Assembly (NCBI GenBank): GCA_009692065.1
Contig: SHZY01000028.1
Coordinates: 1 to 48,879, forward strand
Length of the DNA: 48,879 bases
Source: Gemmataceae bacterium
GTDB lineage: Bacteria; Planctomycetota; Planctomycetia; Gemmatales; Gemmataceae
Direction of reading: 5' to 3'
Positions 1 to 48,879 of the stretch are shown here, one piece after another. The notes under the pieces are model-generated. The model saw only the letters and a list, made by a program, of their open reading frames with translations. It searched no databases and had not been told where the DNA came from. The position numbers and the translations under genes are program-made. How positions within the stretch are numbered: position 1 is the stretch's first letter; every line of letters starts with the position of its first letter.

Positions 1-81
1 CGACGGAATGGGGCGACAGGAAGTCGCCCTCTCATTCCTGAGTGGCACAAAGCGATAAATCCACCATCATGCCTCGCGGCG

Positions 82-102
82 ACCGAATTCCGATTCGGTT
101 TT
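82..102 (+). terminator. possible intrinsic terminator
   Basis: A 7-bp stem (82-88 with 93-99, loop TCCG) runs directly into TTTT on the plus strand. It would end a plus-strand transcript entering from the left edge. Bases 1-80 also hold a short stem, GGCGAC with GTCGCC. No gene can be assigned with confidence in bases 1-167. Confidence 0.35.
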
Positions 103-167
103 GCCATATGAAATCGATTTTGGTGGTCCAGTTTTAGGGGCGCATTACAGGCCTCTAACCTTTGAAC

Positions 168-1646
168 TCAAACCAACCCCACAATCGGCTGCCCGTTATA
201 GACATGATGCGGGCGATCGAGTGAGTCGCGCCACTCCGCCGTGCTGGGAATGCCCAGGGCGTGGTAGATGGTGGCGGCCATGCTCTCAGGAGTCTGCGGG
301 CTGCTGGCGGGGTAGGCGCCGTGGCGGTCGGAGGAGCCTACCACAGTGCCGCCGCGGATGCCGCCGCCGGCGAAGAAGACGCTTTGGACCGCGCCCCAGT
401 GATCGCGGCCGGCGCCGGAGTAGGAATCGACCAGCGTCGAGAGGCGCGGCGTGCGGCCGAACTCGCTGCCCATGACGATCAGCGTGCTGTCGAAGAGGCC
501 GGCGGAGCGCAGGTCGTCGATGAGGGCGGACAGGGCCCGGTCGGTCGGCGGGAAGAGCTTGTCGCGCAGGCGCGGGAAGATGTCGCCGTGCGTGTCCCAG
601 GTCTCGTTGTTGCCGAGGTTGACCTGGATCATGTTGACGCCGGCCTCGACCAGGCGAAACGCCATCAGGAGCGACCAGCCGAAGCTGTTGCGGCCATAGC
701 GTTCCTGGATGCGCGGCTCGGCACGAGTGACGTCGAAGGCGCGGCGGACGCGCGGGTCGGCGAGGAGCGAGATGGCGGACTGGCGGTGCTGGTCGAAGCT
801 CTGCGTGGTTGCGGAGCGTTCGAGGGATTGCCGCTGGAGGTCCACCTGGCGCAACAGATCGAGCCGGTCGGTCAGGCGGTCGGCGGACAGGCCGGGCGAG
901 AGGGTGATGTTGGGCGCCTGGAAGACGCGGTCGTCGGGCGTCGCCGGCGTGTGCTGGTTGCTGTTGGAAAAGGTGTATTCGGGGTAGGCGCCGCGCCACA
1001 TCGGATTGCCGTAGGGGGACGCTTCGATGAAGAGCGGATCGTGCCGGCGTCCCATCATGCCGCCGAACGCGCCGGGGAGCGTGCCGCCGGACCAATGGAC
1101 GAGCCGTTCGGGCAGGACGATCGCGGGCGGCAGGTTGGTGTTGCGCGGCGGAATCGCATTGCCGACGACCGACGCGATCGCGGGCCAGTGGGTGGGCCGA
1201 GTTTCACGCTCGTCGCGAAAACCCGGCGGATGGGTGGTGTGGCCAGTGAGCATGTAGAAGTGGCCGAGCGTATGGCCATTGGTCGGATGCGTCAGAGAGC
1301 GGACGACGGCCCAGTGCTGGCTGCGCTGGCGGAGTCCCGGGAGATATTCGCTGATCTGGATGCCAGGCGTGTTGGTCGCGGCGGGGCGGAAGTCGCCGCG
1401 TATTCCAGCGGGGGCGTCGGGCTTGAGATCGAAACTTTCATGCTGAGCCAGGCCGCCGGACAGGAAGATGTAGATGCAGGCGCGCGCTCGGCCACCCCCC
1501 TGGCCCCCCTTGGTAAGGGGGGGATGGGAGGTCGCGGCGCGCAACGCCTGCACGTGATTCATCCCGAGGCCGAGCAAGCCGACGGCGCCGGCTTGAATCG
1601 CGGTGCGGCGCGATACGCGCGGATGATGAAGATCGTGCTGGTTCAT
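168..1646 (-). CDS. DUF1501 family Tat-exported protein
   Basis: This 492-residue protein belongs to DUF1501, a planctomycete-rich family with an alkaline-phosphatase/sulfatase-like fold and no settled reaction. A twin-arginine signal (SRRTAIQAG, residues 12-20) is followed by a hydrophobic stretch. The hallmark blocks are present: GGLAQHESFDLKP near residues 64-76 (the family usually reads GGPSHxDxxDxKP), then GSEFGRTP, GRDHWG and FAGGGIRGG near the C-terminus, which are the likely metal-site residues. The start is supported by GAGGGGGA upstream. The gene is divergent from the DUF1549 gene at 1816 and has no DUF1549 partner on its own strand. Residues 42-51 (PPLTKGGQGG) are encoded by a C-run/G-run palindrome and lie exactly between the signal peptide and the folded domain, which looks like a small repeat insertion. 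Confidence 0.9.
   Translation of the reverse strand: MNQHDLHHPRVSRRTAIQAGAVGLLGLGMNHVQALRAATSHPPLTKGGQGGGRARACIYIFLSGGLAQHESFDLKPDAPAGIRGDFRPAATNTPGIQISEYLPGLRQRSQHWAVVRSLTHPTNGHTLGHFYMLTGHTTHPPGFRDERETRPTHWPAIASVVGNAIPPRNTNLPPAIVLPERLVHWSGGTLPGAFGGMMGRRHDPLFIEASPYGNPMWRGAYPEYTFSNSNQHTPATPDDRVFQAPNITLSPGLSADRLTDRLDLLRQVDLQRQSLERSATTQSFDQHRQSAISLLADPRVRRAFDVTRAEPRIQERYGRNSFGWSLLMAFRLVEAGVNMIQVNLGNNETWDTHGDIFPRLRDKLFPPTDRALSALIDDLRSAGLFDSTLIVMGSEFGRTPRLSTLVDSYSGAGRDHWGAVQSVFFAGGGIRGGTVVGSSDRHGAYPASSPQTPESMAATIYHALGIPSTAEWRDSLDRPHHVYNGQPIVGLV
1492..1530. repeat. in-frame C/G-run palindrome (PPLTKGGQGG type)
   Basis: CCCCCCTT (1504-1511) pairs with AAGGGGGG (1515-1522) around a 3-base loop. It is translated in the DUF1501 gene on the minus strand as PPLTKGGQGG. 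The outer limits are approximate. Confidence 0.6.
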
Positions 1647-1815
1647 CGTTGTCCCCCTCAGTAATCTTCTCGGTATGCTACCTCATTCATCGGCATAGTG
1701 CCAGCGTTTTCTCGATCTTTCATACACTGCCACGGCACACGGGCAATTGCCGAGTTGCCTTCACGAACATCTCCTGTTAAAATTCACTCCATCGAATGCA
1801 CGAGGGTGAGATACG

Positions 1816-4224
<2,409 letters not shown>

Positions 4225-4227
4225 CAA

Positions 4228-4283
4228 GCCCAGGGGTGAGGTACTCCGAATCCCCGGGGCTTGGGAGTACCTCACCCCTGGGC
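4228..4283. repeat. palindromic repeat, 20-bp perfect arms
   Basis: Arms 4228-4247 (GCCCAGGGGTGAGGTACTCC) and 4264-4283 are exact reverse complements. The element fills most of the 74-bp space between the DUF1549/1553 stop and the DUF1501 start, so it could fold in the mRNA and change the ratio of the two products. A relative lies at 7320-7374. Confidence 0.8.
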
Positions 4284-4298
4284 GTCCCGGAGCAATTG

Positions 4299-5720
4299 AT
4301 GTCCTATCCAACCCTCCATTCCCGCCGCGAAATGCTACGCCAAAGCGCCGTCGGCTTCGGCTCACTGGCCCTGGCGTCGCTCCTGGCAGAGGATGGCGTG
4401 CGCGCGCAGCCCAGCCTCGACCCGCTCGCGCCGCGACCGGCACATCATGCGCCGCGGGCCAAGCGCATCATCTTCATGTTCATGAAGGGCGGCCCGTCGC
4501 ACGTTGATACTTTCGATTACAAACCGCTTCTGCAACGCGATCATGGACGGCCCTATCCGTTCGACAGGCCGCGCGTGACGTTTGCCAGCACCGGCAACTT
4601 GCTCGGCTCCCCCTGGCGCTTTCGCCGGCATGGCGCTAGCGGCGCCTGGGTCAGTTCGCTTTTTCCCAACGTGGCACGCTGCGTGGACGACCTCTGCTTT
4701 GTTCATTCGCTCCACGGCACCAACGCGGCCCATGGCGGCGCAGTGATGAAGCTGCACACCGGCGCCGATAACTTCGTTCGCCCCAGCATTGGCTCGTGGG
4801 TGACTTACGGGCTGGGCAGCGAGAATCGTAATCTGCCCGGCTTCGTTTCCATCTGCCCGACCCTGGCGCACGGCGGCGTCAACAACTGGGGGTCGGCCTT
4901 CCTGCCTGCTGTGTATCAAGGCACGCCGCTGGGCAATGCCAGCATCCCGGCCGTAGAGGCCCGAGTGCGCTACATCCGCAACGACCGCCTGCCGACCGAC
5001 GTCCAACGGCTCCAACTCGATCGGCTCCTCGAGATGAACCGCGACCATCAGGCTCACTCCGGCGCCGAACCGTCGCTGGAGGCGCGCATCAACTCCTTCG
5101 AACTCGCCTTCCGCATGCAGCGCGAAATGCCCGAAGTCGAAGATCTCTCCGGCGAATCACAAGCGACCCTGAATCTGTACGGATTCAACGATCCGGTCAC
5201 CGCCAACTTTGGCCGACAGTGCCTGCTCGCACGCCGTTTCGCCGAGCGAGGCGTCCGTTTCATTCAGTGCACACACAGCGATCCGCTCGTCCAGTGGGAC
5301 CAGCACGGCAACCTTCGCCAGGGGCACGAAGCCAAGGCCCGCGAAGTCGATCTGCCGATCGCTGGCCTGCTCACCGACCTCAAAGCGCGCGGCCTTCTTG
5401 AAGACACGCTCGTCTGGTGGGGCGGCGAGTTTGGCCGCACGCCGACTGTCGAGGGGGGCGGCATGGATGGGCGAGATCACAATCCGGAAGGGTTCACCCA
5501 CTGGCTCGCGGGCGGCGGCGTGAAGGGGGGCTTCCACTACGGCGCCACCGATGACTACGGCTGGCATGCCGAGCAGGATCCCGTTCACATCCATGACATG
5601 CACGCCACCATCCTGCACCTCTTGGGCCTGGACCACGAACGGCTCACCTACCGCTACGGCGGCCGCGACTTCCGCCTCACCGATGTCCGCGGCAATGTGG
5701 TAGAAGCGTTGCTGGCGTAA
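4299..5720 (+). CDS. DUF1501 family Tat-exported protein
   Basis: This 473-residue DUF1501 protein is the downstream partner of the DUF1549/1553 gene. An in-frame ATG exists at 4236, but it lies inside the palindromic repeat. The ATG at 4299 has GGAG 6 bases upstream and begins directly with the Tat signal (SRREMLRQSAVGFGSLALA from residue 8), so it is preferred. Family blocks are GGPSHVDTFDYKP from residue 64, GGEFGRTP, GRDHNPEGF and LAGGGVKGG, then a conserved tail (HIHDMHATILHLLGLDHERL, RYGGRDFRLTDV). It is probably translocated folded and metal-bound. The reaction is unknown. Confidence 0.93.
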   Translation: MSYPTLHSRREMLRQSAVGFGSLALASLLAEDGVRAQPSLDPLAPRPAHHAPRAKRIIFMFMKGGPSHVDTFDYKPLLQRDHGRPYPFDRPRVTFASTGNLLGSPWRFRRHGASGAWVSSLFPNVARCVDDLCFVHSLHGTNAAHGGAVMKLHTGADNFVRPSIGSWVTYGLGSENRNLPGFVSICPTLAHGGVNNWGSAFLPAVYQGTPLGNASIPAVEARVRYIRNDRLPTDVQRLQLDRLLEMNRDHQAHSGAEPSLEARINSFELAFRMQREMPEVEDLSGESQATLNLYGFNDPVTANFGRQCLLARRFAERGVRFIQCTHSDPLVQWDQHGNLRQGHEAKAREVDLPIAGLLTDLKARGLLEDTLVWWGGEFGRTPTVEGGGMDGRDHNPEGFTHWLAGGGVKGGFHYGATDDYGWHAEQDPVHIHDMHATILHLLGLDHERLTYRYGGRDFRLTDVRGNVVEALLA

Positions 5721-5777
5721 GCCGCTCGCGGCGTAGCAAAAGCAAGTTCACGCGCGATCGCGAAGCCGCAAGCGGCG
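5721..5777. repeat. imperfect palindrome between convergent genes
   Basis: GCCGCTCGCGGC (5721-5732) pairs with GCCGCAAGCGGC (5765-5776) at 11 of 12 positions. It starts right after the DUF1501 stop and fills the gap to the convergent DUF1080 gene. It may serve as a terminator for either strand. Confidence 0.55.
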
Positions 5778-5784
5778 AACAATA

Positions 5785-6513
5785 TTATTTGCCCGGCGCC
5801 GATTTCAGGCGCAGATTGCGGAACGCGACGGGGCCGTGGTCGCCTTGCAGCATCAGGGGGCCCAAGGGGCGTTCCGGACCGCCCAGGGCCGCGGTGGTGG
5901 GGCCTTTCACTTCGATATTCTCGTGAATCACCACGCCATTGTGGACCACCTTGACGAAGCGTGCGAGCGAGGTCTTCTTGCCCTTGTCGTCGAAGCGCGG
6001 GGCCCGGAAGATCACGTCGAAGGTCTGCCACTCGCCGGGCATCCTGCTGACGTTGGTCTTCGGCGCCGCGGTGTTGTAGATGCCGCCGCAGTCGCCGTAC
6101 TTGAGATCCTTGTCAGCCTTGCCGAAGCTGTCGAGGATTTGCACCTCGTACTGCCCCTGGAAGTAGACGCCGGAGTTGCTCCCCCTGGCGACTTTGAACT
6201 CGATGTGCAAGTCGCAATCGCCGTGCTGGACATCGGTGAGCAGATCGACGCCGCGGCCATCGTCGCCATTGAGGAGCACGCCAGCGCCCGGACTGGCGAA
6301 GAGGCGACCGGCCAATTCGGGATCGAGAAAGGCGCCGCCCGCAACGCTCCACTTGGCTTTCGCCGCCGACTTCGCGCCGCCGCGGAACTTCCAGCCGGCG
6401 AGGTCTTTGCCGTTGAAAAGCGCCTGGCTGTCCGACTTTTTTTCGCCCGCCGGGAGCGTGACGAGGCTACTGGCCAAAATCGCCACGGCAAGAAGTCCGA
6501 TAACGCGTCGCAT
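5785..6513 (-). CDS. DUF1080 (3-keto-disaccharide hydrolase family) protein
   Basis: This 242-residue exported protein consists of a signal peptide (residues 1-23) and one DUF1080 / 3-keto-disaccharide hydrolase domain (PF06439), a concanavalin-like beta sandwich. Recognisable blocks are LFNGKDLAGWKFRG near residue 32, GSNSGVYFQGQYEVQILDS near 110, YGDCGGIYNTAAPK, the MPGEWQTFDVIFRAPRF strand, and the terminal LMLQGDHGPVAFRNLRLK. Members act on or bind oxidised disaccharides and glycans in the envelope. Whether this one is catalytic cannot be told from sequence. AAGGAG lies at good distance from the ATG. The gene is 32 bp downstream of the Clp-N/UVR gene on the same strand and is probably co-transcribed with it. 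Confidence 0.92.
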   Translation of the reverse strand: MRRVIGLLAVAILASSLVTLPAGEKKSDSQALFNGKDLAGWKFRGGAKSAAKAKWSVAGGAFLDPELAGRLFASPGAGVLLNGDDGRGVDLLTDVQHGDCDLHIEFKVARGSNSGVYFQGQYEVQILDSFGKADKDLKYGDCGGIYNTAAPKTNVSRMPGEWQTFDVIFRAPRFDDKGKKTSLARFVKVVHNGVVIHENIEVKGPTTAALGGPERPLGPLMLQGDHGPVAFRNLRLKSAPGK

Positions 6514-6545
6514 GGGATTGCTCCTTCTGGATGGATGCTATTGAC

Positions 6546-7238
6546 CTAACCGTGCGGCCAATGGCTGATAAATTCGTCGCGTAGCTTCCGAAGCTTGTAC
6601 TCCAGGTCTCGAAGTGCGGCGGCCTTTTCAAACGCTTGAGCCGCCACCGCTTGTTCCTTCTCCTCTTTGATTACATCGATCTGGCAGTTGAATTCCGCGA
6701 CGATTTCTCGGGCAGACTCGGGTAAGTGTTGGAGTTCCACCGGCGGCGGGTCCTCCTCCTCGTCATCCCAGGTCGATGATTCTGATTCAGGCGAGGGAGG
6801 CGATTGGCCCAGGATATTGAGAACCTCTGCGTGGACGGTTTTCAAACGCAGTCCGAGGTTTATCAGGACCTGGGCCGCCACGCCTTCCGCCTCCCGCAAA
6901 AGGCCCAGCAGCAGATGTTCGCTGCCCAAATAATTGTGGTTGAGCCTGCGCGCCTCCTCGATGGCGTATTCGAGTACTTTCTTGGCGCGCGGCGTCTGCG
7001 GCAACTTGCTCATGGGGACCGCATCGGGACCGGCCTGGACGATCTTTTCATCTTCTCGACGGATCTTGCCGAGATCGATGTCGAGATTCTTCAGGATGTT
7101 GGCCGCCACTCCGGTGCCCTCAGCGACCAGGCCCAGGAGGATGTGCTCAGTGCCGATATATTCATGATTGAAGCTTTGGGCTTCCGCGCAAGCCATCTGC
7201 ATTACTTTGCGAGCTCGGTCGGTGAATTGTTGATACAT
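6546..7238 (-). CDS. ClpC N-domain plus UVR-motif protein, no AAA+ module
   Basis: The 230-residue product has two Clp N-terminal repeats: residues about 3-65 (FTDRARKVMQMACAEA, IGTEHILLGL) and about 78-145 (RAKKVLEYAIEEARRL, LGSEHLLLGLLRE). An acidic, proline-rich linker (about 146-172) follows, then a UvrB/UvrC-like coiled-coil motif (about 188-222, KEQAVAAQAFEKAAALRDLE). This is how ClpC begins, but both ATPase domains are absent and no frameshifted remainder lies downstream, so it is a complete small protein. By family knowledge it could be an adaptor or substrate-recognition factor for ClpC/ClpP. That is inference. There is no signal peptide, so it is cytosolic. No strong ribosome-binding site is seen. 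Confidence 0.9.
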   Translation of the reverse strand: MYQQFTDRARKVMQMACAEAQSFNHEYIGTEHILLGLVAEGTGVAANILKNLDIDLGKIRREDEKIVQAGPDAVPMSKLPQTPRAKKVLEYAIEEARRLNHNYLGSEHLLLGLLREAEGVAAQVLINLGLRLKTVHAEVLNILGQSPPSPESESSTWDDEEEDPPPVELQHLPESAREIVAEFNCQIDVIKEEKEQAVAAQAFEKAAALRDLEYKLRKLRDEFISHWPHG

Positions 7239-7319
7239 GATCGCACCATCTGCGAGCGCCGATCAATCGATGCATGAAAGGGCATAGAGATTATACGGCT
7301 CTCCCTCAATCCGGTGGAC

Positions 7320-7374
7320 GCCCAGGGGTAAGGTACTCCGAACCCCTGGGATTCGGGGTGCCTCATCCCAGGGC
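7320..7374. repeat. palindromic repeat related to 4228-4283
   Basis: Bases 7320-7339 (GCCCAGGGGTAAGGTACTCC) match the left arm of the element at 4228-4247 with one change. The right arm (7355-7374) is more diverged. It sits between the divergent Clp-N and SUMF1-like genes. Confidence 0.65.
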
Positions 7375-7476
7375 TTCCCAGAAATCCACAACAATGGCGA
7401 ATGGCCAATTTTCCTTGGCACGTGCTCGAGATTGTCATTACAATCCATCCAAGGGAACCAATCCACCGAGGTAGCC

Positions 7477-8379
7477 ATGAACACGCGCATCGCATGCATG
7501 GGTTTGTTGCTTGGACTCGCTTCCGTGTCGCTGACTCAGCAGGAATCAAATAACTGCGCGACGGCGGCGCCGATCCGGAAGAGTCTCGATCCCAACGCGG
7601 ACGATAACAGCGACGCCTGGCTCATCAAGAATTCGATCGGCATGGAGCTGGTGCGGATTCAGCCGGGGACGTTTCTGATGGGGTCGCCGGCGGGCGAAGC
7701 CAATCGGTCGGCGATCGAAGCTCCACACGAGGTGGAGATTTCCAAACCCTTCTATATGGGCAAATTCTCCGTGACCCAGGAGCAATACCTGAAGGTGATC
7801 GGCAAGAATCCCAGCGCTTTCTGTGCGGAGGGCACCAGCAAGAATAGCGTCATGGGACTGGATACGAAACGCTTTCCGGTCGAGATGGTGAGCTGGGTGG
7901 AAGCGAAAGAGTATTGCCGAAAGTTGACGCAGCTGGAACGCGCCGCCGGCAGGATCACGGCGAGCATGGAGTACACGCTCCCGACCGAAGCCGAATGGGA
8001 GTACGCTTGCCGGGCCGGGACCAGGACCACCTTTAACTGTGGCCCGACGCTCTCGGTGGAATCTGCCAACCACGGGGAAAGAAAACTGCAAAGGCCGATG
8101 GATGTCGGCAGCTTCAAGCCGAACGCGTGGGGCTTATACGACATGCACGGCAATGTGTGTCAATGGTGCGAGGATTGGTACGATCCCAAGTACTACCCCG
8201 TGAGTCGGCGGCAGGATCCCCAAGGGGGGCAAGGCAACATCCGCGTGCTGCGCGGCGGCTCCTGGATCTACAGCCCGAACGATTGCCGGGCCGCCAATCG
8301 CGACGGCATCGGTGCGAACCACCATGGCCACAGCATCGGTTTTCGCGTGGTGCGGCGTGTGTCGCCGCAGCCGAGATAG
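7477..8379 (+). CDS. SUMF1 / formylglycine-generating-enzyme-like protein
   Basis: A 300-residue protein with a signal-like N-terminus and one SUMF1/FGE-sulfatase domain. Typical blocks are GMELVRIQPGTFLMGSP, PHEVEISKPFYMGKFSVTQ, LPTEAEWEYACRAGT, GLYDMHGNVCQWCEDWY and VLRGGSW. Real FGEs convert a sulfatase cysteine to formylglycine using a CxxxxC pair. Here the first position is Tyr265 and only Cys270 remains, so canonical FGE chemistry is doubtful. Many planctomycete SUMF1 proteins are instead binding or EgtB-like domains. The start at 7477 is chosen over 7432 because GAGG lies 5 bases upstream and it places the hydrophobic segment at the N-terminus. The gene is monocistronic. Confidence 0.9.
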   Translation: MNTRIACMGLLLGLASVSLTQQESNNCATAAPIRKSLDPNADDNSDAWLIKNSIGMELVRIQPGTFLMGSPAGEANRSAIEAPHEVEISKPFYMGKFSVTQEQYLKVIGKNPSAFCAEGTSKNSVMGLDTKRFPVEMVSWVEAKEYCRKLTQLERAAGRITASMEYTLPTEAEWEYACRAGTRTTFNCGPTLSVESANHGERKLQRPMDVGSFKPNAWGLYDMHGNVCQWCEDWYDPKYYPVSRRQDPQGGQGNIRVLRGGSWIYSPNDCRAANRDGIGANHHGHSIGFRVVRRVSPQPR

Positions 8380-8411
8380 TTCATACTCCGCGCGGTCGGG
8401 TTTGAAACATT

Positions 8412-8485
8412 CGTTTAGCCGCGGTGCCTGCCCCGCGCTGGGAGGGCGCGTGCCGTTTGCGTGGAGCAAGCTCCGCGGCTAAACG
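8412..8485. repeat. CGTTTAG-type palindromic repeat
   Basis: CGTTTAGCCGCGG (8412-8424) and CCGCGGCTAAACG (8473-8485) are perfect 13-bp inverted repeats around a GC-rich core. The element lies between two convergent genes, 6 bp from the stop of the DUF1501 gene, and may also terminate transcription. An element with the same outer ends is inside the DUF1592 gene at 24556-24594. Confidence 0.75.
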
Positions 8486-8491
8486 CATGTA

Positions 8492-9907
8492 TCATGCGCG
8501 AGCGAGCAGCCCCTCCACCACATCTCCGGCCACGTCGGTCAGGCGGAAGTCGCGGCCGCCGAAGCGATAGGTCAGCCGCTGGTGATCGATGCTCAGGCAA
8601 TGGAGCACCGTGGCGTGCAAGTCGTTCACGTGGACGGGATTTTCGACGATGTTGTAGCCGAAGTCGTCGGTCTTCCCGTAGGCTAGGCCCCCCTTGATGC
8701 CGCCGCCGGCCAGCCAGTAGGTGAAGCAGCGCGGGTGATGATCGCGGCCAAAGTTGCCGCTCAGGTTTCCCTGGCCGTAGGCAGTTCGGCCGAATTCGCC
8801 GCCGCAGATGATCAGCGTCTCGTCCAGGAGTCCGTGGTTCTTCAGATCCTTGATAAGAGCAGCGGCGGGCTGATCGACAGCGCTCGTCTGCCGGCGCAGG
8901 CTTTCGAGCAGGTTGCTGTGATGGTCCCAGCCGCGGTGAAAGATCTGCACGAAGCGAGTGCCGCGCTGCACCAGCCGGCGCGCGAGGAGGCAGTTGCGCG
9001 CAAAGGTGCCGGGCGTGTCCACCTCGGGGCCGTAGCTTTGCCGGGTGCGCTGCGTCTCGCCGGCGATGTTCAGGAGTTCGGGAACCGAGGTCTGCATGCG
9101 GAAGGCCAACTCGAAGGAGCTGATGCGAGCTTCGATCTCCGGATCACGCACCTGGGCCAGGCGTAGACGGTTCAAGCCGTTGATCGCGTCCACCGTGTCG
9201 GCGCGGACGCTTTGATCGATGCCCTGCGGATTGGAGAGGTACAGCACCGGATCGCCGTCGGCCTGAAAGAAGGTCCCCTGATGCTGCCCAGGTAAAAAAC
9301 CCGAGTGGTAGTAGCGCGTCGGGATCGGCTGATCGCGGAAACCGGACAGCATTACCACAAACGCAGGCAAGTCGCGGCTCTCCGAACCCAACCCGTAGCT
9401 GAGCCATGACCCCATGCACGGCAACCCCGGTTGCGGCCTTCCTGTCTGCATGAACGTCACCGCCGGATCGTGATTGATCGGCTCCGAATGGATCGAGCGG
9501 ATGATGCACATCTCGTCAGCACACGTCCCCAGATGCGGAAACAGCTCGCACATCTCCTGCCCCGACCGCCCATGCTTGACGAAACGCAACGGCGAGCCGG
9601 CCGTCTGAAAGCGTCCCTGATCGCGCGTCATCAGCGTGACGCGTTGCGTGCCGAGGACCGAGGGCGGTATATCCTGCCCGTGCCGTTGCCGTAAGGTCGG
9701 CTTGTGATCGAAAAGATCGATGTGCGAGGGACCGCCCGCCATGAACAGGTAGATGACATTCTTCGCCCGCGGCGGGAAATGCGTGCGCCCCTGCGCCAAC
9801 GCCGACTCACCGATCAGCGACGCGACCGCGGCCATGCCCAGCCCGGCGCTGGTGTGGGAGAGGAAACGGCGGCGGGTGAGGAGATGTTGCAGCGTTGGTG
9901 CGATCAT
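8492..9907 (-). CDS. DUF1501 family Tat-exported protein
   Basis: A 471-residue DUF1501 protein. The Tat signal is TRRRFLSHTSAGLGMAAVA (residues 11-29). The first metal-site block is AGGPSHIDLFDHKP from residue 57. Further blocks are CGGEFGRTAYGQ, GRDHHPRCFTYWLAGGG and a C-terminal tail very similar to that of the 4299 protein (VHVNDLHATVLHCLSIDHQRL, RFGGRDFRLTDVAGDVV). The two therefore belong to one subfamily, distinct from those at 168, 38119 and 43081. An in-frame ATG at 9949 is possible, but the ATG at 9907 has GAGG 10 bases upstream and starts the Tat signal sensibly. No DUF1549 gene is adjacent, so its usual partner is missing or elsewhere. Confidence 0.92.
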   Translation of the reverse strand: MIAPTLQHLLTRRRFLSHTSAGLGMAAVASLIGESALAQGRTHFPPRAKNVIYLFMAGGPSHIDLFDHKPTLRQRHGQDIPPSVLGTQRVTLMTRDQGRFQTAGSPLRFVKHGRSGQEMCELFPHLGTCADEMCIIRSIHSEPINHDPAVTFMQTGRPQPGLPCMGSWLSYGLGSESRDLPAFVVMLSGFRDQPIPTRYYHSGFLPGQHQGTFFQADGDPVLYLSNPQGIDQSVRADTVDAINGLNRLRLAQVRDPEIEARISSFELAFRMQTSVPELLNIAGETQRTRQSYGPEVDTPGTFARNCLLARRLVQRGTRFVQIFHRGWDHHSNLLESLRRQTSAVDQPAAALIKDLKNHGLLDETLIICGGEFGRTAYGQGNLSGNFGRDHHPRCFTYWLAGGGIKGGLAYGKTDDFGYNIVENPVHVNDLHATVLHCLSIDHQRLTYRFGGRDFRLTDVAGDVVEGLLARA

Positions 9908-10052
9908 TGGTGGATGTCCTCGGCGATGGCAAGGTGAGCAGTTACTCATCAGCCGATCAGTAGGTCGAACCCTTGGAAATCGTCAAAAACACGGCATTTT
10001 TTGGACGTTTGCCACCCCACGTACTTACGTCTGGGGGTCCCGGGGGAGACAA

Positions 10053-10075
10053 GGCGGTTTTCATTCACAACCGCC
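10053..10075. repeat. short stem-loop
   Basis: GGCGGTT (10053-10059) pairs with AACCGCC (10069-10075) in the 227-bp space between the DUF1501 start and the protease stop. It is about 60 bp past the protease stop on the minus strand and might be a weak terminator, but there is no T-run. Confidence 0.3.
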
Positions 10076-10134
10076 CTGGCGTTCCTTGCCACGTCCTAGA
10101 GCTTTCCTTTTCGGGTCCCCAACTGCAGTCCGTA

Positions 10135-11991
10135 TTACTCAAGCTTGAGGTAAAACCTTCCCGCCACCATCGACTGTCCGTCATCCGGCAAGCAAATGTA
10201 GATATTCGATGGGATCATGCCGTCCTTGGCCGTGCCGAATTCCAGCTTCATGGCATATCTGGAACCGAATGCCTGACCGCGGGGAAGCTTGTCGTTCGGC
10301 CCCTTGTGCTTCACGTGGACGGAAGGCGTCCCCTTGCCGGGCTTGCTGTCCGGTTCAATATGAAATGTCTTGCCCTCGATGGCATCGCCCCGTTTCAAGC
10401 CAAGGAAAATCTGGATGGAGGCGTCGGGAAAGAAATCCTTGCCCTGACGGAGAGTCAACACGCCGGCGGCATCCAGCTTGACGGCCTCGACGGAGAAGTC
10501 CATCCCGTGAATTTTTCCGGCAGCGGTCTTGTCCGGGAACTTCATCTTGACCAAGTCCAGGGTCCACAACGGCGCATCCTTGATAATGACTGGAGGCTTG
10601 CCGGCGTGTTTTGGCTCTTTCTTGAGATCCGGGATTTTCGCGACCACCGTCCCCGCATCCGCAACGGTCAGGAAAATGTTGGCTCCTTGTACCCCGGTAA
10701 CCCTGCCGATCTCCGCCAACCGGTCCACAAACCCTTGCGGATTGTTCACCGGGAAGACCTCGACGGTGGTCTGACCGGCAATCGTGCCGGCTAGGCCAGA
10801 TTTGAGCGGGTTGCCCACCAGTGACTTGACTCGCTCCACAACCTTGCGGCGCTGGGATTCATCCGCCGCGGTGAAACGAACCGTGAGTGCCTTGCCTTTC
10901 AAATGATCCAACTTGGCCTGCAGCAAAAGCAAGCCACGGCCTGGATCGACGGCCAATGAAACCAATTCCAAGCGTTGGTCCACGCCGTCCTGCCCGGTAT
11001 AGGCGATCTGAAACCAGTAAGACACGGCCTTGTCGGCGGGCACGCGAATAGAACCGATCGCCTTCTGATTCTTCACGGCCAGCGCCGTACTTGCCGCCCC
11101 GACCAGCGGTTTGGACTGACCGAGCACCGGCTTTTCCTTGGCGTCATCGGCGTAGACATGATGGGCGGCCACGGCGCGCAGCCGATTGAACGGATCGGCC
11201 AGGGTTACCTCGATGACAATCTCCGCACCCTTGCCATCTGCCTTGGCCAGATGGACGTTGGCACGGACAGCCCGGCCGTTGATGAGCTTGCGAACCTCGG
11301 CGGCGGGAATGGCCATACCGATCTGCGCGCCCTTGATGGCTGCCACGGCGACGCCGATGATTTGTCCGTCCTTGTCCACCACCGGCCCGCCGCTATTGCC
11401 CGGGTTCATGGCGCCGTCGATTTGAATGCCCACCAACTCTCCGTCCTTGTTATTGCGTAGGCTGGAAACCGATCCTTTGCTGATGGTGAGGGCAGGATTC
11501 TCATTGTCCACGCCCAGAAGTTTTCCGAACGGAAACCCCAGGCAGAAAATCGGCATTGTTTCCGCGAGGACGGCGGCGGCCGATAGCTTCAAGGGGGCCG
11601 GCAGATTCCTCACCTCCTTCACGCGCAGGATGGCCAGGTCTTCGTCGGGCAGGCCGGCGACAAGCTCGGCCTGGTAGGCAACCTCCTCCTTGGTGCCGCT
11701 GAAGAATACCGCTTCGATGGTCGAGGCGAGAGACGCCGGCGAAGTCTTCTTGGCCGGACCAAGGGAAAGGGGCAAATGGACGACATGCCAATTCGTGACG
11801 ATGTACCCGGACTTGCCGTCTGAGTGAATCAAGAAACCGGAGCCGCTGCCCCAGGTCGTGCCAGCCTTGACGCGGAGAAAGATGGTGCCAAGTTTCAGTT
11901 CCCGCAAAGTTTTCGCGGGAATGGCATCACCGGCGAAGCCAACCCCGGCAACGCCAAAAATCAAGATCGAAGCAAGCGTTTTTACTCTCAT
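10135..11991 (-). CDS. exported trypsin-like serine protease with long novel C-terminus
   Basis: The 618-residue product has a signal peptide (1-20) and a DegP-type trypsin fold at about 28-255. The triad is visible: His69 in TNWHVV, Asp118 in DEDLAILRV and Ser200 in NPGNSGGPVV, followed by IGMAIPAAEVRKLI. The protease should act in the periplasm or at the cell surface. The remaining ~360 residues show no PDZ domain. They contain lysine- and valine-rich beta-like segments, possibly Ig-like or ligand-binding modules, which I do not recognise. The reading frame stays open up to 12327, but the ATG at 11991 is preceded by GGAAAG and begins the signal peptide, so the longer form is unlikely. No operon partner is evident. 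Confidence 0.88.
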   Translation of the reverse strand: MRVKTLASILIFGVAGVGFAGDAIPAKTLRELKLGTIFLRVKAGTTWGSGSGFLIHSDGKSGYIVTNWHVVHLPLSLGPAKKTSPASLASTIEAVFFSGTKEEVAYQAELVAGLPDEDLAILRVKEVRNLPAPLKLSAAAVLAETMPIFCLGFPFGKLLGVDNENPALTISKGSVSSLRNNKDGELVGIQIDGAMNPGNSGGPVVDKDGQIIGVAVAAIKGAQIGMAIPAAEVRKLINGRAVRANVHLAKADGKGAEIVIEVTLADPFNRLRAVAAHHVYADDAKEKPVLGQSKPLVGAASTALAVKNQKAIGSIRVPADKAVSYWFQIAYTGQDGVDQRLELVSLAVDPGRGLLLLQAKLDHLKGKALTVRFTAADESQRRKVVERVKSLVGNPLKSGLAGTIAGQTTVEVFPVNNPQGFVDRLAEIGRVTGVQGANIFLTVADAGTVVAKIPDLKKEPKHAGKPPVIIKDAPLWTLDLVKMKFPDKTAAGKIHGMDFSVEAVKLDAAGVLTLRQGKDFFPDASIQIFLGLKRGDAIEGKTFHIEPDSKPGKGTPSVHVKHKGPNDKLPRGQAFGSRYAMKLEFGTAKDGMIPSNIYICLPDDGQSMVAGRFYLKLE

Positions 11992-12556
11992 GGGAACTTT
12001 CCTTTTTCCACCAACCTTTTCGACAACAATCGCCGCCGCCGCAGGTTTCTTGGTACGCCTCCTCAAATCGACCGGCACAAGCAAGTAGCCGATCAAGCCA
12101 CCGGAATCCGTCGTTGCCGGCTGGCTTCCTCCAAACGGGACAGGAATTTCTCCGTGGTGGATCATGCCCAAACTGGCTCTGGACTCACAGCAACATCGAG
12201 AATCTCTTGATCGTTCTTTCGTTCCGTTTCTGTCCAAGCCTTGCTGAACACGATCAGGGATGCACCGGGAACTCTGTGACCGAGTTGGCGCCGATGGGCA
12301 GGGAACTGGTAACACGCAGTTTCCCACTATTCGCGAGCCCCTGTAGAGAGAAATTCCAGTTCGTTTCCTGTCAGGTTCACGTTACGAGGTCCTCCACGTT
12401 AGGGTAGATATCCGATATTACCGCCCACAGAATTAGCTCGCAAGCAAAAAGCCCGTTTCCAGGATCTGCCGCTTTTCGGTACTATAACGTCAGCAAAAGG
12501 GAGCATGAATCATGGCAGACGCAGGCGCTGGACCAATCCGCTGAGAAAGGGCGCTC
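11992..12556. other. gene-free stretch between divergent genes
   Basis: These 565 bp separate the protease (minus) from the nucleotidyltransferase-like gene (plus). The protease frame stays open to 12327, but that part has no recognisable domain. The stretch should contain both promoters, yet I could not identify a convincing -35/-10 pair. I see no RNA gene or strong palindrome. Confidence 0.5.
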
Positions 12557-13102
12557 ATGTCAGCGGAAAAGGTGAAGGAGCGGCTGGGTAGGTCCACCGA
12601 AGCACTTGATGAAGCGGGGATTCCGTATGCCGTCGTCGTCGGCAATGCCGTTGCCGAATGGGTAGCGCGCGCCGACGAGGAGGCCGTCCGGGGTACGCCC
12701 AATGTGGATTTGTTGGTGCGCCGCGCCGATTTTGCCGCCACGCGAACTGCGTTGGAAGCTGCGGGCTTTGTCAATCATCACCTGCTCGACTTGGACACGT
12801 TTATCGACGGGCCCCAAGGGCGCCCAAGCGGCGGCGTTCATCTCCACTTTGCCGGCGAAAAGGTGAAGCCGGCAGAGAAGCACGTGTTGCCCGATCTCGA
12901 TGAATCGGAACGAGCGGCCGAGTTCCAAGTTACATCGCTCGAAGCGCTGACGCGGATGAAACTGATCTCCTGGCGCGACAAAGACCGGACTCATCTGCGC
13001 GACATGATCGGCGTGGGACTCATCAACTCTACCTGGCCGGCCCGGTTCCCGTCGTTGCTGGGGAATCGCTTGCAGCAGTTGCTCGACGACCCCAACGGGT
13101 GA
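12557..13102 (+). CDS. nucleotidyltransferase-like small protein
   Basis: The 181-residue soluble protein resembles the minimal nucleotidyltransferase fold used by MNT/AbiEii-type and DUF6036-like proteins. It has an N-terminal helix, AVVVGNAVAEWVARA (about 22-36), then RGTPNVDLLVRRADF (about 43-57), and later TSLEALTRMKLISWRDKDRTH (about 130-150), the typical C-terminal Lys-Asp-Asp/His segment. The catalytic pair normally reads GGxAxxxH and DxD. Here it is GNAV and NVD, so only one acidic residue remains and activity is doubtful. No HEPN toxin partner flanks it. It could be a degenerate antitoxin-like or tRNA-nucleotidyltransferase-like protein. The family assignment is tentative. Confidence 0.75.
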   Translation: MSAEKVKERLGRSTEALDEAGIPYAVVVGNAVAEWVARADEEAVRGTPNVDLLVRRADFAATRTALEAAGFVNHHLLDLDTFIDGPQGRPSGGVHLHFAGEKVKPAEKHVLPDLDESERAAEFQVTSLEALTRMKLISWRDKDRTHLRDMIGVGLINSTWPARFPSLLGNRLQQLLDDPNG

Positions 13103-13142
13103 TCGTTTTTCGCTTGGCCCTTCGCTGGCGCACAGGCTAGGA

Positions 13143-16100
13143 CTATTCCCGCACAATCGCCTCATCCAAATTCAACAAGATATTGCACACGCTAGTCCAT
13201 GCCGCGTGTTCGGCGACGTCGAGGTTCGCCGGCCGAGGCGATAGGCCGACCTGGACGAGCTTGGCGGCGGCGTCCTTATTGGCCTGGTAGCGGCGCAGAT
13301 TTTTCTCATAGTGAGTTTTGAGGAGCTGCAACTCCGGCCCAGACGGGACTCGGGCCACGGCGGTACGGAAGGCGAAGGTGACTCGGCTATCCAGATCAGC
13401 GGGGGCTTCCTTCAGCACCTTCTGGGCGAAGACGCGGGCGGCCTCGACGAAGGTCGGGTCGTTGAGCGTGACCAGGGCCTGTAGCGGCGTATTGGTGCGC
13501 GACCGGGCCACGCTGCACTCCTCGCGGCTCGGGGCGTCGAAAATCGCGAACATCGGGTGCAGCGTCGTCCGGCGCCAGAAGGTGTACATGCCGCGGCGGT
13601 ACTGGTCGTCTCCCTGACTTGGCGTCCAGGTCCAGAGTTCGAACTTGCCCTTGTAGTAGTCTGCTGGCTGATACGGCATCACCGACGGGCCGCCGATCTT
13701 GGTGCTCAGCAATCCCGAAATCGCGAGCGCACTATCGCGGATCTCCTCGGCCGAGAGACGAAAACGCGGCGCCCGCGATAGAAGCCTATTGTTTGGATCG
13801 AGCCTGCTGACGAGGTTTGGCGTGACCACCGACGATTGCTGGTAGGTGTTGGACAGGGCGATGGTGCGGAGGATGCGCTTGATGTTCCACCCTCTCACCC
13901 CGGGCCCCTCTCCCCGTAGGTCAGGCTTTCCAGCCTGACCTACGGAAGGAGGGGAGGAAAACTCAATGGCAAGCCAGTCGAGCAATTCGGGGTGCGATGG
14001 ATACTCTCCTTGCATGCCGAAGTCGCCGATGGTTTTTACGAGGCCGGTGCCGAACATCTGTGCCCAGAAGCGATTGACGGCGACGCGTGCCGTGAGCGGA
14101 TGATCCGGCCGCATCAGCCAGCGGGCCAGCCTGAGGCGATTGTTGAGCTTGCCATCGGTGAGCGGCGGGAAGATGGCGGGCACGGCGCGGTTGACCTTTT
14201 CTCCCTTCTTCAGGAAGTCGCCGCGCAGCAGCACGTAGGCTGGCCGAGGTTCGGGCATCTCCTCCGAAATCAAGGTGTACGGAATGCCGTCCTCGGTTTC
14301 CTTGAGTTTCTTGTTTATCTGGCCGAGATCTTTTTCGAGCGGTGCAAAGGTCTCGCGCGTCGGTGCATAGACGATGCGCAGATAATGGTGCAGAATCTTG
14401 GTTTTCTGTTCCGGATTGCGCTTGGCAGGTTCGAGCTTGAGGGCCGCCTTGAGGTCGGCGGGGAGCCGAGAATTGGCTCTGGCCCGCGGCTCCCACAGGC
14501 TGACCGACGTGAGATGGCGATCGTCCGCGGGGAACACGGAACTGATGCCCGGCTGGTCGTAGTAGGCCGTGCCATCAAATTGCGTGAAAGCCATGCCGTG
14601 CACGCGTGTGTCGGGCTGAAGGCCAAGCCTGTCGGCATCGATTTCGAGGCGGACCCACTTGCCGGCGGTCGGAAGCGGGCCCGCGAGGAAGTGCTGTGGG
14701 CCGTTCGGCGTTCCCGCGAGGACGCACTTATCCTCGCCCCAGTAGGCCCGGTGTTCCCAGGTGCCGTCATGGTACTGGAGCATGATCGATTTCGGCGGGT
14801 TCTTCGGATCGAGATAGACATAGGTGAAAAGCCTGTCTCCGGAGTTGATGTAAAGCGGCTTCGTCGCGCCGGTGAGGGAATGCGTGTGCAGCCCCGCGCC
14901 GGTGCGGAGCATCGAACGCTTGCCGCTGTGGACCGGCTGCTTCTCCCACTGCCACTTTCCTGCGAGCTTGGCGCCGGGCAGCGGTTCGTCGTCAAACCAT
15001 ACTTCATCCTGCGGGGCCATCGGCTTGACCGTTTCCGGGTTACCTTCCAGCGGGTCCTTGTAGGTGAGCTTCAACAGATGACTGTCGATGATCTTTTGTA
15101 CCATGGCCTGGCCTTGTTCCAGCTTAGCCACCGTCTTGGCTTGCTCAGGCGACGGGAACTTGAGCAGCGGCGGCAGCGGCACGTTATGGTTGCCGCTGAT
15201 GTGCGGCTCCTTGATGCCGGTGAAGTAAGCGAAGAGCTGGTAGTATTCCTTCTGCGAAATGGGATCGTACTTGTGGCCATGGCATTCCGCACAGCCGAGC
15301 GTCAGGCCAAGCCAGACTTGGCCCAGCGTGTTGGTGCGGTCCACGTTGTAGCGGATGACGAACTCTTCCGGATCGGAGCCCGCTTCCTCGTTGAAGCGGG
15401 TGTTACGATTGAATCCGGAGGCGATCTTCTGATCGACCGTTGCCTTGGGTAGAAGGTCCCCAGCAAGCTGTTCGATGGTGAACTCGTCGAAGGGCATGTT
15501 CTTGTTGAAGGCGCCGATGATCCAGTCGCGCCACAGCCACATCGACCGCGTGCTGTCGTTTTCGAAGCCGCTCGTGTCGCCGAAACGCGCCAGATCGAGC
15601 CAGAGGAGTGCCATCTTTTCGCCGTAACGCGGCGACGCCAACATGCGGTCAACCAATTTGGCGTAAGCGTCGGGGGCGTGGTCGGCCAGGAATTCGTCAA
15701 CTTCCGCGAGCGAAGGGGGCACGCCGCGCAGATCGAGCGACAGCCGGCGAATGAGCGTGCTCTTGTCGGCCCGCGGCGCCGGGTTGAGCCCCGTTTGTTC
15801 GAGCCTCGCCAGGATGAAAGCGTCGATCTCATTCTTGACCCAGGCCTTATCTTTTACCCCAGGCTGCGCAGGCCGACTGGGTGGCACGAATGCCCAGTGA
15901 ACCTTGTACGGGGCGCCCTGATCGATCCATTTCTTCAGCAGCTCCTTTTCGGTCGCCGAGAGCGTCTTCTTGGTCTTGAGCGGCGGCATGCGTTCCGCCT
16001 CGTCCGCGGCGAGAATACGGCGGATTAACTCGCTCTGGGCCGACTTGCCGGGTTGTATCGGCGTCGCCTTCGAACGTGCCGGCTTGAGTGCATGGTCGCG

Positions 16101-16301
16101 CAGATCGAGCCGCAGCCCGGCCTTCTGATCGGCGGGCCCGTGGCAGGTGAAACAGTTGTTCGCCAGGATGGGCAGGATATCGCGGCCATAGTCGATAGCC
16201 GCGTCCTTGCCGACAGGAAGCCCAGGGACGGCCATCCCTGGGCTTGCGAAAGCCAGGAGCAGCGGCGCCAAGATCAGTGGAACAAGCTTGAGTCGGATCA
16301 C
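13143..16301 (-). CDS. PSCyt1-DUF1549-DUF1553 haem protein with LamG-like insert
   Basis: The protein has 1052 residues from a GTG start at 16301, which has GAAGGA 8 bases upstream. An ATG at 16340 would add 13 polar residues before the signal peptide. Order: signal peptide; PSCyt1 with CFTCH at 50-54; DUF1549 (about 150-365) including [13 protein letters not shown]; a ~180-residue insert (about 430-610) of beta-rich sequence resembling a LamG/concanavalin module ([29 protein letters not shown]); then DUF1553 to the C-terminus. It is about 250 residues longer than the paralog at 1816, mostly because of this putative glycan-binding insert. The TlpA-like gene lies 83 bp upstream on the same strand. 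Codons at about 13888-13957 come from two nested palindromes. Confidence 0.92.
13888..13957. repeat. two nested in-frame palindromes
   Basis: The outer element (13891-13915 and 13944-13957) is the same GEG-GVRG family as at 3488-3531. Inside its loop sits a second palindrome, GTAGGTCAGGCT (13916-13927) with AGCCTGACCTAC (13932-13943). Read on the minus strand they encode [19 protein letters not shown] without a frameshift. Confidence 0.75.
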
Positions 16302-16384
16302 GATCTTTGTCCTTCGTTCGGCGTCGGCGTGGAGAAACACCGGGCAAGGTGTGCCGTGGATGACGAACCGAGAACCGGTTTTGG

Positions 16385-17578
16385 TTAGCGACTTCCCTTC
16401 ACTTCCTTCATCAATTCATCCACCGCTCGGTCGAGAAGCTCGTCGCGCACGTGCTTGAAGCGGATGACCCCCTTGGCGTCGAGCACATACACAGCGGGCC
16501 AGCCCAGCACATTCCAGCGGCTCGCGATGGGGCCTTCCGTGTTGGGGCCGTCGTAGAAGGAACGCCAGGTGATGCCGCGATTCACCAGGACCGGCTTCAA
16601 CTTCTCCCGATCGGCATCGCTGTTGACGCCGAGGAGGGCGAACGGTTGGCCTTCCAGGCGTTTGACGAGCGCTCGCTCCTGCGGCACCATGGCCATGCAG
16701 TGGCCGCACCAGGTGCCCCAGAAGACGACAACCACGACCTTGCCGCGGTAGTCGCTGAGTTTGAATTTCTTGCCGTCGGTGTCTTCCCCTTCGATGTCGG
16801 GCGCGGTCTTGCCGACGGCCAGGTTGCGGAGCTCGAACAACTCCGCCTCGGCCGCCTTGCCGAGCACGGTCCCCTTGTAAAGAACCAGGCTGTGATCTTT
16901 TTGCACGCGGGCAAACACCTCATCGGCCTGGCGCAGCTTCTCGGCGGTGTCGGTATCTTTGAGTTGCTTGAACAGGGCCGGCCCAACGAAGAGCTCGACA
17001 TTCTTGGCCATCTCGGGCTGGCCGCGCAACTGGTCGACGGTGGCGCAATAGTTTTTCAGGTACAGGCCAAGATGGAACCCGGCCCGCCCGCGAATCGCCG
17101 GGCTGGGGTGCTTGTCGTGTACGGCCTTCAAGAATTGGCCTGTGGAGGCGAACGGCGAATTGGCCAGCCGCACGAACAGCTCCCCGCTGTCTTCGTGCTG
17201 AGCGTACTGGGTGGCCAAGAGCGCGATGGCCTGGGCAAACGGCTTGTCGGCGGCCGCCCCGAACTCGCTGTTCTGGACGATCCACGTCAAACTCGCATAA
17301 GCCGCCGGGTCCTTGGGATGCTTCCTGGCCAGTTCCAGGAATCGGTCGGCAAAGGCGGGTTGCGGGTTCGCCTCGCGAAAGATCTTGCCCTGGGCCGCAA
17401 CGCCGGCGGCGCTCTCCAATCGCTTGAAGTAGCTCGCCTGCGCCTTGCCAAACTCTTTGACGAGGGCGTCGTACTTTGCCGTCGGTGAATCGGCAGTCAC
17501 TTTGTCCTGCGCTGCGGCGGTGATGCACCAACCGAGGAAACCGAACGTGAGGACAACGAGCAAAGGGTTGCAACGCAT
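16385..17578 (-). CDS. TlpA-like thioredoxin-fold exported protein
   Basis: A 397-residue protein with a signal peptide (about 1-24), a helical N-terminal half (about 30-250) of no recognised family, and a C-terminal TlpA/AhpC-type thioredoxin domain. The redox motif is CGHC at 291-294 in VVVFWGTWCGHCMAMVP. The cis-proline region is NVLGWPAVYVLDAKG. TlpA proteins reduce or isomerise disulfides outside the cytoplasm, often keeping apocytochrome cysteines reduced for haem attachment. That fits its place just upstream of a CxxCH-containing DUF1549 protein, although the link is inferred. The ATG at 17578 is preferred over 17608 because GGAG lies 8 bases upstream and it begins the signal peptide. 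Confidence 0.9.
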   Translation of the reverse strand: MRCNPLLVVLTFGFLGWCITAAAQDKVTADSPTAKYDALVKEFGKAQASYFKRLESAAGVAAQGKIFREANPQPAFADRFLELARKHPKDPAAYASLTWIVQNSEFGAAADKPFAQAIALLATQYAQHEDSGELFVRLANSPFASTGQFLKAVHDKHPSPAIRGRAGFHLGLYLKNYCATVDQLRGQPEMAKNVELFVGPALFKQLKDTDTAEKLRQADEVFARVQKDHSLVLYKGTVLGKAAEAELFELRNLAVGKTAPDIEGEDTDGKKFKLSDYRGKVVVVVFWGTWCGHCMAMVPQERALVKRLEGQPFALLGVNSDADREKLKPVLVNRGITWRSFYDGPNTEGPIASRWNVLGWPAVYVLDAKGVIRFKHVRDELLDRAVDELMKEVKGSR

Positions 17579-17726
17579 TGCAGATACTCCGGAGTAAGCG
17601 ATCGGCAATCTACTGAGCGGGGGCGCACTGGCTTGGTAGGTGGGCCTGTAAACGACCCGTTGTCTCGGTAATTATATGTGTGTCGTCAGTGTATCACCAA
17701 CTCCCTCTTGGTTTCCGGAGGCAGTC

Positions 17727-18776
17727 ATGCGAAATCAAAAGCTCCTTACCGCCGCGGCAATGTTCGCGGCCTGCGTGCTTTTCAATGGCCTGGGCGCATC
17801 GCCGCAGGGTAAGCCGTTCGTCGAGGTCCCGGACACGGTCTCGCCGGAGGCCAGGAAGTACCTGGAGTCGCTCCCCGACCCGGCTAACTTGCCGATCTGG
17901 CCCGCCGCGGCCGATCTGCCCGGATGGAAACGGGCATGGGAAGCAGCGGAAGCAGCGAGTGAGCCGAAGGTGAAGGCCACGCTGAAACGGTATGAACCAA
18001 CGGTCGTGGCGCGGAAGCTCGGCGGCGTGCCGGTGCTCGACATCAAGCCGAGGGGCTGGCAGAAAAGCGCCAAGGTGCTCGTTCACGCTCACGGCGGCGC
18101 TTACGTGTACTATAGCGCCCGCTCGCGGCTGGTCAGCAGTGTGCCGGCCGCCGACGCCACCGGCTTGCGCGTGATCTCCATCGATTACACCGTCGCGCCA
18201 ATCGGCAAGTGGCAGAAGGTGACCGACGAGGTGCTCGGCGTTTTCGCGGGCCTGCAGAAGGAGGGGCACAAGCTGAAGGACCTTGCGATCTGCGGCGAAT
18301 CAGCCGGCGGCGGGCTGGCGGCGGGGTCGGTACTCAAGATGCGTGACAAAGGATTGGGGGTGCCAGCCGCCGTCGTGCTTTGGTCGCCGTGGGCCGACAT
18401 CACCAACCGCGGCGACTCGGCCATCACGCTCAAGACCTTCGAGCCGACGTACATCTACGACCGGCACCTCAAGCTCGGCGCCGACGCTTATGCCGACGCG
18501 AAGGACCAGAAGCACCCGTACGTCTCCCCGGTCTATGGCGATTACACGAAGGGATTCCCGCCGACGCTGATCCAGGGTGGCACGCGCGAGATCTTCCTGA
18601 GCCACTTCGTTCGTCTGTACCGCGCGATCGACGGCGCCAAGGAGTTGGCCGTCCTTGACCTGTATGACGGCATGCCGCACGTCTTTCAGATTCGCCCCGA
18701 GATGGCCGACGCCCCGGAGACGCAGGCGGCCATGAAGAAGATGGCCGGCTTCCTGAAACGGCACCTGGGCGATTGA
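17727..18776 (+). CDS. exported alpha/beta hydrolase, family IV (HSL-like) esterase
   Basis: This 349-residue exported enzyme has the hormone-sensitive-lipase layout. The oxyanion motif HGGAYVY is at 122-128 (usually HGGG). The nucleophile is Ser192 in CGESAGGGLA, and the catalytic His is near 318 in DGMPHVF. The usual acid block (GxxDxLxD) appears as GGTREIFLSHF, so the third residue is probably Glu or shifted. Expected substrates are small acyl esters, but specificity cannot be read. GGAGG lies upstream of the ATG at 17727. The longer frame from 17676 would bury the signal peptide, so it is not used. The gene is convergent with the SGNH hydrolase, with a large palindrome between them. Confidence 0.9.
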   Translation: MRNQKLLTAAAMFAACVLFNGLGASPQGKPFVEVPDTVSPEARKYLESLPDPANLPIWPAAADLPGWKRAWEAAEAASEPKVKATLKRYEPTVVARKLGGVPVLDIKPRGWQKSAKVLVHAHGGAYVYYSARSRLVSSVPAADATGLRVISIDYTVAPIGKWQKVTDEVLGVFAGLQKEGHKLKDLAICGESAGGGLAAGSVLKMRDKGLGVPAAVVLWSPWADITNRGDSAITLKTFEPTYIYDRHLKLGADAYADAKDQKHPYVSPVYGDYTKGFPPTLIQGGTREIFLSHFVRLYRAIDGAKELAVLDLYDGMPHVFQIRPEMADAPETQAAMKKMAGFLKRHLGD

Positions 18777-18790
18777 CGGATCCAGGGATC

Positions 18791-18877
18791 GATCGGGAGG
18801 GCGAGGCTCCTGCCGAGCCGTGAACGAGTGGCAACTCGCCGGTTCAGCAGCTCGGCAGGAGCCTCGCCCTCCCGATC
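18791..18877. repeat. 28-bp perfect inverted repeat between convergent genes
   Basis: Bases 18791-18818 and 18850-18877 are exact reverse complements (begin GATCGGGAGGGCGAGGCTCC) with a 31-base spacer. The family is recognisable from read-through peptides such as AGASPSR. The RNA hairpin would form on either strand and could terminate both flanking genes. Confidence 0.85.
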
Positions 18878-18901
18878 CCACGTTTGGCTGTTGACAGAGC
18901 G

Positions 18902-20125
18902 CTACCGCTCGATCCTTGCCTGTTCCTTCAGCCAGCGCACGACGACCGCGCGCAGCTCCGCATCTCCCTCCCCCTTCTGCCGGGTGATCATGCTCAAATC
19001 TTGCGCAGCGATCAGCCGCCGGGCGAAGCGGTCGAGTTGCCGCTCTCCGAGCGACAGCTTGAACTCGGCGGTGGACGGCGGAATCGCGATCACGTCCCAT
19101 TGCTGGTAACCGAAGCTGAGTGAATGATTCATCACCCACGAGTAGGAATTGATGCGGCTCTCAAGATTCGGCGCACTAGGGGTGATAGGGACCGCGACGA
19201 TCACCAGGTCCAGCTTCATGCCACGCACTTTTTTGGCGGCTGTTTCCAGCTGGGCGAGCGTCATGCCTTCCGTCGGCCAGGTCGTTACCTCGACCTTGGC
19301 CTTTGGATCGAACTCCTGCAACGCGGGGCCGATCACCTTGTCATACGGCGGCATCGCCAGCACCTTGATCGGCTGACCGGCTTTCAACAACTGCAACGTG
19401 CGCGGGATGGCGGGCGTTGGCGGACCGCTGTCCTTCAGCGAGATCTCTTTGCCGACGATGGTCTTGGCGATCGTTTCCGCCAGCAGCTTGTGGCCATCCA
19501 TGTTCGGATGAATCTCGTCGCTGAGGAGCAGCCGCCAATCGGCCGCGTCCTTGGTCTTGGCTGACTCGTAGGCCGCATGGCAATCGGCGACGGCGAGCTT
19601 GTGCTCCTTGGCGAGATCGCGAATGATCTGCGTGATCTCGGCCAGCTTCTTGTTGGGTCGGCCGGCGGTTTCGATGATGTTGTTCTGCGTGCAAAACATC
19701 ACCTCCGCCCCCGCTTTTTGGCAGCGGTCCTTGATTTCGATCATGTTCTTCTTGAAGTCGTCGAGCGGAACTCGCACCATGTCGTTCATGCCGAACATGA
19801 CCGTGACGAGCTGCGGCTTGTGCTTGAGCACCGCGCCATCGAGCCGAGCCATGGCCTGCACTGTGGTGTGGCCACTGACGCCGGCGTTCATGACCTTGAC
19901 CTGCGCCTTGGGATACGCTTTTTGCAGCGCGATCTCAAGCATCTCCGGATAAGCGCGTCGGCCGCCGGTGTGATAGTAGACGCCGGTGATGCTGTCGCCG
20001 AAGCAGACAACGGTGACGGGCTTGCCGGCAGCGAGCAACTCCTTGGTGCGCGACCCCTGTGCCTGCGCGGCGCTTGGCAGAAACAAAGCGGCGGCCAGCA
20101 ACAGCACGAATGAACGGTTCAACAT
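18902..20125 (-). CDS. SGNH/GDSL hydrolase, exported
   Basis: The 407-residue product begins with a signal peptide (1-23). The N-terminal half is an SGNH hydrolase: block I FGDSIT, block II NAGVSGHTT (Gly), block III GMNDM (Asn) and block V DEIHPN (Asp and His). Such enzymes deacylate carbohydrates or lipids. The C-terminal half (about 225-407) looks like a second, degenerate SGNH-like fold (KLDLVIVAVPI) without the catalytic serine, an arrangement I know from planctomycete proteins. The ATG at 20125 follows the LRR gene stop by 19 bp on the same strand, so the two form an operon. The 20158 start would overlap that gene. Confidence 0.9.
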   Translation of the reverse strand: MLNRSFVLLLAAALFLPSAAQAQGSRTKELLAAGKPVTVVCFGDSITGVYYHTGGRRAYPEMLEIALQKAYPKAQVKVMNAGVSGHTTVQAMARLDGAVLKHKPQLVTVMFGMNDMVRVPLDDFKKNMIEIKDRCQKAGAEVMFCTQNNIIETAGRPNKKLAEITQIIRDLAKEHKLAVADCHAAYESAKTKDAADWRLLLSDEIHPNMDGHKLLAETIAKTIVGKEISLKDSGPPTPAIPRTLQLLKAGQPIKVLAMPPYDKVIGPALQEFDPKAKVEVTTWPTEGMTLAQLETAAKKVRGMKLDLVIVAVPITPSAPNLESRINSYSWVMNHSLSFGYQQWDVIAIPPSTAEFKLSLGERQLDRFARRLIAAQDLSMITRQKGEGDAELRAVVVRWLKEQARIER

Positions 20126-20144
20126 CTGTCGGCTCCATGTTTGT

Positions 20145-22112
20145 CTATCTGGTAGCAATGCGACACTTCGGCAACGCCTTTCTCAACGCGAACACCCCGG
20201 CGTCGGTGACTTTGCTTTGGGCTACGAATAGCTCGCGCAGCTCGGACAGGCCTACCAGGTGCTTCAGCCCCTCATCGGTCACCTGGGTATCACGCAAGTC
20301 CAGGGATCGGAGTTTCGGGAAGGCGGCGAGATGGTGCAGCCCCGCGTCGGTCACCTTGGTGTGCTCCAGGTTCAGTTTGGTGAGGTTTTTGAGCGGCGCC
20401 AGTTCCTTCAGCCCGGCATCGCCGACTTTGCTGTACCGCACGCTCAGGGCAACCACGTCCTCGACGGATTTTGGCCGAGAGTCATTCGTGCCGGCGCCGT
20501 CGCGATGCAGGTGCAGCAGACCGATCTCGCGCATTGCTCGCAGGCTCGAATCGGTAAACGGAACGAAGAGCGACGAGAGGTTTTTGAGCTGCGTCAATTC
20601 GCGCAGACCGGCACCCGTCACCTGAGCGTAGCCGAGATGAAGGGTGGTGAGGTTCTTGAACTGGGCCACTTCTTTAAGGCCCGCGTCGGTTACTTTGGCG
20701 GGCAGGGAGAGCGTTGTGAGGTTCTTGAAGGACGCCAGCTCCTTCAGCCCGGCATCCGTCGCCACGGTGCTCGACAGGTCGAACGCGATCACTTCGTCGG
20801 CGGATTTCGGGCGGGCGCCGTCTTTGGCGGTCGCCAGGTTGAGCGCGTGCAGCAAGTCGATCGCGCGCAGATTGCGCAGGCTCGCATCGTTGAGTGCAGG
20901 GTAGAACAACTCAAGCGTGGTGAGGTTCTTGAGAGGCGCCAGGTCCTTCAGCCCCGCGCCCCTCACTCCTTCGGCGACCAGATAGAGCGTGGTGAGGTTT
21001 TTGAGGGGGGCCAATTCCCGCAGCCCGGCATCGGTCAGACCGGGGCATTGCAACAGAAGGTGGGTGAGGTTGGTGAGCTGCTTGAGATCCTTGATTCCCG
21101 CGTCGGTAATGTTCTTGTTGTCCTGGGCGTAGACGGTGAGCCGCTGGAGCTGCTTGAGGGCAGCGATTTTCCTTACGCCGTCGTCGCTCAGGTTCTGATA
21201 GTAAAAAAGTTCGCGCAGCTTTTTGAAGTCGCACAGCCGATCGAGAAGTTGATCCGTCATTTCGTTGACTGTCAGGGTCTCGATGTCACGCTTCAACACC
21301 TCAACCTGGATGTCGGGCTGCGGCGTCTTGGTGCCCCAGTTCAACAAGGCTTCGTGGGCAACTTGCCGAATGGTGCACAACCGAACATCTATGCCTCGAT
21401 TGCCTTCCGCCGCTTGCACGATAACCCACTCCGGCTCGTTGAGCAGCAGTTTCATGCGGGCGATGTTGGCGTCGGACTTGAAGCGTGCGAGGGCCCGCGT
21501 CCCCATCTCGCGCTCCCGGTAGCTCTTGGACCGGATGTACTCGTGGGCCCACTTCTCCAGCCGCTCGTCAACGGGAACGATCAAGCTGAGGTTGGTAACC
21601 CGCCTTGCCCATTGCGTTCCCATGAACGCCTTGCTCGGCACCGCCAGAGCGAAGGTGTCAAGCAGCTTGTTCATCGGCTGGCGGCGCGCCGCTTCCCTGG
21701 CAACGCGCAGCACGTCCGCCGGCTTGCGCAACACCGCGAAGTCGGCTGTCATGACTTCCAGAGCATCGTCGTCCAGATCGAGCACCCGATCCGCGATCTG
21801 CAAATTCCCCTTCGCCGGCACCAGCAGCCGGGACGCTTCCTGCTTCCATTTCGCGAGATCGGCAACGTTATGGGTGAAGTGAACGCTGACTTGTTTCTGC
21901 TGCTTGCCCTTGAGGGTTTCCGCGACAGCAATCGTGGCGATGCGGGTGTCCTTGGCGAACCCCACGATTTTGCCGACGACGACGAGATCGGACTGGGCAA
22001 CCAACGCCTCGAGGCTTTCCGTGGAGCCGAACAGTGGCTGGGCGCGTGCTGGAGCCGAGACGAAAAGTGCAACGGCAATCGCAAGGAGGGAGTTCAAGCA
22101 GGCCGGTTTCAT
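20145..22112 (-). CDS. exported leucine-rich-repeat protein
   Basis: The 655-residue protein has a signal peptide (1-25), a ~100-residue beta-rich domain (SDLVVVGKIVGF, VAETLKGK), a helical region with HEAT-like features (about 150-270), and then at least nine leucine-rich repeats of the RNI/cysteine-containing type (consensus TDAGLKELAxLKNLTxLxL) to the C-terminus. Two repeats are interrupted by the similar segments RPKSADEVIAFDLS and RPKSVEDVVALSV. It probably binds protein or glycan at the cell surface. The partner is unknown. GGAG stands 6 bases from the ATG at 22112, which is why it is preferred to 22130. The SGNH hydrolase gene follows by 19 bp. Confidence 0.92.
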   Translation of the reverse strand: MKPACLNSLLAIAVALFVSAPARAQPLFGSTESLEALVAQSDLVVVGKIVGFAKDTRIATIAVAETLKGKQQKQVSVHFTHNVADLAKWKQEASRLLVPAKGNLQIADRVLDLDDDALEVMTADFAVLRKPADVLRVAREAARRQPMNKLLDTFALAVPSKAFMGTQWARRVTNLSLIVPVDERLEKWAHEYIRSKSYREREMGTRALARFKSDANIARMKLLLNEPEWVIVQAAEGNRGIDVRLCTIRQVAHEALLNWGTKTPQPDIQVEVLKRDIETLTVNEMTDQLLDRLCDFKKLRELFYYQNLSDDGVRKIAALKQLQRLTVYAQDNKNITDAGIKDLKQLTNLTHLLLQCPGLTDAGLRELAPLKNLTTLYLVAEGVRGAGLKDLAPLKNLTTLELFYPALNDASLRNLRAIDLLHALNLATAKDGARPKSADEVIAFDLSSTVATDAGLKELASFKNLTTLSLPAKVTDAGLKEVAQFKNLTTLHLGYAQVTGAGLRELTQLKNLSSLFVPFTDSSLRAMREIGLLHLHRDGAGTNDSRPKSVEDVVALSVRYSKVGDAGLKELAPLKNLTKLNLEHTKVTDAGLHHLAAFPKLRSLDLRDTQVTDEGLKHLVGLSELRELFVAQSKVTDAGVFALRKALPKCRIATR

Positions 22113-22214
22113 TTTTGACTCCATCGGCAAGTGGTCGGCGGACCATGGTTATTTAGAATATCCGCAACGCAGAAGGTTCACCAGCAATTTCCAATCAGGC
22201 CACGGACCAATTTG

Positions 22215-25200
22215 ATGTCCAGAAAACTCACCATTCGCGCGATCCTCTCTGTTCTCGCTCTTGCTCTCGCCAGCGCGGGCGGATGGTACGCCTATCATGC
22301 CACCGCAGGCAGTCCGCAACCCGACACCAAGCAGGGGCCGGCCGGCTCGCTGGAAGGCCGATTCGCCACCCAGGTGCAGCCGTTCGTTGAGAAGTATTGC
22401 CTATCGTGTCACGGCTCAAAGAAACCGAAGGCCCAGCTCGATCTCAGTCGCGACCTCAACGTGGTGGGCATCGTCAAGCACATGCAACAATGGGAAGGCG
22501 TGCTCGAACGGCTCGACGCGGACGAGATGCCGCCCGAAGACGCGAAGCGCCGACCGACCAACGACGAACGGAAGGCGGTCATCGCCTGGCTGCGCGAACT
22601 GCGGGCGCGCGAGGCGGAGAAAAACGCCGGCGATCCGGGCATCGTCCTTGCGCGCCGGCTGAGCAATGCCGAGTACGACTACACGATCCGCGACTTGACC
22701 GGCGTGGACATTCGGCCCACGCGCGAGTTCCCGGTGGATCCCGCCAACCAGACCGGGTTCGACAACACCGGCGAATCGCTGGCCATGTCGCCGGCCCTGC
22801 TCAGGAAGTACCTGGCCGCGGCCCGGCATGTCGCCGATCACGTCGTCTTGAAGCCCGAGGGCTTTGTCTTCGCGCCGCATCCCATCGTGACCGAGACCGA
22901 TCGCGACAAATATTGTGTCCAGCGCATCATCGATTTCTACAAGCGACACGAAGTGGATTTCGCCGATTACCTCCTGGCAGCGAAGCGTTACCACTACCGC
23001 GTCCAGCTCAGTCGTGGCGATGCGACGCTGAGCGATTTCGCCGCGGAGTCGAAGTTGAATCCGAAATACCTCGCCGTGGTGCATTCGGCCCTGACCGAGG
23101 CAGAATCAGCGGGGCCGATGGCCGCCCTGCAGGGGATGTGGCAGGCGCTGCCGATTCCGAAGGGCGCCAAGAATGAGGGGCGCAGTGAGGCGGTGGCGCT
23201 GCGTGACACCGTCGTGCGGTGGCGCAAGCAACTCAAGGTCGATGTCAAGAAGATCAGCGTCAACGGCATGTCAGCGGGGGCTCAGCCGATTGTGTTGTGG
23301 CGGAATAGCCAGTTCGCGAGCAAGCATCGGAGTTATGCCGGGGATGTGTGGGCCGATCTGAAAAAGCTCGGCGCGCAGCTCAAGCCAGCCGAGGCCGGAT
23401 TCAAGCGGTACTTCACGGTCACGAATGGCGACCAAGACAAGGAAAATGCGCGCAGGTCGCTGGAACGATTTTGCAACACCTTCCCCGGAGCGTTCGTCAT
23501 CACCGACCGTGGGCCGTATTTCGCGCCGAACCAGGCCGACAAGGGCCGTCCGTTGACGGCCGGGTTTCATCTCATGCAAGGCTATTTCCGCGATGACCAA
23601 CCGCTGTGCGATTTGATCCTTGATGAGCGCGGACGGCGCGAGATCGATGCGCTGTGGCACGAGCTAAACTTCATGACGCTGGCGCCGATGAGGCAGTACG
23701 CCGACTTTATATTCTTCGAACGTGCCGAGCCGCCGCGGTTCATGTTCGAGGCCGAGTTCGACTTCGCCCGCTCCGAGGACAAGGATTGCACGTCCGAAGC
23801 GAAGATGGCTCGCCTCGCCAAGCTGTACCTGGCCAAGGCACGCAAGCAGAAGGCCGGCGACGAGGCGCTGAAGGCGATCGAAACCTACTTCGCTGGAATG
23901 TCGGCAGAGATCCGCAAGGTCGAGCGTGCCCGCCTGGCCGCCGAGCCGAGCCATCTCGACGCGCTGGTGAACTTCGCCGAGCGCGCTTACCGCCGGCCGC
24001 TGGCGAAGGCCGAGCGCGACGACCTGCTGGCGTTCTACCGCCAACTCCGCAAGCAGGACGATCCGGGGCACGAGGAAGCGCTGCGCGATGTGATCACGAG
24101 CGTCTTGATCTCGCCGCACTTCTGCTATCGCTTCCATCGCGCGGAACCGGGCAAAGGAGTCCAGCTGCTTTCCAATGATGAGTTAGCCAATCGCCTCAGC
24201 TACTTCCTCTGGTCGAGCATGCCCGATGTCGAGTTGCTGGAAGGCGCCAAGGCGGGCGACTTGCACAAGCCGGAGGTGCTGCTCGCGCAAACTCGGCGTA
24301 TGCTGCGCGACCCGAAGGTGCGCGGGCTGGCGGCCGAGTTTGCCGGCAACTGGCTCGATATCCGCCGCTTCGAGGAGCACAACGCGGTTGATCGTCAGCG
24401 CTTCCCAACCTTCACCAACGAGCTTCGGCAAGCGATGTTCGAGGAGCCGATCCGCTACTTCAGCGACATCGCAAAACGTAACCGATCCGTGCTCGATCTG
24501 CTGTATGGTAATGACACGTTTGTCAATCCGATTTTGGCCAAACACTACGGCATCCCGTTTAGCCCCGGCTCGAAGAGCCGGGCGGGCCTAAACGATTGGG
24601 TACACATCGAAAACGCCGATCAGCACGGCCGCGGCAGCATTTTGCCGATGGCGGTGTTCCTCACCAAGAATGCGCCGGGCCTGCGCACCAGTCCCGTGAA
24701 GCGCGGCTACTGGGTCGTCCGCCGCGTGCTCGGTGAACAGATTCCACCGCCGCCGCCGACCGTCCCGGAGTTGCCAAAGGACGAGGCGAAGCTGGGCGAA
24801 TTGACGTTGCCTCAAGTTCTGGCACGCCACCGCGCCGACAAGGCCTGCGCCAGCTGCCATAAGCGCTTTGATGCGGTCGGCGTGGTCTTCGAGGACTTCG
24901 GCCCGATCGGCGAACGTCGCACCAAGGACCTCGGCGGCCGCCCGGTCGAAACCGGCGCCGCCTTCCCCGACGGCAAGGAGCGCGCCGGCTTGGCGGGCCT
25001 GCGCGCTTACCTGAAGGAAAAACGGCAGGACGATTTTGTCGATAATCTCTGCAAAAAGCTATTCTCTTACGCGCTCGGGCGCTCCTTGCATCTCTCTGAC
25101 ACGAAGGCGCTCGGCGCGATGCGTGCCAAATTGGTTGCCGACGAATATCGGTTCGGCAGCCTGGTGGAAACGATTGTCTCGAGCCCGCAGTTTTTTCACA

Positions 25201-25232
25201 AGCGGGGTCGCGAGGAAGGGCAGAGAGAGTAG
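22215..25232 (+). CDS. DUF1587-DUF1595-DUF1592-DUF1588-DUF1585 cytochrome-like protein
   Basis: A 1005-residue exported protein. A signal/anchor helix (about 10-32) is followed by a cytochrome-like domain with CLSCH near residue 63 and DADEMPPEDAKRP-like conserved sequence, then DUF1587 (LSNAEYDYTIRDLTGVD). A ~300-residue segment without a recognised domain (about 240-560) makes it longer than typical members. DUF1595 (AYRRPLAKAERDDLLAFYR), DUF1592 (ANRLSYFLWSSMPD), DUF1588 with a second haem motif (ACASCHKRFDAVG) and DUF1585 (KKLFSYALGRSLHLSD) follow. The two CxxCH motifs suggest c-type haem. The ATG at 22215 has only a weak ribosome site but starts the anchor helix. A CGTTTAG palindrome encodes residues about 781-793. 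It leads a plus-strand gene array. Confidence 0.92.
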   Translation: MSRKLTIRAILSVLALALASAGGWYAYHATAGSPQPDTKQGPAGSLEGRFATQVQPFVEKYCLSCHGSKKPKAQLDLSRDLNVVGIVKHMQQWEGVLERLDADEMPPEDAKRRPTNDERKAVIAWLRELRAREAEKNAGDPGIVLARRLSNAEYDYTIRDLTGVDIRPTREFPVDPANQTGFDNTGESLAMSPALLRKYLAAARHVADHVVLKPEGFVFAPHPIVTETDRDKYCVQRIIDFYKRHEVDFADYLLAAKRYHYRVQLSRGDATLSDFAAESKLNPKYLAVVHSALTEAESAGPMAALQGMWQALPIPKGAKNEGRSEAVALRDTVVRWRKQLKVDVKKISVNGMSAGAQPIVLWRNSQFASKHRSYAGDVWADLKKLGAQLKPAEAGFKRYFTVTNGDQDKENARRSLERFCNTFPGAFVITDRGPYFAPNQADKGRPLTAGFHLMQGYFRDDQPLCDLILDERGRREIDALWHELNFMTLAPMRQYADFIFFERAEPPRFMFEAEFDFARSEDKDCTSEAKMARLAKLYLAKARKQKAGDEALKAIETYFAGMSAEIRKVERARLAAEPSHLDALVNFAERAYRRPLAKAERDDLLAFYRQLRKQDDPGHEEALRDVITSVLISPHFCYRFHRAEPGKGVQLLSNDELANRLSYFLWSSMPDVELLEGAKAGDLHKPEVLLAQTRRMLRDPKVRGLAAEFAGNWLDIRRFEEHNAVDRQRFPTFTNELRQAMFEEPIRYFSDIAKRNRSVLDLLYGNDTFVNPILAKHYGIPFSPGSKSRAGLNDWVHIENADQHGRGSILPMAVFLTKNAPGLRTSPVKRGYWVVRRVLGEQIPPPPPTVPELPKDEAKLGELTLPQVLARHRADKACASCHKRFDAVGVVFEDFGPIGERRTKDLGGRPVETGAAFPDGKERAGLAGLRAYLKEKRQDDFVDNLCKKLFSYALGRSLHLSDTKALGAMRAKLVADEYRFGSLVETIVSSPQFFHKRGREEGQRE
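24556..24594. repeat. CGTTTAG palindrome inserted in frame
   Basis: CGTTTAG at 24556-24562 and CTAAACG at 24588-24594 bound a stem with GGCTC/GAGCC at its centre. The element is 39 bp, so it adds 13 codons (read FSPGSKSRAGLN) between DUF1592 and DUF1588 without shifting the frame. Confidence 0.7.
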
Positions 25233-25260
25233 AATGCTAGTGGGCATTGGGGGAACGAAG

Positions 25261-25491
25261 ATGAGTGAATTTGAAACCAATCAGCAGGTTGCGGCGCACA
25301 TTTGCACAGCCGGTGGCTTGAACGGCAAACAATTCCGCGCCGGGGAATGTGTGGCGCTGCTTGATGGAAAGGTCGTTGCCGTCGCAAGGGATCTCGCCTC
25401 GGTTCTCAAATCCTTGCGGGCATTGGAGTCCAACCCAGAACGCGGGATGGTGTTCGAAGTGGGACCGCCCGTTGTAGACGTCATTCGATGA
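25261..25491 (+). CDS. small DUF5678-like protein
   Basis: This 76-residue soluble protein contains ECVALLDGKVVAVARDLASV, which resembles DUF5678 (a short beta-hairpin/helix module that typically reads WVAL-dGeVVA-g). Function unknown. A GGGGGAACGAAG tract precedes the ATG at 25261; an in-frame ATG at 25234 is an alternative. It lies 28 bp after the DUF1592 gene and 7 bp before the aspartic protease gene. DUF5678-type genes frequently precede retropepsin-like genes, which supports both calls. The family assignment is from memory of the pattern and is tentative. Confidence 0.78.
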   Translation: MSEFETNQQVAAHICTAGGLNGKQFRAGECVALLDGKVVAVARDLASVLKSLRALESNPERGMVFEVGPPVVDVIR

Positions 25492-25498
25492 GAATCAC

Positions 25499-25915
25499 AT
25501 GGCCATCGCTCATTTTCCAAGCTTCGACGACGGCGACGCGCTTGACGTTGGGTTCTTGAAGCCACAAGGCGGTGAGTTGACCCTGCGCTTGCTGGTCGAC
25601 TCGGGTTTCACAGGTCAGAGTTGTTTTGTCTTACCGGTGAATGCCAATGGCCTTGCTCATGCGGCGGTGCCGTCCGCGGAAGTTGCTGGCGCCCTCCAGG
25701 GCGTCCAAAAGCGTGTAGTTGTATCGTGTCGCATTGCCGACCTTTCCTTCGCGGTTGCCGCGATAGCCATTATTGCCGATACATCTGGTCTTGCTCTGCC
25801 CGTGGGCGTGCAGGGCATCGTTGGACTCCGTTTCTTACGCCACTTTCGCCGCTGGGGCGCCGAGCAGACGGCAGTGGGGGCTTGGCGATTCTTTTTGGAA
25901 ACGGACACAGCGTGA
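25499..25915 (+). CDS. clan AA retropepsin-like aspartic protease (DTGF type)
   Basis: The 138-residue protein is a single-lobe, retroviral-type aspartic protease. The active-site segment LRLLVDSGFTG (about 30-40) is the DTGF motif with Ser for Thr, followed by a hydrophobic flap region and GIVGLRFLRHF, which replaces the usual LLGxxLLxxF second signature. It should act as a homodimer. There is no signal peptide, so it is cytosolic. It begins 7 bp after the DUF5678-like gene with no intergenic promoter space, so it is co-transcribed. Its substrate is unknown; proteins of this group are often encoded as small protease/DUF5678 pairs. Confidence 0.82.
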   Translation: MAIAHFPSFDDGDALDVGFLKPQGGELTLRLLVDSGFTGQSCFVLPVNANGLAHAAVPSAEVAGALQGVQKRVVVSCRIADLSFAVAAIAIIADTSGLALPVGVQGIVGLRFLRHFRRWGAEQTAVGAWRFFLETDTA

Positions 25916-25994
25916 TCATGGAAACCTGGCCCACGATGGCGAAGTCTTTGAAGATCGAATTGGTTTCCTGGCGTTCCTGCACGGTATTCCTTCC

Positions 25995-27143
25995 ATGCGT
26001 CTGGGCGGCACGAAAACAAAGATTGCTCTGGTGGTCCTGCTGCTGGCGGGAGGGTTCGCCGCGTACTGGGCTGGCTACCATCTGTGGGGCCGGCATCACT
26101 ACCAGGCCGCCCAAGAATCGCTCAAGCGACGCGAATTTCGGCAGGCAGGCATTCATCTGCGCACATGTCTCGACGCCTGGCCGCGCGATCCCTCCATCCG
26201 TCTGCTCGCTGCGCAAGCGGCCCGGCGCGGCGGCGCTCTCGACGAAGCGAAACGTCACCTCGAGATCCACGCCACACAAAAGGCACAGACCGACGAACGT
26301 GGCCGCGAGTACCAGTTGCTTTACATCCAGGAGGGGGACCTGCGCGGCGCGGACAGATTGCTGGACCGTGCGCTTGCGGATCCGACTGCCTCAGAAGAAT
26401 ATCTGGTGCTGGAGACTATCATCGATGCGAAGGTGAAGCTTCTCACCAGTGCCCATGACTCGGGGATGACTCTCGTGGAAGGGCCCGCGGGAGAAGAGCG
26501 GGACCGGACCGACCGAGCAATTGAAGTCTGGCGCGAGGTGCGTCCTGAAAAGGCCGATCAAGTCCAGGGGCTGGTTTGGCGCGGACGAATCCACCTGTTG
26601 CTCAACTTGCAGGAGGCCGCCGCCGATTTCCGCAAGGCGCTCGAACTCGATCCGAACCACTTCGACGCGCGGCTTCTCCTGGCGATCGCGCTGGCCGAAT
26701 CCAGCCCACGCGAGGCGGCCGGGCATCTCGAGATTCTGCGGGGCCGGGAGCCGCAGAACATCCGCGTGTCGATCTATCTGGCGTCAACGCTGCGCGGGCT
26801 TGGACAGCTTGCGGAAGCGCAGCGGATTCTCGATGATGTCCTTACCGCAAATGTAGATCATTCCCAGGCCTTGCTCGAGCGCGGCAAGACGGCACTGGAT
26901 GCAGCGCATCCGGACGAGGCGGAGCCGTTCCTGCGGCGCGCCTTGGCCCGGACTCCCGGCGAGCCCTTCGTTCATCTGGCGCTGAGTCGCTGTCTGCACC
27001 TGCAAGGGAAGGCGGAGGAAGCGAGATATCATCAGCAGAAACACAGCGAGATCGAATCCGAGCGGACCCGAATTCGCCAGTTGCATGACGAAGAAGCACG
27101 CATCGCGTGGCGCAAACGGGTCGAGCAGGGCAAAGACCGCTAG
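25995..27143 (+). CDS. membrane-anchored TPR protein
   Basis: A 382-residue protein with one N-terminal membrane helix (about 10-28, KIALVVLLLAGGFAAYWAG) followed by tetratricopeptide-type repeats: HHYQAAQESLKRREFRQAG, the pairs around AADFRKALELDPNHFDARLLLA, LRGLGQLAEAQRILDDVL, ALLERGKTALDAAHPDEAEPFLRRAL and SRCLHLQGKAEEARYHQQ. It likely scaffolds a protein complex on the outer face of the membrane. The ATG at 25995 is chosen because it places the anchor at the N-terminus. Upstream in-frame starts would overlap the protease gene. It is followed by an FG-GAP/UnbV gene only 10-19 bp away. TPR-UnbV neighbours are common in planctomycetes and acidobacteria. Confidence 0.88.
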   Translation: MRLGGTKTKIALVVLLLAGGFAAYWAGYHLWGRHHYQAAQESLKRREFRQAGIHLRTCLDAWPRDPSIRLLAAQAARRGGALDEAKRHLEIHATQKAQTDERGREYQLLYIQEGDLRGADRLLDRALADPTASEEYLVLETIIDAKVKLLTSAHDSGMTLVEGPAGEERDRTDRAIEVWREVRPEKADQVQGLVWRGRIHLLLNLQEAAADFRKALELDPNHFDARLLLAIALAESSPREAAGHLEILRGREPQNIRVSIYLASTLRGLGQLAEAQRILDDVLTANVDHSQALLERGKTALDAAHPDEAEPFLRRALARTPGEPFVHLALSRCLHLQGKAEEARYHQQKHSEIESERTRIRQLHDEEARIAWRKRVEQGKDR

Positions 27144-27153
27144 ATTTGTTGCG

Positions 27154-28914
27154 ATGGCGCTTATGACCACACACCGCGTGTTTGTTTGGCTCACCCTGGC
27201 AATGTTGCTCGCCGCCGGCGGGTGCACGGACAGCGCCGTCAAGCCGCCGCCCGTTGAGCCGCCGCGCGATGATCCGAAGACAAATCCGACCGGCCCGCCG
27301 TGGTTCCGCGACGTGACGGCAGAGTCCGGAGTGCAATTCACCTATCGCAACGGCGAGGAAGCCGATCAGTTCACGATCCTCGAATCGCTGGGCGGAGGCG
27401 TCGCGCTGATCGACTTCGACGGCGACGGCAAGCTCGACATCTTCGTCACCGGCGGCGGCTACTTCGCGGGCCCGGACAAGAACCAGGTCAAGGGCCATCC
27501 GTGCAAGCTCTACAGGAACCTCGGCGACTTCAAGTTCGAAGACGTGACCAAGAAGGTAGGCCTGGACATTCCCTGGTGGTACACCCACGGCGTCGCCGTC
27601 GCCGACTTCGATTGCGATGGCTGGCCCGATCTCCTGGTGACCGGCTACGGCAAACTCGCGCTTTTTTACAATGAATCCGATGGCAAGGACGGCCGCCGCT
27701 TCGTTGACGTCACGGAAAAAATGGGCCTGCGCGACGACGGCTGGACCACCGGCGCCGGGTTCGCCGATCTGCACGGCAGCGGCTTCCCCGATCTCTACGT
27801 TTGTCGGTACACCGATTGGTCCTTCGCCAACAATCCGCCTTGCGCCGGCCAGCTTCCCGGCGTCAAGCGCGACGTCTGCCCGCCGCATCGCTTCAAGCCG
27901 CTGGTGCATGCTCTCTATCGCAACGAGAAAGGCAAGGCCTTCCGCAATGTGTCGGCCGAGCACGGCTTCAAGGCGGAGGGCTATGGCCTCGGCGTGATCC
28001 TGGCGGACCTGAACGGGGACGGTCGGCCCGACATCTACGTCACCAATGACATGACCAAGAACTTTCTCTTCATCAACCGCGGCGGCAAGCTGGAGGAAAA
28101 AGCGATCCCCGCCGGCGTCGCGCTCGATGACGCCGGACGCGCGACTGCCAGCATGGGCGTGGACGCGGCCGACTACGACGGCGCCGGCCGTCCGTCCCTC
28201 TTCATCACCAACTTCCAGCGCGAGCTGCCAAGTCTGTACCGAAACCTGGGCCAGGAGTTGTTTCTCTACAACTCGTCCGCCGCCGGGCTTGCCGCCCTGG
28301 CCCGAACCAATGTCAGCTGGGGCACGGCGTTCATCGATGCGGACAACGATGGCTGGGAGGATCTGGTCATCGTCAACGGCCATCTCTTTCGCCAGCCTGC
28401 TGGCGCTCCCCTCAAGCAGCGCCCGGCGCTTTTGCACAACACGGAGCAGCAAGGCCGGCGCGTGTTCAAGGACATCAGCGCGCAGGGCGGTGCCTACTTT
28501 CAAGATGCCTACGTGGGCCGTGGCCTCGCCGTCGGCGACCTCAACAACGACGGCTGGCCGGACCTCGTCGTCAGCCATACCAACAGCCCGATCACGATCC
28601 TGCGCAACGAAGCCGCCGCAAAGCATCGCTGGCTCGGCATCAAGCTGGTCGGCAAAGATAAACGCGACGTCGTCGGCTCAACGGTCACTCTCGAAGGCAG
28701 TACCCGAACGCTAACGCGTTTCGTCAAGGGCGGCGGCAGCTATCTGTCCGCAAACGATCAACGCATCGTGCTCGGCCTCGGCAGCTCGGAGCAGGTGCGC
28801 CGCGTGACGGTCAAGTGGTCCTGGGGCAAAACGCAGTCGTGGGACAATCTGGAACCCGGGCATTACTACGAATTGCACGAAGGACAGGCGAGCGCCAAGA
28901 AGTTCACTCGCTAA
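27154..28914 (+). CDS. FG-GAP/VCBS repeat protein with UnbV (ASPIC) domain, lipoprotein
   Basis: The 586-residue protein starts with a signal ending in LLAAGGC, a plausible but imperfect lipobox. At least seven FG-GAP/VCBS calcium-binding blades follow, for example IDFDGDGKLDIFVTGGG, ADFDCDGWPDLLVTGYG, ADLNGDGRPDIYVTND and GDLNNDGWPDLVVSHTN. They should form a beta-propeller with Ca-binding DxDxDG loops; two blades have lost ligands (DLHGSGFPD, DYDGAGRPS). The C-terminal ~110 residues match UnbV/ASPIC (VTVKWSWGKTQSWDNL). It is a surface protein for adhesion or ligand binding. The start could be 27154 or 27163. It is tightly linked to the TPR gene. Confidence 0.92.
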   Translation: MALMTTHRVFVWLTLAMLLAAGGCTDSAVKPPPVEPPRDDPKTNPTGPPWFRDVTAESGVQFTYRNGEEADQFTILESLGGGVALIDFDGDGKLDIFVTGGGYFAGPDKNQVKGHPCKLYRNLGDFKFEDVTKKVGLDIPWWYTHGVAVADFDCDGWPDLLVTGYGKLALFYNESDGKDGRRFVDVTEKMGLRDDGWTTGAGFADLHGSGFPDLYVCRYTDWSFANNPPCAGQLPGVKRDVCPPHRFKPLVHALYRNEKGKAFRNVSAEHGFKAEGYGLGVILADLNGDGRPDIYVTNDMTKNFLFINRGGKLEEKAIPAGVALDDAGRATASMGVDAADYDGAGRPSLFITNFQRELPSLYRNLGQELFLYNSSAAGLAALARTNVSWGTAFIDADNDGWEDLVIVNGHLFRQPAGAPLKQRPALLHNTEQQGRRVFKDISAQGGAYFQDAYVGRGLAVGDLNNDGWPDLVVSHTNSPITILRNEAAAKHRWLGIKLVGKDKRDVVGSTVTLEGSTRTLTRFVKGGGSYLSANDQRIVLGLGSSEQVRRVTVKWSWGKTQSWDNLEPGHYYELHEGQASAKKFTR

Positions 28915-29014
28915 TCGGCGAGTATTGGAGCTTGCTGAATGCCCCTCGCGCAGGGTAGAATATCACTCTCCGGTCGTCGCTCATCGACGCTGGAATTCTA
29001 GGGGGATCGCACGC

Positions 29015-30301
29015 ATGACCTCGAACCAATTCACTCGCCGCAAGCTGCTCGCAGGCGTCGGCTGCGCGATGGCGCTGCCCTGGCTTGAATCGCTCCCCTT
29101 CGGGGCCCAACCTGCCGCCGCGGCCGCACCCAAGCGATTCGCCGCCCTCTTCATGGGCAACGGCATCAGCCCGCCTAACTGGTCTGCCAGCGGAGCAGGC
29201 GCCAACATGGTGCTTGGCAAAAGCCTAGAGCCCTTGGCATCGCTGCGGCCCAAGCTCAACGTTGTCTCCGGTCTCTTCAATCGCCAGGCGACCGGTGTCG
29301 GCATTCATCCCGGCCAGACGGGCAACATCCTTTCCGGCGCAGCGCTCCAACGCGGCGCCGTCTTGCGCGGCGGCACCAGCATGGATCAAGTGCTCGCCGC
29401 TCATTTTGAAGACGAGACCGCCCAGTCAAGCCTTGTCCTCGGATGCGAACAGCCGATCACCGGCTATCACGAGACCAACTTCTCGATGGCCTACAGCTCG
29501 CACATCTCCTGGCAAAACGCCAACTCGCCGGTGCCGATGGAAGTGTATCCGTCGCTTGCCTTTGATAGCCTCTTTGACAATCAGGGCAACCGGCGCAACC
29601 AGAGCATTCTCGACCGCGTCCGCAATCAAGCCGCCTCGCTCAACAACGAGGTCAGCCATTCCGACCGGGCCAAGCTCGACGAGTATCTCACCAGCGTGCG
29701 CGAGGTCGAACGGCGCATCCAGCGAAACAGGAGTCAGGGGTCAGGAGTCAGGAATCAGAATTCCACGCGGAGGCCCGAGAACGGATTGCCCGAAGACATT
29801 CGCGAACATATGCGCCTGATGTGCGACATCATCGCGCTGGCGTTCCAGACCGACAAGACGCGCGTCGCCACACTCTTGATGTGTCGGGACCTGTCGGGGC
29901 TCTTCTATCCATTCCTCGACGTGCGCACGGCTCATCATCCGACCTCGCATGAAGATCACTCCGACGCCTACGAGCGCGTGACGCGCTATTACGTGAGCCA
30001 GATCGCTTACCTCGCTAATCGGCTCGCCGCGATGCGCGAAGGGGAATCGACCGTGCTCGACAACTCGTGCTTGATGTTTGTCTCGAACATGTGGTCGGGC
30101 AGCCAGCACGATTCGCGCAAGCTGCCGGTGCTCTTGGTGGGCGGCCTCGGCGGTACGTTGACGACGGGCCGTGTGCTCGATTACAACGGCCGTGGCGACG
30201 ACAACCGCAAGCTGTGCAGCCTCTATCTGTCGCTGATGAACCGCATGGGCGTGCGCGCCGAGGGCTTCGGCGATGCGACGACGCCGCTGGCAGGTCTGTG
30301 A
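29015..30301 (+). CDS. DUF1552 family Tat-exported protein
   Basis: The 428-residue DUF1552 protein starts with a Tat signal (TRRKLLAGVGCAMALPWLE, residues 7-25). Characteristic sequences are FMGNGISPPNW, HPGQTGNILSG, GTSMDQVLA, SHISWQNANSPVPMEV, EHMRLMCDIIALAFQTDKTRV, SHEDHSDAYERVTRYY and LVGGLGGTLTTGRVLDY. The family is the regular partner of DUF1592 proteins; here the partner is 3.8 kb upstream, separated by four other genes. GGGGGA precedes the ATG at 29015. Residues about 239-248 (RSQGSGVRNQ) come from a heptamer tandem repeat that has lengthened a surface linker. Function unknown. Confidence 0.92.
   Translation: MTSNQFTRRKLLAGVGCAMALPWLESLPFGAQPAAAAAPKRFAALFMGNGISPPNWSASGAGANMVLGKSLEPLASLRPKLNVVSGLFNRQATGVGIHPGQTGNILSGAALQRGAVLRGGTSMDQVLAAHFEDETAQSSLVLGCEQPITGYHETNFSMAYSSHISWQNANSPVPMEVYPSLAFDSLFDNQGNRRNQSILDRVRNQAASLNNEVSHSDRAKLDEYLTSVREVERRIQRNRSQGSGVRNQNSTRRPENGLPEDIREHMRLMCDIIALAFQTDKTRVATLLMCRDLSGLFYPFLDVRTAHHPTSHEDHSDAYERVTRYYVSQIAYLANRLAAMREGESTVLDNSCLMFVSNMWSGSQHDSRKLPVLLVGGLGGTLTTGRVLDYNGRGDDNRKLCSLYLSLMNRMGVRAEGFGDATTPLAGL
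29730..29757. repeat. four tandem GGRRTCA heptamers inside DUF1552
   Basis: GGAGTCA, GGGGTCA, GGAGTCA and GGAATCA run head to tail. They are translated as part of NRSQGSGVRNQN, a hydrophilic linker between two conserved blocks. The 28 bases plus flanking bases leave the frame intact. Confidence 0.7.
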
Positions 30302-30363
30302 CGTATCCGTTTAGCCATTTGCGTCAGGCGAGCGGCTAGACAATGCGTTCATAGAATAGCGCC

Positions 30364-31557
30364 ATGCCGCCATTCCCGCTTGCCGATATTCGCGTTCTCG
30401 ATGCCTCGCGCATTCTCGCGGGCCCGTTTTGCGCGCAACTCCTGGGCGATCTCGGTGCCGAGGTCATCAAGGTCGAACGCCCCGGCGCGGGGGACGACAC
30501 GCGCGGCTGGGGGCCGCCTTTCGCCGGCGATACGAGCGCCTATTTTCTATCGTGCAATCGCAACAAGAAAGCCGTCACGCTTGACCTGAGCCAGCCCGCG
30601 GGCTTACAGCTCTTCTACGATCTCGCCAAGAAGAGCGATGTGCTCCTGGAGAATTTTCGGGCCGCCAGCGCCGACAAGCTTGGCGTCAGTCCCGAGAAGC
30701 TGCTGGCACAGAACCCACGCTTGATCGTCTGCTCGATCTCCGGCTTTGGCCGCACGGGGCCGTGGAGCGATCTGCCGGGCTACGACTTTGCGATTCAAGG
30801 CTTGAGCGGGTTGATGAGCATCACCGGCCCGGTGGAGGGGCCGCCGAGCAAGGTCGGTGTTGCCGCGACCGATGTGTTTACGGGGATGTACGCTGCCACT
30901 GCGATCCTGGCTTGCCTGCACGCGCGGCAGCAGTCGGGGCATGGCTACGCGATCGATCTGGCGCTGCTCGATTGCGCCGTTGCCACTCAGGTGAACGTCG
31001 TGCAAGCGTATCTGACGAGCGGCGTCATGCCGGCCCGGCAAGGCAATTCGCACTTGCAGATCGTGCCGTATCAAGCTTTTGCCACGGCCGACGAATGGCT
31101 AATTCTCGCCGTCGGCAACGATGGGCAATGGCAGCGATTCTGCAAGGCCGCCGAGCGCCCCGATCTGGCCGGCGACGCGCGATTTACGACCAACGCACAG
31201 CGCGTCACCGAGCGCGGCGTCCTCGTGCCGATGATCGAGACGATGATGCGGACCCGCAGCTACGCCGATTGGCATGCGCGCCTGGAGGAAGCAGAAGTGC
31301 CGCACGCGCCGGTGCTCGACTATCCGCAACTTTTCGCCCTGGACCAGATCGCCGAGCGCGGCATGAAGGTGACGGTGCGCGATCCAGCAGGCAAACCGGT
31401 CGATCTCGTGGGGTCGCCGTTTCACATCGATGGGACCGCGCTGCCCGACGCGGCGATGCCTCCCAGGCTTGGCGAGCACACCGATGCGGTATTGCGCGAG
31501 GTGCTGGGATTGGATGCGGAGCGGATTCGGGCGTTGCGGGAATCCAAGGTAATTTGA
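30364..31557 (+). CDS. class III (CaiB/BaiF) CoA-transferase
   Basis: The 397-residue cytosolic enzyme matches family III CoA-transferases over its full length. The N-terminal CoA-binding segment is VLDASRILAGPFCAQLLGDLGAEVIKVE, shown here at about 11-38. The catalytic Asp is Asp170 in VAATDVFTGMYA. GYDFAIQGLSGLMSITG and the later GNDGQWQRFC and RTRSYADWHARL regions are also typical. These enzymes move CoA between carboxylic acids (formyl-, carnitine-, succinyl- or racemase-type); the substrate cannot be inferred. It stands alone, with no ligase, dehydrogenase or racemase neighbour. There is no clear ribosome-binding site before the ATG. Confidence 0.93.
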   Translation: MPPFPLADIRVLDASRILAGPFCAQLLGDLGAEVIKVERPGAGDDTRGWGPPFAGDTSAYFLSCNRNKKAVTLDLSQPAGLQLFYDLAKKSDVLLENFRAASADKLGVSPEKLLAQNPRLIVCSISGFGRTGPWSDLPGYDFAIQGLSGLMSITGPVEGPPSKVGVAATDVFTGMYAATAILACLHARQQSGHGYAIDLALLDCAVATQVNVVQAYLTSGVMPARQGNSHLQIVPYQAFATADEWLILAVGNDGQWQRFCKAAERPDLAGDARFTTNAQRVTERGVLVPMIETMMRTRSYADWHARLEEAEVPHAPVLDYPQLFALDQIAERGMKVTVRDPAGKPVDLVGSPFHIDGTALPDAAMPPRLGEHTDAVLREVLGLDAERIRALRESKVI

Positions 31558-31560
31558 AGG

Positions 31561-31581
31561 CCAGCGACCCCGCGTCGCTGG
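31561..31581 (+). terminator. stem-loop after CoA-transferase gene
   Basis: CCAGCGAC and GTCGCTGG pair around a 5-base loop, 3 bp after the stop codon. There is no T-run, so this is either a weak terminator or another small palindromic repeat. The rest of 31582-31753 shows nothing recognisable. Confidence 0.4.
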
Positions 31582-31753
31582 AAAGTTGGACCGCGCTGGT
31601 TTCAACGACGATCGGCAGACGGAAAAAAGAGAAGGTTCCTGCAAACAGGCTGTATACTTTCGGCGGCCTCCCTTGGCGTCGTAATGGCTTGTTGTGCTAA
31701 CCACTTTGACGCTGATCGGAGGCTTTTGTTTTGTAGCTCGTGAATAATTTGGG

Positions 31754-32215
31754 CTAAACGTAAACCGGGTCGCGCAGGAACGTCAGCGCGATTGGATGCA
31801 GGCGGGCGCGCTCCTCGACGGATAACTCACCCCACGACCGAACGACCCTCCGGCAGCGCGGTGAGCCGCAGCGGCACTCAAGCGACCAACCGGCCTCCGC
31901 GAGGGACGTGGAATAATCCCAGAAAATCTGGTCGCCCGCAGCGATGTCGCGCAGGGCGTACAGGACTGCTTCACCGGTGACGAAGCCCGCGTTGGGATCG
32001 CAGGAGTGGTTGATGCACTCGTCGAGGCAATCGCCGCTCGAGCAAAGCCAAAGGTCGGGGCCGACTTGCATCGCATACCAATCGTCATCGAGCGCATTGG
32101 AAGGCGCCAGCCAACCCTCGCAGGCGACCAGAAGAGTGCCGCACGGGATCGCTGACTTGGCAAAGACGCCGCGGCCGATATTGGCGGTCAGGCGTATTTC
32201 GAGCATGGTCTCCAT
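31754..32215 (-). CDS. SET-domain protein
   Basis: The 153-residue protein is essentially one SET domain: ANIGRGVFAKSAIPCGTLL at the start, the knot motif NHSCDPNAGF, IFWDYSTS and a post-SET cysteine cluster (ECRCGSPRC). SET domains methylate lysine using S-adenosylmethionine; bacterial substrates are mostly unknown. The ATG at 32215 has GGGAGAA directly upstream and lies 8 bp after the LarA-like stop, so the two genes are co-transcribed and possibly translationally coupled. An ATG at 32206 with GGAG is an alternative. No signal peptide. Confidence 0.88.
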   Translation of the reverse strand: METMLEIRLTANIGRGVFAKSAIPCGTLLVACEGWLAPSNALDDDWYAMQVGPDLWLCSSGDCLDECINHSCDPNAGFVTGEAVLYALRDIAAGDQIFWDYSTSLAEAGWSLECRCGSPRCRRVVRSWGELSVEERARLHPIALTFLRDPVYV

Positions 32216-32223
32216 TTCTCCCG

Positions 32224-33483
32224 TCAAACCACAATCGCGAGCGTCCGGTGCGCATCGGGCAAAAGGATGCACGTCGCTCGCTCTGTCAGCAGCTTCTGCG
32301 CCTGCCCGGCGTGTTCAAGCGGGATCGTGAATAGCTCCTCGGCTATGTCGCCGGCTAGTCCGCTCAGCAGGTACAAGCGCGCTTGCAGCGCGGCGGTTGC
32401 CCACAGATAGGCGGCGGTCAAGTCACTCGGCTTCTCTTCAAGCAGGATCTGTTGTACGAGGGCCGGGTCTTCGTGATGGCGGAGGAGCTCAACGCCGGGG
32501 CCGAGCGCGGGGGCGGCTTCGGTCAACAGCACGATGCTGCCGCCTGGTTGCACGACGCGGGCCGCGGCATGGAACGCGCGGGCGAGGTCCTCGCAGGATA
32601 GCCGAGCCGGGTCGCCGGTGATGCTCGCGATCACAACATCGGCTGCCCGATCGAACTCGACGCGCCAGCGCGCATCGAGTAGGCGCTGGCCGGCGTCGCT
32701 GCTTTCGAGCGGGCCTGCCATGATGTTTGCGATGCCGTCGCCGGCTCCCTCGATGACCTGGACGAAGAACGGCGCCCCCAAGCGCCAGACGATCTCGCGC
32801 GTCTCCTCCTGGATTGCCGAGGGCTCAAGGTCCGGCACTTCGGTGTCGAACTGGGTGCTGATTTCGTCGATGGCTGGCTGGTCGGCGAGCGCAGGGTAGA
32901 GCGCCGTCTCCGCCCCGGCATAGCCAACGTGCGGATCGTAGCGCCGCCGCGTCAAGAGCACGACCTGGTCGGCATCGACGGCGGTGCGATTGAGATAGAC
33001 GCGCCGTCCCTCCTCGGTCGTTGCCAGATACGCCAGCTTCTTGCGATCGCCCGGCTGATGCACCTCGATGTGCACATCCTGCCATTCGTCTGGCAATTCG
33101 TCGAGCCACGGCTGATCCGCGGACGGCGGCGGGCAGATCAACGTGATTGCCTCGGGTTGCACACGTGCTTGCTGAATGTGCTCCAACAGCGGCACGAGGA
33201 GTTGTACGAGGTGGGGAGTCCCTTCATCGACGACGATGGCAACGTGATCGTCCGGCGTCAGCGCGAGCTGCAACGCAGGGTAATCGAGCGGATGCGCAAG
33301 GGCATCGCGCAACGCTTGCACCGGATCGCCGCGGTTGGGCACAATGTCCGCACGCCGGCCGGCGAGGAGATTCGCCTCACGAATCTCCAGTTCGAGCGTC
33401 TCGAGTCCCCAGCCCAGGCTAGTGCGCGTGGTGATACCCATTGGTGCGATTGTAAGGCGTTTGATAGGGGATTCAATGGACAT
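32224..33483 (-). CDS. LarA-like (DUF2088) protein lacking the cofactor lysine
   Basis: The 419-residue protein follows the layout of nickel-pincer lactate racemase LarA/DUF2088. It has an N-terminal GWGLETLELEI segment, ALTPDDHVAIVVDEGTP (about 74-90), TLICPP, and HVGYAGAETALYPALAD (about 185-201), then a DUF2088 C-terminal half. In LarA the segment after the histidine reads SGGxK, and the lysine carries the nickel-pincer cofactor. Here that position is Thr193 (AGAETAL), so lactate racemase activity of the known kind is unlikely. It may be a repurposed family member. The start is uncertain: neither the ATG at 33483 nor the one at 33441 has a good ribosome site. It precedes the SET gene. Confidence 0.85.
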   Translation of the reverse strand: MSIESPIKRLTIAPMGITTRTSLGWGLETLELEIREANLLAGRRADIVPNRGDPVQALRDALAHPLDYPALQLALTPDDHVAIVVDEGTPHLVQLLVPLLEHIQQARVQPEAITLICPPPSADQPWLDELPDEWQDVHIEVHQPGDRKKLAYLATTEEGRRVYLNRTAVDADQVVLLTRRRYDPHVGYAGAETALYPALADQPAIDEISTQFDTEVPDLEPSAIQEETREIVWRLGAPFFVQVIEGAGDGIANIMAGPLESSDAGQRLLDARWRVEFDRAADVVIASITGDPARLSCEDLARAFHAAARVVQPGGSIVLLTEAAPALGPGVELLRHHEDPALVQQILLEEKPSDLTAAYLWATAALQARLYLLSGLAGDIAEELFTIPLEHAGQAQKLLTERATCILLPDAHRTLAIVV

Positions 33484-33501
33484 GTTGGTTCAGGCGGGCG
33501 C

Positions 33502-33551
33502 AAAAAAAGGCAGGCCGGCCCCTTTCCCCCGATAGGCGGCCGACCTGCTAC
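33502..33551 (-). terminator. intrinsic terminator of the small-protein operon
   Basis: On the minus strand a GC-rich stem (33550-33535 with 33524-33509, about 13 of 16 paired) is followed by seven T residues (33508-33502). It lies about 30 bp past the small lipoprotein stop and only about 20 bp before the first possible LarA-like start. Confidence 0.7.
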
Positions 33552-33582
33552 GTGAGAGTGCCAGCCTCTCGCGTTGATTGCT

Positions 33583-33825
33583 TCAGCGTGGCAGCGGATT
33601 CAGCATGTTCTGCTGAGCCTCGCGCGTCAACTCGTCATCCAGTAATTGTGCGCCCTGATGTGGGTTGCTGTCCGTGATCTGTTCCGCCGTCACCGGCGGC
33701 AGCGACTTCCCGGCGACCGGGACAGGCGTGTCCGACACAACGGCCGGGCCGGGCATCCAGCCCATGAAACAGCCGGCACAAGTGAAGAGGCCGGTCACGA
33801 GGACAAATCCGCAGAGGCGTCGCAT
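33583..33825 (-). CDS. small putative lipoprotein
   Basis: This 80-residue protein has a signal peptide with a lipobox-like TCAGC (cysteine near residue 19) and a short proline-rich mature part ending TREAQQNMLNPLPR. No family is recognised. The ATG at 33825 is preceded by GGGAG within a 24-bp sequence (33817-33840) that recurs at the end of the upstream gene (33951-33974). The ATG overlaps a TGA (TGATG), so translation of whatever precedes it can be coupled. A strong terminator follows the gene. Confidence 0.75.
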   Translation of the reverse strand: MRRLCGFVLVTGLFTCAGCFMGWMPGPAVVSDTPVPVAGKSLPPVTAEQITDSNPHQGAQLLDDELTREAQQNMLNPLPR

Positions 33826-33974
33826 CAGCGCTCTCCCTTCCAAGTTGTGGCCCGGTCTCCTGACCGTGTCACCACGACAGATCGGCAGCTCTGGAGACCT
33901 TCGGTCGTTCGCGTGGCACGGTCAGGAGACCAGGCCACAACTGTTGGTTTGCGTCGCATCAGCGGTCTCCCTTC
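33817..33974. repeat. 24-bp direct repeats flanking a palindromic insertion
   Basis: Copies 33817-33840 and 33951-33974 are identical at 23 of 24 positions. Each contains a ribosome site and a TGATG stop/start overlap. The 110 bp between them (33841-33950) hold an inverted repeat: arms 33843-33868 and 33918-33943, matching at 25 of 26 positions and beginning AGTTGTGGCCCGGTCTCC. The boundaries of the repeat copies coincide with the ends of the insertion, as expected for a target duplication. Confidence 0.85.
33825..33959 (-). CDS. 44-codon bridging frame through the palindromic element
   Basis: This frame starts at the ATG of the upstream TGATG junction (33959) and runs through the whole palindromic element without a stop. 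It ends at the TGA of the second TGATG junction, where the lipoprotein ATG begins. It starts MRRKPTVVAWSPDRAT and ends TWKGER. It has a good ribosome site (GGGAGA). It is probably not a functional protein, but its translation would keep ribosomes coupled across the insertion. Low confidence as a gene. Confidence 0.3.
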   Translation of the reverse strand: MRRKPTVVAWSPDRATRTTEGLQSCRSVVVTRSGDRATTWKGER

Positions 33975-34384
33975 TTGGTGCTTTTCGACAAGCCGAGTTC
34001 CTTGGCGCTGATTTCGCCGAGGGGACGCTCCGATTCGCGGGCGCGGTTCGTGGTGGCAACGTAAAGGTCCCAGGCCCGCTGATGCAGCGCTTCCGCTCGA
34101 CGCACCAGTTCGTCGTCGCCGCTGTCGATGCCGATGCCACGCAGTTTCAGGCAAACGTCTTGCCGGCGCTCCAGGTCGGCTTTCGCTTTCTTGACGCGGT
34201 TTTCACTGGCCGCAGGCGTTTTCGGAACGTCGGTTTTCTTGTCGTCCGCTTTCTTGGCCGGTTCGACTTTTTTGGGCGCAGCTGAGAATACGCGCGGGAA
34301 AAAGCTGTCCGATTCCTGCGCAGAGACCAATCCGATAACTCCCAAACCGAACCCCAGCGTCAACGCCGCGATTCCCAGGCGCAT
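33959..34384 (-). CDS. small exported hypothetical protein
   Basis: A 141-residue protein with a signal peptide (1-22, ending VSAQ), a lysine/proline-rich linker (about 37-60) and a charged, helical C-terminal half (about 62-118) likely to form a coiled coil. No family is recognised. GGGGGA precedes the ATG. Its stop (TGA at 33959-33961) overlaps an ATG, and the surrounding 24 bp recur at the start of the lipoprotein gene, so the two genes were probably directly coupled before an insertion. The 236 bp upstream (34385-34620) separate it from a divergent gene and must hold both promoters; none is clear. Confidence 0.75.
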   Translation of the reverse strand: MRLGIAALTLGFGLGVIGLVSAQESDSFFPRVFSAAPKKVEPAKKADDKKTDVPKTPAASENRVKKAKADLERRQDVCLKLRGIGIDSGDDELVRRAEALHQRAWDLYVATTNRARESERPLGEISAKELGLSKSTKKGDR

Positions 34385-34620
34385 GGCAATCCCCCGTTGT
34401 TCGTGGGATGGTCATCCAATCGGTCAAACCCCATGACGCGACCGGGATTCCTCCCACACCTTCCGACTTTGGCTCAAGTGAGATGGGGCATATGCCAAAA
34501 ACTTTAGCGATTGTCCAGAGGAATTTGCAAAATAATGCGAGGCAGGCGATGGACGGCGTAAGCGAGGTAGGATAAGGTTGTGGTTGGAACGAAGATCCGA
34601 CTTTGCGCGGAGGATTTGTC

Positions 34621-35499
34621 ATGAAACGTTTCTCGCTCATCGTGATCGGTTGCTTGCTGCCGGCCCTTTCGGCAGATGCCGGCGAACCGGCAGTCAAGCA
34701 AACCATCAAATATGTGCAAAACCTGCAAACTGCCACGGGCGGTTTCCGGCCCTTTGACGTGAAGGATGAAGCGATAGAGGTTCTGCCGACGCTGCGCGCC
34801 ACCTCGGCCGCCATGCGTGCCTTGAAGTATTTTGGCGGCGATCTCCCCAACAAGGACCTTTGCGCCAAGTTCGTCGAGAGTTGCTACGATGCCGAATCCG
34901 GTGGCTTTGCCGACATGCCGAAGGTGAAGCCGGATGTTTTTTCGACCGCGGTCGGCTTGATGGCGACCGACAGCAAGAATCACGGCAAGTATGCGTCCGG
35001 CGCCATCAAGTATTTCAACGCCAACGCCAGGTCGTTCGAGGAGATTCGCATCGCGGTCGCCGGTCTGGAAACGATTGCCGAAAAATCGCCCAAGTACGCT
35101 GATTGGATCAAGGAAGTAACGAAGCTGCAAAACGAGGACGGCACGTTCGGCAAGAGCCCCGGACTGGCGCGCGCCACTGGCGGCAGCGTCGTCGCACTTC
35201 TGCGCATGGGCGCCAAGCCGGCCGACTCCGAGCGCGTCCTCAAGGTGATCAAGGACGGCCAGCGCCGCAACGGCGGCTGGGGCAAGGAAGACAGCGCGAT
35301 CGCTTCCGACCTCGAGACCACCTACCGCGTCATGCGCTGCTTTGTCATGCTGAAGTCGCGCCCCGACAACGTCGAGGGGGTGCGCTCCTTCGTCGCCAAG
35401 TGCCGCAATGCCGACGGCGGTTATGCCGTAGCCCCGGGTCAGCCGTCCAACATCAGCGGGACCTACTTCGCGGCGATCATCCTGCATTGGCTCAAGTAG
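34621..35499 (+). CDS. prenyltransferase/squalene-cyclase-like repeat protein, exported
   Basis: A 292-residue protein with a signal peptide (1-19) and an all-helical alpha/alpha-toroid of the prenyltransferase beta-subunit/terpene cyclase type. Repeats are marked by glycine motifs: TATGGFRPF, AESGGFADM, NEDGTFGKS, RRNGGWGKE and NADGGYAVA. The catalytic residues of real prenyltransferases (zinc Asp/Cys/His) and the DxDD motif of cyclases are not seen. An exported protein would lack prenyl donors, so a binding or scaffolding role is more likely. GGAGG precedes the ATG at 34621. The gene ends 8 bp inside the convergent hrpB gene. Confidence 0.87.
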   Translation: MKRFSLIVIGCLLPALSADAGEPAVKQTIKYVQNLQTATGGFRPFDVKDEAIEVLPTLRATSAAMRALKYFGGDLPNKDLCAKFVESCYDAESGGFADMPKVKPDVFSTAVGLMATDSKNHGKYASGAIKYFNANARSFEEIRIAVAGLETIAEKSPKYADWIKEVTKLQNEDGTFGKSPGLARATGGSVVALLRMGAKPADSERVLKVIKDGQRRNGGWGKEDSAIASDLETTYRVMRCFVMLKSRPDNVEGVRSFVAKCRNADGGYAVAPGQPSNISGTYFAAIILHWLK

Positions 35500-38026
35500 G
35501 TCGCTTCGGCCGTTTCTGCGGCGGCGCGTTCCACGGGTCCTCCGGCCAGGCGTGCTTGGGGTAGCGGATACGGAGTTCCTTGCGGATTTGCGGGTAGGTG
35601 TTCTTCCAGAAACTGGCGAGATCGTCCGTCACCTGCTGCGGGCGCTGATTGGGCGCCAAAAGATGCAAGAGCACGCGGACGCGTCCGCCAGCCAGGCGCG
35701 GCGTGTCGTGCAAGCCGAAGACCTCCTGGATGCGCACGGCCAGCACCGGCGGCCGGCCGAGTTCGTACACCATCTGGATCCAGATGCCGCTCGGCACTTG
35801 CAAACGCTCCGGCGCCTCGCGCTCCACCGCTTGCACCTGGGCCGACGTCAACTTGCCTTGCAATTGTCCCAGCCAATCCGCCCGTCGAACCTCGTCGAAC
35901 GATCGGCAGCCAGCACAAACCCACGGCAAGAGTTCACGCAGCTCGTCGTCGTCGAACGCCGGCAGATTCAATTCGGGCATCCATTGCAGCAGCCAGTTCA
36001 GCCGCAGCAGGAACGAACCGGCCGTCGAATCGTCCGCGGGCAGCACGCGCGGCAAGCGGCGCTGAGCCGCTTCGCACAGAAGTTTTGCGACGTCGTCCGA
36101 TCTTGGCAACGCAGCGTCTTTCTCTTCCAGCACCAGATCTTCATAGTAAACGCGCTTGCGGGCCAACATGCGCTCGCTGGTTTCATCGAAAAAAATCTCG
36201 ATCTTCGAAGCCACTGTCAACCAATCGCGCTGAATCACCGAGGCTTGACGAACAATTGCTTCGTTGGCGCCGGCATCGATGTCGATGCACAGGAAAAGCT
36301 CCGCTTCGGAAACGCCGCACCAGGGGGCGAGCCGCACGCCGCGGCCGCCGACCATCAGCCCCTTCTGTGGGTCAGCGTCTCGCCGCAGCGCGACGCGATC
36401 CGGGTAGACGACGAGCAGAGCCCGAAGCAATACTTCATCGCCATCCGTCTTTTCAAACGACGGCGCCACGCGTGTTTCCTGCATCACGGAGCGCAACAAT
36501 TGATCGCGGGCGCGCAGGAGAAATCGAGCGGCACCGACTTCAAGAGTTCCTACTCCGGACGCGGCGGCTCCCGTGTTCTCGAAGTTTTCCAGGGCTTCCA
36601 CGCGATCCAGAACATCGGAGTAGCCTCCGCTGCGGCACCGCTTTGCCGCGCCAGGTTGCCCGCGCAAGAACGGATCGCGCTCGGACAAGAGTGCCGCCGC
36701 CAGCGCGACGCGCGGCGCAAAGCCCTGCTTCTGGCCTTCGATCAACATGCGCGACAAACGGGGATGCACCGGCATGCGCGCCATCGAGCGGCCAAGGTCG
36801 GTGATGCTTAGACCATCGGTCGCTCCGAGCCGATGCAACAGTTGCAGGGCTTGCTCGATGGCCTCCGCGCGGGGAGGTTCCAGCCACGGGAACGTGCGCA
36901 GGTCCGCTTCGCCCACGCTCAGGAGTTGCAGCGCCGCGCCGGCCAGATCGACGCGGCGAATCTCCGGCAACGTCTGAGCCGCGCGCTGCTGATGCGATAC
37001 CTCGCTCCACAGCCGAATGCAAACGCCCGGCTGGGTTCGCCCCGCGCGGCCGGCACGCTGATCGGCGGCGTCCCGGGCGATGGGCGTCAACTCCAGCCGA
37101 TCCATGCCGACGGCCGCGTCGAACGACTGCATCCGCGCCAGGCCGGTGTCAACGACGCCGGTCACCCCCTCGACAGTCACCGACGTCTCCGCCACGTTGG
37201 TCGCCAGCACGATCCGCCGCCGATCCTGAGGGCTGAGCGCACGATCCTGCTCCTCCGGCGACAGGTCGCCGTGCAAGGGGAGCACCATCAAATCGTCGGC
37301 CTTGGCAACGTCCGCCAGCTCGCGGAGGGTTTGCCGAATCTCTTGCATGCCAGGCAGAAAACAAAGGACGTCGCCGGTGGTGCGTTCGAGCAGCCGTTCG
37401 ACGGCGCGCGCCGCGGCGACCGGCCAGGGTTGCTGCAAGGAGCGCGCCTCATACGCGATCTCCACGGGATGCAGCCGGCCTTCGCTGGTGACGATCGGGC
37501 ATTTGCCGAGATACGCAGAGACCACATCGGTCGCGAGCGTTGCCGACATGACGACGATGCGCAGCTCGGGCCGGACCGTAGTCTGCACGAGGCGGATCAT
37601 GCCGAGGGCCAGGTCGTTGTCGAGGGAGCGCTCGTGGAATTCATCGAAGACGACGGTGCCGACCGAGTCGAGATAGGGATCGTCTTGCAGCATGCGCAGG
37701 AGAATGCCGGGCGTCATGACGATGATGCGCGTCCGCGGGCCGACCTGGCGATCGAACCGGACGTGGTAGCCGACGTCGTCGCCGACCTTCTGCCCGCGCT
37801 CCTGGGCCATGCGCCTGGCCGCGGCACGAGCGGCAAGGCGGCGCGGCTCCAGCACCAGGATACGTCCTTCGATTACACTAGCGTCCAGAAGTGCTGGCGG
37901 TACGCGCGTTGTCTTGCCCGCCCCGGTCGGCGCGCGCAATACCACCGACGACTGCTCGCGCAGCTTCGTCAGCAACTCCGGCAGCATCGCGTCGATCGGC
38001 AACGGGTCGAGCATTTCGCTTATCAT
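35492..38026 (-). CDS. hrpB: ATP-dependent helicase HrpB
   Basis: The 844-residue DEAH-box-family helicase has normal HrpB length. Motif I is APTGAGKTT at 32-40, motif II is DEFH at 128-131, and motif III is SAT in VMSATLA. The helicase C domain includes LATNVAETSVTVEGV and DQRAGRAGRTQPGVC. HA2 and HrpB C-terminal domains follow, ending FWKNTYPQIRKELRIRYPKHAWPEDP, a signature of HrpB. It acts on RNA in the cytosol; its exact task is not settled. The frame is open to 38230, but the ATG at 38026 begins a typical N-terminus and lies after the upstream terminator. The stop overlaps the convergent prenyltransferase-like gene by 8 bp. Confidence 0.94.
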   Translation of the reverse strand: MISEMLDPLPIDAMLPELLTKLREQSSVVLRAPTGAGKTTRVPPALLDASVIEGRILVLEPRRLAARAAARRMAQERGQKVGDDVGYHVRFDRQVGPRTRIIVMTPGILLRMLQDDPYLDSVGTVVFDEFHERSLDNDLALGMIRLVQTTVRPELRIVVMSATLATDVVSAYLGKCPIVTSEGRLHPVEIAYEARSLQQPWPVAAARAVERLLERTTGDVLCFLPGMQEIRQTLRELADVAKADDLMVLPLHGDLSPEEQDRALSPQDRRRIVLATNVAETSVTVEGVTGVVDTGLARMQSFDAAVGMDRLELTPIARDAADQRAGRAGRTQPGVCIRLWSEVSHQQRAAQTLPEIRRVDLAGAALQLLSVGEADLRTFPWLEPPRAEAIEQALQLLHRLGATDGLSITDLGRSMARMPVHPRLSRMLIEGQKQGFAPRVALAAALLSERDPFLRGQPGAAKRCRSGGYSDVLDRVEALENFENTGAAASGVGTLEVGAARFLLRARDQLLRSVMQETRVAPSFEKTDGDEVLLRALLVVYPDRVALRRDADPQKGLMVGGRGVRLAPWCGVSEAELFLCIDIDAGANEAIVRQASVIQRDWLTVASKIEIFFDETSERMLARKRVYYEDLVLEEKDAALPRSDDVAKLLCEAAQRRLPRVLPADDSTAGSFLLRLNWLLQWMPELNLPAFDDDELRELLPWVCAGCRSFDEVRRADWLGQLQGKLTSAQVQAVEREAPERLQVPSGIWIQMVYELGRPPVLAVRIQEVFGLHDTPRLAGGRVRVLLHLLAPNQRPQQVTDDLASFWKNTYPQIRKELRIRYPKHAWPEDPWNAPPQKRPKRPT

Positions 38027-38043
38027 ACGCGGCGAACCGGCAA

Positions 38044-38080
38044 ACAAAAAACGCCCGCGACTTGCGTCACGGGCGTTTGG
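38044..38080 (-). terminator. intrinsic terminator after DUF1501
   Basis: On the minus strand AAACGCCCG/CGGGCGTTT (38078-38070 with 38057-38049) is followed by TTTTTTGTTTG. It separates the DUF1549-DUF1501 operon from hrpB. Confidence 0.75.
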
Positions 38081-38089
38081 AGAACTTAT

Positions 38090-38112
38090 CCCGTAGGCTT
38101 TCGCCTGCGGGC
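38090..38112. repeat. short palindrome after DUF1501 stop
   Basis: CCCGTAGGC and GCCTGCGGG pair, with one G-T pair, around a TTTC loop, 7 bp past the DUF1501 stop and just ahead of the terminator. It looks like another small palindromic repeat. Confidence 0.5.
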
Positions 38113-38118
38113 TTGGGG

Positions 38119-39390
38119 TTATGCCTGGAACAACTGCGTAATCGGGTTCGCCGGGCGATCGACGATGCGGATCGGACGGCCGTTCGGGTGCTGGTTTTGC
38201 TTGTTGTGGTCGATGCCGAGCGTTCGGCACACGGTCGCCATGAAGTCGAGCGTAGTGACGGGGCGATCGACGACGGTGGCGGCTTCGGCGTCGGTGCGGC
38301 CGATGACCTGGCCGCCGCGGATGCCGCCGCCGACCATGACGCTCGACCAGGCGCGCGGGTAGTGATCGCGACCCGGCTGGGCGCCGCGCTGATTGATGCG
38401 CGGCGTACGGCCGAACTCGCCCATCCAGATGACCAGCGTGTCGTTGAGGAGGCTGCGGTCGTGCAGATCGCGGACCAGAGCGCTCATGGCCGGGTCAACC
38501 TGGCCGGAGAGCTGACGGACGCGTTCGAAGTTGTTCTGGTGCGTGTCCCAGCCGCCCAGGGTGACCTCGACGAACTTGACGCCGGCTTCGACGAGACGAC
38601 GGGCCATCAAGCAGCCGCGGCCAAACGGAGTCGCGCCGTAAGCGGCGGCCGAGGCGGCCGGTTCGCGGGCGATGTCGAAAGCGCGCGTGCCGGTGTCGCG
38701 CATCAGCGTCACCGCGCGCTGCGTCGTCGTGCGGTGGGCCTGAGCGACGTGAGCGCCGTGGTTCGAGTGGAAACCCTGTTCGAGTTCGTCGAGCAGATTG
38801 ACCCGGCTATCGAACTGAGCGGCGTTGACGCCGCTGCGGAGATTCTCGACGCCGCGGGCGGCATCGGTGACGACCAGCGGTTGGTAGCGAGCGCCCAGGA
38901 AGCCGGCGCCGTATCGTCCTGCACCCACCGAGACGAAGTTGGGCAGAGCCGCGGTTTCGCTGCCAAGTTCCTTGGCGACGATGGAACCCATGGCCGGATA
39001 GACAACGCCGCCCGCGCCTTCGCGGTAGCCGGTGTGGAGGTTATAGGAAGCGCGAGCGTGAGCGCCTTCGGGCGTCGTCATGCTGCGAATGATCGCGGCA
39101 TGGTTGGTCAGGCGAGCGAATTGCGGGAAGTGCTCGCTGATCTGGATGCCGTTGACGGCCGTCTGGATCTGGCGGAACGGGCCGCCGTGATCGGTGCCGG
39201 GGCGAAGATCCCAGGTATCCTTGTGAGTCGGCCCACCAGCCATCCACAGGAGGATGCAAGACTTCGTCCGCTGGCCGGGCTCGGAGGCACGCGCCGCGAG
39301 GATGTCCAGCCAGTTCGAGGCCGACAGGCCCGCGACACCGGCCACGCCGGCTTTCAGCATCTGACGGCGACTCATCATTTCGTTGAACAT
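38119..39390 (-). CDS. DUF1501 family Tat-exported protein
   Basis: A 423-residue DUF1501 protein, the second gene of a DUF1549/1553-DUF1501 operon. The Tat signal is SRRQMLKAGVAGVAG (7-21). Family blocks are AGGPTHKDTWDLRP from residue 51, GGWDTHQNNFERV, MGEFGRTPRIN, GRDHYPRAWSSVMVGGG and IRGGQVIGRTD. The C-terminus NGRPIRIVDRPANPI is typical of the short subfamily. AGGAG stands 9 bases from the ATG. An intrinsic terminator follows. Function unknown; export in folded form is implied by the Tat signal. Confidence 0.94.
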   Translation of the reverse strand: MFNEMMSRRQMLKAGVAGVAGLSASNWLDILAARASEPGQRTKSCILLWMAGGPTHKDTWDLRPGTDHGGPFRQIQTAVNGIQISEHFPQFARLTNHAAIIRSMTTPEGAHARASYNLHTGYREGAGGVVYPAMGSIVAKELGSETAALPNFVSVGAGRYGAGFLGARYQPLVVTDAARGVENLRSGVNAAQFDSRVNLLDELEQGFHSNHGAHVAQAHRTTTQRAVTLMRDTGTRAFDIAREPAASAAAYGATPFGRGCLMARRLVEAGVKFVEVTLGGWDTHQNNFERVRQLSGQVDPAMSALVRDLHDRSLLNDTLVIWMGEFGRTPRINQRGAQPGRDHYPRAWSSVMVGGGIRGGQVIGRTDAEAATVVDRPVTTLDFMATVCRTLGIDHNKQNQHPNGRPIRIVDRPANPITQLFQA

Positions 39391-39426
39391 GGTTACGGCT
39401 CCTGAACGTGGGTTGAGTGTTTCATT

Positions 39427-39472
39427 TGTTACCCCCGGGAATCGCTGTGCTCATCCCGGGGCTTGGGGGTTA
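39427..39472. repeat. palindromic repeat between operon genes
   Basis: TTACCCCCGGGAAT at 39429-39442 pairs imperfectly with ATCCCGGGGCTTGGGGGTTAA at 39452-39472. The right end overlaps the TAA stop of the DUF1549/1553 gene, so the element may supply that stop. It fills half of the 79-bp gap within the operon. Confidence 0.55.
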
Positions 39473-41176
39473 ATGGTTGAGTACAAATTCGGTGGAATTC
39501 AGCAACGCCCAGAGGATGTCGCCGTAGCCCGCTCGCAGCGTGGTTCCAGGTCGGTTGACGTAGGTCGTCAGACGCTCCATTTCCGCGACGGTCGGACGAC
39601 GTGACAGCGAAGTCAGGTAGATCTTCTCGATCGCCTCGCTCGGCGTCTTCGTGCCCTTGGTAAGGTCGGCGGCAATGGCTTCGGCGCGATTCGTGAATGC
39701 CGAGTTCATGATGCGCAGGGCCTGCGGAATGCCGTTCTGGTATTCGAGCGGGTTGCCTTCATCGACGCGGAAGAAGTTGATAAACTGGTCGCGCGGCGTC
39801 TGCGGGCCCTTCTTCGCCGCCTTGTCCTTGGCTTCCCCCTTGGCAGCGGCGCCGAGGATCGCGCTGAGCGAATCGTACATCTGCTCCGGCGACAGCACAC
39901 GCATCTCGCGCTGGCCGTACAGTTCCGGATCATTGGTGGCCGCATCCGCCACCGTCACGCTGCTGCGCTGATACACCTCGCTGTTGCAGATCGCTCGCAG
40001 CAGATACTTGACGTCGAAGCCGTTGAGCTTGAGTTGCTCGGTCAGCGTTGCCAGCAATTCCGGATGGGTGGCGGCGTTGTCGTCGTGCATGTCATCGACC
40101 GGATTGACGATGCCGCGGCCAAACATCTGATACCAGAAGCGGTTGGCCATCGCGCGGGCGAAGAACTTGTTGTCGGCAGAGGTCATCCAGTTTGCCAGCG
40201 TCGGACGATATGGATCGGCACTGTTCAGCTTGGGCGAATCGCCCTGCAGGAACTTGGCGGGCACGTTCTTGTAGGATTCGGGCAGGGCGTTCTTCTTGTT
40301 CGGGGCCTTGTTGTTCTCGTTGACCGCGAGCACGGTCCCCTTCTTGGCGGCCTGCTGCGGGGTGCCATTGACGCGCGTCTTCATGAAGAACGCCGCCATC
40401 GCCCAGTATTCGGTCTGCTTCCAGTCGGTGAAGGGGTGGTTGTGGCACTGGGCACATTGCAGTTGCACGCCGAGGAACATGCGGGTGACGTTGTCGGTGA
40501 TCTTGTCCACCGTCGGGTTGGCGACGAAGTAGGTGCCGGCGGGGTTCTTGTCGATCTCGCCCGTCGTGGTGATCAGGTCGTTGATCAGCTTGTCGAGCGG
40601 AGTGTTCTTGTTGAAGTTTTCAGCGAGCCATTTTTCGAGCGGTCTCGGGTTAAGGGCCTTGTTATTCGATTCACGCGGCACCATCACGACCGCCCATTGT
40701 CCGGCGCTGTGGACACCGAAGCGCGAGTCGTCAAGCAACGCGTCGATCAGCTTGGCCCGCTTGTTCGGGTCCTTGCTGGCGAAAAACGCCGTCACCGCAT
40801 CCGCGGAGGGGATAACGCCAACCAGGTCCAGATGCACGCGGCGGACAAACTCGGCATCGTCGCACAGGCCAGCCGACTTCGCCTTCTCGGCCATCAACCG
40901 CTTGTTGATTTCCTGGTCGATCAGTTTCGCCAGCGCGGAGCTGTCGACCTTTTTGCCTTTGGTCAGGCTATTCGCTTCGGGCACGCTCTTGGACTTCGGT
41001 TTGTACTCAACCTTCGGCGGGGTCTTGGTCTTCGCCTTGGCCGGCTGGGCCTGGGCTTCGTCCTGGTCAAAAAATACCGAGCCGAAAACCAGGGCGGCAA
41101 AAGTGAGCGTTACCAGCGGCCAGGCGCGGGTCCAAGACCGGTGAGTCCCGCGCGGCATGGATTGAATCCTGGCCAT
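39470..41176 (-). CDS. DUF1549-DUF1553 exported protein without PSCyt1
   Basis: This 568-residue protein is the short form of the family. A signal/anchor region (about 10-36) and a Lys/Pro-rich linker are followed directly by DUF1549 (LIDQEINKRLMAEKAKSAGL, LDLVGVIPSADAV) with a single haem motif in LQCAQCHNHPFTDW. DUF1553 follows (ANWMTSADNKFFARAMANR, MFGRGIVNPVDDMHDDNAATHPELL, ALNSTEFVLN-like end). The N-terminal cytochrome domain of the 1816 and 13143 proteins is missing. GGGGGAAAAG precedes the ATG at 41176; the frame upstream to 41260 has no good ribosome site. A DUF1501 gene follows by 79 bp. Confidence 0.93.
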   Translation of the reverse strand: MARIQSMPRGTHRSWTRAWPLVTLTFAALVFGSVFFDQDEAQAQPAKAKTKTPPKVEYKPKSKSVPEANSLTKGKKVDSSALAKLIDQEINKRLMAEKAKSAGLCDDAEFVRRVHLDLVGVIPSADAVTAFFASKDPNKRAKLIDALLDDSRFGVHSAGQWAVVMVPRESNNKALNPRPLEKWLAENFNKNTPLDKLINDLITTTGEIDKNPAGTYFVANPTVDKITDNVTRMFLGVQLQCAQCHNHPFTDWKQTEYWAMAAFFMKTRVNGTPQQAAKKGTVLAVNENNKAPNKKNALPESYKNVPAKFLQGDSPKLNSADPYRPTLANWMTSADNKFFARAMANRFWYQMFGRGIVNPVDDMHDDNAATHPELLATLTEQLKLNGFDVKYLLRAICNSEVYQRSSVTVADAATNDPELYGQREMRVLSPEQMYDSLSAILGAAAKGEAKDKAAKKGPQTPRDQFINFFRVDEGNPLEYQNGIPQALRIMNSAFTNRAEAIAADLTKGTKTPSEAIEKIYLTSLSRRPTVAEMERLTTYVNRPGTTLRAGYGDILWALLNSTEFVLNH

Positions 41177-41347
41177 AAGTCTTTTCCCCCATTTAATTTG
41201 CGTAAAAACTGTCGTCTCAGCTGTCGCGACGGTTCCTGAGACTTTACCTTTAAACACCATGATAGAGGAAAAGGTTCGCTTTTTCCAAATGAATTCTGGA
41301 ACTCATTTGATTCGTCTGTAAGGTAGTCCGTGGTCAGTCGTTCGCCA

Positions 41348-41415
41348 ACGAGCCGCGACCGTCAGGGAGCGGTTTAGGTACGTTGATTCCCCGCTCCCTG
41401 ACGGTCGCGGCTCGT
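41348..41415. repeat. 25-bp perfect inverted repeat
   Basis: Bases 41348-41372 and 41391-41415 are exact reverse complements (begin ACGAGCCGCGACCGTCAGGG) with an 18-base spacer. It lies in the 261-bp region between divergent operons, 23 bp before the Omp28-like start. An RNA hairpin there could influence that gene's expression. Confidence 0.85.
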
Positions 41416-41437
41416 CCGCCAAAAAAGGAAACCCGCC

Positions 41438-43051
41438 ATGCGTTTCATTCTGACGACACTTGCGCTCGCATTGTTGGCGGCCACGCCTCTCCGCGCTGGC
41501 GACGAAGGCCTGACTGGCTTCTGGAAGTTCGCCATTCACTCCGATGGCCCACAGACGCTCTGGTTGATTCAGTTTGACAAGACGAAGGACGGTAAGTTGA
41601 CCGCAACGGCTGACGCGCTCAAGGGCGCGCCGAAGGCCAAGCTCGATGATATCAAACTGGGGGGCGATACTCTGACGATGAGGGTGCGCGCCACCATCTT
41701 AGGCCAGGGAGGCCCGCGTGAAATCATCTTCGATTATGAGGGCAAGCTCCCCAAACCCGGCGCCAAGAAAATCTTTGGTTCCATGCGTGAAGGAGGTGCG
41801 ACAATCCCGGCCGTGATGGAAGCGACCAGCGCCAAGACGGTCTTCGAACTGGACCGCGACACGCTGCAGCGCACGCCCACGGATCCCCGTGCGTTCAATG
41901 CCCTCTTCGATGTGATCGAACTCGCCAAGGAGAACAAGCTCGACGTCAAGGACCTGCAATCGCTGGTCGATGGATCCCTGAAAGCGGCCGAGCTGTATGG
42001 CCCGCGCTTTCAGATGAAGCATCAGTTGAGCCTCTTGAAAGCGCTGCAAGGTCAAAAGATGTACGCGGAGATCGGCATCGAGACGGCGCGGAAGATCGGC
42101 AAGCAGGTCGATGCCCAGATGCCGCTGAATACGCAACTGGAAATCCTGTCCCAGGTCGCCGGCGCCCTCCGCGCTGGTGGGCAGGCCGGCGAGGCGAGCA
42201 CGCTGGAAGTCCGCGTGGACAAGCTCGAAGGCCAAGCGTACGACGAATACGGCAAGAAGGCTCTCAACTTCAAGACCGAGAAATTCGGCGGGCGCAAGGC
42301 CAAGAGCAATCGTGCGGTGCTGGTCGAATTGTTCACCGGCGCGCAATGCCCGCCCTGTGTCGCCGCCGACATGGCCTTCGACGGCCTGGAGAAAACCTAC
42401 GGGCCCGGCGAGGTTGTCCTCTTGCAATATCACATGCACATCCCCGCACCGGACCCGCTGAGCAACTCCGACAACGACGCTCGCTTCGAACAATATGTTG
42501 CCGCAAATCCGACCAAGGTGAGCGGAACCCCTGCCACGCTGTTCAACGGCAAGGTCGAGGTTCCCGGCGGCGGCGCCCGCGATGACGCCCCGGAAAAATA
42601 CAAGGACTACTGCGAGGTCGTCAACAAGCAGCTCGAAACCGCGTTGGCCGTCAAGCTGTCCGCCACCGCGACGCGCACCGGCGACAAGATCGCCATCGTC
42701 GCCAAGGTGCAGAACCTTGAAAAGCCCGGCGACAAGGTCCGCCTGCGGCTCGCGCTGGTCGAAGACTGGGTCCGCTACAAGGGCCGCAACGGTTTGCAGT
42801 ATCACCACCGCATCGTCCGCGCCCTGCCCGGCGGCGCCAAGGGCGTGGCCGTCGGCGAAAAGGAATTCGATTACAAAGCGAGTGTCGATCTCGGCGAGTT
42901 GCGCGCTAGTTTGAACAAGTATCTCGACGAAGATTACACCGACGGCCCGCGGCCGATGCGCCTGCGTCACCTCAGCGTGGTCGCCTTCGTTCAGAACGAC
43001 GCGTCGTCCGAGGTGCTCCAAGCCATCAACGTGCCGCTGAAATCGGAATGA
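41438..43051 (+). CDS. exported thioredoxin-fold (Omp28-like) protein
   Basis: The 537-residue protein has a signal peptide (1-20), a beta-rich N-terminal domain (about 22-130, lipocalin-like by eye), a helical middle (about 145-270) and a thioredoxin-like domain with CPPC at 304-307 in VLVELFTGAQCPPCVAADMAF. Its C-terminal Ig-like part resembles Omp28-related proteins. A redox or disulfide role outside the cytoplasm is expected. AAGGAAA precedes the ATG. It is followed by a DUF1501 gene 29 bp downstream, the second case in this window of a thioredoxin-fold gene next to one of these families. Confidence 0.88.
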   Translation: MRFILTTLALALLAATPLRAGDEGLTGFWKFAIHSDGPQTLWLIQFDKTKDGKLTATADALKGAPKAKLDDIKLGGDTLTMRVRATILGQGGPREIIFDYEGKLPKPGAKKIFGSMREGGATIPAVMEATSAKTVFELDRDTLQRTPTDPRAFNALFDVIELAKENKLDVKDLQSLVDGSLKAAELYGPRFQMKHQLSLLKALQGQKMYAEIGIETARKIGKQVDAQMPLNTQLEILSQVAGALRAGGQAGEASTLEVRVDKLEGQAYDEYGKKALNFKTEKFGGRKAKSNRAVLVELFTGAQCPPCVAADMAFDGLEKTYGPGEVVLLQYHMHIPAPDPLSNSDNDARFEQYVAANPTKVSGTPATLFNGKVEVPGGGARDDAPEKYKDYCEVVNKQLETALAVKLSATATRTGDKIAIVAKVQNLEKPGDKVRLRLALVEDWVRYKGRNGLQYHHRIVRALPGGAKGVAVGEKEFDYKASVDLGELRASLNKYLDEDYTDGPRPMRLRHLSVVAFVQNDASSEVLQAINVPLKSE

Positions 43052-43080
43052 TGTTCGCGCGATAACGGGAGATTCACCCG

Positions 43081-44430
43081 ATGTTGACCATTCAGGGCAA
43101 GGGCATTCGTTTGTGCGATGGCATGAGCCGACGCAGCTTTCTCAAGATCGGCTCGCTCGGCCTGGCCGGTCTGACGCTGCCGGAATTCTTGCGTGCCGCA
43201 GACACCCAGGCGCCGCGCCGACGTCGGGCGGTCATCCTCTACTGGATGGCGGGCGGGCCGTCGCACATCGATACCTACGACATGAAGCCAAACGCCCCCG
43301 AAGCCGTGCGCGGCCCCTTTCGGCCAATCGCGACCACGGTGCCGGGCCTGCAACTTTGCGAACTGATGCCGCGGCAAGCGAAGATTGCCGACAAGTTCTC
43401 GCTGATCCGCTCGCTGACGCACACCAACTACAACCATTTCGATGCCGCCCACTGGGTGCAGACCGGTTACCACGAGCCGAACGTGATGGGCCGGGGGCAG
43501 CCGTATCCGTCGCAGGGCTCCGTTGTGTCGATGCTGAACGGCTCGAACCAGCCGGGCATGCCGCCCTATGTGTGCATCCCGGAAGCGTACGGAGCGCCGC
43601 GAGGCTTCTATCAGAAGTCCGGCTTCTTGAGCGCCGCCCACAATCCGCTCAACGCCGGCGGGCAGGCACTGTCGGAGCGATTTCACCTCAACCGCCCGGA
43701 GCTGATTCTAGGCCAGGGCCTGACGGTCCAGCGCGTCGAAGATCGCCGCGAATTGCAGCGCCGCATCGGTGAAGCCTCGCGCGGCGTCGCAAGCAGCGGC
43801 AATGCCCAATCGATGGATCGCTACTATCAGCGCGCCTATGAGCTGGTCACCAGCCCGCGGGTGCAGGAAGCGTTCGACCTGAGCCGCGAGTCGCCGCAAT
43901 TGCAAGACCGCTACGGCCGACATGCGTGGGGCGAGGCGACGCTGCTCGCGCGCCGCCTTGTGGAGCGCGGCGTCACGTTCGTCACGATCAATCACTTTGA
44001 AGCCGAGATCGACTGGTGGGACGACCACTACAACATCGAGGCGAATCTGCGCCGCCGCTTGCCGGTTTACGATCAGGCGCTGGCCGCGCTGATCGAAGAC
44101 CTGCACGATCGCGGCCTGGCGGATGAAGTGCTGGTGTGCGCATTCGGCGAGTTCGGCCGCGGCCCGCGCGTGGACGATCTTGCCGGCCGCGGCCACTGGG
44201 CCCGCGCCTGGCACGCGCTGTTAGCAGGCGGCGGCGTTCAAGGCGGCCGCATCATCGGCTCAACCACCTCGAACGCCGGCGAGCCACGCGACCGCGCGAT
44301 GGGCCCCGGCGATCTGTTAGCAACCATCTATCACGCCGTCGGCATCGACCCGCACTCGACGGTCCCCAACCGCGAAGGCCGGCCGGTCCCGCTGGTGCCG
44401 GCGGGGGATGTGGTGCGGGAGTTGTTCTAA
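43081..44430 (+). CDS. DUF1501 family Tat-exported protein
   Basis: A 449-residue DUF1501 protein with an ideal Tat signal (SRRSFLKIGSLGLAGLTL, from residue 16). Blocks are MAGGPSHIDTYDMKP from residue 56, GRHAWGEATLLARRLVERG, GEFGRGPRVDD and LLAGGGVQGGRIIGST. In place of the usual GRDH the sequence has AGRGHW, so one putative metal-binding aspartate is replaced by glycine. GGGAG stands 10 bases before the ATG. It belongs to the operon with the Omp28-like protein. Its stop is immediately adjacent to the stop of the convergent HNH gene, with no intergenic base. Confidence 0.93.
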   Translation: MLTIQGKGIRLCDGMSRRSFLKIGSLGLAGLTLPEFLRAADTQAPRRRRAVILYWMAGGPSHIDTYDMKPNAPEAVRGPFRPIATTVPGLQLCELMPRQAKIADKFSLIRSLTHTNYNHFDAAHWVQTGYHEPNVMGRGQPYPSQGSVVSMLNGSNQPGMPPYVCIPEAYGAPRGFYQKSGFLSAAHNPLNAGGQALSERFHLNRPELILGQGLTVQRVEDRRELQRRIGEASRGVASSGNAQSMDRYYQRAYELVTSPRVQEAFDLSRESPQLQDRYGRHAWGEATLLARRLVERGVTFVTINHFEAEIDWWDDHYNIEANLRRRLPVYDQALAALIEDLHDRGLADEVLVCAFGEFGRGPRVDDLAGRGHWARAWHALLAGGGVQGGRIIGSTTSNAGEPRDRAMGPGDLLATIYHAVGIDPHSTVPNREGRPVPLVPAGDVVRELF

Positions 44431-44988
44431 CTAACGATGTTTTTGAGCCCGCCGTCGAAGCTGCCTTCTCCACTTCTCCGGGAGTTTGGCACACTTCCCG
44501 AGGTTACATTCCGGACAGATGACAACCAAGTTCTCGACGGCATGGGCCCCGTTCGCCGACAAGGGAATGACATGATCCGCGTGACACATTCTGCCGGAAA
44601 GTCTCTTGCCGCACCAGTAGCAGGACACACGGGCTGCCTTTCGCCACGTTTTCTCCCACTCTGATATCGCTTTCAAATCTTGCCGAGTACCTCGTTTGAG
44701 GGCGCGACGCGTTGCTTCGCGCAGTCTTTGCTGTGCTCGACGGCACTCTCGATAACTGTTCTGAAACGATTCGTAAGCTTCCGTCGATACCTTCCCCATT
44801 GAATAATCGTTCCAGTACGCTCGGTGGGCAACCCCGCAGGCGGCGAGCTTTTCACGCCAAGCTTTTTGACAAGCTACGATTCGTTCAAGATCCGCCGGAA
44901 GAGACACGACAGGGCCTCCCCGGAATGCGCCTTTCTTGGCCGCCCTGGTAGCCAATGGTTGCCGTTTGATGTTTCCACTTTGTTGCAT
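44431..44988 (-). CDS. HNH endonuclease
   Basis: The 185-residue protein has a basic, helical N-terminal region (about 30-115) and a C-terminal HNH/beta-beta-alpha-metal nuclease module: SCYWCGKRLSGRMCHADHV, IPLSANGAHAVENLVVICPECN. Two CxxC pairs bind structural zinc; DH and the following N/H residues form the metal site. It should cut DNA in the cytosol. No methyltransferase, intron or prophage gene is near, so it may be a solitary repair or defence nuclease. The start is ATG 44988 or GTG 44991, both served by GGAG. It abuts the convergent DUF1501 gene. Confidence 0.88.
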   Translation of the reverse strand: MQQSGNIKRQPLATRAAKKGAFRGGPVVSLPADLERIVACQKAWREKLAACGVAHRAYWNDYSMGKVSTEAYESFQNSYRECRRAQQRLREATRRALKRGTRQDLKAISEWEKTWRKAARVSCYWCGKRLSGRMCHADHVIPLSANGAHAVENLVVICPECNLGKCAKLPEKWRRQLRRRAQKHR

Positions 44989-45048
44989 CACCCAACACTC
45001 CAGCTAAACGGAGACCGCGCATCATCCAGCATCAGCGCATGTGGCGCC

Positions 45049-45450
45049 TCACGGCAACTCCCAATCCTCCAAAAGCAATCCCGGCACACGACTGAACTCC
45101 GACGTGTTGTGGCTCACCAACGTCAGCCCGTTGGCACGCGCGATGGCGGCGATTTGCATGTCATAGGGCCCGATCGGCGTTCCGTGCGATTCGAGGTAAA
45201 GCCGAATTTGTGCGAATTCGTCGGCGGCGCGGTCGAATTGCAGACAGGAGTACGGCGCGAGAACGGCGTCGACGGTAGCCCGATGTGCGGCTGGTTTCGC
45301 ACTTTTCAGGCAGCCGAAATACAATTCCGCCGCTGTAACCGTACAGACACGCAACTCGGATGGTTGATGAGCGTGGATGCGCTGAACGACCAATGCGTTC
45401 TTGTTGCGCAGGAACTGTACCCAAACGTTGGTGTCGAGAAGATAGATCAT
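45049..45450 (-). CDS. vapC: VapC-like PIN-domain toxin
   Basis: A 133-residue PIN ribonuclease. Acidic metal ligands are visible: Asp6 in YLLDTNV, Glu42 in TAAELYFG and Asp97 in IGPYDMQIAAIA. The fourth region reads SHNTSEFSRVPGL, matching the usual T-N-x-x-EF-R motif. VapC toxins cleave tRNA or rRNA and are held inactive by a bound antitoxin. The start codon overlaps the stop of the upstream small gene by 4 bp (ATGA), the standard toxin-antitoxin arrangement. Symbol by family only. Confidence 0.9.
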   Translation of the reverse strand: MIYLLDTNVWVQFLRNKNALVVQRIHAHQPSELRVCTVTAAELYFGCLKSAKPAAHRATVDAVLAPYSCLQFDRAADEFAQIRLYLESHGTPIGPYDMQIAAIARANGLTLVSHNTSEFSRVPGLLLEDWELP

Positions 45451-45674
45451 TCGAGATCAACAGGTTTAGGCAGCTGGCCCTGCGGATGTCTCACGAACGT
45501 CTCGTCGGTGATCGACCCAGCCAGATCAAAATAACCCGGCGGCCAACCGCGCTCGTCCGTTCTTGGTTGAACGGTGACTACGACTTCGCATTCCACTTCA
45601 GGCCTACCGAGCGGGATGCGCAGGTTGAGCGTGCCATCTTTCCCCGTCTTCTCAAGCACACGAATTGTTTCCAT
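45447..45674 (-). CDS. vapB: VapB-like antitoxin
   Basis: The 75-residue protein has an N-terminal beta segment (LNLRIPLGRPEVECEVVVTV, about 16-35) of the type seen in antitoxins that precede PIN toxins, and a C-terminal arm (GYFDLAGSITDETFVRHPQG) that probably occupies the toxin groove. AAAGGGTGA lies before the ATG. Its stop overlaps the PIN gene start by 4 bp. It likely represses its own promoter together with the toxin, by analogy to the family. No operator could be identified. Confidence 0.82.
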   Translation of the reverse strand: METIRVLEKTGKDGTLNLRIPLGRPEVECEVVVTVQPRTDERGWPPGYFDLAGSITDETFVRHPQGQLPKPVDLE

Positions 45675-45731
45675 CGAACGTCACCCTTTCTGGCGTGTTT
45701 CATTCTACCATGAGCGCCGACGAATTAAAGG

Positions 45732-46370
45732 TCAATCGCCCGTCGCTGGAACGGGACCTCGCGCCGTCCGCCTTGCCGAGCGCCGTGAGTTGTGCGCCAT
45801 GCGCTCCAGGACCTGCCGAAAGAATTGTAGCAGACGGTCTTCCGTCTCCTCGCCCTCCAGTATGCCGAGCGCTTGCGCGATCGCTTCGAAGGTGGACATG
45901 CGATCGGGGCAACTATTGTGGCGTAAGCCATGCAAGTCGAGACCGGGCCCGGCCAGCCTGACCGGGCGGGCCAGGCAAAGCATCGGCACGCGGCGCATCA
46001 TGTGCTTGGCCTGGTTCCAGTTGCCGTCGGGAACAAGCAGCGTCAATGGCCGGGGCAGGGCGGCGATGTAGTCGTGGTTCAAGGGGCTTGCGCCGCGGCC
46101 CGGAAAGAGCACCAGGGTGGACGCCGAGGCGGATTCAATGCCGGCGCTACTCACGGTTTGATGGGGGGAGCCATGCAGCCGCACCTCTGCGTTCTGGATC
46201 GCGAGGCGGGCGAAGTGGCCGGTGTTGGTCGTCTTGCGCCATTCCTTGGAGTGGATGATGACGATCAATCGCGTCAAGATGCCAAGACGAGGAGCATGGG
46301 CACAGACGCATTCCGCGCGGCGCAAGCGGCAGGCCAGGCAGCTGCCCGGATTGGTCGGATCGCTCGGCAT
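45732..46370 (-). CDS. DTW-domain tRNA-uridine aminocarboxypropyltransferase
   Basis: The 212-residue enzyme carries an N-terminal zinc cluster (Cys11, Cys14, Cys21, Cys23 in CLACRLRRAECVC) and the DTW-family motif as DGNW at 114-117 in LLVPDGNWNQAKHM. DTW proteins such as TapT (YfiP) use S-adenosylmethionine to make acp3U in tRNA. Here Thr of DTW is replaced, as in several relatives that read DGxW. GGAAG stands 6 bases before the ATG at 46370; the frame runs on to 46448, but that part crosses a repeat and lacks a ribosome site. Cytosolic. Confidence 0.88.
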   Translation of the reverse strand: MPSDPTNPGSCLACRLRRAECVCAHAPRLGILTRLIVIIHSKEWRKTTNTGHFARLAIQNAEVRLHGSPHQTVSSAGIESASASTLVLFPGRGASPLNHDYIAALPRPLTLLVPDGNWNQAKHMMRRVPMLCLARPVRLAGPGLDLHGLRHNSCPDRMSTFEAIAQALGILEGEETEDRLLQFFRQVLERMAHNSRRSARRTARGPVPATGD

Positions 46371-46405
46371 GTTCGACTTCCATCCTGAGAAACGCTTACC
46401 CGGAT

Positions 46406-46575
46406 TATTCACTACAGAAAATCCTAACCACATAGGCACAGAGAACACAGAGAAGAGATATAGTAGGTAGAATACGCTATGTCCTCGTTCATGAAGCCAG
46501 AAAATTGCAGCAACGCATTACCCTACTTGGTTTTCTCTGTGCCCTCTGTGCCTCTGTGGTGAATAATTCGGGGTA
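46406..46575. repeat. inverted CACAGAG-type repeat pair
   Basis: The left copy (46406-46455) contains ATTATTCACTACAG and GGCACAGAGAACACAGAGAA. The right copy (46528-46575) is its reverse complement in outline (CTCTGTGCCTCTGTGG, then TGAATAATTCGG). The left copy has about 16 extra bases. The pair fills the space between the M41 and DTW genes and is AT-richer than its surroundings. Confidence 0.65.
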
Positions 46576-46580
46576 GACGG

Positions 46581-47060
46581 TCACGACTCGTCGGCAGCCT
46601 CGCGGCAGCCTCGCTCAAACAGATGCAGCGCGGTACGGCCGCTGATTTCGCGGTGGTGCAGCAGTTCCGCGGCGATCAGTTCCACGGCCAGCCAGTTCCC
46701 GCCCTCGGCGAGGAGGTGTTCCGCCTTGGCCAGCAACCGGCGCTCCAGCTTCTCGGCGCGGCGCTCGCCGGCGCGCTGGATCGCCAGGCGTCGCACATAC
46801 TGGTAATCGCGGGCGGCGCCGTCCCAGGAATAAATTCCCGTCAAGCGCGACTCGGCTGCAATGCCCCCGAGGGCGATGAGGATCTTGCGCTCGAGCCAAT
46901 CTTCCGAGGGTCGATACACCCTTTTGCCAAACTCGCAGATGCCGAGATGTTCGCGATCGGGCAGGATGCTGACGCACTTCACCGGGCGGTCCAGCACCAG
47001 CGCCAGCACCGCATGGCCGGCTTCATGGTAGGCAGTGATCTGGTCGGCGGTCGGTTCCAT
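46581..47060 (-). CDS. stand-alone M41 (FtsH-type) peptidase domain protein
   Basis: The 159-residue protein corresponds to the zinc peptidase part of FtsH without its membrane and AAA+ modules. The zinc motif HEAGH is at 12-16 in ITAYHEAGHAVLA, and the third ligand is probably Asp85 in DGAARDYQYVRRLA. The helical C-terminus (LAKAEHLLAEGGNWLAVELIAAELL) also matches the M41 fold. Without an ATPase it may clip small or unfolded proteins, or be regulatory. There is no signal peptide. The ribosome site is weak. Gene-free flanks on both sides contain repeats. Confidence 0.88.
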   Translation of the reverse strand: MEPTADQITAYHEAGHAVLALVLDRPVKCVSILPDREHLGICEFGKRVYRPSEDWLERKILIALGGIAAESRLTGIYSWDGAARDYQYVRRLAIQRAGERRAEKLERRLLAKAEHLLAEGGNWLAVELIAAELLHHREISGRTALHLFERGCREAADES

Positions 47061-47113
47061 CGGCTCATTCTATAATGCGGCCGAGCCGCAACCTCGATCA
47101 GAGTTGAGTCACC

Positions 47114-47170
47114 GAAGCTCGCTTGGCGGTTTCGCGAGCGAATCCGACGCTAAACCGCCAAGCGAGCTTC
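47114..47170. repeat. 19-bp perfect inverted repeat
   Basis: GAAGCTCGCTTGGCGGTTT (47114-47132) and its exact reverse complement (47152-47170) have a 19-base spacer. It lies between the M41 start and the end of the pseudopilin-like gene, in a 149-bp gap. Confidence 0.8.
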
Positions 47171-47209
47171 AACGACGAGTGTCTGAAATGTTCTCTGTAT
47201 CTTGCAGTG

Positions 47210-48667
47210 TCACCGCCAGTGCGGCACCAGCTTGATCAGGTCGAAATCACCGCCGGCCCAGCGTGCGTCGTCGTCGGAAAACTCGCCTCCCTGTCTGCGG
47301 CCGCCGTGATCGATGCGATCGGGGCCGGTGCTCCAGACGATCGCTGTGTCGAGGCGAATGAACGGGTGCCAGGGTAGAGGCCCGACTTGATAACGGAACG
47401 GTTGGCCGCTGTAGGGGTCGGCGGGAAGTCCGGCCGGCAGATATCTGGGGACGAGGGTTTGCAGGTCGGGCGCGGGTTTGCCCTGGTCGATGCGATAGAG
47501 GCTCAGGGCAATCGCCACGCGCGTCGCGTCCACGCGCCAGCGCGCGCGGGTGGCGGCATTGCGCAAGGTCGCCGTGGAGCAGAAGAGCCGATCGTCGGCG
47601 AGCCAGGACGCATCGACCAGGCGGATCACGTCCGCGCGGGTCAGATTCGCGCCGGGTCCGGTGGCGGCGGGAAGCCAGCCTTGCAAAATCTTTGACGTGG
47701 CCTTCCTTTCGGTCGGAGGATCCTGGGTGGCCGCGGGGAGTTCCCAGTGCGGCGTCTCGATGCCGCGGAACAGCCCGGCCCAGACCAGTTGCCAAAGGCG
47801 CGTCTTGCGCTTGGATTCCCACGGCGATTCCAGCGCTACGGCGATGCTGCCGACCAGCCAGCGTTCGGTCATCCCGCCGGCGACGCCTGGACCCGCAAAA
47901 ATCCAGATGACGGGGTTGTCGAGGGCGCCGCCGGAGCGATAGCACTCGTTCAGCAAACAGCTCGAGGAAGGCGGCGTTTCGCGCGCGTGGCGATTCAGTT
48001 CCTCCAGGACTCGCCCCAACTGGTCTGCGGAAGGCTTGTTCTTCAGCCACTGGTCGAGGCCGTCGAGGGCTTCGTCCTCGGTCTTGACTCCCGCCAGATA
48101 GGATTCGAGCGACGCCTTGTTGCGCAGATTGCGCGACAGGGCCAGGATCTGGGCCAGGTGTTCGAAGGCGGGGCCGGGCGGTTTCGCGCGGGCTGCGACG
48201 AGCAACTCGGCGGTCAAGCTTCGGCAGCCGGACAGATGATTGAGGGAAGCCGCCAGACCATCTTTGCGGGGCAATTCGAGCACGCCGGCCGGCAGGCGCG
48301 CCGCCTCCGCCATCGATTCCAACCACGCTGCGTTCCTTTGATCGAGCCGGGTGATCGCCTGGTGGATCGCCAGCGCGCCGGCGTTATCGTTGTCGGTCTG
48401 GAGCTTGGCGTGGAATGCCTCGCGATCGAGAGGCTCGCCGACGTCGGGGACCTCCCAGGCGCGGAAGCCGAAGTTCAAGAGTGCCCACACGATGCCGGCA
48501 GAACCAAAACCGATCAGGGCGATCATCGGCTTGCGTTCCTTGATGCGGCCGCCTGCTCGATCGGAGGCGAATTGGTCCGGGATCGGGTCGTCCACAATCT
48601 GGGGTTTGTTTTCAGAATTCGGTTGACAGACGAAGCGCGCCATGGCTAATATCGCATGAGGTGTCAT
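47210..48667 (-). CDS. membrane-anchored hypothetical protein with pseudopilin-like C-terminus
   Basis: The 485-residue protein has a single membrane helix (about 48-68, MIALIGFGSAGIVWALLNFGF) after a polar N-terminus and a helical middle region of unknown family. Its C-terminal ~100 residues resemble the tail of planctomycete pseudopilin-like proteins: RVAIALSLYRIDQGKPAPDLQTLVPRYL (split here by its key residues), then LPADPYSGQPFRYQV. It is probably envelope-located; function unknown. Start 48667 is tentative; an ATG at 48643 is an alternative and neither has a clear ribosome site. Confidence 0.8.
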   Translation of the reverse strand: MTPHAILAMARFVCQPNSENKPQIVDDPIPDQFASDRAGGRIKERKPMIALIGFGSAGIVWALLNFGFRAWEVPDVGEPLDREAFHAKLQTDNDNAGALAIHQAITRLDQRNAAWLESMAEAARLPAGVLELPRKDGLAASLNHLSGCRSLTAELLVAARAKPPGPAFEHLAQILALSRNLRNKASLESYLAGVKTEDEALDGLDQWLKNKPSADQLGRVLEELNRHARETPPSSSCLLNECYRSGGALDNPVIWIFAGPGVAGGMTERWLVGSIAVALESPWESKRKTRLWQLVWAGLFRGIETPHWELPAATQDPPTERKATSKILQGWLPAATGPGANLTRADVIRLVDASWLADDRLFCSTATLRNAATRARWRVDATRVAIALSLYRIDQGKPAPDLQTLVPRYLPAGLPADPYSGQPFRYQVGPLPWHPFIRLDTAIVWSTGPDRIDHGGRRQGGEFSDDDARWAGGDFDLIKLVPHWR

Positions 48668-48745
48668 CGCGTATTCTCACATCTCTCAAAAACGCAAGGA
48701 GCCAGCCCCATGTTTCGCCCATTTTCGTGGATAGCAGCCCGTTGA

Positions 48746-48879
48746 TTAAGTCGATATTTCGGCACCGATCACGTCGAGCGCGACGGCGACGGTCCAAAGG
48801 TCGGTCGTCGGAACATTTTCACTTCGGTGCGACCGACGGCCGCAGGTTCGACTCCAAAGCATCTCGGTGGCAAAATAGA
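48746..48879 (-). CDS. possible gene 3' end at right edge (partial)
   Basis: A minus-strand frame is open from the window edge to a TAA at 48746-48748. The 43 visible residues end with DLWTVAVALDVIGAEIST. Composition of the last 20 residues is protein-like, but the piece is too short to identify. The gap 48668-48745 shows nothing else. Confidence 0.3.
   Translation of the reverse strand, partial: YFATEMLWSRTCGRRSHRSENVPTTDLWTVAVALDVIGAEIST

Follow-up and report, generated by a model that had tools for sequence, protein, structure and literature searches.

Rickettsia palindromic elements combine a palindrome with a reading frame that stays open, in or next to genes. REPINs are doublets of REP sequences that form hairpins, and the passages of the source that deal with them do not mention target duplication (PMC3116915). 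REP sequences and their RAYT transposases are further marked by a GTAG-type tag at the hairpin foot; in the experiments described in PMC8266576, a change to GTTG abolished cleavage by one TnpA-REP, and another TnpA-REP tolerated tag changes. Insertion sequences of the IS1202 group are described as producing target duplications of 16–28 bp and as having 5′-TGT ends (PMC10132070). No paper encountered in our literature search names the palindromic element considered here or a junction duplication of its type.

The locus lies in a 48,879-nucleotide stretch of Gemmataceae bacterium DNA (contig SHZY01000028.1), here called the window, where a palindrome separates two small genes on the minus strand. 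Two 24-bp direct repeats (33817–33840 and 33951–33974; spacing, 134) are identical at 23 of 24 positions, and each holds a ribosome-site-like AAGGG and a TGATG. Comparison with the ends of other family members divides the 110-bp insert between them into 3 extra bases beside the gene 2-side repeat (33841–33843), a 98-bp family-matching core (33844–33941), and 9 extra bases beside the gene 1-side repeat (33942–33950). The core comprises two inverted units (GTTGTGG... and ...CCACAAC) and is predicted to form a strong hairpin. The initial annotation had reported 26-bp inverted arms, and a genome inverted-repeat scan also gave a 26-nt arm; direct comparison extends the arms to 30 nt (33843–33872 and 33913–33942) with 93% complementarity.

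Gene 1 (33959–34384) is an open reading frame for a small protein of 141 amino acids, the N terminus of which appears signal-like by eye. Its end, its stop codon, and the first ATG all fall within the gene 1-side repeat, where the TGA at 33961–33959 overlaps the ATG at 33959–33957. From this ATG, a bridging frame of 44 codons (33825–33959, by frame translation; probably incidental) runs to a second TGA (33827–33825), which overlaps the gene 2 ATG at 33825 within the gene 2-side repeat, together with a ribosome-site-like GAAGGGAG. Gene 2 (33583–33825) is intact and encodes 80 amino acids, lipoprotein-like by eye. The repeats, inverted arms, two TGATG overlaps, and 44-codon frame listed in the initial annotation were all confirmed at their coordinates. 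The gene 1 protein ends in KKGDR before the stop, and the codons for these residues also form the AAGGG preceding TGATG; the last codons of gene 1 thus double as the putative ribosome site of gene 2. Searches of Pfam and NCBIfam returned no match for gene 1 or for gene 2. The element differs from the Rickettsia palindromic elements in lying between two genes and forming no part of a conserved protein.

A genus search covered seven genomes including this one, and gene 1 was found here and in four of the other six; the two congeners without a match are 74% and 94% complete. In all four congeners with gene 1, which belong to other species than that of the window and have gene 1 orthologues only 36–56% identical to its own, a single TGATG joins gene 1 to the next gene, with no insert and the 24-bp motif present once, as had been predicted for the ancestral locus. 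The K-G-x-R tail of gene 1 is invariant among these orthologues, and translations reveal short proteins resembling gene 2 after gene 1 in relatives. In the alignment, AAGGG....CG.TGATG is invariant across both window copies and the four congeners. The outer flank of the gene 1-side repeat tracks congener gene 1 ends and that of the gene 2-side repeat tracks congener gene 2 starts, most clearly in genome G003. With both repeats intact and their outer flanks matching the right genes, the proposal that the upstream gene kept its stop and the downstream gene its ribosome site and start is borne out. The sole mismatch between the repeats is a C on the gene 1 side and a G on the gene 2 side; two congeners have C, two have A, and none has G. 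The gene 2-side copy may therefore hold the single change, since the constraint of coding for gene 1 is gone there; a single difference over 24 bp says little about direction.

Beyond the genus, a family-wide profile search detected gene 1 in 84 of the 95 genomes. Junctions were surveyed at the 29 best-scoring loci, namely, those of the 4 congeners and of 25 out of the 79 further genomes in which gene 1 was detected. By an uncontrolled rule taking the start nearest the stop that had a hydrophobic N terminus and a cysteine, the nearest plausible next start lay, relative to the stop of gene 1, at −5 to +12 nt in 27 of the 29; one of the others had a start at +21, and one, at a contig edge, gave nothing usable. 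Because the junction is tight in 27 of 29 surveyed loci, all four congeners included, a tight gene 1/gene 2 junction is most likely ancestral in the family. Given this and the single unbroken TGATG of the congeners, the window locus is best read as an insertion that duplicated 24 bp of its target, and the history first proposed, insertion of the element at a coupled TGATG with duplication of 24 bp, gains support from the relatives' single junctions. Among the relatives checked, only this genome has the element and the second junction copy. Hairpins are hard to assemble, and the genome is a draft of 255 contigs (94% complete) in which hairpin and repeats might have been misjoined. Such an artifact is highly improbable, as both flanks run into open genes matching gene 1 and gene 2 of the congeners and the insert matches a dispersed family.

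That family is abundant in this genome. The 110-bp insert had 82 matches (each palindrome being counted on both strands). A 23-base pattern for the element's end, with up to 3 mismatches allowed, had 111 matches genome-wide versus 0 in a backwards control. Seventy of the family's sites, against the 111 pattern matches, were fetched; 40 are two-unit copies spanning 72–112 bp, 28 are single units or halves, and 2 belong to neither class. Of the 28, 20 are complete 32-nt palindromes that deviate at no more than 2 positions. The central 22-mer, with up to 1 mismatch, occurs 78 times here and once in the six congeners (in G001). Across the 95 family genomes it is present in 8, this one included, the next highest counts being 14 and 5. 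Judged by these counts, the palindromic family is multiplied in this species and almost entirely missing from its congeners. When named genomes were scanned for exact matches to the 29-base unit, perhaps with the genome studied here excluded, nine contig stretches were returned, seven titled as planctomycete and two as Syntrophobacteraceae. Of 24 copies with long flanks, the window copy among them, 21 overlap no predicted gene according to a rough codon-based gene call that misplaces the gene 2 start in the window, so that distances are approximate.

By analogy, the element is REPIN-like in shape and distribution. A copy totals about 100 bp, with a pair of inverted palindromic units, each about 30 nt long, enclosing an inner stretch; the element is dispersed, mostly intergenic, and found as singlets too, in line with what is described for REPINs (PMC3116915). 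The dispersed palindromes, inverted doublets, and hairpins typical of REP sequences and REPINs are thus all represented, with 40 two-unit and 28 single-unit or half copies among the 70 sites. It differs from REPINs in that it ends in GTTG and has no GTAG-type tag at the hairpin foot, in that its single units are near-symmetric palindromes, and in that no cognate RAYT was found beside a copy. Three Y1_Tnp matches, two of them over the cutoff, were present in this incompletely assembled genome, and none was flanked by the element's repeat; in the roughly 1.5 kb around each of the three, the only trace of the element unit was one 11-mer with 2 mismatches. We have not filed the element as a REPIN, since it lacks both the tag and a neighboring cognate Y1 transposase. 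A resident Y1 transposase on contig C238 was considered as the mobilizer and set aside, being flanked, by eye, by a different palindrome. A Y1-transposase gene at about 1440–2030 of locus L036 is flanked by a different palindrome of the CCCTGAAAGGGC type (by eye) and is likely a RAYT with its own repeats.

Compensatory changes among copies favor neither pairing of the element, with 7 double versus 113 single or breaking changes for whole-element pairing and 6 versus 74 for short hairpins. Three Rfam hits of microRNA type to the hairpin were far below gathering scores (best E value, 0.00022; 35.7 of 268 bits) and were taken as chance. A genome-wide search for a donor copy of the 9 extra bases found none that was convincing, with 15 matches versus 40 in a backwards control.

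The arrangement at the junction looks like a classical target-site duplication, and a transposase cutting with a wide stagger could in principle yield 24 bp, a length within the 16–28 bp made by IS1202-group elements (PMC10132070). The initial annotation was right that the duplication is real, but its remark that 24 bp is unusually long for small elements calls for qualification given this group. It had also stated that other copies with no flanking duplications would refute its reading, and that is what the family presents. Among the 40 two-unit copies, the window copy has a flanking direct-repeat score of 21 and the next has 7; the other 39 score like re-paired flanks, for which the largest score was 17 in 1,560 re-pairings. 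Thus, none of these 39 has a flanking repeat above control, and 24 bp is not the length of target that the element duplicates. When flanks of 100 nt were compared in this genome, the window copy alone exceeded 9 shared bases, with 14 exact, and a few words of 13–15 arose in the re-paired control (0.08 expected per 40 copies). These two tests rule out the 24-bp duplication as a family signature.

The remaining copies gave a similar result. Fourteen rows from other genomes (including one locus twice, one right flank of N, and two rows of tandem single units) contained no duplication of the window's length; the longest exact shared word was 10, at L115 and also at L110, which has two elements in tandem. 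The 28 single-unit or half copies had no convincing flanking repeat, although for most half copies one "flank" falls inside the element and the comparison is not a fair test of duplication. The best of these 28, the single unit L084, has an imperfect repeat (15 of 18) located 14–15 nt from its ends, with a score of 9 (control expectation at that score, 0.11 in 28 copies), and we did not class it as a duplication. Roughly one-fifth of the genome (1,246,519 bases) was scanned and contained 395 inverted repeats; the window again scored 21 and the next 11, the largest score among 1,975 re-paired flanks being 10. Long duplications are no habit of the family, nor of palindromes in the scanned fifth of the genome.

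The ends of the element also fit poorly with a staggered cut by an IS1202-like transposase. IS1202 elements end in 5′-TGT (PMC10132070), whereas this one begins with 5′-GTT (GTTGTGG...CCACAAC), and 3 and 9 bases separate its ends from the repeats. IS1202-group elements are, moreover, long insertion sequences with a DDE transposase that duplicate a long target with each copy, while 1 of the 40 two-unit copies here has such a duplication. A classical target-site duplication is thus largely refuted, and we consider it improbable. One long flanking repeat should not be equated with an element's target-duplication length until other copies have been checked.

The main rival to a single event is a two-step history in which a short tandem duplication first produced two TGATG motifs at the junction and the element later inserted into the spacer between them. 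Short tandem duplications that include a palindrome end are seen by eye at L160, L156, L165, and L118, and a family normally without flanking repeats is consistent with a later insertion step. However, neither flank looks by eye like the spacer (9 + 3 bases), which a simple head-to-tail duplication therefore leaves unexplained; by chance alone, the element would have had to land in a very small target; and none of the four congeners has a duplicated junction. On balance, we regard the two-step history as unlikely, if less so than a wide-stagger target-site duplication.

We consider it reasonably probable that a copy of the family palindrome was captured where the stop of one small exported-protein gene overlaps the start of another, that the same event copied 24 bp of the junction, and that selection retained the result. 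The duplication looks like the product of a one-off, unusual insertion event and would not stem from a fixed cut by the element's own transposase. We infer its mechanism from comparison, and two routes are likely. A long staggered break may have been filled in while a repeat fragment was captured. Alternatively, replication may have switched template to a copy of the element and, on its return, resumed 24 bp before the place it had left; this route could account for the 3 and 9 extra bases as well. Because the end of gene 1 encodes the ribosome site of gene 2, an insertion without duplication would damage one of the two genes, and selection would be expected to retain a duplicated block holding ribosome site, stop, and start. 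The locus offers a clear case, with uninterrupted related loci for comparison, of a dispersed palindrome in an overlapping gene junction with neither gene broken, and illustrates how duplication can buffer insertion where these signals overlap.

The 44-codon frame is open across the element and ends exactly at the second TGATG, as first described, but it carries little weight for kept coupling. Among 80 placements of family members, including the window's own core in both orientations, 72 are stop-free in the bridging reading frame and 21 bridge exactly. With 21 of 80 placements yielding such a frame, it is weak as proof of selection, and it is plausibly a by-product of the element, real but cheap. 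For the minus-strand RNA of 33810–33990 as a whole, the predicted folding energy is −88.1 kcal/mol (z, −6.17), and the fold contains a long hairpin; the DNA of 33841–33950 is also predicted to form a strong hairpin (z, −8.03). Of gene 2's GAAGGGAG, the long helix includes the first base and no more; a weak local hairpin forms there in the minimum-energy fold, and the centroid leaves the site mostly open. Neither a promoter-like site nor an intrinsic-terminator-like site was found at the element. Since the ribosome site of gene 2 lies outside the long hairpin in these models, expression of gene 2 across the insert probably continues, and ribosomes could step through the 44-codon frame. A broader proposal is that palindromes enter zero-spacing operon junctions if insertion copies the whole block of ribosome site, stop, and start, the resulting stepping-stone frame keeping coupling. 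That this would be a general, selection-filtered route prying coupled pairs apart and giving birth to small frames seems doubtful at present.

Several further observations concern palindromes elsewhere. Short tandem duplications of about 17–50 bp (by eye) take in a palindrome end and its flank at L160 (1–680), L156, L165, L118, L113, L150, and L107, mostly in related genomes and, for L107, in this genome, as if the hairpins promote local slippage. Palindromes at L168 (14212–14309) and L207 (7120–7166) are flanked flush by exact direct repeats of 9 bp and 8 bp, respectively, which makes them candidate miniature elements that duplicate their targets in the ordinary way; at L168, the left repeat copy itself lies inside another palindrome. 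At L170 (8448–8506), another kind of palindrome separates, in frame, two glycosyltransferase-like coding stretches (by eye), with an imperfect repeat (13 of 15) on each side that may be due to chance. The window also contains a perfect 28-nt inverted repeat at 18791–18877 with 31 nt between its arms, perhaps another dispersed palindrome. Finally, the minus strand at 33500–33570 encodes a predicted two-hairpin RNA ending in a T-run, found in the same place after gene 2 in the four congeners. A pattern built from these five sequences had one match in each of the five genomes and none in the 90 other family genomes; 3 of its 24 pairs have a kept double change, and no Rfam family matched at a meaningful score. 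We regard it as a probable operon terminator whose sequence is unusually conserved.
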